Assembly: GCA_003140595.1 (NCBI GenBank)
Contig: PLKG01000137.1
Location: 1 to 47,604, forward strand
DNA length: 47,604 bases
Origin: Acidimicrobiaceae bacterium
GTDB lineage: Bacteria; Actinomycetota; Acidimicrobiia; Acidimicrobiales; Bog-793
Reading direction: 5' to 3'
In this document: positions 1-47,604 of the stretch, in pieces
Layout of the letters: the number at the start of each line of letters is the position of its first letter
How positions within the stretch are numbered: position 1 is the stretch's first letter
Program-made: the position numbers and the translations under genes
The notes under the pieces: generated by a model
The model's database searches: none
The model's input: the letters and a program-made list of their open reading frames with translations, nothing else
Told to the model about the DNA's origin: nothing

Positions 1-9
1 GGTGGTGGT

Positions 10-377
10 GGCGAGCCGGCCTATAGGCGGGGTTCTGTCCGCCGGCCGGCAAGCCGGGACCGACGGGGTGGCCATCCATCTAAGCGGCCTACCTTGGGAC
101 ATCAGGCGGGCAGCCCGTCCCACGTTTGGCCTTGCTCCGGGTGGGGTTTACCGAGCCGGCCGGGTCACCCCGGCCGCTGGTGCGCTCTTGCCGCACCTTT
201 TCACCCTTGCCTGTTCACGGCATGCCGTGACATCGGCGGTCTGTTCTCTGTGGCACTGTCCTGCGGGTCACCCCGACTAGCCGTTAGCCAGCACCCTGCC
301 CTGTGGAGCCCCGACCTTCCTCAGCCGGCTGCGGCACCGAAATGCCACCCCGACCGCGGCCACCCGGCCGACTCGCC
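10..377 (-). ncRNA. rnpB: RNase P RNA, bacterial class A
   Basis: This is the catalytic RNA of RNase P, which removes 5' leaders from tRNA precursors. Read on the minus strand, it carries the conserved 5' core GAGGAAGGTCGGGGCTCC (near 305-322), the AGGGTGAAAAGGTGCGG element (near 190-207), the AAACCCCACCCGGAGCAA element (near 134-152) and the 3' core ACAGAACCCCGCCTATAGG (near 22-40). The ends are set by the P1 helix: bases 366-377 pair with 10-21 along 12 positions with one G-U pair. Mature ends could be a few bases further out. The order of elements is that of ancestral type A. I could not identify a convincing promoter upstream of 377. Confidence 0.95.
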
Positions 378-461
378 ATCACCGAAGACATTCTCCCACG
401 TGCGAACGAGGCCGCCATCACGAAGGCTCCTGCGACGACGAGAACCTAGCTTGCGACCTAT

Positions 462-512
462 GATGAGTGCTTGTTTATCGAAAGGATGAGTGTTATAGTA
501 TCAAGAAGAGTG
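462..512 (+). repeat. Direct GAGTG repeats around the hsp20 promoter
   Basis: GATGAGTGCT (462-471) and GATGAGTGTT (485-494) are near-identical 10-base repeats 23 bases apart. A third GAGTG follows at 508-512. They sit just before the -35, just before the -10 and just after the predicted start site, so they could be a repressor operator. The sequence matches neither the CIRCE nor the HAIR heat-shock operator as a full inverted repeat. Confidence 0.35.
471..499 (+). promoter_or_regulatory. Sigma-70-type promoter of the hsp20 gene
   Basis: A -35 element TTGTTT (471-476) and a -10 element TATAGT (494-499) are separated by exactly 17 bases and lie in an unusually AT-rich stretch for this genome. 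Transcription would start near 506. A ribosome-binding site AAGGAG (531-536) precedes the ATG at 550. Confidence 0.65.
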
Positions 513-549
513 ATAAGACACCTAATCAGTAAGGAGATGAGCAGTAGAG

Positions 550-975
550 ATGATGCGTTTCGATCCATTTCGTGAACTCGATCGGTTGGGACAACCGAGT
601 TGGCACGCCCGAACGTCCGTGCCCCTGGACGTCTACCGCAAGGGCGAGCGGTTCATCGTTCGTGTCGACCTGCCTGGTATCGACCCCGCCAGTCTCGATC
701 TGACGATCGAGAGGAACGTGCTCTCGATCAAGGCTGAGCGCTCGTGGGTGCCCGCTGAAGGCGACGAGGTACTCGTTACCGAGCGCCCCCAGGGAACCTT
801 CACCCGCCGCCTGTTTCTCAGCGAAGGCCTGGACCCAGATGGGATCACGGCACAGTACGAGCACGGTGTGCTGACGGTGACGGTACCGGTCGCGGCCTCG
901 GCGAAGAGCCGCAAGATCAGCATCTCGCTCGGCGCCGCGGACGACCCCAACGTCCTCGACGTGCAAGCAAGCTGA
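550..975 (+). CDS. Hsp20/alpha-crystallin small heat-shock protein
   Basis: A 141-residue ATP-independent holdase that binds unfolding proteins in the cytoplasm and keeps them refoldable. The start MMRFDPFRELDRL is the usual N-terminus of bacterial Hsp20s. Residues from about 25 to 130 form the alpha-crystallin domain, with the DVYRKGERFIVRVDLPGI strand pair, a VLSIKAER segment and the late GVLTVTVPV strand. The C-terminal tail is short. The gene stands alone between rnpB and a converging operon. It has its own strong-looking promoter, an AAGGAG ribosome-binding site at 531-536, and repeats that suggest regulation by stress. ATG at 553 is an equally possible start. The family is certain; the regulation is inferred. 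Confidence 0.93.
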   Translation: MMRFDPFRELDRLGQPSWHARTSVPLDVYRKGERFIVRVDLPGIDPASLDLTIERNVLSIKAERSWVPAEGDEVLVTERPQGTFTRRLFLSEGLDPDGITAQYEHGVLTVTVPVAASAKSRKISISLGAADDPNVLDVQAS

Positions 976-1028
976 CCGATCGGCGCCCACGGACCACGCT
1001 CGTGCGCGCCTGCGCCCTGGTCCCCCAC

Positions 1029-1071
1029 GCCTCCCGGATGCTTGGCTGAACCGCTAAGAGATCCGGGAGGC
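1029..1071. terminator. Perfect 11-bp inverted repeat between converging genes
   Basis: GCCTCCCGGAT (1029-1039) and ATCCGGGAGGC (1061-1071) are perfect inverted copies separated by 21 bases. They lie between the end of hsp20 (975) and the end of the oppositely oriented phosphatase gene (1105). There is no T-run on either strand, so if it terminates transcription it is not a classic intrinsic terminator. A bidirectional barrier is the simplest reading. Confidence 0.5.
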
Positions 1072-1104
1072 AACCAGGTTCGAGCACTGCGCGATGGCCT
1101 GCGG

Positions 1105-1734
1105 TCACCCGAGGCCTGACAGATGCGCCCTGTCGTTGAAGCCGACGAGCACAGGACCGAGCGGATCGCCCGTCGAGATCCGGGTTATAGAGGCGACGCC
1201 GAGCGAAAGTCGCCACGACATCTCCGGTCCCCCTCCCAGCGCCCAGGTGACAGCCGCCCTGACCGGTGACAGGTGGGTCACGACGACGACATCAGCGCGG
1301 GCCGCTTCGGCCGAGAGCTCCTCGCAGGCGGCGCCCACTCTGGCTCGAACCTCCTCGATGGTCTCGCCGCCTGGCGGACGCCAGGCGACCTCGGTGCGCC
1401 AGTGCTCCCAGAGCGCGGGCGGCAAGTCGGATGGCAACGTCCCGTCAAGCTCGCCGTAATCGAGCTCGACGAATCGCTCGTCGAGGTCCACACGCGGGGC
1501 CCTCCCGGGCCCGACCACTCGGGCGTAGGCAGCCACGATCGCCTCTGCGGTGCTCGCGGCCCGCTGTAGGGGACTTGTCAGGATCCGGGCGGTACTAGTG
1601 CCGCGCGAAGCCAGCGCGCCTGCGATGGCCGCCGCCTGGAGTTGGCCGAGTTCGGACAAGGGCGAATCTGTCCGTCCGACTAGCAGCCCTATGGCGTTCG
1701 CCTCGCTCTGGCCATGACGGACGACAACGAGCAT
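1105..1734 (-). CDS. Histidine phosphatase family protein (CobC/phosphoglycerate-mutase-like)
   Basis: A 209-residue cytoplasmic phosphatase of the branch-1 histidine phosphatase superfamily. The N-terminal strand runs straight into the catalytic RHGQ motif at residues 6-9 (VVVRHGQSEAN), followed by the typical SPLSELGQLQA segment. The second catalytic histidine is in VVVTHLSPVRA near residue 154. The substrate cannot be read from the sequence. In mycobacteria a CobC-like domain fused to RNase H sits beside a zinc-ribbon protein, and here the phosphatase is free-standing but follows the zinc-ribbon gene by only 6 bases. An alpha-ribazole phosphatase role is possible, but any small phosphoester could be the substrate. 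Confidence 0.85.
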   Translation of the reverse strand: MLVVVRHGQSEANAIGLLVGRTDSPLSELGQLQAAAIAGALASRGTSTARILTSPLQRAASTAEAIVAAYARVVGPGRAPRVDLDERFVELDYGELDGTLPSDLPPALWEHWRTEVAWRPPGGETIEEVRARVGAACEELSAEAARADVVVVTHLSPVRAAVTWALGGGPEMSWRLSLGVASITRISTGDPLGPVLVGFNDRAHLSGLG

Positions 1735-1740
1735 CGACTG

Positions 1741-2529
1741 CTAACGGCCGGCCTGGTCGCTAGTCATTACAAGTATCCGTCCACACTGGTCGCAATGCAC
1801 GACGGAGTCCGGCATAGCCTGGCGCAACCTGTGCAGCTCCCCCGCCGGTAACTGCAGGTGGCAGCCACTGCACGCTCCACCCACGACATGTGCGGCTCCA
1901 ATACCACCGAGCTTGGCCCGTAGTCGCTCGTAGGAGGCGGTGAGCTCGGGCGCGACACGCTCGGCGAGCTGATCCCGAGCAGCGCGCACAATGGCCGCCT
2001 CGTCGTCGATCTCGGCGGTCGCGAGGGCCAGCTGCTCGCGGGCCAGGGCCAGCTCCTCTGCCACCGAAGAGGAGCTCTCCTTCAGGCCTGTCAGCTCCTG
2101 GTCCAGTGGCTCCAAGGCTTCCATGATCTCGAGCTCCTGGTCTTCGATCTCGCGGCGAAGATGGGTGAGCGACGCCACCTCGTCACCCATCGCCTGCTCA
2201 TCGCGATATGAGCCGGCCCGCCCGGACCGCAACCGCTGCTCGATAGTCGCGATCCGCCCACCGACCGATTCCGAACGCTGATCGAGGGTGAGCTGCTGAG
2301 AGACAAGCTTCTCACGCTGCTCTTCAGCTTCGCCGACTCGGGCGGTCAGCTCAGCGAGCCGTGCACCAAGCTCGGTGACCGCGACGCGTTCTGCGAGCTC
2401 ACGGCGCTTGTAGGCGAGGCGGTCAAGAGCGAGGTCGACCTCTTGAAGCTCCAGAAGGAGCGCCAGCCGCGGAGTCGACGGAACGGGAACAGCTTGGCTG
2501 TCTGAGGGCTCGGTCGCACTCGTGGACAT
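1741..2529 (-). CDS. Coiled-coil protein with C-terminal C4 zinc ribbon (DUF164/CT398-like)
   Basis: A 262-residue protein of unknown function, widespread in bacteria. Residues from about 25 to 190 are a long alpha-helical coiled coil rich in Glu, Leu, Arg and Gln. The C-terminal 50 residues hold a zinc ribbon with two CxxC pairs: CSGCHLQLP, and CDQCGRILV near the end. Family members are proposed to act as nucleic-acid or protein-binding scaffolds, but no activity is established. The gene is the middle member of a tight three-gene operon, 12 bases after the phosphatase-like gene upstream and 6 bases before the histidine phosphatase. The same pairing near a CobC-like domain is known in mycobacteria, which supports the family call. 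Confidence 0.85.
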   Translation of the reverse strand: MSTSATEPSDSQAVPVPSTPRLALLLELQEVDLALDRLAYKRRELAERVAVTELGARLAELTARVGEAEEQREKLVSQQLTLDQRSESVGGRIATIEQRLRSGRAGSYRDEQAMGDEVASLTHLRREIEDQELEIMEALEPLDQELTGLKESSSSVAEELALAREQLALATAEIDDEAAIVRAARDQLAERVAPELTASYERLRAKLGGIGAAHVVGGACSGCHLQLPAGELHRLRQAMPDSVVHCDQCGRILVMTSDQAGR

Positions 2530-2541
2530 CGCGACTCGAGG

Positions 2542-3297
2542 CTACAGCCGCCAGGTCGCCCTGGCTGCGAGGAGCTCGGAGAGCAAACTTGCGCTGGCGG
2601 CTGCTACCGGAGTGCGACGAGCGCAATGTTCCCGCACAACGAGATCTCGACCCGCGGCGTCGGCGACGGGCGCTCCGGCCTCGGAACAGACGAGGAGACC
2701 ACCGAGGTAGTCCCAACCGCCATGCGCATCGCGCATGCAGTCGATGTACCCGTCCAAAGTCCCTTCCGCGACCGCGCACAGATCCAGCGCAGCGGCGCCG
2801 AGCGACCGGTACCAACGCCAGCCGAGATGGCGGGGCGGATACCCGGACAGTCCTATCAAAGATCGGCCGAGCGACTCTTCGCCCGATGGCGCGATCTCCT
2901 CACCGTCGCGCCGTGCGCCACCGCGTCTCACCGCCTCGTAGCGCGTCCCGGTGGCTTGGTTCACCACCATCGCGGCAAGTGGGCCGTCATCGTCCAGGAC
3001 GCAGATGCTGGTGGCGAACCACGGGATGCGACGCGATGCGTTCGTCGAACCGTCCACCGGATCGAGGACCGCAAGTAGCGCAAGTTCCGAAGCTCCTTCA
3101 CTCAGACCGGACTCCTCACTCAAGACCCCGAGGCCGGCGGTGGTGAGAACACGGACCGCGGCGGCATCCGCCACGAGGTCGGACCGGTACTGTCCGGGCC
3201 GGGTTCCGGCCAGTCCCCAGTCGGCGAGTCCGCTCAGCGAACCTGCGACAGCGTCGACCGCTTCGGCGAGGACCTCTAGAAGCTGGTCGCCGTTCAC
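2542..3297 (-). CDS. Inositol monophosphatase family protein
   Basis: A magnesium-dependent phosphatase of the IMPase/FBPase/CysQ superfamily, 251 residues from the chosen start. It has the metal-binding motif VLDPVDGSTN in its first half and the second motif WDYLGGLLVCSEAGA near the C-terminus, with Asp in WD as an expected ligand. The upstream Glu motif is present as LSEESGLS. The substrate may be inositol phosphate, fructose bisphosphate or PAP, and the sequence does not decide. An ATG at 3366 would overlap the divergent gene at 3356 and add residues with no family counterpart. I prefer GTG at 3297, which lies 8 bases after a TACGGT -10-like element. It is the first gene of the operon with the zinc-ribbon protein and the histidine phosphatase. 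Confidence 0.85.
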   Translation of the reverse strand: MNGDQLLEVLAEAVDAVAGSLSGLADWGLAGTRPGQYRSDLVADAAAVRVLTTAGLGVLSEESGLSEGASELALLAVLDPVDGSTNASRRIPWFATSICVLDDDGPLAAMVVNQATGTRYEAVRRGGARRDGEEIAPSGEESLGRSLIGLSGYPPRHLGWRWYRSLGAAALDLCAVAEGTLDGYIDCMRDAHGGWDYLGGLLVCSEAGAPVADAAGRDLVVREHCARRTPVAAASASLLSELLAARATWRL

Positions 3298-3305
3298 AAC
3301 ACCGA

Positions 3306-3345
3306 ACCGTAGCCCGTCGACCGAGCCCCGTCGCTCGCCTACACT
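3306..3345. promoter_or_regulatory. Divergent -10 elements between two start codons
   Basis: On the minus strand TACGGT (3311-3306) precedes the GTG at 3297 by 8 bases. On the plus strand TACACT (3340-3345) precedes the ATG at 3356 by 10 bases. Both leave little or no 5' leader. A GTCGAC at 3316-3321 could serve as a weak plus-strand -35 with an 18-base spacer. Confidence 0.4.
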
Positions 3346-3355
3346 TGCCTCCCAG

Positions 3356-3916
3356 ATGGCCGTCATCGACGTCGCCGGTTATGTTGCCGAGCTCAAGGAT
3401 CATGCGGTCGACCACAAGTTCCACGTGCACGACGAGCGGCACTTCGTCGAGACGTACTCCCTGCGCCAGTTCTGGGAGGTGGACCTCCACCCCGAGGAAG
3501 GGTGCGGCGGACCGATCGACCTGCACCTGGCTTTGGAGGTGGAACCCCGCGTTCTTCTCGACTTCGAGGACGCCGTGGTCGCTCTGCCCGAGGACGAGGA
3601 CCCTCCGGACAACTGGTTCTTCCCCCTGACTTTCAACTGGGGTGTCCCGCCTTTGCCCAAGGGCCCTGACCTGCTCCGGCTCGCAATCGACTTGGCGGGA
3701 GTCGGTGGCGTCGAGCTCCCGCTCGAGATCTCGGCGACCGACTCGTTCGGCTCGGTGACTGACGCACCGGTCCGGCGCCTCACGATCGTCGCCAGGCAAC
3801 AGGTGTCTCTGGCACGCGTGCTCGCCGGTGAGGAGCTTCTCTGCGACACCTTCGACCGGGCCCTGGCCGTCACCCGCTTCTTTCTCGACAATGCCCCGAG
3901 TTGGCTCGAGGAATAG
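3356..3916 (+). CDS. Conserved-looking acidic protein of unknown function
   Basis: An acidic 186-residue protein without signal peptide or membrane segment, so probably cytoplasmic. I do not recognise a family. It begins MAVIDVAGYVAELKDHAVDH and is rich in Asp, Glu and Leu, with a run DEDPPDNWFFPLTFNWG in the middle and a C-terminal half that looks alpha/beta (VELPLEISATDSFGS, then a helix ending FLDNAPSWLEE). The reading frame is open much further upstream, but the ATG at 3356 fits the codon use, avoids the divergent gene, and follows a TACACT element closely. The next gene overlaps its last 26 bases, so the two are probably cotranscribed. Confidence 0.7.
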   Translation: MAVIDVAGYVAELKDHAVDHKFHVHDERHFVETYSLRQFWEVDLHPEEGCGGPIDLHLALEVEPRVLLDFEDAVVALPEDEDPPDNWFFPLTFNWGVPPLPKGPDLLRLAIDLAGVGGVELPLEISATDSFGSVTDAPVRRLTIVARQQVSLARVLAGEELLCDTFDRALAVTRFFLDNAPSWLEE

Positions 3917-4271
3917 GTCCGCGCGGCCGAGACTGGTCGCAGGCGGAATCGTGCTCGCCCTAGCCAGTGGCGGGCTTTTCACAGGTTGCGCCAGTCAAGA
4001 TGCGACACCACTCGCCAATCAGGCCTGCGCGCATGTCAAGCGCGCTCTCGCGGCAGAGCACGCCATGGACTCCGTCAGCTCCCATCAGGCGGCGCGGCTC
4101 CGGTCCGAGGCACTTGACCAGGTACGGGCGGCCCTCCCGCTCGCGGCCGAGGCGGCGGGCGATGACACGACCTGGCAACCGCTCGTCGCCACCTTGAGCG
4201 AGTCCAATCGCGTGCCGCTGAACTATCTCCTGCCGGCCCTAGCCGCCCAATGTTCGGTCGATTCCGGATAA
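3891..4271 (+). CDS. Small predicted lipoprotein, function unknown
   Basis: A 126-residue secreted lipoprotein. The ATG at 3891 gives a short basic n-region (RNRSARPR), a hydrophobic core LVAGGIVLALASGGL and a lipobox LFTGC, so the Cys near residue 33 would be lipidated and the rest displayed outside the membrane. The mature part is mostly helical (QACAHVKRALAAEHAMDSV, then LRSEALDQVRAALPLAAEAAG) and ends in a Cys-containing tail. No family is recognised. It overlaps the preceding acidic protein by 26 bases, and the pair may work together, but nothing in the sequence says how. Confidence 0.72.
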   Translation: MPRVGSRNRSARPRLVAGGIVLALASGGLFTGCASQDATPLANQACAHVKRALAAEHAMDSVSSHQAARLRSEALDQVRAALPLAAEAAGDDTTWQPLVATLSESNRVPLNYLLPALAAQCSVDSG

Positions 4272-4292
4272 CTCCGCGCAACACGGACCTGA

Positions 4293-5252
4293 TCAGCGGT
4301 CAGGAATCTCCCAAAGCTTGACACCACCGAGAATGCCGGCGACGTTGTCGACGATGGTCACCGCGGGGTCCACGTGGCCCGCCATCAAGCGCGAGTTGCC
4401 TCCGCCGATATAGAGCCCGTCGTAGTTGAGCAGCCTGTGGAAGTTTGCGAGCGCCTCCTGGGTGCGCCTGCGCCATCTCTTCAGGCCGATCTTCCTCAAC
4501 GCCGCGTCGCCGAGCTGCTCGTCATAGGTCTGGTCCTTGCGGAACGGATGGTGCGACAGCTCGAGATGCGGCATCAGCTTGCCGTCGAGGAACAGCCCGG
4601 TGCCGACGCCGGTACCGAGTGTGACGACGAGCTCGAGCCCCGAGCCGTTGACCACCTCGAGACCCTGCAGGTCCGCGTCATTAGCGGCGCGCACCGGACG
4701 GCCGAAACTCGCCGAGAGCGCTCCCGCAAGATCGAAACCGGTCCATGCAGCCAGCAGCTTGGGGACTACCGGCGCCTCGGGGGCACCGGTTCGAGTCACA
4801 AAGTGCGGGGCTGTCAGCACAATGCCTTTGCGGACGACGCCGTTGAAGCCGACCGACACCCGGTCGAAGTCCGGCAGGGGCGCGACGAGCGCGCTGAGTG
4901 TATTGACGAAGTCTTTGGGTGCGCACGGATATCGGGTCGGCACACGGACGCGATTCGCGACGAGCTTGCCGGCTGCGTCCAGCACCGCGGCCTTGAGGCC
5001 GGTGCCTCCGATGTCGATCGCGAGCGTCGTCGGGCGCAACGGGGGCACGACGGCCGCGGCGACTGGACCCACGGCTTTCTTCGGTGTCGCCGGTTTCGCC
5101 GGCCCGCGCCGAGTGGCCCGCGCCGCGACAGGTCTCCTCGCCGTGTTGGCAGTGCCGGTGGCACCAGCCGTAGCACCGGCACGCGGGCCGGTGTCGTCAC
5201 GATCCGGCTTGGCAGGCCCTGTTGCCTGATGCCCGTCGTCCTGTCCGGTCAT
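4293..5252 (-). CDS. ppgK: Polyphosphate glucokinase-like ROK-family kinase
   Basis: A sugar kinase of the ROK/polyphosphate glucokinase group, which phosphorylates glucose using polyphosphate or ATP. After a disordered first 70 residues comes the phosphate-binding strand LAIDIGGTGLKAAV (residues 77-90), then VGFNGVV, NDAD and the second phosphate motif VTLGTGVGTGLF. The HHPFRKDQTYDEQLG region and GLYIGGGNSR near the end match PPGK proteins better than ordinary ROK repressors. The N-terminus is an Ala, Pro, Arg and Thr-rich extension not needed for catalysis; a later start is possible but none is obvious. It is the last gene of an operon, overlapping pepA by four bases (ATGA). Confidence 0.85.
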   Translation of the reverse strand: MTGQDDGHQATGPAKPDRDDTGPRAGATAGATGTANTARRPVAARATRRGPAKPATPKKAVGPVAAAVVPPLRPTTLAIDIGGTGLKAAVLDAAGKLVANRVRVPTRYPCAPKDFVNTLSALVAPLPDFDRVSVGFNGVVRKGIVLTAPHFVTRTGAPEAPVVPKLLAAWTGFDLAGALSASFGRPVRAANDADLQGLEVVNGSGLELVVTLGTGVGTGLFLDGKLMPHLELSHHPFRKDQTYDEQLGDAALRKIGLKRWRRRTQEALANFHRLLNYDGLYIGGGNSRLMAGHVDPAVTIVDNVAGILGGVKLWEIPDR

Positions 5253-6793
5253 GCGATCACCTTTCCTCCAGCAGCTCCGGCCGCGGGCGAGTTGAGCGGC
5301 TCATAAGAGCCAAGGAGCTCGAGCAGCGTACGGACGCCGAAACCTGTGGATCCCTTGCGGAACTCCCCCGAGTCCTCGTCCGAGCGCGACGGGCCGGCGA
5401 TGTCCAGATGGGCCCAAGGCCGGTCCGCGACGAACTCTTGGAGCAAGAGCGCGGCGGTGATCGTGCCTGCTGCGCGCTTGCCCTGGTTCTTCATATCAGC
5501 TACTTCGGAGTCGATATCGGACCGGTACGCGTCGGGGAGCGGGAGCGGCCAGGTCGGCTCACCGGCACGCTCGGATGCGGCGTGGATCGCCGCTATCACG
5601 CGATCGTCGTTGCCCATCAACCCGGCGATCCGAGAACCGAGGGCGACCACACAGGCTCCCGTCAAGGTCGCGAGGTCGACAATGCAGTCAGGCTCCTCCT
5701 CGGCTGCGAGCGACAGACCGTCTGCGAGCACCAGGCGCCCCTCGCAGTCCGTGTTCACGACTTCGATCGTCTTGCCGTTGCGGATCTTGAGGACGTCACC
5801 CGGCTTGGTCGCCCGACCGCCGGGCATGTTCTCAGCGGTCGGAGCCAAGCCGACCACTCGGACGGCGACACCGAGCGCGCGGCACGCGCCAAGCGTCGCG
5901 ATCACGTCCGCGGCGCCACTCATGTCCGTCTTCATCGTCAGCATGCCCTCGGGCGTCTTCAGCGACAGTCCCCCGGAATCGAAGGTGATGCCCTTGCCGA
6001 CCAGGGCGACGGTGGGAACCGTGCCGTCCGGCCATTTGCTGGCGAGCGCGGCCGGCGGGTCGTAGACGAGCTTTATGAGCCGCGGGGGCTGGACCGACCC
6101 GGCGGCGACACCCAGCAGCCCGCCAAGGCCGGCCTCGGCGATCGCCGCTTCGTCTAGAACCGTCACCTCGAGCCCGCAGCGCGTGGCGATCTCGACGGCC
6201 ACCTCGGCGAGCTGGACAGGGGTGAGCGCACCCGCCGGCTCGTTTGAAAGGTCCCGTGCCAGCCGCGTCGCGTCCGCTATCACGCGGCCGCGCTCGAGGC
6301 CGCGCTCGGCCGGGGCGACCTCCTCGGCGGCGACGACGATCGTCAACGACTCGAGCGGATCCGGATCGCCCGCGTGGTAACGGGTGAACCGGTACCGGGC
6401 TCCCCAGAAGCCTTCGATTGCTGCCCCCACGGCCAGTTCCGCTCCGATACCGAGATCGCTGATGCCGCTGAGGTCGAGCGCGATGGTCTTGGCTTCACCG
6501 GTGGAGCGGGCGAAGGCCGCCCCCGCCAGGCGCAGCGTCGCCGCAGAGACTTGCCCGCGGTCACCGAAACCGAGCACAACGTCCGCACGTCCACCCTCGC
6601 CGGGAGTGATGAGCTTGTCGCCGGGCTTGGCCCTGAAACGCCTCTTCTCGCACCAACCGGTGTCGAGCTCGAGACCCGGCCGCGCCGTCTCGGGGCCCAC
6701 GAAAGCGCCCCAGCCGACAGCTTCGATGCGATCGGGGGCGGCGCGGGCAACTTCGGTCGGGAGCGTCATGGGCGAATGCATGGCTGCCATCAT
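5249..6793 (-). CDS. pepA: Leucyl aminopeptidase (M17 cytosol aminopeptidase)
   Basis: A two-metal exopeptidase of 514 residues that removes N-terminal amino acids from peptides in the cytoplasm. The C-terminal catalytic domain is clear: VGKGITFDSGG (265-275) provides the metal-binding Lys and Asp, MKTDMSGAADV (287-297) the next Asp and the following loop, and NTDCEGRL (347-354) the family signature, here with Cys where Ala is usual. The N-terminal third is the M17 regulatory domain. It is the middle gene of the operon from the corrinoid adenosyltransferase to the glucokinase, overlapping both neighbours by four bases. Confidence 0.95.
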   Translation of the reverse strand: MMAAMHSPMTLPTEVARAAPDRIEAVGWGAFVGPETARPGLELDTGWCEKRRFRAKPGDKLITPGEGGRADVVLGFGDRGQVSAATLRLAGAAFARSTGEAKTIALDLSGISDLGIGAELAVGAAIEGFWGARYRFTRYHAGDPDPLESLTIVVAAEEVAPAERGLERGRVIADATRLARDLSNEPAGALTPVQLAEVAVEIATRCGLEVTVLDEAAIAEAGLGGLLGVAAGSVQPPRLIKLVYDPPAALASKWPDGTVPTVALVGKGITFDSGGLSLKTPEGMLTMKTDMSGAADVIATLGACRALGVAVRVVGLAPTAENMPGGRATKPGDVLKIRNGKTIEVVNTDCEGRLVLADGLSLAAEEEPDCIVDLATLTGACVVALGSRIAGLMGNDDRVIAAIHAASERAGEPTWPLPLPDAYRSDIDSEVADMKNQGKRAAGTITAALLLQEFVADRPWAHLDIAGPSRSDEDSGEFRKGSTGFGVRTLLELLGSYEPLNSPAAGAAGGKVIA

Positions 6794-7353
6794 GCCTCTG
6801 TCCGGGGTCTCTTGACACGTGCGCCGCGGGCCGTCAGATGCTCCTGCTCAGATGAGCGGGCCAGGAGCCAGCAAAGGTCAGACAAGCGGTTCAGGTACGG
6901 CACGACTTGCGATCCGGCTCCCATACGGAGTGCGACGGCCTTTCGCTCGGCACGTCGGATGACGGTGCGGGCCAGGTCCAGCGCCGCGCTCGGCCGGCTT
7001 TGGCCGGGCACGATGAACTCGGACGGCATCGCGCCGGAAGCCTCGAGCTCGTGTACACGCCGCTCCAGGACATCGACCATCTCCTCGGTGACGAGCGTCG
7101 CGCCGGCAACCAGCTTGCGCCTGTTGCGAGGGGCCGTCGCGACCTCTGCCATGACTACCCACAAGCCCCGCTCCAGGCCTGCGAGCTCGTCGTCGAGCGG
7201 CAATCCACGCACCTCGGCCCGGGCGAGGCCCAGGGCCGCCTGGGCCTCGTCGATAACGCCGTTGGTCTCGATGCGAGCCGAGTCCTTCTGCACGCGCCCA
7301 CCGTGGAGGAGACCGGTGGTGCCGTCGTCGCCGCGTTTGGTCGAGATGCTCAC
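6790..7353 (-). CDS. Cob(I)alamin adenosyltransferase, PduO/MMAB type
   Basis: Transfers the adenosyl group of ATP to cob(I)alamin to make adenosylcobalamin, 187 residues. The N-terminal ATP-binding motif SISTKRGDDGTTGLL and the C-terminal signature SAALDLARTVIRRAERKAV, followed by YLNRLSDLCWLLAR, are diagnostic of the PduO-type fold. The reading frame continues upstream, but GTG at 7353 gives the standard family N-terminus and sits 7 bases downstream of TACGCT (7366-7361), which suggests a leaderless message. It heads the operon with pepA and ppgK. The cofactor it makes is the one that the cobalamin-binding protein at 15911-16948 would need if it uses adenosylcobalamin. Confidence 0.93.
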   Translation of the reverse strand: MSISTKRGDDGTTGLLHGGRVQKDSARIETNGVIDEAQAALGLARAEVRGLPLDDELAGLERGLWVVMAEVATAPRNRRKLVAGATLVTEEMVDVLERRVHELEASGAMPSEFIVPGQSRPSAALDLARTVIRRAERKAVALRMGAGSQVVPYLNRLSDLCWLLARSSEQEHLTARGARVKRPRTEA

Positions 7354-7360
7354 CGGCCGC

Positions 7361-7454
7361 AGCGTACTGGCGATCCCCCGCGGGGCGACATAGGCATATC
7401 GCCCCAGGCGACAGGCCCGAAGAACAGGCAGAACCAGGTCAGGGTCCATAGACT
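7361..7454. promoter_or_regulatory. Divergent leaderless promoters (adenosyltransferase / lipoprotein)
   Basis: Minus strand: TACGCT at 7366-7361, then 7 bases, then GTG (7353). Plus strand: TAGACT at 7449-7454, then 7 bases, then GTG (7462). Both start codons fall at the expected transcription start. No good -35 element is visible on either side. Confidence 0.45.
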
Positions 7455-7461
7455 CGCCCCT

Positions 7462-8067
7462 GTGCCGACCAACCAACTCCCCGGGCCCTCGCGGCCGCAG
7501 ACCTCTCGATCGGGCCGTTTCGCACGGCGCGCCACAAGCCTCCAGGGAAGAAGCCGACCACAAACGCGCACGGCTCGTCGGGCGGCTTTGTTGTGTGCTT
7601 GGTTGCTGTTCGCCCTGACGCTCGGCGCCTGCGGCTCGTCGGTCACAGCCACAACGACTACCACCCTGCCCTCGCCCGCCGCTTCGAGGACCGCGATAGA
7701 GCACGCCTACGCGGTGCTGTTCGATCTCGCGAACCCCGCGCTGGCGCCCAAGCTCGCGGTGGTCCAGGACGGCTCGGCGCTCAAGTCGGCGATGAAGACC
7801 GCACTCAAGAGCGCGCTCGCCAAGAGCGCCGCGGGCGCGACTGTGAGCAACATCGTCATCGAGCAAGGCTCGGCCTGCAGGGACGAGCTTCTGCCAAGTC
7901 CGTGCGCCAAGGTGACCTACAACGTCTTGAGCCCGACCAAGGCGCCGGTCCTTCGCGGTGCGGTCGGTGCTGCTCTCTACCAGCACGAACATTGGCTCGT
8001 CGGCAAGACCACGATCTGCACGCTGCTCGAGCTTGCGAGCTCTGGAAGCGTGCCGCCCGGCTGCTGA
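7462..8067 (+). CDS. Predicted lipoprotein, function unknown
   Basis: A 201-residue exported lipoprotein. From GTG 7462 there is a long basic, probably disordered N-terminal stretch of about 45 residues, then a hydrophobic segment (AALLCAWLLFALTLGAC) whose LGAC is a lipobox, then a Thr-rich linker. The mature domain of about 120 residues looks like a secreted NTF2-like or periplasmic-sensor-like alpha/beta fold (IEHAYAVLFDLANPAL, then HWLVGKTTICTLLELAS) with Cys residues that may pair. No ATG or GTG occurs between 7462 and the hydrophobic core, so this start is the only usual one. It converges on the transporter operon; no partner is evident. Confidence 0.7.
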   Translation: MPTNQLPGPSRPQTSRSGRFARRATSLQGRSRPQTRTARRAALLCAWLLFALTLGACGSSVTATTTTTLPSPAASRTAIEHAYAVLFDLANPALAPKLAVVQDGSALKSAMKTALKSALAKSAAGATVSNIVIEQGSACRDELLPSPCAKVTYNVLSPTKAPVLRGAVGAALYQHEHWLVGKTTICTLLELASSGSVPPGC

Positions 8068-8069
8068 GC

Positions 8070-8843
8070 CTAGGAGCTCTCGCCCGGACCGGCCAGCAGC
8101 TCGCGGACCAGCTCGCCCAGCTTGTCGACCGGCCCCGCCTCGACCACCTTCCCCTTGCGGAGAACCACGACCTGCTCGGCGAGCTCAAGGGCACGAGGTA
8201 GCTGCTGTTCGATGACGAGAAGGGAAGTGCCGGCGTCGCGGATCTCCCGCAGTGCCCGGTACACGTCCTCCACTACCCGCGGTGCGAGCCCGAGCGAGAG
8301 CTCGTCGACGACGAGCAGCTTGGGCGGGACGGCCAGGACGCGGGCGAGCGCGAGCATGCGTTGCTCGCCCCCCGAGAGCGTTCCCGCGAGCTGGCGCCGC
8401 CGATCGGCGAGCCGCGGAAAACGCTCGAAGGCGCGTCCCAGCGCTTCAGCAGTGCCTTTGCGGCCGAGAGCGCGGATGAAAGTGAGCCGGAGATTGTCCT
8501 CGACGTCCAAGGTCGCGAACACCGAGCGACCTTCGGGCGCGTGGGCGACCCCCAGGCGGACGAGCTTCCACGTCGGAAGACCGGTGACATCCTGACCGGA
8601 GAAGAAGATCCGGCCCTTGGTCACGGGCACGAGCCCGGTCACTACGCGGGCGATCGTGGACTTGCCGGCGCCGTTCGGGCCCACGAGGGCGGTGACCGAA
8701 CCCGCGGGGACCGACAGGGAGACGCCGAACAGCGCCCGGAAACGGCCGTAGGAGGCCGAGACGTCACGAAGCTCGAGCACGGGCGGCTCCGGTGCGACCT
8801 CGAGGACCGCAGTGGCCTCGAGCAAACCGTCGACGGGCTTCAC
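8070..8843 (-). CDS. livF: ABC transporter ATP-binding protein, LivF type
   Basis: One of two ATPases driving a branched-chain-amino-acid-type importer, 257 residues from GTG 8843. It has Walker A VGPNGAGKST, the ABC signature LSGGEQRMLALAR, Walker B KLLVVDE and the LivF-typical SLGLAPRVVEDVYRAL. The residue after the catalytic Glu is Leu (DELSLGLAP) where Pro is usual. The H-loop His expected near VIEQ is replaced, as is normal for LivF (LLVIEQQ). It overlaps livG by four bases (GTGA) and is the last gene of the operon. The family is clear; the transported compound is not. Confidence 0.93.
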   Translation of the reverse strand: MKPVDGLLEATAVLEVAPEPPVLELRDVSASYGRFRALFGVSLSVPAGSVTALVGPNGAGKSTIARVVTGLVPVTKGRIFFSGQDVTGLPTWKLVRLGVAHAPEGRSVFATLDVEDNLRLTFIRALGRKGTAEALGRAFERFPRLADRRRQLAGTLSGGEQRMLALARVLAVPPKLLVVDELSLGLAPRVVEDVYRALREIRDAGTSLLVIEQQLPRALELAEQVVVLRKGKVVEAGPVDKLGELVRELLAGPGESS

Positions 8844-9595
8844 GTGGCCTCCCCCAGATAGGCGCGGCGCACAACCGGGTCGGCCAACACCTCTTCTACA
8901 GGGCCGGACGCGATCACCTTGCCGAAATCGAGCACGTAGGTCCGCTCGACAACGCGCCGGACGAAGTCGAGGTCGTGCTCGACGAGGAGCATCGCAGTCT
9001 CGCGACGGCTGCGCACCTCGACCAGGACCGCCGCGAAAGCGGAGGCTTCCCGGGTGTCGAAACCCGAGGACGGCTCGTCCAGCAGCAACAGCAGCGGGTC
9101 CTGCACAAGTGCACGGCCGAGCTCGACCAGGCGCCCGTGGCCCTGGCTCAGCGACTCGATCGGGTCGTCGGCGACCTCCTCCAGGCCTAGCTCGACGAGG
9201 AGCTCCTCGACACGTGCCACAGGGGTTCTCGCCCGCCCGCGGCCGATCAGGTCCTTCCAGAGCCGGCCGTCGCCGCGGTGCACGCGCTCGGCGACCATCA
9301 GGTGCTCGCGGGGGCTCATCCCGGCGAACAGCTCGAGGCGCTGGAACGTGCGCCCGATCCCGAGACGGGCACGCTCATAGACGGGCAGACGGTCCATGCG
9401 CCGTCCCTCGAAACAGATCTCCCCCGAGTCGGGATGGCGGACGCCGTTCAGGCAGTCGAACAGCGTGGTCTTCCCGGCACCGTTGGGCCCCACGAGGCCC
9501 ACGGCTTGGCCGCGTTCGACGCTGAGCGAGACATCGTCGAGCGCGACGATGCCGCCGTAGCGCTTGGAGATCCCGACGCCTTCGATCAGTGCCAT
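8840..9595 (-). CDS. livG: ABC transporter ATP-binding protein, LivG type
   Basis: The second ATPase of the importer, 251 residues from ATG 9595. Visible motifs are VGPNGAGKTTLFDCLNG (Walker A), GIGRTFQRLELF (Q-loop), LSQGHGRLVELGRAL (signature, with QGHG replacing the usual GGQ), LLLLDEPSSGFD (Walker B) and LVEHDLDFV (H-loop). The chosen ATG starts the canonical MALIEGVGISKRYGG and lies 1 base after the permease stop codon. The altered signature is worth noting, but LivG proteins often have divergent ABC signatures. Confidence 0.93.
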   Translation of the reverse strand: MALIEGVGISKRYGGIVALDDVSLSVERGQAVGLVGPNGAGKTTLFDCLNGVRHPDSGEICFEGRRMDRLPVYERARLGIGRTFQRLELFAGMSPREHLMVAERVHRGDGRLWKDLIGRGRARTPVARVEELLVELGLEEVADDPIESLSQGHGRLVELGRALVQDPLLLLLDEPSSGFDTREASAFAAVLVEVRSRRETAMLLVEHDLDFVRRVVERTYVLDFGKVIASGPVEEVLADPVVRRAYLGEAT

Positions 9596-9596
9596 G

Positions 9597-11531
9597 TCAG
9601 GCCACCGGCTCGGGGTGCTTGCGCCAAGACACCACGATCTCGACCACGCGCCGCTTCTGCCATTCCACGACGCCTTCGGGATGGAGCGCATAGGTGACCG
9701 CTCCGAGGCCGAACAGGATCGGGAAGAGATTGCGCCACTGGGAAGGTAAGTAGTCGAGCACCTGGTAGAGGATCACGTAGGCCATGCCCGCCTGGATGGC
9801 GCCCTGCACGGTGTAGACCCCCGTAGTCACCACGACGACCATGAACACCAGCGACAGGATGGAGTTGAAGTCGTTCGGCGAGACTGTACCCTGAAGCGAT
9901 CCGTACAGGGCGCCGCCGACTCCGGCGAGCGCGGCCGCGACCGCGAAGACCGTGATCTTGAGCTTGGCCAGGTTCGTGCCGATCGACGCGGCAGCGAGCT
10001 CACTTCCTCGCATGGCCGCCAGCTCACGCCCAGTTGTCCCCTGGCGAATCGCGAGCACAATCGCCGCGCAGATGATGAGCAATACGAATGCCAGGACGAA
10101 GAAGGCCTTCCCGCTCGTGAAGTTGATCGAACCGAGCTCCGGGCGCGGGATGTTCACTCCCGAGTCGCCGTTTCCGGACCACGGGAACTGGAAACCGACG
10201 TTGTCCGCCAAGAGCCCGAAGGCAAGTGTGGCGAGCGCGAGGGCCAGACCGCCGAGGCGCAGGGCGGGCATGGCCACCACGACGCCGACGACCGCCGCGA
10301 CGGCGCCTCCTGCCAGGATCCCGAGGAATACCGAGATCCCGAAATGGCTCACGAGCTGCGCGCAGGTGAACGCCCCTATACCGGCGAAGGCCGCCTGGCA
10401 TAGCGAGATCTGCCCACTCATCCCGGTCAACAACACGATGGACAGGAAGATGATCGAGTAGGCGAGTCCCTGGGTGAGTGTGAAGGTCCAGTTCGGCGGC
10501 ACCCAGGTGAGACACGAGACCAAGAACACGGCGAGGACCGCCCATCCGCCTCCGCGAAGCAGCTCCTCGAGCCCGTGTCCTCCGATGGCAGCCGCCATCT
10601 GGGGAGGCGGCGGATCGCAGGCGGCAAGGGGGTCGTCGTGGAACCAGCGCTCGCGAAGGCCCGGCAACGCGAGCAACAGGGCGATGAGCACGGCGAAAGG
10701 AAGTGCCGGACGGAGCCCAGACGAGAGCACACTCCCGCTCGGCAGGTATCCCCCGAGGAGTTCCTGGACGACTCCGAGCCCGATGCCTCCCCAAAAGGCA
10801 AGCGGGAGGCTCGTGAGGCTCCCGAGTGCCGCGGCTGCGATGGCGGCGACAAGCAGGTCGGTGAAGTTGAGCGCCTGCAGCTCGGCGAACAAGGGGGCAA
10901 GCAGCACTCCTGCCAGGCCCGCGAGAAAGCTGGAAAGGACCCAGATGGCGACCCCGACGCGCTCGGAGTTGATGCCGGCGAGCTGAACCATACGTGGGCT
11001 CTCGGCCATGGCCCGCATCCGCAGCCCGATCTGGGTGAAATGCGACATGAGTGACGCCAGCAGCACGACGGCCAAGGTCACGATGACCGTCGACAGCTCG
11101 GTGCCGTTGATGGCGTCCCCCGCGACGTGGAAGTAGACCGAGTCTGGTGGTAACCACAGCGAAGGCGGCGCCAGCCTTTCCTGGCCACCGAAGATCAGTT
11201 GGAGCACGCTCGGGATCGCGATCAGCATGCCGAGCGCGCTCACGAGCTTGACGAGCACCGGGGCCGACCGGATGAAGCGGTAGAGAAAGCGGTCCATCGC
11301 CAAACCGAGCAGCGGTGCCACGACGACGACAGCCGCGAGGAACGCGGCCCAGCTCGGCCAGCCGGCGTTGACGCAGACGTAGAAGATCAGCGCCGACGCG
11401 TAGGCCTGAGCCCCGTAAGCGAGGTTGAACACTCCCGAGGTCTGGTAGGTGAGGACGAGGCCCACTGCCATGAGGGCGAACACGCACCCGTAGGGCAAGC
11501 CCGGGATGGCGTAGCTGAGAAACTGGGTCAC
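9597..11531 (-). CDS. Fused branched-chain-type ABC permease (LivH-LivM)
   Basis: A 644-residue membrane protein that joins the two permease subunits of a LivHMGF importer in one chain. The first half, from VTQFLSYAIPGLPYGC to about residue 300, has the LivH pattern (QTSGVFNLAYGAQ, then AMAESPRMVQLAGINSERV). A cytoplasmic linker containing DDPLAACDPPPPQM follows, then the LivM half with LTGMSGQISLCQAAFAGIGAF and RGSELAAASIGTNLAKLKI. About 16 or more hydrophobic segments are present. GTG 11531 is chosen because it lies 28 bases after the binding-protein gene and gives a short N-terminus before the first helix. Such fusions occur in actinobacteria; the substrate is unknown. Confidence 0.9.
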   Translation of the reverse strand: MTQFLSYAIPGLPYGCVFALMAVGLVLTYQTSGVFNLAYGAQAYASALIFYVCVNAGWPSWAAFLAAVVVVAPLLGLAMDRFLYRFIRSAPVLVKLVSALGMLIAIPSVLQLIFGGQERLAPPSLWLPPDSVYFHVAGDAINGTELSTVIVTLAVVLLASLMSHFTQIGLRMRAMAESPRMVQLAGINSERVGVAIWVLSSFLAGLAGVLLAPLFAELQALNFTDLLVAAIAAAALGSLTSLPLAFWGGIGLGVVQELLGGYLPSGSVLSSGLRPALPFAVLIALLLALPGLRERWFHDDPLAACDPPPPQMAAAIGGHGLEELLRGGGWAVLAVFLVSCLTWVPPNWTFTLTQGLAYSIIFLSIVLLTGMSGQISLCQAAFAGIGAFTCAQLVSHFGISVFLGILAGGAVAAVVGVVVAMPALRLGGLALALATLAFGLLADNVGFQFPWSGNGDSGVNIPRPELGSINFTSGKAFFVLAFVLLIICAAIVLAIRQGTTGRELAAMRGSELAAASIGTNLAKLKITVFAVAAALAGVGGALYGSLQGTVSPNDFNSILSLVFMVVVVTTGVYTVQGAIQAGMAYVILYQVLDYLPSQWRNLFPILFGLGAVTYALHPEGVVEWQKRRVVEIVVSWRKHPEPVA

Positions 11532-11559
11532 GCGATCGCCGAGCCTCTGCTCAGCTCCT

Positions 11560-12858
11560 TCACGCGCCGGGCACGGAGGCCGCCGGCGGCACCACGACCA
11601 CGCTGCGGGCGCTGGCGGGCTGAGGCGTCTCGAAACACGTGAAGGCCGTGCGGGACGAGCCGAACAGGGGCACGTAGTGGCCTCCGATCGCCCGGACGTA
11701 GACGTTGCAATCGACCAGCCCGTTCCTGTTGTGCTCGAGTCGCCAGTCGATGGGCGAGACGATGCCATCGGCTGTGTAGCTCGTCAGCTGATTGAGGTCC
11801 GCGATGAGCCGCGTGCGGGTCAGGTCCCGCCCCGCAAGTCGCAGCCCGGTCACGAACATGTCGGCGTCCACCCAGCCCGCGAGGGACGCCTCGCCCGGTA
11901 GCTCGCCCGGGAAGTACTTCGCGAGCTCCTTCAGGTACTTGTCCATCCCCGGGTACTTGCCCGGCGACAGCTTCGCCGCCTCGAAGGGGACGTGCCCGAT
12001 CAGGAAGTACGCGCCCTGCATCAGCGAGGAGAACTTGGCGATGGCAGCCTCGTCGTAGCCGTCCAACCAGTACTGCGCGACCGACCCCATGCCGTCCTGG
12101 CGCATGGTGCGTGACAGGAGGATGTTGCCGGAGAGGTCCATGCAGCTCACCACGAGGTCCACCCCGAGGGCGCGCATCCGGTTGACGTCGGTCGTGAGGT
12201 CGACGGGCGGTGCCTGGACAGAGAGATCCTCGTAGGCGACCGGAATGTGAAAGCGCTGCATCGCGTACGCCATTCCTACGCCAGCCTGCTCGGAACCGCC
12301 AACGTTGTACGCGAGGATCCCGACCTTGCGGGCGTGCAGCTGCTCGGCGAGATACGGGGCCTCGGGTCCGGGGCGGGTGAAATCGAGGAAAGAGCCCTCC
12401 GAGCCGAACAAGCTGGGCCCGGCAGTCCAGTCCGTGCTGACGTCGTAGCCGAACGTCGGAACGTTGTTCGAAGCGAGATAGCTAGCCCCGGCAAAGCTCG
12501 GCGTGCCCACGCCGAGGACTGCGAAAACGTGATCCTGCTCCACCAGGGTGCGCACCTGATCGGTGTCCTGGGAGGCATTCGAGCCGTCGTCGAGGGGATA
12601 GCGGAACTCGATCCGGCGCCCGTCCACGCCCCCCTCGGCGTTGACCATGTTCAAGTAGGCGTTGACGCCGTCGAATATCGGAGCGAAGTCGGCCGGGATC
12701 GGGCCGGTCAGGGAGGCCACGCCCCCGACGACGACCTGCGAACTGGTTACGCCCTGCACGTTGCCGGCGTTGGACACCGTGGGCTTGGCGTTGCCGCACG
12801 CCGCGGCGACGAGGGCGACCGCAGCGAGAACCAAAAGCGACCTACGAGGACTACGCAC
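11560..12858 (-). CDS. ABC transporter substrate-binding lipoprotein (Leu/Ile/Val-binding fold)
   Basis: The extracytoplasmic binding protein of the importer, 432 residues from GTG 12858. The signal peptide MRSPRRSLLVLAAVALVAAAC ends in a lipobox (VAAAC), followed by a small disordered linker. The mature protein is a type-1 periplasmic-binding fold: VVVGGVASLTGPIPADF, the GVDGRRIEFRYPLDD strand, FAVLGVGTPSFAGA, and KVGILAYNVGGSEQ at the domain interface. AAGGGG 7 bases before GTG 12858 supports this start over an ATG at 12927. It is the first gene of the operon binding protein, permease, ATPase, ATPase, and is divergent from the Rrf2 regulator, which is therefore a possible controller. Confidence 0.9.
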   Translation of the reverse strand: MRSPRRSLLVLAAVALVAAACGNAKPTVSNAGNVQGVTSSQVVVGGVASLTGPIPADFAPIFDGVNAYLNMVNAEGGVDGRRIEFRYPLDDGSNASQDTDQVRTLVEQDHVFAVLGVGTPSFAGASYLASNNVPTFGYDVSTDWTAGPSLFGSEGSFLDFTRPGPEAPYLAEQLHARKVGILAYNVGGSEQAGVGMAYAMQRFHIPVAYEDLSVQAPPVDLTTDVNRMRALGVDLVVSCMDLSGNILLSRTMRQDGMGSVAQYWLDGYDEAAIAKFSSLMQGAYFLIGHVPFEAAKLSPGKYPGMDKYLKELAKYFPGELPGEASLAGWVDADMFVTGLRLAGRDLTRTRLIADLNQLTSYTADGIVSPIDWRLEHNRNGLVDCNVYVRAIGGHYVPLFGSSRTAFTCFETPQPASARSVVVVPPAASVPGA

Positions 12859-12994
12859 GCTCCTACCCCTTGCTCTTGGCGCCGAACGCGATCGCCCGCG
12901 GTCGGCGACGCTATCAGAGCAGTTCATGGCCCCGGCTTGCTATGTCTGGGCACCGGCCCATTCTGGTCGGCACACGCCGCGCTCATGCGGATGC

Positions 12995-13066
12995 ACTGCC
13001 GTTTGGCAGTTCGAAACCATGTTCGAGATGGCGTTTCGCGAGTCGCGTTCTGCGCCGCCGTACGAT
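12995..13066. promoter_or_regulatory. Palindrome, LexA-like site and -10 element before the Rrf2 gene
   Basis: Three elements lie in the divergent intergenic region. ACTGCC-GTTT-GGCAGT (12995-13010) is a perfect operator-sized palindrome. TCGAAACCATGTTCGA (13011-13026) differs from the actinobacterial LexA box TCGAAC-N4-GTTCGA at one base. TACGAT (13061-13066) is a -10 element whose start site would be the GTG at 13074. Confidence 0.45.
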
Positions 13067-13073
13067 GAGGACC

Positions 13074-13517
13074 GTGAAGGTATCGACCCGTGGGGACTAT
13101 GCCAGCCGAGCCCTGCTCTCTCTTGCGCTTCGCGAGGAGGTCTCTCCGACCTCGGTCCGTGATATCGCGGAGCGGACGGGCCTCCCCCAGCCTTATCTGG
13201 AGCAGATCCTGCTCGCCCTCAAAGGTGCCGGGCTAGTCCGCTCCAAGCGCGGCGTGGGGGGCGGTTATGTCCTTGCCCGATCGCCGGACCAGATCACCTT
13301 GAGCCAAATCGTCAGCGCGGTCGACGGCCCTATCGTGGCCGGGGATTTCGGCCTACCGCACCAGAACGGCGCGTGCGACCACGAGGGCCAATGTGTGCTG
13401 CTCGCCGTTTGGGCCGACGTCGGTGAGCACATGCGCCACCACTTGGACTCCTTCACCCTTAAAGACATGGTCCTTCGCGCGCGCGGGAACGCGTCGCCGA
13501 TTTCGCCACTCGACTGA
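13074..13517 (+). CDS. Rrf2-family transcriptional regulator
   Basis: A 147-residue winged-helix regulator. GTG 13074 gives the family N-terminus MKVSTRGDYASRALLSLA and sits 7 bases after TACGAT, so the message is probably leaderless; the ATG at 13065 overlaps that element. The helix-turn-helix spans about residues 23-60 (VRDIAERTGLPQPYLEQILL, then GLVRSKRGVGGGYVLAR). In the sensing region only two cysteines are seen, in ACDHEGQC, whereas IscR and NsrR use three to hold an Fe-S cluster. An Fe-S, redox or metal signal is possible but not shown. It is divergent from the transporter operon and followed 90 bases later by a sigma factor gene. Confidence 0.9.
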   Translation: MKVSTRGDYASRALLSLALREEVSPTSVRDIAERTGLPQPYLEQILLALKGAGLVRSKRGVGGGYVLARSPDQITLSQIVSAVDGPIVAGDFGLPHQNGACDHEGQCVLLAVWADVGEHMRHHLDSFTLKDMVLRARGNASPISPLD

Positions 13518-13607
13518 CGAAATCAGCCTCGGCCGCCTGAGGGCACCGGCGGCTCAGAACCGATAACAGGACAAACGCGGAATGGCAGGGCCTCCGTTCG
13601 CGTTGTC

Positions 13608-14465
13608 ATGGGTGAGCACCAATTACCGAGAGGGGAGAGGGACGTCATCACGGCCGAGAACAAGATCGAGGATGTAAATACGTCAGAGCTGACCGCGGCG
13701 GAGCGGAGTCGCGTCCTGAGGGAGCCCACCTCCGGTGGGCCGGACTTGATGCGGCTGTTCCTCGACGATCTCGGTCGCTTCCCACTTCTCAGCGCCACCG
13801 AGCAGACCGAGCTGGCCAAGAGGATCGAACAGGGCGACGAAGAGGCCCGCAAGCAAATGATCGGCTCCAACCTGCGCCTCGTGGTGCACTGGGCACGCCG
13901 GTATCAAGGACGTGGCGTCGACATGATCGACCTCGTCCAGGAGGGGACCTTCGGCCTCATGCGCGCGGTCGAGAAGTTCGACTGGCGCAAGGGCTTCCGC
14001 TTCTCCACCTACGCGACCTGGTGGATCCGCCAGGCGCTGCAGCGGGCCGTGCAGTCCAAGGGGCGTGCCATACGACTCCCCGAGGACGCACTCGCAGCCG
14101 AGCTGGAGGCCGACCCGGACCATGTTCGCCTTCCCCGCGTGGTGGCGAGCCTCGACCAGCCGTTGACGAGCGACGCCACTGCGACACTCGGGGACGTGGT
14201 GAGTGGCGACGAGACCCCGTTCGAGGACGAGATCGCACGTACTCTCACGCTCGGCAAGCTCGACGCCGCCATCGACCGCCTGCCTGATCTGGAGCGCGAC
14301 GTCGTCCGGCTGCGTTTCGGCCTGGATGGAAGCTCGCCCGCCTCACTAGAGTCCACAGCCCGCACCTTGGGCATCGGCGTCCGTCGCGTTAGGCGCATCG
14401 AGGCATCAGCCTTGTCCTTCCTCGCGGTTCAGCCGGAGGTCGAGGGAGTGCACGACGCCGCCTGA
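13608..14465 (+). CDS. RNA polymerase sigma factor, sigma-70 family (group 2 type)
   Basis: A 285-residue alternative primary-like sigma factor. Region 1.2 starts at DLMRLFLDDLGRFPLL, region 2 is complete with GSNLRLVVHWARRYQGRG, DMIDLVQEGTFGLMRA and the promoter-melting FSTYATWWIRQALQRAV, and region 4 ends with a helix-turn-helix (ARTLGIGVRRVRRIEASAL). Region 3 is short. Region 1.1 is absent, which separates it from the housekeeping factor. The ATG at 13608 has no ribosome-binding site; a strong purine tract (13629-13640) lies inside the frame 6 bases before an ATC codon at 13647, so the true start may be downstream. Stress or stationary-phase genes are the usual targets of this group. Confidence 0.9.
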   Translation: MGEHQLPRGERDVITAENKIEDVNTSELTAAERSRVLREPTSGGPDLMRLFLDDLGRFPLLSATEQTELAKRIEQGDEEARKQMIGSNLRLVVHWARRYQGRGVDMIDLVQEGTFGLMRAVEKFDWRKGFRFSTYATWWIRQALQRAVQSKGRAIRLPEDALAAELEADPDHVRLPRVVASLDQPLTSDATATLGDVVSGDETPFEDEIARTLTLGKLDAAIDRLPDLERDVVRLRFGLDGSSPASLESTARTLGIGVRRVRRIEASALSFLAVQPEVEGVHDAA

Positions 14466-14765
14466 GGCTCCTCCGAGGCTCTTTGGCCGTGATCGGCCAG
14501 TTGTGTTCACCGCTATGGCGCAGCCCCGCGGCGCGTCCGAGCAGACTTCGCCCTCGTTGAGGTGAATCCCCTTGGCGCCCCCGAGCGCCTCATCCAGACT
14601 GTCGGAGGCTCCGCGAGCGGGGCATCGAGTCGCCATAATCGTCCTCTGCCACACAAACACGGCGAAAGGGCGGCGACCTCCAGCCGGCCCTGGAACCTCG
14701 GGCTGCTCTCAGAGATTCGTAGCAATCCGCAGTAGCCTTGTGTCCTCGCACAGAACGGGTGATGA
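14466..14765. other. Non-coding stretch between sigma factor and GGDEF gene
   Basis: No supported gene is seen. TGGCCG-TGAT-CGGCCA (14484-14499) is a small hairpin just after the sigma-factor stop codon and may end that transcript, although no T-run follows. Near the right end, TAGCCT (about 14731-14736) could be a -10 element, and GGGTGA (14756-14761) is a weak ribosome-binding site for the ATG at 14766. A minus-strand frame reaching 14406 overlaps the sigma gene and has no recognisable product. Confidence 0.4.
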
Positions 14766-15914
14766 ATGGATCAACCGCCGCTGGACGCCAAGGCCGAATG
14801 CCGCGTTGCGGGACCGGCGGCCCTCGATGCCCTTCTCGAAGCGACGCGTGCCTTGCTCTGGATCAGGACACCCACCGACGCGAAAGACATAGCAGCCGAT
14901 CTCGTAACGGCCTTCGGCGGAACGGTCGTTCCCGCCGGCAGCGGCGATGCCGAGGCGATGCCTGTCGATCTGTCCTTCGGTGACGGCGAACCTGTCCTGC
15001 CGTCTGCTCCGCCGACCAGTACCGCCCGCATGTTGCTCGAACGGTACCTTCCGTCGTTGGTCGTGGACGTAGGTCGTGCACTAGAGCTCAGTTCACAGGT
15101 AGGCCGGTTCGATGAGGACGCATCGATCGACAGCCTCACCCGGCTTGCGAACCGGCGCATGGTCGGCAGGGCAACGGGGAGGCTGCGCTCCGACGAGGTC
15201 GTGATCATGGTGGATCTTGACCACTTCAAGCAGATCAACGACACGCTCGGCCATGCAGCAGGCGACCGCTTGCTCCGTGTACTCGGTCGGACGATTCGAG
15301 CTACTTTGCGCGGAAGAGACTTTGCCGGACGTTACGGCGGCGACGAGTTCGTCATCATTCTCCGCGACACAACCGATCCCGTCGCATTTCTTGAGCGATT
15401 TCGTGAGGCATGGCGGACCGAACGCCCATACGACGTCTCCTTCAGTGCCGGTGTCGCTCGCGTTGGGAAAGACACATCGTTGGCGCTGCCCGCGGCGGAT
15501 CACGCGATGTACCTGGCCAAGCAGGCCGGTCGCGATCAGTGGACCTGGACATCCAAAGGTGACGATGGGAACCAAGAACGGGTCGCCACCGCCGCTCCTG
15601 CTGGCCGAGATACCGCGGCGTTCGTCGCGTTCAGCCAACTTGACGTGCCCGAAGGCGCACAGGAGCAGCTCGAGTCGGCCTTTCGCGACCGCCTTGGTGC
15701 CGTCGAGCGGTGGTCAGGATCCCAGTCGTTGGAAGTGTGGGCCGACCTCGCCGACTCGACGAGGTACGTGATGGTGTCGTGGTGGACCTCGCCCGAAGAG
15801 TTCAGGTCGTACATGCGATCGGATGATCACCGCCGCTCCCACGACCGGATTCCCACCGGCGACTTGCGGCCTCGTCCCCGCGAGTTTCGGCGGTACCGGA
15901 TCGTGGCGCGATGA
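14766..15914 (+). CDS. Diguanylate cyclase with N-terminal sensor and C-terminal ABM domain
   Basis: A soluble 382-residue GGDEF enzyme that should make cyclic di-GMP from two GTP. Residues 15-115 form a small uncharacterised N-terminal domain (ALLWIRTPTDAKDIAADLV, then ARMLLERYLPSLVVDVGRAL). The cyclase domain follows: DSLTRLANRR, metal-binding VDLDHFKQINDTLGH (149-163), inhibitory I-site RGRD (182-185) and active site GGDEF (191-195), with exactly five residues between I-site and active site. Residues 284-382 look like an antibiotic-biosynthesis-monooxygenase (ABM/IsdG-like) domain, with VSWWTSPEEFRSYMRSDDHR and RSHDRIP. That fusion is unusual. The last four bases overlap the start of the cobalamin-binding gene, so the two products are probably made together. 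Activity and the ABM ligand are inferred only. Confidence 0.9.
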   Translation: MDQPPLDAKAECRVAGPAALDALLEATRALLWIRTPTDAKDIAADLVTAFGGTVVPAGSGDAEAMPVDLSFGDGEPVLPSAPPTSTARMLLERYLPSLVVDVGRALELSSQVGRFDEDASIDSLTRLANRRMVGRATGRLRSDEVVIMVDLDHFKQINDTLGHAAGDRLLRVLGRTIRATLRGRDFAGRYGGDEFVIILRDTTDPVAFLERFREAWRTERPYDVSFSAGVARVGKDTSLALPAADHAMYLAKQAGRDQWTWTSKGDDGNQERVATAAPAGRDTAAFVAFSQLDVPEGAQEQLESAFRDRLGAVERWSGSQSLEVWADLADSTRYVMVSWWTSPEEFRSYMRSDDHRRSHDRIPTGDLRPRPREFRRYRIVAR

Positions 15915-16948
15915 ACGCCGTGGATCCTTCGCAACGCGTTGACCGGTTCAGAGATCTCGCGCTTTCGGGCAACGTCGAGGCTGCGGTCAGATTTGCCTTG
16001 GACCTGCTCGACGCCGGTACGCCGGAGACAACCATCATCACCGACGTCATCGCAGTGACCCAACGCATGATCGGCGAAAGCTGGCTGAAGAACGAGTTGA
16101 GCGTCGCCGACGAACATCTCGCTACAGGTGTCGCCGAGTCGACGCTTTATGCGCTCTCGTCTGCCACGCCGGCTGCGAGCGGAGCCAGTTCAGTCGTGGT
16201 CGCCTGTGCCGAGGGCGATTGGCACTCGATCGGCGCACACATGATCGCCGAGATGTTCCGGGTCGAAGGCATCGACGTCTCTTATCTCGGCGCATCAACC
16301 CCGGCCGATGCTCTTGCCCAATTCCTTCGGCGTCATCGTCCCGACGCCCTCGTATTGTCGTGCAGTCTGCCGCTCTTTTTTGGAGGCGTGACAAGGTTGG
16401 CCGATGCCGCGCACGCAAGCGGCACACCCGTCCTTGCGGGTGGCCGTGCACTACACGGCGCGCCTGAGCGAGCTCGCCTGCTTGGCGCTGATGGCTACGC
16501 GGAGAACGTCGCCGAGGGCGTCAGGATTCTCGCCACCTGGCACGAGTTCCCTCCGGCCATCCGGGTCGAACCGACTGGGCTCCTCCCCGGCGCAGCGCTG
16601 CTCGAGTCTTTCGCCGAAGAGCTCGCTGACTGCGCCTACGCGAAGCTCCGTGCTCGGCTGGCCGCGATGGCGAGCTACTCACATCGCCAGCTCGAGCGCA
16701 CAAGGGAAGACCTCGCGTACATCGTGCGGTTCCTCGCTGCCGCTCGGCTTGTCGACGAACAAACCGTCTTCATCGAGTTCCTCGACTGGTTGGGCGAGCT
16801 CCTCCAAGCCCGCGGTGTTCCAAGGTCCGCCCTTGTGGCCGGGCTCGAAGTGCTCCAGTTCGCCATGCAGGAACACGACCTGGCCGAGGACCCGATCCTC
16901 ACCACCGGCTTGGAACACCTGGCCAAAGCGGCCCTGGCTCACGAATGA
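15911..16948 (+). CDS. Cobalamin-binding sensor-like protein (CarH-type cap, no DNA-binding domain)
   Basis: A soluble 345-residue protein. Residues 8-85 are a B12-binding-2 helical cap with W58, E68 and H69, the same W-x9-EH spacing that cups the upper face of the cofactor in the light receptor CarH. Residues 93-210 are a Rossmann-like B12 domain with D103-W-H105-S-I-G108 (DxHxxG; H105 is the expected lower ligand), LSCSLP (149-154) and AGG (176-178). The MerR DNA-binding domain of CarH is missing. Residue 59 is Leu where CarH has His132, which binds cobalt after photolysis, so any photochemistry may differ. Residues 225-345 are an extra helical domain of unknown function. Translational coupling to the GGDEF-ABM gene suggests that it reports light, oxygen or cofactor state to c-di-GMP synthesis; this is inference. 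Confidence 0.88.
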   Translation: MNAVDPSQRVDRFRDLALSGNVEAAVRFALDLLDAGTPETTIITDVIAVTQRMIGESWLKNELSVADEHLATGVAESTLYALSSATPAASGASSVVVACAEGDWHSIGAHMIAEMFRVEGIDVSYLGASTPADALAQFLRRHRPDALVLSCSLPLFFGGVTRLADAAHASGTPVLAGGRALHGAPERARLLGADGYAENVAEGVRILATWHEFPPAIRVEPTGLLPGAALLESFAEELADCAYAKLRARLAAMASYSHRQLERTREDLAYIVRFLAAARLVDEQTVFIEFLDWLGELLQARGVPRSALVAGLEVLQFAMQEHDLAEDPILTTGLEHLAKAALAHE

Positions 16949-17016
16949 GCTAGGCGTGGTGGTGTCTTCGTTTCGGCGCTGCCGCGAGCACTTGGGCCGC
17001 GAAGGACATCTACGGC

Positions 17017-17976
17017 CTAAACGAATTGCGCGAGCACAGCCGCGAGGTCGTCGGGCAGCGGCGAGCTGAACGCGACCTCTTCATCGGTGGCCGGGTCCAG
17101 GAAAGCCAAGCCCGTGGCGTGCAGGAACGGACGCGCGCACCCCGACCGCCTCCGGTCGCCCCGGTAGCGCGCGTCGCCGACCACCGGATGGCCGATCGCG
17201 GCGAGGTGCACCCGGATCTGATGGGTGCGGCCGGTCTCCAGACGAAGTTCGAGATAGGTCGCCTCGAGCGGCCTCGCATATCTGGCGAGCACACGGTAGT
17301 GGGTGCGCGCCTCACGGCCCCCCACAGCGACCGCCATCCGCGTCGGGTCACGCAGCGACCGACCGATCGGCGCGTCGACGACCCCCGCCTCGGCCTCGAG
17401 CGCACCGCAAGCGAGCGCAAGGTAGGTCCGCCGCACGGTGCGCGCCGCTAGTTGGGCCGTCAGTGATCGGTAGGCATCCGGCGTGCGAGCGACCACCAAC
17501 AGGCCCGAGGTGTCCTTGTCGAGCCGGTGCACGATCCCGGGCCGGTCGGCCTCCCCGCAACCCAGCTCTGGTAGCAGGGCGAGCTCTGGGTAGAGCTCGA
17601 GGAGCCCAGCGACGAGTGTTCCCGAACGATGGGCGGCGTCGGGGTGGACCACGACTCCGGGTGGTTTGTCGACAACTATCACGTTCTGGTCGTCGTAGAC
17701 GACCCGGAAAGATACCTCGCCGGGCGCGGCGGGGCGCACCGCGTCTCCTTCGACGTCGGCGAGGAGCCTGATATCGGTCCGAAGGAGATCGCCGGTGTGG
17801 ACCCGGCGACTCCCGGCAGCCACGACGACCTCGCCAAGGCGAACGCCTCCGGCCGCGATGAGCCTCGCGACCTGTGCCCGGGTACGACCCGAAAGCAGTG
17901 CGACTACCCGGTCTACTCGCTCGCCCGACAACGCACCGGGGATCTCGACGCCTGGGACCGCCGACGAGTCGCTCAT
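17017..17976 (-). CDS. rluD: 23S rRNA pseudouridine synthase, RluD family
   Basis: Converts uridines to pseudouridine in large-subunit rRNA, 319 residues. An S4 RNA-binding domain (about residues 17-63, ERVDRVVALLSGRTRAQVAR) is followed by the RluA/RluD catalytic domain with DDQNVIVVDKPPGVVVHP and the signature GIVHRLDKDTSGLLVV, whose Asp is the nucleophile. The RTHQIRVHLAAIGHPVVGD motif near the C-terminus is also typical. ATG 17976 overlaps the lspA stop by four bases. Assignment to RluD rather than a close paralogue rests on the S4 domain and on the usual lspA-rluD pairing. Confidence 0.93.
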   Translation of the reverse strand: MSDSSAVPGVEIPGALSGERVDRVVALLSGRTRAQVARLIAAGGVRLGEVVVAAGSRRVHTGDLLRTDIRLLADVEGDAVRPAAPGEVSFRVVYDDQNVIVVDKPPGVVVHPDAAHRSGTLVAGLLELYPELALLPELGCGEADRPGIVHRLDKDTSGLLVVARTPDAYRSLTAQLAARTVRRTYLALACGALEAEAGVVDAPIGRSLRDPTRMAVAVGGREARTHYRVLARYARPLEATYLELRLETGRTHQIRVHLAAIGHPVVGDARYRGDRRRSGCARPFLHATGLAFLDPATDEEVAFSSPLPDDLAAVLAQFV

Positions 17977-18560
17977 AGCAGCGACTGCTCGTTGGACTCG
18001 CTTTGCCGCCTTGTGGCACTCGTCTGCCAGAGAGCGACGGCAAGCACGATGCAGCCACAGACGACCGCCGAGTCGGCAAGGTTGAAGGTGGGCCAGAAGC
18101 CCGAACGAAGGAAGTCGACCACCGCTCCATGGTGACCTCTGAACAGCCTGTCGGAAAGGTTGCCGACCGCACCGCCGAGGATCATGCCTACACCGACGGC
18201 TGCACCGGTGTTGGGCACCGTCCGGCCGAACCACGCAAGCGTGGCGACGACGACCGCGACGATCACGATGATGGGCACCGTGAGGCCTGTCCCGATGCTG
18301 AAAGCGACGCCGGTGTTGTAGGACAGCACGAGAGCGAACGGCCCGATCAGGTGGACGGGTCCCGAGGAGAGCCGTGAGACCGCCAACGACTTGGTCACCT
18401 GGTCGGCGATCACCACCCCGATCGCGACCACGAGCATCACACGGATGCGACGGGCACGTCGCCCCGCCTCGACCCGTGACGCTGCCCCGGTGACGCCGGG
18501 CCGGTCCTCGCCGGCCGCGTTCAACGTTTCGACAGCCCCCCGCTCTTGCAGTCGATGCAC
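17973..18560 (-). CDS. lspA: Lipoprotein signal peptidase (signal peptidase II)
   Basis: An inner-membrane aspartyl protease that cleaves signal peptides from lipidated prolipoproteins, such as the lipoproteins predicted in this window. Four hydrophobic segments are visible. The conserved boxes are VIADQVTKSLA, LSYNTGVAFSI, GGAVGNLSDRLF with the first catalytic Asp, VVDFLR, and FNLADSAVV with the second catalytic Asp. The GTG at 18560 overlaps the preceding gene by 40 bases and gives a long basic N-terminus of about 40 residues; a start nearer the first helix is possible. It overlaps rluD by four bases, in the common actinobacterial order. Confidence 0.93.
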   Translation of the reverse strand: MHRLQERGAVETLNAAGEDRPGVTGAASRVEAGRRARRIRVMLVVAIGVVIADQVTKSLAVSRLSSGPVHLIGPFALVLSYNTGVAFSIGTGLTVPIIVIVAVVVATLAWFGRTVPNTGAAVGVGMILGGAVGNLSDRLFRGHHGAVVDFLRSGFWPTFNLADSAVVCGCIVLAVALWQTSATRRQSESNEQSLL

Positions 18561-19507
18561 AATCGGGCATAGGGAAGAGCCTCGAGGCGTGCCTTGACGA
18601 TGAGACGGCCGCAGTTCTCGCAGATCCCGTAGGCTCCGTTGTCCAGCTTCGCGAGAGTGTGATCGATCTCTTCGACCGCCGCGAGTGCCTGGGCCGAGAG
18701 CGCGAGGTCACGCTCCCTGTCGACGGTGACGGTCCCACCCTCGCCCGACTCGTCGTCGAATTGGATGTCGCCCGGTTCCATCTCCTCGACCAGCGCCTCC
18801 GCTTCGGCTTTCAAGCTTGCAGCTTGCTCGAGATAGGTCGCACGCTCACGCAGCAGCGAGGCCCGCTGGGTTGCCACGAACCGGGCGTCCTTGGCATACC
18901 CGTCGGCGTCGCGCTTGGTGGTCGCTGCTCTTGAGCCGAGCCCGCCTGCGGGGCGTGCCGGGCTCGCCGCGGCCTTGCGCGCCGGCGGGGAGGCCTTGGT
19001 CGGTTCGGCAGCCTTGGTGACGACTGATCCCGCCTTTGGGGCCGCTGCCTGCTTGGTCGCCGACACTGGCCCGCGCGGTTTTTTCTCCGGTGTTGCAACC
19101 GAACCGGGCACTTGCTTGGCCGCCACGGCCGGTTTCGCCACGGCCTTGACACGCGAGGCCGCGGCCTTGGTCACAGGCGCCTTTACGGGCGTCTTGGCCG
19201 CGGTCTTGGCCGCAGGCGCCGCCTTTGCCGTCGGTTTGGGCACCGAAGGGGCGGCTTTTGCCGCCTTGGCGGGCGCGGGAACCTTGGTCGGCTCCCGCCC
19301 CGAAAGCCTGACCGAATCAGGCTTGGCCACCTTGTGGTCCGGCACGGGGACTGCCTTCGCAGGCACCTTCGCCTTGACCACAGATGCAGCCTTCTTCGTC
19401 GACTCGCGGGTCGTCTTGGGCGCCGCAGGTCTCGCGGACGCCTTTGAGGCGTTCGCCTTCAACACGACTCCCTTCTCAGCATTTGCCGCCACAACGGTCT
19501 TAGGCAC
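18521..19507 (-). CDS. DksA/TraR zinc-finger protein with long Lys/Ala/Pro-rich N-terminal tail
   Basis: A 328-residue protein. The last 120 residues are a TraR/DksA-type unit: a coiled-coil pair (RASLLRERATYLEQAASLKAE, then LALSAQALAAVEEIDHTLAKL), then YGICENCGRLI and CIDCKSGG, giving a C4 zinc finger. DksA-type proteins bind RNA polymerase in its secondary channel. The first 200 residues are low-complexity KAAPAK-like sequence, strongly basic, like the tails of histone H1 or actinobacterial HupB, which could bind DNA or RNA. GTG 19507 follows AGGAGGG by about 8 bases. Many actinobacteria have a short TraR/DksA gene next to lspA, so the family and place are ordinary and the tail is the odd part. 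Confidence 0.88.
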   Translation of the reverse strand: MPKTVVAANAEKGVVLKANASKASARPAAPKTTRESTKKAASVVKAKVPAKAVPVPDHKVAKPDSVRLSGREPTKVPAPAKAAKAAPSVPKPTAKAAPAAKTAAKTPVKAPVTKAAASRVKAVAKPAVAAKQVPGSVATPEKKPRGPVSATKQAAAPKAGSVVTKAAEPTKASPPARKAAASPARPAGGLGSRAATTKRDADGYAKDARFVATQRASLLRERATYLEQAASLKAEAEALVEEMEPGDIQFDDESGEGGTVTVDRERDLALSAQALAAVEEIDHTLAKLDNGAYGICENCGRLIVKARLEALPYARLCIDCKSGGLSKR

Positions 19508-19586
19508 GATCGATCCCTCCTGTCGCGGCGAGGGTGACCGACGATAGCCCTACCAGGCACCAGTCGCCAAGAGCACATCGGCGGTT

Positions 19587-19964
19587 TCAGAATCTCGACC
19601 GACCCGCCCGGTCGGTGTGGTCGTGCGACCCGGGCCGGACAGTTGCAGAGCGCAGCTCCCGCTCGATCGCGCCGCGTGCCTGCTCGGGGTCGATGTCGAC
19701 GACACGGACGCGCTTGAGGCGGCCCTTCTCGCCCGAGACGATCTCAACCTGAGATTTACGAACACCTAGCAGATCGGCGACGAATTCAACACACTGCGAG
19801 TTCGCGCGGCCTCCAATGGGCGGAGCCGCGATCTTCACAGCGAGCGCATCGCCGTAGCGTCCCGTGACCGACGAGCGGCCGGCGCCGGGTTGGACACGAA
19901 CCCTCAACACGATGCCAACAGCTCCGCCGGATGGCGACTCGACATCAAAAAAGTCATCTGCCAT
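19587..19964 (-). CDS. DUF167/YggU family protein
   Basis: A 125-residue protein of the conserved YggU (UPF0235) family, whose function is not established. The core is recognisable: LRVRVQPGAGRSSVTGRYGDALAVKI, AAPPIGGRAN, FVADLLGVRKSQVEIVSGEKGRLK. The C-terminal 25 residues are an extra polar tail. The gene is divergent from ileS with only 19 bases between start codons, and the ATG lies 8 bases after TACAGT, so the message is likely leaderless. It precedes the DksA-like gene, with an 80-base gap. Confidence 0.88.
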   Translation of the reverse strand: MADDFFDVESPSGGAVGIVLRVRVQPGAGRSSVTGRYGDALAVKIAAPPIGGRANSQCVEFVADLLGVRKSQVEIVSGEKGRLKRVRVVDIDPEQARGAIERELRSATVRPGSHDHTDRAGRSRF

Positions 19965-19971
19965 GGCCGCC

Positions 19972-19978
19972 TACTGTA
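19972..19978. promoter_or_regulatory. Symmetric -10 element shared by ileS and DUF167
   Basis: The 7 bases TACTGTA read as TACTGT on the plus strand (19972-19977) and TACAGT on the minus strand (19978-19973). Both fit TANNNT. Predicted start sites are about 19984 (plus, the ileS ATG) and about 19966 (minus, two bases before the DUF167 ATG), 18 bases apart. No good -35 is seen in either direction. Confidence 0.5.
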
Positions 19979-19983
19979 TGACC

Positions 19984-22900
19984 ATGGCAGAGGCAACCGG
20001 CGCGAGCCCCTATCCACAGGTCACCAGGCAGCCGCGCTACCCCTCGATCGAGGAGGAGATCCTCGACTTTTGGCAATCGGACCATACCTTCGAGGCGTCG
20101 GTGGCCCAGCACGCCCCCGAGACCGAGTACGTCTTCTACGACGGGCCGCCGTTCGCCAACGGGCTGCCCCATTACGGCCATCTCCTCACCGGCTTCGTGA
20201 AGGACGCGGTCCCCCGCTACCAGACGATGCTCGGGCGCCGCGTCGAGCGCCGCTTCGGGTGGGACTGCCACGGTCTTCCGGCCGAGATGGCCGCCGAACA
20301 AGAGCTCGGGCTCTCCGGACGCCAAGCGGTGATCAGCTACGGCCTGGACAGGTTCAACTCCTACTGCGCCCAGATCGTGCAGAGGACCACCGACGCCTGG
20401 GAGCGCTACGTGACTCGCCAGGCCCGCTGGGTGTCGTTCGAGGACACCTACAAGACCATGGACCTCTCCTTCATGGAGAGCGTGCTCTGGGCCTTCAAGC
20501 GCCTCTATGACAAAGGCCTCGCCTACGAAGGGTTCCGAGTCCTGCCCTACTGCTGGGAGTGCGAGACCCCGCTCTCGAACTTCGAGACCCGCCAGGACGA
20601 CTCCTATCGGGACCGTACCGACCCGGCCGTGACGGTGCGGTTCGACCTGGAACCGATCGACGACGGGCCAGAGCTGTTGCGAGGGCCACTCGGGCTGCTC
20701 GCCTGGACCACGACACCGTGGACCTTGCCGTCGAACCTGGCGCTCGCGGTCGGACCCGACCTGCGTTACGCGGTCGTTGCGTGGGGCGACGGGCGCGTCG
20801 TCATCGGCGAGAACTGCCTCGAGGCCTACCAGGACGTCCTCGGCGACGCCGAGGTCCTCGGCACCGTGGTGGGCGCGGACCTCCTCGGGCGCCACTTCCA
20901 CCCGCTGTTCCCGTACTTCTCCGACACCCCGGGAGCCTTCGTGGTCCTCGGAGCGGACTTCGTAGCTATGGACGAGGGCACCGGGATCGTCCAGATGGCA
21001 CCCGGGTTCGGCGAGGACGACCAGCACGCTTGCGAGGCTGTGGGGATCCCGGTGATCTGCCCGGTCGACGATCGGGCACGTTTCACCGGCGAGGTGGGCG
21101 ATCTTGCCGGACTGCAGGTCTTCGACGCCAACGCCACCATCCTCCAACGGCTCCGCGCGGCGGGGGCCGTGGTGAGGACCGAGGACTACACCCACAGCTA
21201 CCCGCACTGCTGGCGGACCGACACACCCCTCATCTATCGCGCCATGAGCTCGTGGTTCGTGCAGGTCACCGCCTTCAAGGACCGCATGGTGGAGCTCAAC
21301 CAGGAGATCGCCTGGATTCCAGAGCACGTGCGCGACGGCGCGTTCGGCAAGTGGCTGGAAGGGGCGCGCGACTGGTCGATCAGCCGGAACCGCTTTTGGG
21401 GAACGCCGATCCCGGTATGGAAGAGCGATGATCCGCGCTATCCGCGCGTCGATGTCTACGGCAGTATCGACGAGCTCGAGGCCGACTTCGGCGTACGGCC
21501 GGACAACCTGCACCGACCGTTCATCGACGAGCTGACCCGGCCGAATCCGGACGATCCCACCGGGGCCTCGACGATGCGCCGGATCCCCGATGTCCTCGAC
21601 TGCTGGTTCGATTCCGGGTCCATGCCATTCGCCCAGCTGCACTACCCATTCGAGCACGCCAAGAGGTTCGAGGACCACTTCCCCGCCGACTTCATCGTCG
21701 AGTACATCGGCCAGACACGCGGCTGGTTCTACACCTTGCACGTGCTGGCGACTGCCTTGTTCGACCGGCCGCCGTTCAAGGCCTGCATCGCGCACGGCAT
21801 CGTGCTCGGAGAAGACGGCCGCAAGCTCTCCAAGCGGTTGCGCAACTTCCCCGACCCCGAAGAGGTCTTCGCATCCCACGGGGCGGACGCGATGCGGTGG
21901 TACCTGCTCAGCTCGCCGGTACTTCGCGGCAGCGACGTCGTCATCGAGGAGAAGGGTCTGGCCGAGCCCATCAGGCTGGTCTGCAACCCGATCTGGAACA
22001 CCTGGTACTTCCTGTCGATGTACGCCAACGCGGACGGCCTCCGAGGACGCGTCCGGACCGATCAGACCGGCGTGCTCGACCGCTACATCCTCGCAAAGAC
22101 GCGCCGGCTCGTCGAGGACGTCACCGCATCGATGACGACCTACGACCTGGCCGGCGCGACGGGTCACATCTCTTTGTTCCTCGACGCCTTGACCAACTGG
22201 TACGTGCGCCGAAGCCGCGACCGTTTCTGGCGCCCGGTGAATGCCGGGACCTCGCCGGGGACCGCTGCGGTACCGGGGGGCCCTCCCGACGACAAGCAGG
22301 ACGCCTACGACACGCTTCACACCGTTCTCGAGGTTCTCTGCCGGGTCGCGGCGCCGTTCCTCCCCTTCCTCAGCGAGGCGGTCTATCGGGGCTTGACCGG
22401 GGAACGGAGCGTTCATCTGAAGACCTGGCCTGACGCCGAGGAGCTGCCTTCTGACCCAGGTCTGGTCGAGGCGATGGACCTCGCGCGCGAGGTGTGCTCA
22501 GCAGGCCACTCGATCCGCAAGGCGGCAGGGCGCCGGGCGCGCCTGCCGTTGTCGTCGTTGACGGTAGCGGCACCGGGTGCCGGTCGCCTGCTCGCCTACG
22601 CGGACCTGATCGCAGACGAAGTGAACGTGCAGCAGGTCAAGCTGATCGAGACGGTCGGGGACTTGGCTGAAACCGTCCTCAACGTCATCCCTGCAGCGCT
22701 CGGCCCGAGGCTCGGGCCACGAACCCAGCACGTCATCGCCGCGACGAGGAAGGGGGACTGGGCCGAGCTCCCCGACGGCACCGTTGAGGCAGGCGGAGTG
22801 AAGCTCGAACAGGGCGAGTTCGAATTGCGTCTACGACCCTCGGACCCGGGCTCCAGCCGTTCGTTGCCCGGAGAAGTGGGGATCGTCTCCCTCGACCTCG

Positions 22901-23211
22901 AGACGACCCCTGAGCTCGAGGCCGAGGGCCTCGCCCGAGACGTCATCCGCTTCGTGCAACAGGCCCGACGCGATGCCGGCCTCAATGTCACCGACCGGAT
23001 CCGGCTGTGGGTCGGGCTCCCGGGCACTTGCGTCATGATCGTCGAGCGGTGGCGGGCTCACATCGCGACACAGGTGCTCGCGACAGAGATCGAGATCGCG
23101 ACATTGGAAGAGAACGGACCACGAGACAGTGGGTCCGACGACGTCTTTACAGCCGAGGGCGAGCTGTCGGACGGGGACGTCGTGGTCGCCCGTGTCGCGC
23201 GTCTCGGCTGA
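19984..23211 (+). CDS. ileS: Isoleucyl-tRNA synthetase, type 2 (eukaryote-like)
   Basis: Charges tRNA-Ile with isoleucine, 1075 residues. The class I signatures are FANGLPHYGHLLTG (HIGH motif as HYGH, 63-66) and GRKLSKRLRNFP (KMSKS as KLSKR, 614-618). WTTTPWTLPSNLALAV and MDEGTGIVQMAPGFGEDD mark the editing domain that removes valine. The length and the HYGH and KLSKR forms match the type 2 enzymes related to eukaryotic cytosolic IleRS, which are typically less sensitive to mupirocin. ATG 19984 is preferred (ATG 19978 is inside the promoter footprint), which would make the message leaderless. No T-box leader is present. Confidence 0.95.
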   Translation: MAEATGASPYPQVTRQPRYPSIEEEILDFWQSDHTFEASVAQHAPETEYVFYDGPPFANGLPHYGHLLTGFVKDAVPRYQTMLGRRVERRFGWDCHGLPAEMAAEQELGLSGRQAVISYGLDRFNSYCAQIVQRTTDAWERYVTRQARWVSFEDTYKTMDLSFMESVLWAFKRLYDKGLAYEGFRVLPYCWECETPLSNFETRQDDSYRDRTDPAVTVRFDLEPIDDGPELLRGPLGLLAWTTTPWTLPSNLALAVGPDLRYAVVAWGDGRVVIGENCLEAYQDVLGDAEVLGTVVGADLLGRHFHPLFPYFSDTPGAFVVLGADFVAMDEGTGIVQMAPGFGEDDQHACEAVGIPVICPVDDRARFTGEVGDLAGLQVFDANATILQRLRAAGAVVRTEDYTHSYPHCWRTDTPLIYRAMSSWFVQVTAFKDRMVELNQEIAWIPEHVRDGAFGKWLEGARDWSISRNRFWGTPIPVWKSDDPRYPRVDVYGSIDELEADFGVRPDNLHRPFIDELTRPNPDDPTGASTMRRIPDVLDCWFDSGSMPFAQLHYPFEHAKRFEDHFPADFIVEYIGQTRGWFYTLHVLATALFDRPPFKACIAHGIVLGEDGRKLSKRLRNFPDPEEVFASHGADAMRWYLLSSPVLRGSDVVIEEKGLAEPIRLVCNPIWNTWYFLSMYANADGLRGRVRTDQTGVLDRYILAKTRRLVEDVTASMTTYDLAGATGHISLFLDALTNWYVRRSRDRFWRPVNAGTSPGTAAVPGGPPDDKQDAYDTLHTVLEVLCRVAAPFLPFLSEAVYRGLTGERSVHLKTWPDAEELPSDPGLVEAMDLAREVCSAGHSIRKAAGRRARLPLSSLTVAAPGAGRLLAYADLIADEVNVQQVKLIETVGDLAETVLNVIPAALGPRLGPRTQHVIAATRKGDWAELPDGTVEAGGVKLEQGEFELRLRPSDPGSSRSLPGEVGIVSLDLETTPELEAEGLARDVIRFVQQARRDAGLNVTDRIRLWVGLPGTCVMIVERWRAHIATQVLATEIEIATLEENGPRDSGSDDVFTAEGELSDGDVVVARVARLG

Positions 23212-23266
23212 GCGCAGCCACTGCGGCCCCCCCCGGCAAAGGCGGGCAGGAAAGAGCGGCGAGCGT

Positions 23267-24118
23267 TCAGGCGATCCAGTCGGACCCTGTGGAACCGAAC
23301 AAGTGCGGGCCCGAGTCGGCCTTTGACCCGCCAGACTTGCCGGCGCCCGGGCTGAAGAAGTCCGTGGGCCCGGCTTGCCACGCCTCGGTCGGCGGCCCTG
23401 AGTCCTCGAGCGGCGAGACTGCAGCAAGGTTTGCGCGCCCGCCTTCAGGCTCCGCATCGGCGTCGTCGTCAGGTGGGGTCGCCGCAGCGGCGGCGTCCTC
23501 GTCGATCTCAGCCTCGATCTGATCGAGGAATCCCCCTACGAAAGGCGCCGGGGCCGGGGCTGAGGCTGGGGCGGGACGATGCTTGGCCAGCTCTTTCGAG
23601 GGTGTCAGGGTGTTGTCGACGAGACTCAGGGCCGAGCGCAACGACTCGGTCAATCTCCTGCGCTCTGTCTCGAGCAGCTCCGCGAGGTCCTTGAGCTCGC
23701 CCGCCGCAAGGGCGCGCTCGCCGTGAAGCCGCGACATCTCGTCGCTATGGCGGCGTTCGGCCTCAGAGGAGAGGCGTTGCGCCTCCGCACGAGAATCGGT
23801 GAGCAGCTTGTCCGACTCGCTCCTTGCGGTGTCCATCAGGACCGCGGCCTGTTCCTGTGCCTCCCGAACGGCGAGATCTGCGGTCCGCTGGGCGAGCACG
23901 AGGGTACGACGGATGCTGTCGTCGTCCTCCTCGGCCGCCCTGTCGGAGACCGCCCGCTCTGCGCGTTCGGCCCGGTAGGCAAGCTGGCGCATCTTCTCCT
24001 GCAGCTCCTCGACCGCGAGGGCCACCTTCTCGAGGAACTCGTCGACCTCATCAGTGTCGTAACCGCGAAGGCTGGTACGAAACTCAACCTCTCGCAGGAG
24101 TTTTGGAGACAGATCCAT
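23267..24118 (-). CDS. divIVA: DivIVA domain protein (Wag31-like polar growth/division scaffold)
   Basis: A membrane-curvature-sensing coiled-coil scaffold of 283 residues. The N-terminal DivIVA motif is clear: SPKLLREVEFRTSLRGYDTD, then EVDEFLEKVALAVEELQE. Coiled coil runs to about residue 170 (rich in Glu, Arg, Ala), followed by an acidic, Pro/Ala-rich disordered region containing FVGGFLDQIEAEIDEDAAAA, and a glycine-rich end. In actinobacteria DivIVA recruits cell-wall synthesis to poles or septum. It follows yggT and sepF in the usual order downstream of ftsZ. It converges with ileS, and the 55 bases between them show no clear terminator. Confidence 0.92.
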   Translation of the reverse strand: MDLSPKLLREVEFRTSLRGYDTDEVDEFLEKVALAVEELQEKMRQLAYRAERAERAVSDRAAEEDDDSIRRTLVLAQRTADLAVREAQEQAAVLMDTARSESDKLLTDSRAEAQRLSSEAERRHSDEMSRLHGERALAAGELKDLAELLETERRRLTESLRSALSLVDNTLTPSKELAKHRPAPASAPAPAPFVGGFLDQIEAEIDEDAAAAATPPDDDADAEPEGGRANLAAVSPLEDSGPPTEAWQAGPTDFFSPGAGKSGGSKADSGPHLFGSTGSDWIA

Positions 24119-24173
24119 GCCCGGATGGTATCGGTCACCCGGGAAGCGATGGTGGATGCTGAACTTCTCGGGC

Positions 24174-24422
24174 CTAAAGCAGTCCTCTCACGATCAAGAT
24201 GACGATCCACACGATGATCGGCGAAAGATCGACGGCCGTACCACCCACTCGAAGGGGCGGCACGATGCGTCGCACAGGCCGGAGCACGGGCTCGGTGATC
24301 GCCTCGACGAACCGGACGATCGGCAACAGTGCCGAGCCGTTGGACATCGGCAGGTAGGAGAGCACGACCCGGACGACGAGAATGAATAGGAAGACGTTGA
24401 GGATGTCGACGACGTAGTTCAA
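24174..24422 (-). CDS. YggT family membrane protein
   Basis: An 82-residue membrane protein with two hydrophobic segments (NVFLFILVVRVVLSYLPM and IIVWIVILIVRGLL) joined by the family loop VEAITEPVLRPVRRIVPPL. The start at 24422 is TTG. YggT proteins are linked to osmotic stress and, by location, to division; their molecular role is unknown. It lies between sepF and divIVA, as in many Gram-positive genomes. Confidence 0.9.
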   Translation of the reverse strand: MNYVVDILNVFLFILVVRVVLSYLPMSNGSALLPIVRFVEAITEPVLRPVRRIVPPLRVGGTAVDLSPIIVWIVILIVRGLL

Positions 24423-24474
24423 CGGTCGCCGCCCTTATCGCTCGGCCCCGTGGGCTGGCTCGGCCTTAAGGGCA

Positions 24475-25002
24475 CTACGGCCGGAACAGCCCGTTCTCCT
24501 GAAGACGCTGGCGCTCCTCGGGGGAAACCTCGACGTTGGAGGGAGTGAGCAGGAAGACGGACTCCGCGACTTTCTCCATCGATCCTCCGACCGCGTACGT
24601 AAGGCCCGAACAGAAGTCGATCATGCGCCTGGCCAGGTCCTTCTCGCTCGCCTGCAGGTTGACGATGACAGGAGAGCTCGCCTTGACCATGTCGCCGATC
24701 TCCTGCGCGTCCGAGAAGCGAGCCGGCGCCACAACCTGCGGTTTTGTATGGCGCTGGGTCACAAATGGCCGCACGACAGCGCCGCGGGCCACCGGCGTCG
24801 ACGGTTCGCGTCCGTCGTCTCGGGCTATCGGGCGCACTGTCGCGACGCTCGCCCGCGGCGGTGCAGGTTCGGGATAGGAGCTCTGCCTCACCCGGTTCGC
24901 GGGCGTCTCGGTGGGCTCCTCCTCGTCGCCGTCGTAGTCGTCCTCATCATCAATGTCCTTCAGACCGAGGTACATCAGCGCTCTTTGCACAAACGAAGCC
25001 AT
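24475..25002 (-). CDS. sepF: Cell division protein SepF
   Basis: The FtsZ membrane anchor used by actinobacteria in place of FtsA, 175 residues. The N-terminal amphipathic membrane-binding helix is MASFVQRALMYLGL. An acidic, disordered linker (about 15-85) follows, then the SepF domain from VVAPARFSDAQEIGDMVK through VIVNLQASEKDLARRMIDF and FCSGLTYAVGGSMEKVAESV to VFLLTPSNVEVSPEER. ATG 25002 has the strong ribosome-binding site GGAGGAG 8 bases upstream. It is cotranscribed with yggS, ylmD and probably ftsZ, its partner. Confidence 0.93.
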   Translation of the reverse strand: MASFVQRALMYLGLKDIDDEDDYDGDEEEPTETPANRVRQSSYPEPAPPRASVATVRPIARDDGREPSTPVARGAVVRPFVTQRHTKPQVVAPARFSDAQEIGDMVKASSPVIVNLQASEKDLARRMIDFCSGLTYAVGGSMEKVAESVFLLTPSNVEVSPEERQRLQENGLFRP

Positions 25003-25030
25003 CGCCAGCCCTCCTCCAAGAACTCTATTG

Positions 25031-25780
25031 TTACAGCCTGCGACGTTGCGGGCGTGGACCGAACAGGCAAGTCCCGAGGCGAACCATCGTCGCGCCGGCC
25101 GCGACGGCCTGCTCGAGATCGCTCGACATGCCCATCGAGAGCTCGGCCAGACCCAGCTCCTCGCGCAGTCGAGCGACCCGATCGAACGCCGAGCGCGCCA
25201 CGATCGGGTCACCGGCGGGCGCCACGGTCATCAGTCCGTCCACGCGGCAGCCGATCTCCCTAAGGCCTGACACGACGCCGGGCACCTCCTCGGGCGCGCA
25301 GCCGCCCCGGCGGTCGAGACCGGTCGTGTCGACCTCGACCAGAATTGACGGCGCATGGGCCTGTCCCGCGGCGGGCTCGGTGTCGATGCCCGCGGGCCGG
25401 TGCGAGATCCCGCCTCGGTGCCGCATGATCGCCTCGCCCTCGACAACTCTCGCCACCGCCTGCCAGCAGTCCACGACCGGGGAAAGCTTTCCGACCTTGT
25501 TGCGCTGCACAGCGCCGAGAAAGTGCCACCTCGCGTCGTGCCCGACCGTCTCCCATTTAGAGATCAGCTCGTCCGCGTAGTTCTCGCCGAAATCAGCCAG
25601 ACCAGCGGCGAACGCGGCGACCACCCGCTCTGGCCCGAACCCCTTGGTCACCGCCACGATCCTCACCAGCTCCGGGTCGGCCCCCGCCCGCGCGATCCGC
25701 TCCCGGGCCTCGGCGGCTCGCGTTGCGATGCTCTCGACGAGCGCGCCGTCAACGCCATAGATATCCGGCCCGGGGTTCAT
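25031..25780 (-). CDS. yggS: YggS family pyridoxal-phosphate-binding protein
   Basis: A 249-residue PLP-homeostasis protein with the fold of alanine racemase's barrel but without known enzyme activity. It carries the PLP lysine in IVAVTKGFG, then GLADFGENYADEL, ARWHFLGAVQRNKV, a central strand SILVEVDTTG, and the phosphate-binding end ELSMGMSSDLEQAVAAGATMVRLGTCLFG. It overlaps ylmD by four bases (ATGA) and precedes sepF by 28 bases, the usual ftsZ-ylmD-yggS-sepF order. Confidence 0.93.
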   Translation of the reverse strand: MNPGPDIYGVDGALVESIATRAAEARERIARAGADPELVRIVAVTKGFGPERVVAAFAAGLADFGENYADELISKWETVGHDARWHFLGAVQRNKVGKLSPVVDCWQAVARVVEGEAIMRHRGGISHRPAGIDTEPAAGQAHAPSILVEVDTTGLDRRGGCAPEEVPGVVSGLREIGCRVDGLMTVAPAGDPIVARSAFDRVARLREELGLAELSMGMSSDLEQAVAAGATMVRLGTCLFGPRPQRRRL

Positions 25781-26415
25781 GGCCGGCCTGTCACGACAAG
25801 GCAGTGGCGTCCCACGTCATTGCGGGCACGCCATGAGAACCAGCCCGGGTGGCACGCCGTGCACTGCGCCTCGTCGGCCGAGATCGACACCGAAAGCGCC
25901 TCGAGAGCTCGGAGCACCCCGGCACGCAGGTCCAACGCCGGACGGCCGGCGGTGGTCCGGGAACGCACGGAGGGACCGTAGCGCGCCTCGAGCGGCTCGA
26001 GGTCACTCTCGCTGAACTCGTAGCACTCGGGCCCGATGCAGGCCCCGAGCACGGCCCCGATCTGCGTCGCGCCCTGCGAGCGCATCGCCGCGACCGTCGC
26101 CTCGAGAACTCCCGCCCCCAAGCTGCGCCAACCGGCGTGCGCCGCAGCGACGACACCCTCAGCACTCGCGAGGCCGACGAGCGCGCAATCTGCGGCGAAG
26201 ACCGCCACGGGGGCGCCGGGCATCGTGGTGACGAGCGCGTCACCCTGCCTGCCGAGGCAGGACTCCCCCGGGCTAAGGACCACTACGCCGTTGCCGTGGG
26301 ACTGGCTCAACCAGCGCCAGGTCCCCGGTGCGATGGACTGGCGCTGGGCCTCCAGCACCTCTGTCGGCGAAGTCGAGCCCGGGCCGAGGTCCCCCTCGAG
26401 GGCGCCGCTCAGCAC
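25777..26415 (-). CDS. YlmD/YfiH family laccase-like (purine nucleoside phosphorylase/multicopper oxidase) protein
   Basis: A member of the YfiH/YlmD family, which has been described as polyphenol oxidase and as nucleoside phosphorylase, about 212 residues. Family motifs are WLSQSHGNGVVVL, FAADCALVGLAS, AAHAGWRSLGAGVLEATVAAM and GACIGPECYEFSESD, giving the His, His, Cys zinc site. The start is uncertain. GTG 26415 is the first usual codon after ftsZ. However, a perfect AGGAGG (26451-26446), overlapping the ftsZ stop, is 6 bases before an in-frame GTC at 26439. An ATG at 26544 would overlap ftsZ by 95 bases. Confidence 0.85.
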   Translation of the reverse strand: MLSGALEGDLGPGSTSPTEVLEAQRQSIAPGTWRWLSQSHGNGVVVLSPGESCLGRQGDALVTTMPGAPVAVFAADCALVGLASAEGVVAAAHAGWRSLGAGVLEATVAAMRSQGATQIGAVLGACIGPECYEFSESDLEPLEARYGPSVRSRTTAGRPALDLRAGVLRALEALSVSISADEAQCTACHPGWFSWRARNDVGRHCLVVTGRP

Positions 26416-26449
26416 GACGGTCGCTGGTGTGCCCGCGACCGCGATCCTC

Positions 26450-27616
26450 CTAACGGAGGAAGGACGGGACGTCGAAGTCGTCGTCGAGGTCGAGATCGTC
26501 ATCGCCGCCGACGTCGAAGACGTCGCGCCCGAGCTGGGAGCCACGCCCCGCTCCGGCGAGGTCGTTTTCGGCGCGGTCGGCTGCCGGAGGACGCGAGGTG
26601 GGCCGTGCGGGTGCCTGGTCCGCCGTCGAACGTGACGTGGTGGACCTCCGCGGCTCCTCAGCGGCTTCGATGCGGTCGAACCCGGCCGCGATGACCGTCA
26701 CCCTCACGGTGTCGCCGAGGGCGTCGTCGATCACGTTGCCGAAGATGATGTTGGCGTCAGGATGAGCCACGTCATGGATGATCGCCGCGGCCTCGTTCAC
26801 CTCGAACAAGGTCAGGTCACTGCCACCGGCGATATTGAGCAGGATCCCTCGGGCACCCTCGATCGAGGCCTCCAACAGGGGGCTCGTGATCGCGTGGCGG
26901 GCCGCGTTGACCGCGCGACCCTCTCCCGATCCGGTACCGATGCCCATGATCGCGCTTCCCGCGTTGCTCATCACCATCTTCACGTCGGCGAAGTCGGTGT
27001 TGATGAGGCCGGGCACGTTGATGAGGTCGGTGATGCCCGAGACGCCGTGCAGCAGCACCTCGTCGGCCATCGAGAACGCCTCGACCATCGACGTGTGCTC
27101 GTTCGAGATCGAGAGCAGGCGCTCGTTGGGGATGACGATGAGGGTGTCCACCTTCTCGCGCAGGCGCTGGATTCCTTCATCGGCCTGGGTCGACCGGCGC
27201 CGGCCTTCGAAAGCGAAGGGCCTCGTCACGACACCGATTGTCAGCGCGCCGAGGGCCTTGGCGGTCTCCGCGATCACCGGAGCCGCACCGGTCCCGGTGC
27301 CACCGCCCTTGCCGGCGGTGATGAAGACCATGTCAGCGCCCTTGAGAACCTCCTCGATCTCCTCGAGGTGCTCCTCGGCTGCGAGGCGCCCGACCTCGGG
27401 ATCGCTGCCTGCACCTAGCCCGCGTGTCAAGGTACGCCCGATGTCGAGCTTTATGTCGGCTTCACTCATCAAAAGGGCCTGCGCGTCGGTGTTGACCGCG
27501 ACGAACTCGACCCCTTGCAGGCCGGCGTCGATCATGCGGTTGACGGCGTTGACCCCGGCACCCCCGACTCCGACGACCTTGATCACAGCGATGAAGCTCT
27601 GGCCTGGCGTGCTCAT
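26450..27616 (-). CDS. ftsZ: Cell division protein FtsZ
   Basis: The tubulin-like GTPase that forms the division ring, 388 residues. [19 protein letters not shown] opens the GTP-binding domain; the tubulin signature GGGTGTG is at 104-110, and [17 protein letters not shown] contains the T7 loop region. A disordered linker of Arg, Ser, Pro and Ala leads to an acidic stretch ([11 protein letters not shown]) and the C-terminal peptide DVPSFLR that binds SepF. ATG 27616 follows the purine-rich GGAGAGGATGGAG. It ends the dcw cluster. The 221 bases before it (27617-27837) hold no gene or clear promoter consensus, but are long enough for a separate ftsZ promoter. Confidence 0.97.
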
Positions 27617-27837
27617 CCGCGCTCCATCCTCTCCTGAATACCTGTTGGATGATCCCCGAGTAGCGATGGAGCGATCCTGGTTGGCTTCCGAGTGGCTTCG
27701 AGCGGCCATGCCTTCTTGCCCTTCGCCTTTTCAGCCGGACAGCAGCTCCGCCGACCCACGTTCACCGCTGGTCGACGATGCAAACTACCCCGCCGACCTC
27801 GACCACCCCTTCAGCACCGGTCTCGTCGCGGGCAATC

Positions 27838-28626
27838 TCAGCCATCACCCTTCCCATGAACGTTAGAGGCGCTGACCAGGGGGGTCAAGACCGGGGCGGC
27901 CGCAACCCTCAAGTCGATACCTCCGATGCCGGTCAAATTCACCCCGTTGAGCACGGTCACGAGCGAGACGAACTTCTGGGCGAGAGCCTCGTCGTCCCCC
28001 ACGATCGCCCTCAAGCCGCCCTTGAGGTGCAGGACGACACCGTCGGCGCTCGAAGCGACGATGTCCTGCAAACGGGGCAGGAGGGTCACGGGGAACTGAG
28101 AAGCGGTGGCCAGCAAGGCTTGAGCCGAAGCGCCGAGCGAACTGCCCGGCGATCCGGGGACTCCCGGTACCGCGACGAGCGGGAGTGCCGAAGGCCGCGA
28201 GGTCTGATCCTCGAGCACCCGGCCGGTCGCGTCCAAGAGCGCGTAGCCCCCGGCCGCAAGGGCCGTGGCCGCGACCGGGACCCGCTCGACGACGGCTATC
28301 GCCACCGTCGAAGGCCAGTCGAGGTGCACCGACGCGGTGACAACCCATGGGAGACGTTCCAGCCGACGCTGCATGGAACCGGTGTTGAGGTCGATGAGCG
28401 GGGGCTCCCGGTCAAGGCCGGTGACGGCCAGGATCTCGCTTCTCAGGGTCTGGACCGCTCCGGCGATGACGACGGTCCGTGCGCTGAACAGCGACGAGTG
28501 CGCGATGGCGAGCGCTCCCGCGACGCCGCCCGCGAGGACAACGGCCCCGATCAGGACGCGCAGGCGGCGGTGGCCGCGCTGGCGCTCGACCTTGACCCGC
28601 CTGGCCTGAATCCTCGGATCGGTCAT
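27838..28626 (-). CDS. ftsQ: Cell division protein FtsQ
   Basis: A bitopic divisome protein of 262 residues. A basic N-terminus (about 25 residues) precedes one membrane helix (VLIGAVVLAGGVAGALAIA). The extracytoplasmic POTRA domain begins at FSARTVVIAGAVQTLRSEIL and continues through RRLERLPWVVTASVHLDWPS and VAIAVVERVPVA. The downstream beta domain is VRVLEDQ-like with GGYALLDATGRVLEDQ. It overlaps murB by four bases. ftsA, which follows ftsQ in many bacteria, is absent. Confidence 0.92.
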   Translation of the reverse strand: MTDPRIQARRVKVERQRGHRRLRVLIGAVVLAGGVAGALAIAHSSLFSARTVVIAGAVQTLRSEILAVTGLDREPPLIDLNTGSMQRRLERLPWVVTASVHLDWPSTVAIAVVERVPVAATALAAGGYALLDATGRVLEDQTSRPSALPLVAVPGVPGSPGSSLGASAQALLATASQFPVTLLPRLQDIVASSADGVVLHLKGGLRAIVGDDEALAQKFVSLVTVLNGVNLTGIGGIDLRVAAAPVLTPLVSASNVHGKGDG

Positions 28627-29570
28627 GACCCCTCCTCGAACCCCACGAATCGCAGCTCGGTTTCGAGCTTGACGCCGAGGCGCTCGAGGACAAGCGCGCG
28701 CACGGCGTCGATGAGACGCCTCACGTCGTCCGCCGACCCTCCGGGATCGGCCTGGATGAAGTTGGCGTGCTTGTCCGACACGACAGCCGAGCCCATGCGC
28801 AAGCCCTTGAGTCCTGCCTCCTCTATCAGGCGCCCCGCCGCGTCATCCGGTGGGTTCGTGAACACCGAGCCGGCGTTTTGGCCTCCGGGCTGGTGCTCGC
28901 GACGCCAACGCACGACCTCGTCGATGCGGGCCAAGGCCTGCTCGGCGTCGCCGCGTTCGAGGCGGTACGAGGCCTCGGTGACGACTTCGAAGGGGCCGAT
29001 CGACGAATGCCGGTAGGACAGATCGAGCGCGCTCTTCACGACCAGGCGCTCGACTCCATCGAGCAGGCTGACGATCCGGCAGTCGACCAGGACCTCCGAG
29101 GTCTGTGCACCGTGGCCACCGGCGTTCATCCTGACCGCGCCGCCGACCGAGCCCGGTATCCCGACAGCCCACTCCAAGCCGGTGAAACCGGCCGCTGCGG
29201 TCCTCCGCGCGAGGACCGGGTAGGCGGCCGCGCCACCGGCCCGCACGAGATCGCCCTCGATCTCGATACCGGCGAACCGATCGGCCAGCCGCAGGCACAA
29301 TCCGGGAAAGCCGGCGTCGGACACGAGCAGATTCGAGCCTTTCCCGAGAACCACGACCGCGATCTCGGTTGTCGCGACCGCACTCGACACTCGTTGCAGG
29401 TCGGCGACGGTGCCCGGTTCGCTGAACAGGGCCGCCGGGCCGCCGACCCGGTACGTTGTCAGCTCGCCCATCGGCCGGTCAGCCTCGGCCAGTGGGCCGA
29501 GGAGCTCGGCGGCCTTCTCCAAAGCGGCCTCTGTGGCGGCCGACGTCCGGCCCCTAAAGACCGCGTTCAC
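28623..29570 (-). CDS. murB: UDP-N-acetylenolpyruvoylglucosamine reductase
   Basis: FAD enzyme that reduces enolpyruvyl-UDP-GlcNAc to UDP-MurNAc, 315 residues from GTG 29570. Motifs are TTYRVGGPAALF, VLGKGSNLLVSDAGF (FAD binding), GIPGSVGGAVRMNAGGHG, the catalytic Ser in QNAGSVFTNP, and KHANFIQADPGG near the end. It overlaps murC (GTGA) and ftsQ (ATGA) by four bases each. Confidence 0.96.
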   Translation of the reverse strand: MNAVFRGRTSAATEAALEKAAELLGPLAEADRPMGELTTYRVGGPAALFSEPGTVADLQRVSSAVATTEIAVVVLGKGSNLLVSDAGFPGLCLRLADRFAGIEIEGDLVRAGGAAAYPVLARRTAAAGFTGLEWAVGIPGSVGGAVRMNAGGHGAQTSEVLVDCRIVSLLDGVERLVVKSALDLSYRHSSIGPFEVVTEASYRLERGDAEQALARIDEVVRWRREHQPGGQNAGSVFTNPPDDAAGRLIEEAGLKGLRMGSAVVSDKHANFIQADPGGSADDVRRLIDAVRALVLERLGVKLETELRFVGFEEGS

Positions 29571-30961
29571 AGCTGGCCGCTCTTGTCGAGATCGGCCGCG
29601 AGCTCAGCGGCGAGGTTCGTCAGGTCGCCCGCGGCGAGCGTGAGGCACAGGTCGCCGGGACGCAGGTTCTCGCGGAGATAGGCGACGACGTCCTCCCGGT
29701 TGGGCACGTACACCGCCGCAGCATCCTGGTGGGCTCCGAGGACCGCGTCCAGCACGAGCTTGCCCGACACGCCCGGACGCGGCATCTCGCCCGAGGAGTA
29801 GATGTCGGTCACGACGACGAGGTCCGCGCCTTCGAACGAGTTCGCGAACTCGGACGCGAGACTGCCGACACGCGAATAGCGGTGAGGTTGGAAGACACAG
29901 ACGACCCGCTCGAAGCCCCCGCCCAGAGCGGCGTCCAGGGCTGCTGAGACCTCGCCTGGCAGATGGGCGTAGTCGTCGACGAAAGTCACCCCGCCGATCT
30001 CCCCGCGGAACTCGAAACGCCGTGCGACCCCCGCAAAGCGGGCGAGCGCCCGCCGGGCGTGGTCCGGGTCGACGCCGAGCTCGACGGCTGCCGAGACAGC
30101 GGCGGTCGCGTTGCGGGCGTTGTGGAGACCGGGCACGGGTAGCTCGAAAACACCGAGACTCGCACCTCGGCGCACGAGCTCGAAACGGAGATGGTTGCGC
30201 CCTGACTCGAACCCGACGATCCGCACCTCGGCTCGTTCGGAACATCCGTAGGTGACCGCCGACCGCGGCGCGAGGGACGCAGCGACCGGGTCGTCGGCGC
30301 AGACGACAGCGGAGCGGGCCTGGGAGAGGAAGACCTTGAAGGCCGCCTTCAGCTCTTCGAACGACCCGTAGTGCTCTAGGTGGTCGGGCTCCACACTGGT
30401 CACGATCCCGAGCTCCGGCGCGAGGTGCAGGAACGTCCCGTCGCTCTCGTCGGCCTCGACGACGAGCAGGTCACCTTGGTCCCAGGCCGCGTTCGTCCCG
30501 ATCTCGTTCACCTCGCCGCCGATGATGAAGCTCGGCCGCAGGCCGGCTTCGACGAGCACGAGGGCGAGCATCGACGATGTCGTGGTCTTGCCGTGCGTGC
30601 CGGCGATCGCGATCGTCCTGCGCAGCGCGACGATCGCCGCCAACATCTCAGAGCGCGACAGCACCGGGATCCCGAGGTGACGGGCGTTTCGGATCTCGAC
30701 GTTGTTGTCGGACACCGCTGACGAGTAGGTCAGCACGTCGGCCCCGGCGACGTTCTCGGGCCGATGGCCGATCTCGATCTCCATGCCACCTGCGACCAGG
30801 CGCTCGGAGGATCGCGAAGATTTGATGTCGCTGCCGGTCGTGTCATGACCCATGCCCGCGAGCACGGTTGCGATCGCGCTCATGCCCGCTCCGCCCACGC
30901 CGACCACATGCACCCGCAGCGGTCTGCTGAGATCGATCCGAGGCGTGGTCGGGGTGCTCAT
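29567..30961 (-). CDS. murC: UDP-N-acetylmuramate--L-alanine ligase
   Basis: Adds the first amino acid, L-Ala, to UDP-MurNAc, 464 residues. An N-terminal dinucleotide-like domain ([16 protein letters not shown]) is followed by the Mur ligase ATP site IAGTHGKTTTSS (119-130), the VEADESDGTFL motif, and SVEPDHLEHYG. The C-terminal domain contains FVDDYAHLPGEVSAAL, where many MurC enzymes have DDYGHHP. ATG 30961 makes a four-base overlap with murG, matching the other junctions, although ATG 30967 is also open. Confidence 0.96.
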   Translation of the reverse strand: MSTPTTPRIDLSRPLRVHVVGVGGAGMSAIATVLAGMGHDTTGSDIKSSRSSERLVAGGMEIEIGHRPENVAGADVLTYSSAVSDNNVEIRNARHLGIPVLSRSEMLAAIVALRRTIAIAGTHGKTTTSSMLALVLVEAGLRPSFIIGGEVNEIGTNAAWDQGDLLVVEADESDGTFLHLAPELGIVTSVEPDHLEHYGSFEELKAAFKVFLSQARSAVVCADDPVAASLAPRSAVTYGCSERAEVRIVGFESGRNHLRFELVRRGASLGVFELPVPGLHNARNATAAVSAAVELGVDPDHARRALARFAGVARRFEFRGEIGGVTFVDDYAHLPGEVSAALDAALGGGFERVVCVFQPHRYSRVGSLASEFANSFEGADLVVVTDIYSSGEMPRPGVSGKLVLDAVLGAHQDAAAVYVPNREDVVAYLRENLRPGDLCLTLAAGDLTNLAAELAADLDKSGQL

Positions 30962-32124
30962 GACCACTCCTTTCCCACCGACTCGACGAGCGCGGCCACC
31001 CGCTCGGCCGCGTCGCGATGACCCGCCGCCGAAGCGGCTGAGCTCATGGACTCGAGACGTTCCGGGTCCTCGAGCAACAGGGCGACGATCTCCTCCAACC
31101 TCTCGGGCGAGAACTCGTCGTCGGAGATCAAGATGGACGCCCCGACCCAGGTCAGCGCCTCGGCGTTGCGAGTCTGATGGTCGTTCGGCGCGCCCGGCAG
31201 AGGAACCAGCGCGCTCGGCGTACCGATCGCGGCGAGCTCGGCGACCGTCGAGGCCCCCGCCCTGCAGACCGCGAAGTCACAGGCGGCCAGAAGGGCCGGC
31301 ATCTGCCGCTCATAGCCGACCAGGCGGTAGTCGAGACCGCCGTCGGGCGAGGTCTGCGGTCCGAGGCCGAGGTCGTCGGCCTCGGACCTGACGGCGGCAA
31401 GGTTGCGATCGCCTGCCACGTGGTAGATCGAGAGATCGCTTCTCGACCTCCAGGACTTGGCAAGCCCGAGCGTCGCGTCGTTGAGCCGACGGGCGCCGAG
31501 CGAGCCACCCTCGACGGCAAGGAGGAAACGCCCCGGCGCAAGACCGAGAGCCGTGCGGGCCGTCTCGCGCCCCTTCTCGGAACGGTCAGCGCCGAGGACC
31601 GCCTTGCGCAGGGGGGCACCGGTGACGACGCGATGCGGGAGCGATGTCCCTGGGAAGGCGACGGCGCTCTTTCGAGCGAACCGCGCCACGAGCCGGTTCG
31701 AGGCTCCCGCGATGGCGTCACAGCTCACGACGACAAGAGGAACCCGCATCACGATCGCGGCGAGCGAGCAGGGCACACCGGCATAGCCGCCGACGGTGAC
31801 CACGACTTGCGGACGCCGACGCACGATGATCTTGAGGCCGAGCGCGCAAGCGACGAGCAGGCCGCCGACCGCACCGAGGTTCTCGCGCGTGAGCCGCCTT
31901 TGGATGCCCCTGCCGGGAAGCAGGATCACCTCGAAGCCCGCCTCCGGCACGAGTCTGCCTTCCATGCCGCGCCGCGAGCCCACGTACAAGATCGTCGAAG
32001 GGTCGTGACCCCGAGCCACCAGCGCCTCACCGACCGCTAGCGCAGGCTGTACATGTCCGGCCGTCCCGCCGCCGGTGACGAGGGCGAACACGCGTGGAGC
32101 TCCACGCCGCGATCGCAGCCTCAC
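30958..32124 (-). CDS. murG: UDP-GlcNAc--lipid I N-acetylglucosaminyltransferase
   Basis: Peripheral membrane GT-B enzyme that makes lipid II, 388 residues. G-loop 1 is LVTGGGTAGHVQPALAV, G-loop 2 is VEGGSLGARRLND, and the UDP-GlcNAc site is CRAGASTVAELAAIGTPSA with LPGAPNDHQTRNAEAL. The acceptor-side segment reads VVSCDAIAGASNRLVARF, where most MurG proteins have an HEQN-like sequence before the AGxxNR, so that loop has changed. GTG 32124 overlaps the ftsW stop by four bases, like the neighbouring junctions; GTG 32091 is the alternative. Confidence 0.95.
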   Translation of the reverse strand: MRLRSRRGAPRVFALVTGGGTAGHVQPALAVGEALVARGHDPSTILYVGSRRGMEGRLVPEAGFEVILLPGRGIQRRLTRENLGAVGGLLVACALGLKIIVRRRPQVVVTVGGYAGVPCSLAAIVMRVPLVVVSCDAIAGASNRLVARFARKSAVAFPGTSLPHRVVTGAPLRKAVLGADRSEKGRETARTALGLAPGRFLLAVEGGSLGARRLNDATLGLAKSWRSRSDLSIYHVAGDRNLAAVRSEADDLGLGPQTSPDGGLDYRLVGYERQMPALLAACDFAVCRAGASTVAELAAIGTPSALVPLPGAPNDHQTRNAEALTWVGASILISDDEFSPERLEEIVALLLEDPERLESMSSAASAAGHRDAAERVAALVESVGKEWS

Positions 32125-33368
32125 TTCTGCACCTTCTCGGGCTGGTGCCGCGCGATCCCGAACAAGAGCCCGACGCCTACAAGAGCGACCACCAAAGAGG
32201 AGCCACCGTAGGAGATGAACGGGAGGGGGATGCCCGTCACCGGCAGCGCGTCGATCACACCACCGATGTTGATCACGGCTTGGGCCAGTATCCAACAGGT
32301 GACACCGATCGCGACAAAGCGTGCGAACGGGTCGCGCTCGCGCGCCGCTATCCGGAACCCGGCCCAGCCCAGGGCGCCGAAGCCCGCGAGGACGACCAGG
32401 GCCCCGACCAGGCCGAGGTTGCCGGCGACGACCGCGAAAACGAAGTCGGTGTGCGCGTTGGGGAGGAACCCCCACGATGTCACCGACGCCCCGACACCAC
32501 TGCCGGTCACTCCACCGAGGCCGAGCGTGGCGAGCGACTGCACGACCTGATAGCCGGTGGTCGACGCATGGGCGAAGGGGTGAAGTACCGAGAGCAGGCG
32601 GTCGCGGCTGTAGGTGGCCGACATCGCCACGACGGCGCCGGCAGCACAGACCAGGGCTCCCGGCAGGACCAGCAGCCGCAGCCGCGTGCCTGCGGCGAAC
32701 AGCATCGAGAAGGTGATGCAGCCGAGCACGATGGCCGTTCCGAGGTCGGGCTGCTTGACAATCAGGATGGCCGCCACCGACATGAAGAGGAAGAGCGGAC
32801 GAACGAAGGCCTGCCACTGGTCACGGCGCTTTGCTCGACGAGCGAGCACGTCGGCGGCAAAGACCACCAGGGCCAGCTTCATCAGCTCAGACGGCTGGAC
32901 CTGGATCGGGCCGATCCCGATCCAGCGGCTCGAGCCGCCGGCGTAGTGACCGAGCCCGGGCACGAACACCACGACCAGAAGGCAGAAGGCGACGACGGGC
33001 AGAACGAAACGAAGCTTGCGGATCAGGCCTAACGGCGTCCGGCTCACGATCGCCGCCGCGCTCACGCCACAACCCATGAAGATGGACTGGCGGATTACGT
33101 ACGACCACGGTGAGCCCCCTGCCAGGATCGCTCCGGGGGCCGAGGCGGACAGCACGATCGGCAGGCCGAGCAGGCAGAGACCACCGACCGAGGCGAACAG
33201 CACCTTGGCCTCGAGGCTGAGCTGGGCGGTCCTTCGCTGAGGAGCCGGCCGGGCTCCGCCCTTGACCAGCTTCATGGACGGGCGCGTCTCTGTTGGCGTG
33301 CCTCGGCGCGACTGAGCCCCCGTGCGCCCGGGCATCACTGCCTCGCGGACCGCGGCCGGCCGGCTCAC
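32121..33368 (-). CDS. ftsW: SEDS peptidoglycan polymerase FtsW
   Basis: A multi-spanning membrane glycosyltransferase that polymerises lipid II at the septum, 415 residues, about ten hydrophobic segments. SEDS signatures are GSSRWIGIGPIQVQPSELMKLALVVFAAD, here from GGSSRWIGIG to LVVFA, then VKQPDLGTAIVLG and the C-terminal PVTGIPLPFISYGGSSLV. A basic cytoplasmic N-terminus of about 55 residues precedes the first helix. GTG 33368 overlaps mraY by four bases. murD, which usually sits between mraY and ftsW, is not here. Confidence 0.93.
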   Translation of the reverse strand: MSRPAAVREAVMPGRTGAQSRRGTPTETRPSMKLVKGGARPAPQRRTAQLSLEAKVLFASVGGLCLLGLPIVLSASAPGAILAGGSPWSYVIRQSIFMGCGVSAAAIVSRTPLGLIRKLRFVLPVVAFCLLVVVFVPGLGHYAGGSSRWIGIGPIQVQPSELMKLALVVFAADVLARRAKRRDQWQAFVRPLFLFMSVAAILIVKQPDLGTAIVLGCITFSMLFAAGTRLRLLVLPGALVCAAGAVVAMSATYSRDRLLSVLHPFAHASTTGYQVVQSLATLGLGGVTGSGVGASVTSWGFLPNAHTDFVFAVVAGNLGLVGALVVLAGFGALGWAGFRIAARERDPFARFVAIGVTCWILAQAVINIGGVIDALPVTGIPLPFISYGGSSLVVALVGVGLLFGIARHQPEKVQK

Positions 33369-34399
33369 TTGAGCGACCCGGCTGAGAGGAAGTCCGCGTA
33401 GAAAAGGCCGACGCCGAGGGCCACGCACAGGCCGGAGAAGATCCAGAACCGGACGGTCACCGTCGTCTCGGGCCATCCTCGCAGCTCGAAGTGATGGTGC
33501 AGAGGTGCCATGAGGAACACGCGCCGGTGGAAGACCCTGAAACTGATCACCTGGATGACGACCGACATCGTCACGATCACGAACAAGCCGCCGATTATCG
33601 GCAGGAGCAGCTGAACGTTCATCGCCAGCGCCAGGCACGCGAGTCCCGTGCCGATGGCCAGCGAGCCGGTGTCACCCATGATGATCCGCGCCGGTGCGGC
33701 GTTCCACCACAGAAAACCGACGCACGCGCCGCCCATTGACATCGCGACGAGGGCGAGGTCGAGCGCACTGTGCACCCCGTAGATGCCGGGATGGCGGTAC
33801 TGCACGAAGCCGACCAACGCGAGGAACCCGCACACGAAGGCCGCCGAGCCGGCGGCGAGCCCGTCGAGCCCGTCGGTCAGGTTGACCGAGTTGGCCGTGC
33901 CGAAGATGATCACCGTTCCCCAGACCACCCATCCCACCGTGCCGAACTGGGTTCCGGGAAGGTTGTAGCGGGTGAACGAGAGGGTCGTGTGGACCCCGCC
34001 CCAGTTGACCTCCGCGATGCAGAACAGGATCGCGACCGAGACGAGTCCCATCGTCTTCCATCGCTTGTTGAGCCCGAGCGAGCGGCGCCTGCTCACCTTG
34101 ATCCAGTCGTCGGTCGCCCCGACGGCGCCCGCGACGACGATCGCGGAGAGCACAAGCCACGCCGGCCGGGTGAAGGGAGCCGACGTGCCGACGTGTCCGA
34201 GGAAGTAGCCGGCCACCACCGCGGCGAGGATGGCAATGCCACCCATCGTCGGTGTGCCGGCCTTCACCGTGTGATGAGCCGGGCCGTCGACGCGTATCTG
34301 CTGCCCGATCCGCCAGCGGATGAGCCAACGCAAGAGGATCGGAGTCCCGAAGCCGGCCACCAGGATCGACACTGCGCCAGCCGACAACAGAGGGATCAT
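33365..34399 (-). CDS. mraY: Phospho-N-acetylmuramoyl-pentapeptide transferase
   Basis: An integral membrane enzyme that makes lipid I from UDP-MurNAc-pentapeptide and undecaprenyl phosphate, 344 residues, about ten helices. Motifs are GTPTMGGIAIL, the Asp pair in GATDDWIKV, NSVNLTDGLDGLAAG, the catalytic-site GDTGSLAIG and the histidine cluster APLHHHFELRGWPE. ATG 34399 overlaps the murE stop by four bases (ATGA), which leaves no room for murF, the usual neighbour. Confidence 0.96.
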   Translation of the reverse strand: MIPLLSAGAVSILVAGFGTPILLRWLIRWRIGQQIRVDGPAHHTVKAGTPTMGGIAILAAVVAGYFLGHVGTSAPFTRPAWLVLSAIVVAGAVGATDDWIKVSRRRSLGLNKRWKTMGLVSVAILFCIAEVNWGGVHTTLSFTRYNLPGTQFGTVGWVVWGTVIIFGTANSVNLTDGLDGLAAGSAAFVCGFLALVGFVQYRHPGIYGVHSALDLALVAMSMGGACVGFLWWNAAPARIIMGDTGSLAIGTGLACLALAMNVQLLLPIIGGLFVIVTMSVVIQVISFRVFHRRVFLMAPLHHHFELRGWPETTVTVRFWIFSGLCVALGVGLFYADFLSAGSLK

Positions 34400-35868
34400 G
34401 ACCGCGCTCGCCCGGTTCGAAGACGTGCCAGCTCTTCGGCGATGACGACGCGATCGTTGAACTCGATCGACTTGCCCCCTATCTGCTGGACCGACTCGTG
34501 ACCCTTGCCTGCGACGATGACGACGTCGCCGGCGCCTGCTGACTCGAGCGCAGCCGCGATCGCACGCCGACGGTCCGGATCGACGACCAGTCGGGCCGCG
34601 CCGTCGCAACCTGCCCGCACCTCGTCGATGATCGAGGTCGGGTCCTCGCTGCGGGGATTGTCGGAGGTCAGCACGGCGACATCTGCCAAACGCGTGGCGA
34701 CCGACCCCATGAGGGGGCGCTTGGCCCGGTCCCGGTCCCCGCCGCACCCGAAGACCACGATCACACTCCCGCCGCGGGGCTCGGCCTCCGCACGAGCCGC
34801 ATGGAGGATCTCCTGAAGCCCCTGGGGCGTGTGGGCATAGTCGACCACGACCGAGGCACCGATGTCGTTGGGCACATTCTCCAGCCTGCCCGAAGGACCC
34901 GTGGCGGCCGACAGGCCGGCTGCGATGGTCGTGGTGGCGACCCCGAGCACCCGGGCGGCGCCGGCCGCCGCGAGCGCGTTGGCCACGTTGATCTTCCCGC
35001 CCGGTCGCACCCGGACCGGCACTCCCTCGAGATTGAAGCGGCTCTCGGTGAGGCCGACTCGGAGCTCTTCTGCTTGCGAGAGCGAGAAGACGCTCGTCTC
35101 CACCGCGGCGTTGTCGAGCAACCGTCGGCCGAACGGGTCGTCCGCGTTCACCACGGCCCGGCTCGCGTGCTCGGAAGTGAACAGCAGAGCTTTGGCCTCG
35201 AAGTAGGCCTCCATGGTCCCGTGGTAGTCGAGGTGGTCCTGGCTCAGGTTCGTGAAGACCACCACGTCATGTCGAAAGCCGTCGAGCCGGTGCTGGACGA
35301 GGGCGTGCGAGCTCACCTCGAGTGCCACCGCCGCTCGTTGCGAGTCGCGCGCGTGCGCGAGCGCGCGCTGCAGTTCTGGAGCCTCGGGTGTGGTGCGCGG
35401 CCCCCCGAGGGTTCCGATCACCGAGGTCGCCCACCCATGTGCCTCGAAGACCGAGCGGAGGAAGTAGGTCGTCGTCGTCTTGCCGTTTGTGCCGGTCACC
35501 CCGACAGTTCTGAGTGACGCCGCCGGGTCGCTCCACAGGACGCAGGCCGCGAGCGCCATCGCAGGACGCGCACCGGCCGGTCCGACGACGAGCTGGACCG
35601 CTCCGCCGACCTCGGCATCGAGCGGGCGCTCGCACACGAAGGCCACGGCACCCGCGCGCCGCGCCGCGGAAGCGAACTCGTGCCCGTCCACGTGGTCTCC
35701 AGGGAGGCAGCAGTGCAGAGCGCCTGGAGCAACGCTTCGATGGTCGTAGGTCACCGAGGTGACAGTTACGCCGGAAACCTCGCCGACGATCCTTGCCGGC
35801 CCGAGCCGCGCCACAACTGCCTCGAGGGGGACCTCCGGGCCCGGATGCACGGCTGCAGCACAGCTCAC
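34396..35868 (-). CDS. murE: UDP-MurNAc-tripeptide synthetase
   Basis: Adds the third residue of the stem peptide, 490 residues. The ATP site is VGVTGTNGKTTTTYFL (122-137), followed by VALEVSSHALVQHRLDGF and FTNLSQDHLDYHG. The C-terminal DNPRSEDP matches the DNPR motif of enzymes that add meso-diaminopimelate rather than lysine, which agrees with the dapE and probable dapD genes at the right end of the window. GTG 35868 overlaps ftsI by four bases. Confidence 0.95.
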   Translation of the reverse strand: MSCAAAVHPGPEVPLEAVVARLGPARIVGEVSGVTVTSVTYDHRSVAPGALHCCLPGDHVDGHEFASAARRAGAVAFVCERPLDAEVGGAVQLVVGPAGARPAMALAACVLWSDPAASLRTVGVTGTNGKTTTTYFLRSVFEAHGWATSVIGTLGGPRTTPEAPELQRALAHARDSQRAAVALEVSSHALVQHRLDGFRHDVVVFTNLSQDHLDYHGTMEAYFEAKALLFTSEHASRAVVNADDPFGRRLLDNAAVETSVFSLSQAEELRVGLTESRFNLEGVPVRVRPGGKINVANALAAAGAARVLGVATTTIAAGLSAATGPSGRLENVPNDIGASVVVDYAHTPQGLQEILHAARAEAEPRGGSVIVVFGCGGDRDRAKRPLMGSVATRLADVAVLTSDNPRSEDPTSIIDEVRAGCDGAARLVVDPDRRRAIAAALESAGAGDVVIVAGKGHESVQQIGGKSIEFNDRVVIAEELARLRTGRARS

Positions 35869-37688
35869 AGGCCACCGACGCCCGACGACCCCGAGGAAAG
35901 CCCCTGGGCGCCCGTGGGCGCGGTATCGAAGTGGCGCAGCGCGTAACGCATGATCGCAGAGAAGACCGGAGCCGAAGCCAGGCCTCCGTAGATGAGGTCG
36001 GGGTGACTGAGCATGATGAGGGTCGTGAGGGCGGGGTTCTGCGCCGGCGCGAAACCCACGAAAGTCGCGGACCACGCGCCGGGCTGGTAGCCGGGGCCGG
36101 TAGTGCTCGGGATCTGCGCTGTCCCGGTCTTGCCGGCGACGGTATACCCCGGGATGCGGGCTGCGAGCGCGGTGCCGTCCTCGGTCACCTTCTCCAGCAT
36201 CGGGAGCAGTTCGCTGACCGTCGCGGTCGAGAGCGCGCGCCTTTCGTGCTGTACCGGGAGGACGTGCTCGACACCCTTGGCCGAGATGGTCGCCTCGACC
36301 AGGCGAGGAGCGATGAACTCACCGTCGTTCGCGACCATGTTGTAGGCATCCAGGATCTGAAGCGGCGTGACCGCCTCTCCGGTGCCGATCGGGACCGTTC
36401 CCATAGAGGAGGGTGACCACGTCGCGGCGTCGTTCGGGCTCGGCACGAGGCCGTCGGTCTCGCCTGGCCACTCGAGGCCGGTCGGCTGGCCGAAGCCCAG
36501 ATCGCGTAGGAAGTACGAGAGGCGGTCCGGGCCGAGCAGGTGGGCGATCTCGATCGTCCCGATGTTCGAGGACTGGGCGAGGATCTGAGTAGCGCTGAGC
36601 TGCTCGGTCGGGTGGAAATCAGCGTCAGAGAACGGCCAGCCCCCGAGCGAGATCTCGTAGGGAACGGTGAAGACCGAGCTCGGGTTGATCAAGCCCTCCT
36701 GGAGAGCGCCCGAGATCGTCACGAGCTTCATGACCGAGCCCGGTTGGTACACCGAGGTGACAGCCAGGTTCTGAGAGGAGGGGACGACCTCGCCGTCGGG
36801 CCCGACCACGAGATCGACCATGGCCAGGATGCCGCCGGTCCGCCGGTCCTCGACGATCGCCACGCCACCGGTCGCGTGGGTGGCCTTTATCTGTTGGGAA
36901 AGGGCCCTGGTGACCTCGAACTGAAGTGGCTCGTCCAAAGTGAGCACGAGGCTCGTGCCCTGGCGCGCCGCCACGACGTCGGTGGCCGTGCCCGGAAGAC
37001 CCTCACCATTCAGGCCGGTCGGCACCACTTCGGAGCCCGGAGTCCCGGCGAGCAAGGAGTTCTCCAGGTACTCGAGCCCAGAGAGGCCCTGGCCGGCGAA
37101 GCCGACGATGCCGAGGAGGGGGGAGAACAGGTCGCCGTCCGGATCTGTCCGTGCGAGGTCCGGCGCGAAGGTGAGATAAGGCAGATCGAGGCTGGCGACC
37201 TTCTGCTCGGTGGTTCGGCTCACTTGGTATGCGAGCGGGACGTACCCGCTGTGCTCGCTCAGCTTGGCCCAGAGCGCGGGTGCCGAAAGCCCAAGTATCG
37301 AACAAAGGCGGCCGAGACCGGCCTTCGAGCCGCCTACGAGGTAGTCGTCCGCCACGACGTCCACGCGCTGCGACGAGGCAGCGATCAAGTTGCCGTTGCG
37401 GTCGTAGATCGCCCCGCGCAAGGCCGGCAGAGAGACGCTCTGGTAGACCTCCTGAGCGCCGTAGGCGGCGTAGTGAACGGCGTCGACGCCTTGGATCTGG
37501 ACCAGTCGGGCCGCCAGGCCCGACAATGCCACCGCCGCGATGACGACCATGATGAGAATGCGCCTGCGGATCCGGGTCGGCCTCGGCGAGCGGGGTCCCC
37601 GTGCGACCGTCCTCGTGCGGGTGGTCGCTACCGGACGCGAGCTTGATCGGGCCCGGGCCCTCCGCTCGGACGGGTCCAACTCGCTCAC
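35865..37688 (-). CDS. ftsI: Septal peptidoglycan transpeptidase (class B PBP, FtsI/PBP3)
   Basis: Cross-links septal peptidoglycan, 607 residues from GTG 37688. A basic cytoplasmic tail of about 43 residues is followed by one membrane helix (ILIMVVIAAVALSGLAARLV, 44-63) and the PBP dimerisation domain (RGAIYDRNGNLIAAS, then GLSGLEYLEN). The transpeptidase domain has the active-site Ser in S318-V-M-K321, SSN at 373-375 and KTGT at 520-523. It is the target of beta-lactams. It overlaps the ftsL-like gene by GTGA and murE by GTGA. Confidence 0.95.
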   Translation of the reverse strand: MSELDPSERRARARSSSRPVATTRTRTVARGPRSPRPTRIRRRILIMVVIAAVALSGLAARLVQIQGVDAVHYAAYGAQEVYQSVSLPALRGAIYDRNGNLIAASSQRVDVVADDYLVGGSKAGLGRLCSILGLSAPALWAKLSEHSGYVPLAYQVSRTTEQKVASLDLPYLTFAPDLARTDPDGDLFSPLLGIVGFAGQGLSGLEYLENSLLAGTPGSEVVPTGLNGEGLPGTATDVVAARQGTSLVLTLDEPLQFEVTRALSQQIKATHATGGVAIVEDRRTGGILAMVDLVVGPDGEVVPSSQNLAVTSVYQPGSVMKLVTISGALQEGLINPSSVFTVPYEISLGGWPFSDADFHPTEQLSATQILAQSSNIGTIEIAHLLGPDRLSYFLRDLGFGQPTGLEWPGETDGLVPSPNDAATWSPSSMGTVPIGTGEAVTPLQILDAYNMVANDGEFIAPRLVEATISAKGVEHVLPVQHERRALSTATVSELLPMLEKVTEDGTALAARIPGYTVAGKTGTAQIPSTTGPGYQPGAWSATFVGFAPAQNPALTTLIMLSHPDLIYGGLASAPVFSAIMRYALRHFDTAPTGAQGLSSGSSGVGGL

Positions 37689-38239
37689 CTCACCGGCGGG
37701 GGGATCGTGAGCGATCTGGCCCCGGCGAGCGAAGTCCCTGTTCGTGTCCTGTCGCCGCCGGCCGGAACAGGTTTCCGGGCGGTCTCGGCCGCGCTCAGCG
37801 CAGCCCTGGCCGCTGCGGCTCCAGCCTGCGACACCGACGGCCCCGGGTCCACCGGCGCCAGATAGGAGACCGACTGCGGAGAGATCATCCCGAGCTCCCG
37901 CTCGGCGATGGCCAGCACTCGAGCTGGGGACTCGAGCTCGGCGCGCGCGAGCTGCAGGTCTTGCTGCTCGGCGAGCGTCTGGGTGAGCTTGCTCTGCAGG
38001 GTGTCGATCCGCTGCTGATCGGAGGCGACGAAGGCATGCGCGGCGGCAGTCACGGCCAGCGCGCCGACTATGAACAGGACACCGAGACCTCGCAGGATGT
38101 TCGCCTGGCGGCGGTGCGGCCTCGAAGTCGTGCGACGGCGATCGACGACATCGAGCTCGGGTCGGGCCCGCTTCGGCGACGGATCGCGGGCCGGCAGAGC
38201 CCGGGCAGCCGTCGAGACCGCACGCGCAGGAGTGGCCAT
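37685..38239 (-). CDS. ftsL: FtsL-like septum formation protein
   Basis: A small bitopic protein of 184 residues between rsmH and ftsI, the normal ftsL place. The first 50 residues are basic and disordered. One membrane helix (GLGVLFIVGALAVTAAAHAF) is followed by a leucine-zipper-like coiled coil (QQRIDTLQSKLTQTLAEQQD) and the motif SPARVLAIAERELGMISPQ, which is common in FtsL-type proteins. The Ala/Pro-rich end is probably disordered. FtsL sequences are poorly conserved, so the call rests on topology, the motif and context. Confidence 0.85.
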   Translation of the reverse strand: MATPARAVSTAARALPARDPSPKRARPELDVVDRRRTTSRPHRRQANILRGLGVLFIVGALAVTAAAHAFVASDQQRIDTLQSKLTQTLAEQQDLQLARAELESPARVLAIAERELGMISPQSVSYLAPVDPGPSVSQAGAAAARAALSAAETARKPVPAGGDRTRTGTSLAGARSLTIPPPVR

Positions 38240-39186
38240 CAGTCCGCCCTGTTCGCCAGTCGTTGCGCAGCGCGCAACCTGGCACTTGCCGCGCGCGGGT
38301 TCCGGGCTATTTCGGTCGCGCTCGGCAGACAAGCGCCGCGCGTGAGGACGAGGACTGTCCCGACGGCGCCACAGACACAGGGGAGCTGCGGCGGGCAGAC
38401 GCAACCTCCGCTCGCGGCAGCGATGAAGCGCTGCTTGACCAGCCGGTCCTCTCCCGAGTGATACGACAAGACGACGCAACGCCCTCCCGGGCTCAGCATG
38501 TCGAGCGCAGCATCGAGCCCCGCCGCCAGTACGTCGAGCTCCTCGTTGACCTCGATGCGCAACGCCTGGAAGACGCGCTTTGCCGGGTGCCCGGGCCGCT
38601 TTCGCGCGACACCGGGAAGCGAGCGGTCGATGACCTGGACAAGCCGAGCAGTGGTCTCGATCGGCCTGCTGGAGACGATGCCCTCGGCAAGAGCGCGCGC
38701 GAAGCGGCCCTCGCCGTTGTCGGCCAACAGCCTGGTCAGCTCCGCGACATTGAGGGTGTTCACCAGGTCTGCAGCCGTGGTTCCGCGGGAACGGTCCATC
38801 CGCATGTCCAAAGGGCCGTCGAACCGGTAAGAAAAGCCCCGATCGGGCTGGTCCAACTGTGCCGAGCTCACGCCGAGGTCGAACAGGACCCCGGCGACCG
38901 GTCGCGAATTTGCCCAGGCGCGCACTACGGCCGCCAGGTCGTCGAAGCGGGCTCTCACGACCCGCGCCCGGTCCCCGAAACCGCTCAGGCGCTCGGTCGC
39001 CTCCGCCACGGCGGCTTGGTCGGCGTCAACTCCGATCAACGAGTGGTGTGGCAACGCCTCCAGCAACGCGGCCGCGTGCCCACCGCCACCGACAGTCGCG
39101 TCGACCAGCACGCCCGCCGGGACGGGCTCGAACATCGAGATGACCTCGGGGACCATCACCGGGGTGTGGTTGAACTCCTGGGTCAT
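38239..39186 (-). CDS. rsmH: 16S rRNA (cytosine1402-N4)-methyltransferase
   Basis: SAM-dependent methylation of C1402 in the decoding centre, 315 residues. It starts FNHTPVMVPEVISMF, with the SAM site VDATVGGGGHAAALLE, then GVLFDLGVSSAQLDQPDRGF, and the C-terminal GRCVVLSYHSGEDRLVKQRF. A CxCxPxxPxCxC-like cluster (CVCPPQLPCVC) is present. ATG 39186 is preceded by the ribosome-binding site GAGGGG (39198-39193), which is inside a predicted stem formed with upstream leader sequence. Its stop overlaps the ftsL start by one base. Confidence 0.96.
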   Translation of the reverse strand: MTQEFNHTPVMVPEVISMFEPVPAGVLVDATVGGGGHAAALLEALPHHSLIGVDADQAAVAEATERLSGFGDRARVVRARFDDLAAVVRAWANSRPVAGVLFDLGVSSAQLDQPDRGFSYRFDGPLDMRMDRSRGTTAADLVNTLNVAELTRLLADNGEGRFARALAEGIVSSRPIETTARLVQVIDRSLPGVARKRPGHPAKRVFQALRIEVNEELDVLAAGLDAALDMLSPGGRCVVLSYHSGEDRLVKQRFIAAASGGCVCPPQLPCVCGAVGTVLVLTRGACLPSATEIARNPRAASARLRAAQRLANRAD

Positions 39187-39188
39187 CC

Positions 39189-39290
39189 GCAACCCCTCGG
39201 CTGGATCGGGGAAAAGGTTTCCCCCCAAGTGAGGATGAGACGCGGCGGAGAGGGTTGTGATGCCATCCGGCACTTCAGCCGAGGGGCTGC
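39189..39290 (-). promoter_or_regulatory. Leader stem that buries the rsmH ribosome-binding site
   Basis: On the minus strand GCAGCCCCTCGGCTG (39290-39276) can pair with CAGCCGAGGGGTTGC (39203-39189) over 15 bases with a single G-U pair. The right arm contains the GAGGGG ribosome-binding site of rsmH. Inside the loop is a second perfect hairpin, GGGGAAA-CCT-TTTCCCC (39224-39208). The structure would hold translation initiation of rsmH off unless opened. Confidence 0.6.
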
Positions 39291-39362
39291 GGGCAACCCA
39301 GGAGTGACAACTTGATGATCGGGAACGCCAGGACCGTGCCACTGCGACAGGCCGGCCATGGC

Positions 39363-39818
39363 TCACGGCCCGACCTCTCCGGCCCTAGGAGCGCCCACAG
39401 GCTGTGAACGGCGGGCCGACCAGCCTCCGGGCGACCAGAGCTCGACCCGGTCCAGCACGCCGACGAACAGGACCTCCTGCTCGAGCTTGGCGATGGCGCG
39501 GAGCTCCGGCGGCACGGGCATCCTGTTCTGCCGGTCGAACTCGACGCGCGTCACGAGTGCCGCCCAGTCACGCAGGTCGTTGCGATCCTCGGTACCACGG
39601 GCGTCCTTGGCGTGCTGTCGTTCGGCCTCGAGCTCGAACTCCTCCTCCGGCCACAGAGCCAGGCAGCCGTCCGCGCCCGGAGTCAGATAGCCGTGCTCTT
39701 GGAAATGGGCACGCATACGCGACGGCAGGATCACTCGGCCCTTGGCGTCGAGTGAGCGGGGGAAGTTCCCGACGAACTTGAAGCTTGGCGTCACTGCAGC
39801 CTTCGTTCCCACTGTCAT
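39363..39818 (-). CDS. mraZ: MraZ, transcriptional regulator of the dcw cluster
   Basis: A double-AbrB/SpoVT-fold DNA-binding protein of 151 residues that represses its own operon in studied bacteria. The two repeats are visible: FPRSLDAKGRVILPSRMRA in the first and VEFDRQNRMPVPPELRAIAKL in the second. The ATG at 39818 is preceded by GGAGGG. It is the first gene of the dcw cluster and is separated from rsmH by 176 bases, an unusually long gap that holds the leader stem. Confidence 0.95.
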   Translation of the reverse strand: MTVGTKAAVTPSFKFVGNFPRSLDAKGRVILPSRMRAHFQEHGYLTPGADGCLALWPEEEFELEAERQHAKDARGTEDRNDLRDWAALVTRVEFDRQNRMPVPPELRAIAKLEQEVLFVGVLDRVELWSPGGWSARRSQPVGAPRAGEVGP

Positions 39819-39837
39819 GGAGCACGCCCTCCCCGGG

Positions 39838-39882
39838 CCCCCACTTCACGCCACTCTATGGGACTTCTCCCCCACTAGTCAA
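39838..39882 (-). promoter_or_regulatory. mraZ promoter with GTGG repeats (MraZ boxes)
   Basis: On the minus strand, -35 TTGACT (39882-39877), an 18-base spacer and -10 TAGAGT (39858-39853) predict a start near 39846. GTGG begins at 39875, 39854 and 39844, followed by G or C-rich bases, at intervals of 21 and 10. This is the GTGG-type direct repeat with a 10-base period expected for MraZ binding, with one degenerate repeat in the middle slot. The repeats overlap the spacer and -10, which suits repression. Confidence 0.65.
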
Positions 39883-40041
39883 CAATCATCGTTGCACTCG
39901 CCCCACCCTGGTGACATTCGACGGGCCTGGCGTGCGGGGGTTCGGGCGCGGCTCACCACAGCGAGACCAAAAGGCGCGACGCGGTGAGAGCGATCCAGAA
40001 GACTGCTTGGGTGTGGCGCGGCTAAAGCGCGCGGGCCCGGC

Positions 40042-40791
40042 TCAGGGCAGACGGCCCAAAATCTCCTCGGTCAGCGGCTCTGCCAGGTATTCTGCGTTGG
40101 CGAGCCCGGCGCGCGAGAGCCCGGCGCGCGCGTCCGCGCGGCGTTCGGCTCCTCCGGCCAGCAAGTCGGCCAGGTCGCCGGACCGGTCATTGAGCAGCGC
40201 CATCGAGTGGATCCAGGCGCCCGAGCGCTCCCTCCGTTGCGACATCCCGACGACCTTGCGCCCCGCGACGGTCACCTCGCCGGCGCCGAGCCCCGCGTAA
40301 CACAAAGTCCTGGACCAAACCGTGGCCTGCTTCGGCCCACGATTCACTTCGACTGCCGCCTTGTCGCCCGACGCGCCGAGCAGGCTCGCGATCGCCGCGG
40401 CGAAAAGGTCTCCCAGCCAGTGGAAAGACTTCCCGACGTCGGAGTCCGTCAAGGCGTCGTCGGTGGGGACGAATACGTCCAGCCACACTTGGGCGCCGGG
40501 CGCGACGAGAACCGCACCTCCACCGCTCCGGCGCCGGACGAGGTCGATCCCCTCGGCGTCAAGCCTCTCTGAGTCGAAGTCAGAAGCCGGTTGCGCGCTG
40601 CCCATGACGACTGCTCGACCGAGAGGCAGACACACGCAGGCGAGACGTACGCCGAGGGGATCGGGCACCTCGTTGTGGAGATCCGCAGGCGTCGCCTCGC
40701 GTTCGAGGACGCGCCACGCGCGACGCGAGGCAGCTCGCGTGGTCAGAGGCCGACGGCGCGGCCGAGCACGGGCTCGACATAGGGCGCCCAT
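40042..40791 (-). CDS. Lipoate--protein ligase family protein (LplA/BPL-like)
   Basis: A protein of the biotin/lipoate ligase fold that probably attaches or transfers lipoate or a related acyl cofactor. Key motifs are VRRRSGGGAVLVAPG (ligand binding) and the Lys in GRKVVGMSQRRERSG. The N-terminal segment typical of full LplA (NMALDE) is replaced by TPADLHNEVPDP, so the substrate may differ. The ATG at 40791 overlaps the HNH gene by 49 bases and adds a basic tail before AWRVLERE, where the family usually begins; no ATG, GTG or TTG lies closer, so the start is unsettled. The 222 bases from 39819 to 40041 contain the mraZ promoter and nothing else I can support. Confidence 0.8.
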   Translation of the reverse strand: MGALCRARARPRRRPLTTRAASRRAWRVLEREATPADLHNEVPDPLGVRLACVCLPLGRAVVMGSAQPASDFDSERLDAEGIDLVRRRSGGGAVLVAPGAQVWLDVFVPTDDALTDSDVGKSFHWLGDLFAAAIASLLGASGDKAAVEVNRGPKQATVWSRTLCYAGLGAGEVTVAGRKVVGMSQRRERSGAWIHSMALLNDRSGDLADLLAGGAERRADARAGLSRAGLANAEYLAEPLTEEILGRLP

Positions 40792-41261
40792 TCGTCAAGG
40801 ACCTCGCCGCTTGCGGCAAGCATCCACAGGCGAGAACGGGGCGCCCGCGGCATCTTCGCGAGCCGGAAGCCCGCCTCGTCCAACAGCCTGTCCTCCTTGC
40901 GGCTGTTGCAGCGCCTGCAGCACGCGACCACGTTGTCCCAGCTGTGGGTTCCGCCCCGGCTGCGCGGAACCACGTGGTCGATGTTCTCGGCCTGCGCGCC
41001 GCAGTACTGGCAACGGTGACCGTCGCGGACGAACACCGAACGGCGCGTGACCGCGACGCGCGCCTGGTGTGGCACCCGGACGTAGTTGACCAGCCGGACA
41101 ATGGAAGGTTCGGGGAACTTGGCCTTCGCCGAATGCAAATCGTGGCCGGTGCCGTGCACGAGAACCGCCTTGTCTGCCAGCACCAAGACGAGAGCCCGAC
41201 GCGATGCGACAACCGAGAGCGGCTCGAAAGACGCGTTCAGCACGAGCGCGCGGCCGATCAT
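40743..41261 (-). CDS. HNH endonuclease
   Basis: A 172-residue protein with a C-terminal HNH nuclease domain. The zinc knuckle CQYCG and CCRRCNSRK flank the catalytic core ENIDHVVPRSRGGTHSWDN, with the catalytic His in IDHV and the Asn in WDNV. The first 75 residues (GRALVLNASFEPLSVVASRR and onward) form the N-terminal part seen in the common actinobacterial HNH family of unknown cellular role. It is not a restriction enzyme by context, as no methylase is nearby. It overlaps the ligase-like gene if the latter starts at 40791. Confidence 0.9.
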   Translation of the reverse strand: MIGRALVLNASFEPLSVVASRRALVLVLADKAVLVHGTGHDLHSAKAKFPEPSIVRLVNYVRVPHQARVAVTRRSVFVRDGHRCQYCGAQAENIDHVVPRSRGGTHSWDNVVACCRRCNSRKEDRLLDEAGFRLAKMPRAPRSRLWMLAASGEVLDEWAPYVEPVLGRAVGL

Positions 41262-41302
41262 CTCAGCCTTCTTGCAGTCCCAGGCGAGACATCAGCCGGA
41301 GG

Positions 41303-41629
41303 CTACCGCAGCCACGCGCGTCGACGTGAGGTTCGGCACCAGTCGAGAAAAGAAACGACGTCATCGGGCGTCGGGCGTGCGCCCGCGTCGCCGTAGGCGG
41401 TCTCCATGCGGAATGCCAACCATCCAGGCGAAGGGCGAGGAACGGGCGGCCAGCGGTGCCACCAGCCGCGCGGTGCCATGGCTATCGACTCGAACGCCAC
41501 GATCGGCCACAACGACGGTCTGCGAGCCACCGCCGATGCGGCCTCGAGCCACCAGGCATTGTCCGTGGTCGATCCGTCGACACCGCTGTGTCCACGGGGG
41601 ATGCAAAACGGCCGCGAGGCGCCGCTCAC
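41303..41629 (-). CDS. Small Trp-rich protein of unknown function
   Basis: About 108 residues from GTG 41629. The conserved-looking part is WWLEAASAVARRPSLWPIV, then APRGWWHRWPPVPRPSPGW, FRMETAYGDAG and DDVVSFLDWCR. This pattern resembles a small uncharacterised family that I associate with actinobacterial genomes; I cannot confirm it here. No signal peptide or certain membrane helix is seen. It follows the DUF3040 gene by 16 bases and may share its transcript. The first 20 residues are not convincing, so the start is provisional. Confidence 0.6.
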   Translation of the reverse strand: MSGASRPFCIPRGHSGVDGSTTDNAWWLEAASAVARRPSLWPIVAFESIAMAPRGWWHRWPPVPRPSPGWLAFRMETAYGDAGARPTPDDVVSFLDWCRTSRRRAWLR

Positions 41630-41645
41630 GAGCCGGGAAGGGCCT

Positions 41646-42017
41646 TCAGCTACGGTTCCCGAACCGGGACCGCAGGCGACGTCGCATCTCAGACCACTCG
41701 TCGCCCCTGCCCGAGCCTCTTGAGCCCAGGAGAGAACCGAAACCAGGCGTGTCGGAATGTCTGGCCCTGTTGACAAAGCCCAAAGTGGCGCCGAGCATGA
41801 TCAGGAAACCGAGGCTGCCGAGGAGCACCGAGGATCCGAAAGAGACGAGCAGGAGCACAAATCCCGCGACGAAGGCCACGACCCATCCCCGACCGGAGCG
41901 GCCGCGTGGGTGATGCTGCGACTTCGTGCTGACGCGATCGGCAAAAGCCCGATCGTGCTCATACAGCTTCTCCTCCATTTCGTGGAGGATTCTTTGCTCT
42001 TCCTCGGAAAGCGGCAT
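41646..42017 (-). CDS. DUF3040 family membrane protein
   Basis: A 123-residue actinobacterial protein. The N-terminal MPLSEEEQRILHEMEEKLYE is the DUF3040 signature, followed by a paired hydrophobic region (WVVAFVAGFVLLLVSFG, then GSLGFLIMLGATLGFV) and a basic cytoplasmic tail. ATG 42017 follows AGGGGG by 5 bases; a GTG at 42023 lies inside that ribosome-binding site. The function is unknown. The 159 bases upstream (42018-42176) show no gene. Confidence 0.85.
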   Translation of the reverse strand: MPLSEEEQRILHEMEEKLYEHDRAFADRVSTKSQHHPRGRSGRGWVVAFVAGFVLLLVSFGSSVLLGSLGFLIMLGATLGFVNRARHSDTPGFGSLLGSRGSGRGDEWSEMRRRLRSRFGNRS

Positions 42018-42176
42018 CGTCACCCCCTCTCGGACAGCGACTCTTGCTGCACCGTCCTAATCATCCCACAAGGGTAGGGACCCGACAACGGCGCGCGCAC
42101 GCGCTTGCTGGCAGTTGTGCCCGCCTCCCTGGCAAACGCCCGAGCCCAGAACTCATTCCCGCCGCCGTGGCGAAGT

Positions 42177-43451
42177 TCACCTCGATGGCCCCCACTGGGA
42201 GTCACCGAGCTGCTTGACCCGTAGCCCCGATGCGCCGACCAGGGCGGCGGGGCCTACCGCGGCGACACCGTAGCGCTCACGGATCGCGTCGACGACAGCG
42301 TCGAGGTCCGCGCGCGCAGCCGAGGCCAGATCCGTCTCGCCGCCAGCCGGCTCCCAGAGGCTGAGCTGCTCGCCGCTCGCTGCCGCTCGAGTTTCGAGCG
42401 ACGAGACGCTCACGCCCAGCAGGCGTACGCCCGGATGCACATCGGCGCCCGACAACAGCGCCGCGGCGATCTTGACGAGCTCTGCCGAGGAGGCGACCGG
42501 ACGGTGCAGCGAATGCGAGCGCGTGATCGTCGTGAAGTCGCCGTAGCGCAGCTTCACAGTCACCGTCCGGCCGCCGAGGTCCGATGCACGAAGCCGACTG
42601 CCGACGGCCTCTGCCATCCGCGTCACCTCGAGACGGAGTTGCTCGCGGTCGTGCACGTCGACGGCGAAGGTCTCCTCGTGGCCGACTGACTTCACCGGCC
42701 GGCCCATTTCGACCGGCCGATCGTCCCTGGCCCACGCCAGGTCGTGAAGCTGGGCCCCGGCCGAGCGGCCCACGAAACGTACGAGATGTTCCGCATCGAC
42801 GTTGGCAAGATCACCAATCGTGGCTATCCCGTAGCGGGCCAGCCGCTCCGCGGTCCGGGGACCTACACCCCAAAGATCCGAGACCGGTCGGGGATGAAGG
42901 AACTCCAGCTCACGCTCAGGATCCACCACGAAAATGCCCGGGCCTGCAAGCGGCCCGCTCACAGACGCGATCGGCTTGGCGGCCCTCGAGGCCAATTTGG
43001 CCAGCAGCTTGCAGCGGGCTATCCCGACCGAGCACGACAGCTTCAGATCCTCTGCGACTCGTGCGCGGATCGCTTCTGCGATCTCCATGCTCGAGCCGAA
43101 CAGCCGATGGCCGCCCGAGACGTCAAGGAACGCCTCATCCAGCGAGATCGGCTCGATGATCGGTGTGAACACTTCGAATATCTCGTGAAGCCGCCGGCTC
43201 ACCTCGCCGTAACGACCGTGCCTGCCCGAAAGCACGACGGCCCGGGGACAACGGCGCCGCGCCTCGACCATCGGCATCGCGGACCGAACTCCCACGGCTC
43301 TCGCCTCATAGGAGCACGAGGCCACAACCCCCCGCGACCCTGTCCCGCCGACGATCACGGGCAGGCCCTGCAAGCTCGGGTCGTCGAGGATCTCGACGGC
43401 CGCGAAGAACGCGTCCATGTCGACATGCAAGATGTCGAGCGGTGCAGTCAC
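42177..43451 (-). CDS. dinB: DNA polymerase IV (Y family)
   Basis: A translesion polymerase of 424 residues. ILHVDMDAFFAAVE holds the first catalytic Asp, SCSYEARAVGVRSAMPM the finger, and EPISLDEAFLDVSG the second catalytic Asp-Glu pair. Helix-hairpin-helix elements (LWGVGPRTAERLARYGIATI) and a little-finger domain follow (SVGHEETFAVD). GEQLSLWEP near residue 375 is a QLxLW-like motif that would bind the sliding clamp. GTG 43451 overlaps the PIG-L gene by four bases, so the polymerase is translated from the nrdR message. Confidence 0.95.
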   Translation of the reverse strand: MTAPLDILHVDMDAFFAAVEILDDPSLQGLPVIVGGTGSRGVVASCSYEARAVGVRSAMPMVEARRRCPRAVVLSGRHGRYGEVSRRLHEIFEVFTPIIEPISLDEAFLDVSGGHRLFGSSMEIAEAIRARVAEDLKLSCSVGIARCKLLAKLASRAAKPIASVSGPLAGPGIFVVDPERELEFLHPRPVSDLWGVGPRTAERLARYGIATIGDLANVDAEHLVRFVGRSAGAQLHDLAWARDDRPVEMGRPVKSVGHEETFAVDVHDREQLRLEVTRMAEAVGSRLRASDLGGRTVTVKLRYGDFTTITRSHSLHRPVASSAELVKIAAALLSGADVHPGVRLLGVSVSSLETRAAASGEQLSLWEPAGGETDLASAARADLDAVVDAIRERYGVAAVGPAALVGASGLRVKQLGDSQWGPSR

Positions 43452-44161
43452 GAGGCCAGCCAGATCCGCCGGAAAGGCTCCGCATAGGCGACGTCGACCT
43501 CCTGACCAGCGAGCTGCGCACCGTCGCGGAGCGCACTTGCCAGCCAGTCGCCGGCCTCGGCGAGCTGCGAAAGGTGGCACGAGACGGCCTCTATCTTCCG
43601 GTCCATCGTGGAGCTCACGTCCACCCAGACGTTGGGCTCCAACGAGCCCGAGAGGTATGCCGCCGAGACCTGGTGGGCCACGCCGGCTCCCCTGAAGTAC
43701 AAGGGCGACGCCGCGGCTGGCGCTGCTGCGTCAAGGGCCGCCCATCCGACAGCCCGGTGGTCCCGATGGTTGTAGTGGTGCTCACCAAAGAACACCGCGA
43801 GCGGGTCCGGAGCCACTATCGCCTCCGGTCGCAGATCCCGGATGATCTGCACCAACTCACGGCGCAGGGCGATGTCGTTCTCAATCTCACCGTCCAGACG
43901 GCCGAGAAAATGAAGCCCTTTGGCTGCTACAACCTCCACCGAGCGCTCCGCCTCGCCGACGCGCCTCGCCACAAGCGCGTCCACGTCCACGTCTGGGTCC
44001 GTCGCGCCCTTGTCACCCGAGGTGCAGATGACGACATGGATCACGCTCCCGGCCGCGGCCCAACGAGCGAGCGTTCCTCCGCAGGAGATGACCGGGTCGT
44101 CGGGATGGGCGTAGATCGCGACCGCACTGGCCGGAATCTCCGCGAGCGGGGCTCCGCTCAT
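43448..44161 (-). CDS. PIG-L family deacetylase
   Basis: A zinc-dependent de-N-acetylase of 237 residues, of the LmbE/MshB/Mca group. The zinc motif is IYAHPDDPVISCGGTL, with the third ligand in FFGEHHYNHRDHRAVGW. The substrate cannot be told from the sequence: MshB and Mca (mycothiol) belong to this family, but so do many natural-product enzymes. It overlaps nrdR and dinB by four bases each, so it may serve redox balance or detoxification after damage, but that is a guess from position. Confidence 0.9.
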   Translation of the reverse strand: MSGAPLAEIPASAVAIYAHPDDPVISCGGTLARWAAAGSVIHVVICTSGDKGATDPDVDVDALVARRVGEAERSVEVVAAKGLHFLGRLDGEIENDIALRRELVQIIRDLRPEAIVAPDPLAVFFGEHHYNHRDHRAVGWAALDAAAPAAASPLYFRGAGVAHQVSAAYLSGSLEPNVWVDVSSTMDRKIEAVSCHLSQLAEAGDWLASALRDGAQLAGQEVDVAYAEPFRRIWLAS

Positions 44162-44673
44162 GGCGTGGCCGTGCCCGAAGTCCCGCGCTCTTCGCGACGA
44201 AGCTCGCGAGCGGCCTGCGGTGTCGCGTCCTTGTTCAACAGACCAAGCTCGCGGGCGAAATCATCGACCTGCTCGAAGCCTTTATAGACGCTGGCGAACC
44301 GCACCGCCGCCACATCGTCGATCTCCCTCAGTGCCTCGAGTACCGCGTGCCCGACCTCCTCGCTTCTCACCTCGGGCCCAAGCGACCAGGCCGTCTGTTC
44401 CACCGTTGCGGCCAGCGCCTCGAGTTGCTCGGGCTCGACTGGCCGGTTCTTACACGCGGCCCGGGCGCCGGCGATCACCTTCTGACGGTCGAAGGGCTCT
44501 CGGCGGGCCGACCGTTTGACGACCCACAGCACAGCCTGGCTCACCCGCTCGACGGTCGTGAACCGGCGCGTGCACGAAATGCACTCGCGACGACGCCGGA
44601 TCGCCCCACCCTGTTCCACTTCGCGGGAGTCCACGACCCGGTCCTCGGTCGCTCCACACCACGGGCAGCGCAC
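44158..44673 (-). CDS. nrdR: Transcriptional repressor NrdR
   Basis: The ATP/dATP-sensing repressor of ribonucleotide reductase genes, 171 residues. A zinc ribbon at the N-terminus (C3-P-W-C6 and C31-I-S-C34) is followed by the ATP-cone domain: VVKRSARREPFDRQKVIAG, then VEQTAWSLGPEVRSEEVG and RFASVYKGFEQVDDF. GTG 44673 lies 6 bases after TACGTT (44685-44680), suggesting a leaderless transcript. It sits between the LysM gene and the PIG-L gene. In Mycobacterium nrdR also lies next to the lexA-chiZ pair, so the neighbourhood is conserved. Confidence 0.95.
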   Translation of the reverse strand: MRCPWCGATEDRVVDSREVEQGGAIRRRRECISCTRRFTTVERVSQAVLWVVKRSARREPFDRQKVIAGARAACKNRPVEPEQLEALAATVEQTAWSLGPEVRSEEVGHAVLEALREIDDVAAVRFASVYKGFEQVDDFARELGLLNKDATPQAARELRREERGTSGTATP

Positions 44674-44821
44674 GGACTGAACGTAGCGCCGATCCGGCGC
44701 GCGGCGTGGCCAACCGCCGGTCCGACGCATCTTGACCTCCGAAAGACCATCTGCTTCATGGGCGGGCCAGGACTGCGCGCTGGGCCGTGATGCCCTGTTC
44801 CCAGTCCGCTCGCGTCCAGGC

Positions 44822-45511
44822 TCAGGGCAGCGTGAGCCGGTCACCCGCGACTAGCTGAGCACCGTGCAACTGCTGCTCCAGCTCGGCAACCAGTGGCCTC
44901 GGATCCCCACCTGGCTGCAGCCGCGATGCGATCGCCCACAGCGTGTCGCCGGGACGCGCGACATACAGGTAGCCGCCGCTGACCTTCACGGCTGCGGCAG
45001 GCAAGGTCAACACTGGGCGGTGAAGGGTCGAGAGCGCTCCGGCGCCTAACCAGATGCTCATCAGGACTGCGAGGGTGGCAGCGCCGGGGAGGAGGCGCCG
45101 CAACCCTCGCGACTTGGGGGCGACTTGCCGGGGCCTCGCGGAAATCGAGCGGTCCACTTCCCGGCGCGCGACGGACTTGACCGCTGCGGCACGGGACATG
45201 GCTCGCCTCGAAGTGAGCTCGTCGTCCCAGGTTGTGGTGCTACCGGCGAGTCGAGTCCGGTCAGCGTTGTTCGAAACTGCATGAGCATCTTTGACGAGCT
45301 CAGGCCGGTGCACAGCGCGGTGGCGCTGTCGGCCCGCGGTCAGCTCGGCTGCAGGCGGGAACGCAACGAGCTCCTGCGCGAGCACGTTCCAGCCCGCCTG
45401 GCGCCGCTCGGTGGGTCTTACACGGCGTGCCGGGCTGAGCCTGGGCCGGCCCGGGGCCGCCTCATCGTGCCATCCCAGAGCCGTCCGGTCGCTGTGTGCC
45501 AGTGCTCCCAC
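44822..45511 (-). CDS. LysM membrane protein, ChiZ/YneA-like SOS division inhibitor
   Basis: A small membrane protein with an outside LysM domain. The clear part starts MSRAAAVKSVARRE (ATG 45199), continues with one membrane helix (LLPGAATLAVLMSIWLGAGAL) and ends with the LysM domain YLYVARPGDTLWAIASRL. The same architecture lies divergent from lexA and beside nrdR in mycobacteria (ChiZ, Rv2719c), where damage induces it and it delays division. I place the start at GTG 45511 because AGGAGG lies 4 bases before it and a LexA-controlled promoter starts transcription near 45599; the extra 104 residues are disordered and only moderately coding-like, so ATG 45199 remains possible. Confidence 0.75.
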   Translation of the reverse strand: MGALAHSDRTALGWHDEAAPGRPRLSPARRVRPTERRQAGWNVLAQELVAFPPAAELTAGRQRHRAVHRPELVKDAHAVSNNADRTRLAGSTTTWDDELTSRRAMSRAAAVKSVARREVDRSISARPRQVAPKSRGLRRLLPGAATLAVLMSIWLGAGALSTLHRPVLTLPAAAVKVSGGYLYVARPGDTLWAIASRLQPGGDPRPLVAELEQQLHGAQLVAGDRLTLP

Positions 45512-45583
45512 TACCCCTCCTCGAGCTTGTCGAGGAACCGACCCGATCCGGCCGGCCCTGTCACCTCCGGCGCTGCACGCCGG

Positions 45584-45673
45584 CGCACGTATGTTCGATG
45601 ACACCATCAGATCACGAACGCACGTTCGTTGTCAAGCCGCCAGGCGAACGCCTGTTTCACGAACGGGTGTTTG
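45584..45673. promoter_or_regulatory. Four LexA (SOS) boxes between lexA and the LysM gene
   Basis: CGCAC-GTAT-GTTCG (45584-45597), CGAAC-GCAC-GTTCG (45615-45628, perfect), CGAAC-GCCT-GTTTC (45645-45658) and CGAAC-GGGT-GTTTG (45660-45673) match the actinobacterial box CGAAC-N4-GTTCG with zero to two mismatches. Their spacings are 31, 30 and 15 bases. The perfect box lies inside the spacer of a minus-strand promoter (-35 TTGACA 45635-45630, -10 TCTGAT 45611-45606). The last box overlaps the lexA -35. Confidence 0.8.
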
Positions 45674-45699
45674 CATTCGGCCTCGGAGCGGCTTAGCCT
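45671..45699 (+). promoter_or_regulatory. lexA promoter
   Basis: -35 TTGCAT (45671-45676), a 17-base spacer and -10 TAGCCT (45694-45699) predict transcription from about 45706. The ribosome-binding site GGGAGGAGC (45731-45739) precedes ATG 45744. The SOS box at 45660-45673 covers the -35, which implies autorepression. Confidence 0.65.
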
Positions 45700-45743
45700 G
45701 TGACGCGGGGACCGGAACGGCGGTCGGAACGGGAGGAGCACGA

Positions 45744-46376
45744 ATGTCCGAGGCGACCCTGGCGGGAAAGCGGCGCAGGATCCTCGAGTTCATCGCAGAG
45801 CAGATCCGTGAGCGCGGCTATCCGCCTTCGGTGCGCGAGATAGGCGTGGCGGTCGGTCTCACCTCGCCTTCCACGGTTCACAGCCACCTGCAGGTGCTCC
45901 AGCGGGAGGGCTACCTTCAACGGGACCCGACCAAGCCCAGAGCGATCATCGTGCGCTGGGAGCCGTCTTCCGGCGCCGCGATCCGCGTGCGGCCCGTTTC
46001 TCATGTCCCCTTGCTCGGACATGTCGCGGCAGGCACCGGGGTGCTGGCAGAGGAGTCGGTCGAGGAGCTCCTGCCGATACCGCAGGACTTCACCGGCTCG
46101 GGAGAACTGTTCATGTTGAAGGTTCGAGGCGACTCGATGACCGAGGCCGGAATCCTCGACGGCGACTTCGTCGTCGTGCGCCGCCAGCCAGACGCGGAGT
46201 CGGGAGACGTGGTCGTCGCCGGAATCGGCGAGGACGAGGCGACGGTGAAGACGCTACGCAAGCGGCGCGGCAAGGTCGTTCTCGTGCCCGCCAACTCCGC
46301 TTACTCCGAGATGGAACTTGCCGCTGATCAGGTTGTGATCTACGGCAAGGTCGTCACGGTGCTGCGACGCCTGTGA
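45744..46376 (+). CDS. lexA: SOS repressor LexA
   Basis: Represses DNA-damage genes and cleaves itself when RecA is activated, 210 residues. A winged helix-turn-helix occupies about residues 5-70 (RILEFIAEQIRERGYPPSVRE, shown here only to E32, then SPSTVHSHLQVLQREGYL). The cleavage site is Ala96-Gly97, the nucleophile Ser131 (VRGDSMTEAGI) and the general base Lys169 (EATVKTLRK). The gene is divergent from the LysM gene across four LexA boxes and converges with dapE. No dedicated terminator is visible in the 23 bases to dapE. Confidence 0.97.
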   Translation: MSEATLAGKRRRILEFIAEQIRERGYPPSVREIGVAVGLTSPSTVHSHLQVLQREGYLQRDPTKPRAIIVRWEPSSGAAIRVRPVSHVPLLGHVAAGTGVLAEESVEELLPIPQDFTGSGELFMLKVRGDSMTEAGILDGDFVVVRRQPDAESGDVVVAGIGEDEATVKTLRKRRGKVVLVPANSAYSEMELAADQVVIYGKVVTVLRRL

Positions 46377-46399
46377 GGGCGGCCAACACCTGACAGCAC

Positions 46400-47482
46400 T
46401 CAGTCCTGGCTGAGCGCCAGCTTCTCCAGGCTCCCAAGGACGAGCTCGAGGTCTTCGCGGCCGACCCACTCGCCCGCGGTGTGCGCCAGCTGCGGATTGC
46501 CGGGGCCGAAGTTCGCCGCAGGAATGCCGCGGGAGCTGAAAAAGCTCACGTCGGTCCAACCGAGCTTGGCCCGTGGTGCGCTCGCACTGGCGGCGACCAG
46601 CGCGGCGAGAAGCGGATGTTCGAGATTCGGCGCGGCAGCCAAGGAGAAATCCTCGAGCTCGATCTGATCTCCCAGTTTGGTGTCGATCACCGGCGACAAG
46701 AGCGCGTAGATCGCCTCGTAGGCCTCGTCCTTTGTGCGATCAGGGGCATAGCGATGGTTGAGGACCAGACGCACCTCATCCGGCACGACGTTGTTCGCGA
46801 CGCCACCGTCGACCCGAACTGCCTGAAGGGACTCGCGGTACTCGCAGCCGTCGAGAGCCGGCATGCGCTCGTCGAAGCCGTCAACGAGATCTAGGAGCAT
46901 GCCGAGGCGGTGGATGGCGTTCACTCCCATCCAGGACCTCGCCGTATGGGCCCGTTCACCACCGAGTCGCACCGCGATACGCAGCACGCCCTGACAGCCG
47001 GCCTCCACGACCGCAGAGGTGGGCTCGGCAAGGACCGCGGCATCGGCGGCGAGGAGATCCGGGGCGAGGTTCTCGATCTCGATCAGGCCTGAGAAGCGCT
47101 GCTCGACCTCCTCACATGCGTACCAGACGTAGGTCAAGTCGATCGCGGGCTCCACGACCCGCTTGGCGAGCTCGATCATCACCGCGAGCCCGCCCTTCAT
47201 GTCCGCGGATCCGAGGCCGAGACAGCGGTCACCGTCCATGACGGCGTCCTGGTTGCCGTTCGGTGGCACGGTGTCGAGGTGCCCGGCTACGAGGAGCCGG
47301 CGCGGGCGGCCGAGCGAGGTCCGCGAGACAATGTTGTTGCCGATTCGGATTGTCGAGAGGTGATCGGCACCGCTCAAAGTGCCGGCCACGAACGCGGCGA
47401 CCTTGTCCTCGTCATGGCTCACCGACGAGATGTCGACGAGGTCCGCTGTCAGCTGGAGGAGCGAGGCCCCGAGGGAGGTCAT
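46400..47482 (-). CDS. dapE: Succinyl-diaminopimelate desuccinylase
   Basis: An M20 metallohydrolase that releases LL-diaminopimelate from its N-succinyl form, 360 residues from ATG 47482. Motifs are LLVAGHLDTVPP (metal His and Asp), GLGSADMKGGLAVMIELA (bridging Asp), YACEEVEQRFSG (catalytic and metal Glu), the dimerisation-domain GERAHTARSWMGVNAIHR, and SFFSSRGIPAANFGPGNPQLAHT (last metal His; shown in part). It supplies precursor for lysine and for the diaminopimelate added by MurE. It overlaps the upstream gene by four bases. Confidence 0.94.
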   Translation of the reverse strand: MTSLGASLLQLTADLVDISSVSHDEDKVAAFVAGTLSGADHLSTIRIGNNIVSRTSLGRPRRLLVAGHLDTVPPNGNQDAVMDGDRCLGLGSADMKGGLAVMIELAKRVVEPAIDLTYVWYACEEVEQRFSGLIEIENLAPDLLAADAAVLAEPTSAVVEAGCQGVLRIAVRLGGERAHTARSWMGVNAIHRLGMLLDLVDGFDERMPALDGCEYRESLQAVRVDGGVANNVVPDEVRLVLNHRYAPDRTKDEAYEAIYALLSPVIDTKLGDQIELEDFSLAAAPNLEHPLLAALVAASASAPRAKLGWTDVSFFSSRGIPAANFGPGNPQLAHTAGEWVGREDLELVLGSLEKLALSQD

Positions 47483-47604
47483 GCCGAGGCTTCGTGCTCG
47501 CGGAGGATCTCGTTCAAGAGGGCCTTGTCGTGGCGTTCGCCCGGGGTGAGTTTGCGAACCACCAACACGCACGGCAGAAAGAATTCGCCCGAGGGGTACT
47601 GCCT
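47479..47604 (-). CDS. C-terminal end of a gene cut by the window edge, probably dapD
   Basis: The last 41 codons of a minus-strand gene are present, from RQYPSGEFFLPCVLVV to KALLNEILREHEASA, and its stop overlaps the dapE start (ATGA). I see no diagnostic hexapeptide repeat in this piece. Tetrahydrodipicolinate N-succinyltransferase (DapD), the enzyme before DapE in the succinylase route, is the likely product by context and by the polar C-terminal tail, but this is inference. Confidence 0.6.
   Translation of the reverse strand, partial: RQYPSGEFFLPCVLVVRKLTPGERHDKALLNEILREHEASA

Follow-up and report, generated by a model that had tools for sequence, protein, structure and literature searches.

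Photocobilins are composed of a CarH-like adenosylcobalamin (AdoCbl) domain followed by a C-terminal bilin-binding globin domain, and a photocobilin linked to a cyclase was described in 2024 (PMC10979010). In this protein, AbDPcob (HAS09818; photoreceptor part in PDB 8J2Y), from an Acidimicrobiaceae bacterium, the cyclase is N-terminal to the photocobilin, and light lifts the apparent turnover more than 10-fold with respect to the AdoCbl-bound dark state, which is itself less active than the apo protein (PMC10979010). In AbDPcob the Asp that contacts the bilin is replaced by His, and biliverdin is bound poorly; in SasPcob of Saccharothrix syringae (PDB 8J2W/8J2X), Asp270 touches rings A, B and C of biliverdin (PMC10979010). 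Communication between the modules also takes place when they are separated. Specifically, the separated AbPcob, or SasPcob carrying both chromophores, activates the separated cyclase in trans in the light state, bilin-free SasPcob exerts the opposite effect, and the mixing of photocobilin and separated cyclase gives a larger species, likely a heterodimer (PMC10979010).

The locus described here is part of a stretch of DNA of 47,604 nucleotides from an Acidimicrobiaceae bacterium, the whole of which is referred to as the window. Two overlapping genes, which very probably encode a B12-based light sensor and a signalling enzyme under its control, are listed with their features in the table. The first gene product (protein 1) is, judging from its sequence, an intact diguanylate cyclase predicted to synthesise c-di-GMP from GTP: it carries the GGDEF signature, the catalytic residues and an RxxD I-site, with RGRD five residues N-terminal of GGDEF. 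Among 15 aligned homologues, R182, D185 and the core catalytic residues are invariant, with D or E varying at the GGD/EEF position. The C-terminal ABM domain is recognised by Pfam at residues 289-360 (PF03992, E 4.7e-11). Coordinates, reading frames and Pfam searches bear out what an earlier note on this DNA had read from the letters, namely the GGDEF and RGRD motifs, their spacing, the ABM domain and the four-base ATGA overlap. In the structure model of protein 1 (mean pLDDT 81.7), an N-terminal alpha/beta domain with no Pfam match is followed by a long helix, the GGDEF domain, a flexible linker (265-279) and the ABM fold, and cyclases are listed among the matches of a fold search with the whole protein.

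Table. Features of the cyclase-photocobilin locus (positions in the window)
Feature	Position	Strand	Basis
PduO-type cobalamin adenosyltransferase	6793..7992	-	PF01923, E 8.7e-43; outside the conserved unit
Predicted diguanylate cyclase with C-terminal ABM domain, 382 aa	14766..15914	+	ORF; PF00990, PF03992; conserved beside photocobilins
N-terminal alpha/beta domain of cyclase, residues ~15-85	14808..15020	+	Model; recurs in photocobilin-linked cyclases
Long helix into GGDEF, residues 86-120	15021..15125	+	Structure model
GGDEF domain, residues 119-258	15120..15539	+	PF00990, E 8.6e-32
I-site RGRD, residues 182-185	15309..15320	+	Sequence; R182, D185 invariant
GGDEF active-site motif, residues 191-195	15336..15350	+	Sequence
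ABM domain, residues 281-382, photocobilin-associated clade	15606..15911	+	PF03992; alignment; clade; model pLDDT 90.9
ATGA stop/start overlap, gene 1/gene 2	15911..15914	+	Sequence
Predicted photocobilin, 345 aa	15911..16948	+	8J2Y, E 7.6e-79; SasPcob, about 5e-50
Four-helix part of B12 region, residues 11-82; GESW (55-58), EH (68-69)	15941..16156	+	PF02607; motifs
Rossmann B12-binding domain, residues 94-204; GDWH (102-105), GASTP (127-131)	16190..16522	+	PF02310; motifs
Photoglobin/bilin-binding domain, residues ~216-321; Asp267, Trp293	16556..16873	+	PDB alignment; motifs; PF00502

Just upstream of the pair are encoded an Rrf2-type regulator (12870-13517, +) and a sigma-70 family factor (13608-14465, +). 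The PduO-type adenosyltransferase, a possible source of AdoCbl for the pair, is found nearby as previously indicated, at a distance of about 6.8 kb and not 8 kb. None of these three genes is kept beside the pair in relatives, among 24 loci compared. Moreover, no Rfam RNA was found near the unit and a scan for sigma-70-like promoters at the unit returned no match.

The second gene product (protein 2) has the sequence of a complete photocobilin, with a B12 domain and a C-terminal photoglobin. Among PDB entries the photoreceptor part of AbDPcob matches it best (residues 6-318), followed by SasPcob (residues 18-324), while CarH is matched at about 1e-13 in the B12 part only. The CarH-like combination of a four-helix bundle and a Rossmann fold is supported by PF02607, PF02310 and the 8J2Y alignment. 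In addition, the four light-signature motifs of CarH, GxxW, EH, GxxH and GxxxP (PMC11796333), are all present (G55/W58, E68-H69, G102/H105, G127/P131), and His105 of GDWH is by motif position the lower-ligand His. The alignments with 8J2Y and SasPcob run through the C-terminal globin-like bilin-binding domain, which gives a weak match to PF00502 (Phycobilisome, E 7.4e-4) and through which a linear tetrapyrrole is probably bound. By counting, Asp270 and Trp296 of SasPcob correspond to Asp267 and Trp293, by an offset that stays constant and holds for Trp61, Glu71-His72 and His108 of SasPcob as well. In analogy with the homologue, protein 2 would bind AdoCbl and undergo light-driven cleavage of its Co-C bond.

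No Pfam match to an N-terminal MerR-type DNA-binding domain was obtained in protein 2, in which the B12 module starts at residue 11. CarH, the AdoCbl-dependent light-controlled repressor, shares with protein 2 the B12-binding module and the four motifs, but protein 2 has a photoglobin and no MerR DNA-binding domain. The initial view of a CarH-like protein that has lost its DNA-binding domain therefore applies to only half of protein 2, which is no CarH remnant: it missed the C-terminal photoglobin of about 130 amino acids, and the alignment with photocobilin structures is near full-length.

The window shares with AbDPcob the order of the modules (cyclase, B12 domain, photoglobin) and the N-terminal cyclase domain. 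For AbDPcob the latter was judged from a locus of Acidimicrobiaceae UBA9382 (L074), which matches the AbPcob sequence over the stretch compared and forms one open frame from cyclase through photocobilin. In contrast, AbDPcob is a single polypeptide without an ABM domain, whereas in the window the cyclase-ABM protein and the photocobilin are two ORFs in different frames, the ABM domain being inserted between the shared modules, and the bilin-contacting position is His in the former and Asp in the latter. SasPcob resembles protein 2 in being a standalone photocobilin with the equivalent Asp and Trp residues, but no coupled cyclase or ABM has been reported for it (PMC10979010). Genes adjoining SasPcob relatives in Micromonospora, Catellatospora and Streptomyces are, by eye, GAF/SpoIIE-like. 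The earlier note knew of no described system with these parts, but a photocobilin-cyclase was reported in 2024.

On this background, the gene 2 product would be a standalone photocobilin dimer binding AdoCbl and, via the photoglobin, probably a linear tetrapyrrole. Light would cleave the Co-C bond of AdoCbl, green light directly and red light via the bilin, and the resulting change in the shape of the photocobilin would, by contact with the gene 1 product in trans, modify c-di-GMP synthesis by the GGDEF domain, which would also be subject to feedback at the I-site. This path from light to photocobilin, to protein contact and to cyclase output is made probable by the close relationship to a system whose activity has been measured. 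That a B12 protein controls c-di-GMP synthesis through contact, as already put forward for this locus, is supported by the same homology, as the AbDPcob modules operate in this way both fused and in trans. If the pair behaves like AbDPcob, the output would go from a low level in the dark to a high one in the light; the sign of the regulation is, however, not safely transferred to the window locus, because bilin-free SasPcob acted oppositely in trans. The unit might instead sense the availability of AdoCbl and not light, in line with the lower activity of AbDPcob with AdoCbl in the dark than as apo protein (PMC10979010) and with the adenosyltransferase gene nearby. We consider this quite unlikely, given that light-signature and bilin-site residues are conserved, that the large effect in the homologue came from light (PMC10979010) and that the adenosyltransferase is unlinked to the unit in relatives.

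A photocobilin match with E <= 1e-30 is present in 24 of 395 genomes of the class. The same pair is found in genome G307, with 59% and 50% identity for the two proteins, and among 80 named loci a cyclase-ABM gene immediately precedes the photocobilin gene in L059, L060, L061, L062 (the same contig as in G307), L063, L067 and L082 (which has frameshifts). Three adjacent genes encode cyclase, ABM and photocobilin separately in L068, L069, L070, L076 and L077, as well as in L072 with a degenerate ABM, while in L071 the GGDEF domain is broken across frames. Searches with the ABM add L141 (three genes) and L140 (fused). Split cyclase and photocobilin genes without an ABM occur in L064, L007, L129 and L135, and also in L066, where the photocobilin changes frame; the single-chain cyclase-photocobilin fusions L074 and L099 both lack an ABM. 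Stop/start overlaps of the ATGA, GTGA or TTGA type recur among the loci. Leaving aside shadow ORFs on the antisense strand and a single generic match, no gene besides the unit is common to at least 3 of the 24 compared loci. The pairing is thus more than chance, since pairs of this kind turn up in many genomes, usually with overlapping stop and start codons, and no other neighbour is conserved, and the co-occurrence check proposed in the earlier note gave a positive outcome. In a tree of 48 rows, comprising photocobilins and B12-only relatives, most cyclase-linked photocobilins, including AbDPcob and that of the window, fall in one clade of 24 rows (99/96). Some contigs carrying the module (L060, L061, L072) are labelled Acidobacteria or Dormiibacterota, which may reflect mislabelled bins or transfer.

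The part of the window unit with no counterpart in AbDPcob is the ABM domain. Its model has the IsdG-type, ferredoxin-like ABM fold and matches TT1380 (Z 14.7), IsdG (Z 13.1), IsdI W66Y (Z 12.2) and MhuD (Z 12.0), and its sequence matches HmoB. The fold matches also include polyketide-pathway ABMs and LsrG-like proteins, and being so general they do not assign a function by fold alone. Catalysis by IsdG uses Asn7, Trp67 and His77 (PMC6018153). At the corresponding positions the window domain has S290, Y349 and H359, with an extra His at 355, and the Asn-Trp-His triad is lacking throughout the photocobilin-associated ABM clade: Ser replaces Asn in 19/19 members, Tyr is found in 15 and the original Trp in 2 of the 19, and His in 16/19, a second His being placed one turn before the ligand His in 16 of the 19. 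In the ordinary ABM relatives the triad is present in 20 out of 20. With IsdG, IsdI, MhuD and HmoB the clade shares the fold and the position of the heme-ligand His; it is set apart by the Asn-to-Ser and, mostly, Trp-to-Tyr changes, by a branch of its own and by its photocobilin neighbours. A canonical heme oxygenase was discarded as the leading view on the loss of the triad, and the residues of the clade suggest that its ABMs are probably not standard heme oxygenases.

This bears on the possibility that the ABM supplies the chromophore, opening heme to a bilin as IsdG-like enzymes do and handing it to the neighbouring photoglobin. The closeness of the fold to IsdG, IsdI and MhuD, the HmoB match, the heme-ligand His kept in 16/19 and one ABM coupled to a photoglobin-only ORF would be in agreement with this role, as would the scarcity of canonical heme oxygenase (PF01126), which was not found in the window genome (94% complete) and is absent in 27/28 genomes with a photocobilin or a close relative. 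The family is, however, rare in the class anyway (8/247 genomes), so that its distribution (1/28 versus 8/247) is uninformative as a marker of bilin supply and was dropped as such. Furthermore, Asn is Ser in every clade member and Trp is nearly always lost, against an intact triad in all ordinary relatives, the ABM of genome G506 adjoins a B12-only protein, and a further ABM in which the triad is intact is encoded in the window genome. Chromophore supply by the clade ABM is accordingly held to be highly improbable. The second ABM of the window's own genome (L174; G000:C24:1515-1736), with its N-W-H triad intact, is a possible bilin source.

The main rival to the docking role considered below is that the ABM binds but does not degrade heme or bilin, acting as a carrier or as a redox/heme sensor providing a second input. 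The HxxxH pair of histidines is placed in the helix that bears the heme ligand of IsdG, crystal structures of IsdI W66Y with heme (4fnh) and of MhuD with biliverdin (6ple) are available, and catalytic residues, but not ligand residues, are lost clade-wide. On the other hand, the His is missing in 3/19 members and many proteins with no role in heme binding have the same fold, and such binding may be entertained as a rather doubtful possibility.

The photocobilin-associated ABMs (20) are split from 28 other ABMs by one branch (99/96). As most of them were first found via photocobilins, the ABM by itself was used as the query in independent searches of 396 genomes of the phylum and 397 of the order. 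These gave 12 further strong loci, 9 of which adjoin a complete photocobilin and 3 a partial one, namely B12-only (G506), photoglobin-only (G795) and B12-truncated (G794). In the phylum, the four best matches after the window (59 to 124 bits) were G723, G523 and G442, in which the ABM directly adjoins a complete photocobilin, and G506; weaker matches are mostly N-W-H proteins like HmoB and MhuD. In the order, nine matches including the window reached at least 123 bits and the next had 67 bits, with complete photocobilins beside the ABM in G199, G775 (two loci), G883, G936 and G346, the remaining two matches being those in G794 and G795. The G883 and G936 loci and one of those in G775 are apparently identical with L076, L077 and L071, and therefore are not extra examples, though found without a photocobilin query. 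Thus, in sequence searches this unexplained ABM domain is found almost only beside photocobilin-type sensors.

The partial neighbours deserve a description. In G506 (L143), the ABM, which differs most from the rest of the clade, is transcribed divergently from its neighbour, a CarH-like protein with a B12 domain and no photoglobin; a PAS/GAF-like ORF comes next. In G795 (L229:5756-6430), the ABM is coupled to an ORF of about 125 amino acids without any B12 domain, matching the photoglobin part alone of the photocobilin profile (E 4e-8); the idea suggested by this locus, that the ABM follows the photoglobin half, was dropped in view of the B12-only neighbour in G506. In G794 (L230:3704-4644), a cyclase and an ABM precede a photocobilin remnant without most of the B12 domain, which may be a real deletion or an assembly error. 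A correlation between the bilin-site Asp and the presence of the ABM is suggestive, with too few independent loci.

The ABM can be fused to the cyclase, encoded by its own gene or present with no adjoining cyclase (L096, L142, G346, G199), and so it tracks the photocobilin and not the cyclase. In G346 (L008:1-2490), a GAF-SpoIIE phosphatase, the ABM and the photocobilin are encoded in a row, pointing to a different effector. In G199 (L005:~1080-1501, L031), the ABM adjoining the photocobilin retains a vestige of the cyclase N-terminus with no GGDEF, and a cyclase of the same type is encoded on another contig. A domain serving solely for dimerisation, to raise cyclase activity, would suit the facts that ABM proteins are dimeric barrels (general knowledge; PMC4835899) and that GGDEF domains need dimers; it is an unlikely explanation for an ABM that many loci encode on its own and that is also present without any cyclase.

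Our best guess is a docking role, since the fusions L074 and L099 have no ABM and most split cyclase pairs have one. The ABM would be a dedicated partner of the photocobilin, with no working heme oxygenase activity, that most likely docks the effector onto the photoreceptor, in place of the covalent fusion of AbDPcob. Against a universal function of this kind stand the split pairs without an ABM (L064, L007, L129, L135) and the ABMs without a cyclase. A broader conjecture, advanced here with considerable reserve, is that the ABM represents an unrecognised third photocobilin component, a heme-oxygenase-like heme/bilin carrier or sensor that has lost its catalytic residues and also acts as a coupling adaptor, through which the state of the chromophore is conveyed to the effector, be it the cyclase or the SpoIIE phosphatase of G346. 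Taken as a whole, the locus is likely to encode a naturally split photocobilin-diguanylate cyclase, controlled by light in trans, with the ABM as a dedicated photocobilin partner.

The photoreceptor class and the cyclase output are already known, and the core of the unit is in this sense ordinary; what is new is that sensor and cyclase are split and come with an ABM partner that is dedicated to them and altered in its catalytic residues. No mention of the ABM clade in photocobilin systems was found in the literature, an earlier one being possible in the 2022 photoglobin survey (PMC8717448) or in the supplements of PMC10979010. In the 2024 photocobilin work, control in trans by standalone photocobilins was addressed by artificial mixing of fragments alone. 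The locus and its relatives provide sensor-enzyme pairs that are split in nature and whose output can be predicted, so that control in trans could be examined with partners that belong together. The ABM clade may represent a part so far missing from photocobilin systems, in coupling or in chromophore handling, and native two-part light-controlled cyclases could serve as optogenetic parts.
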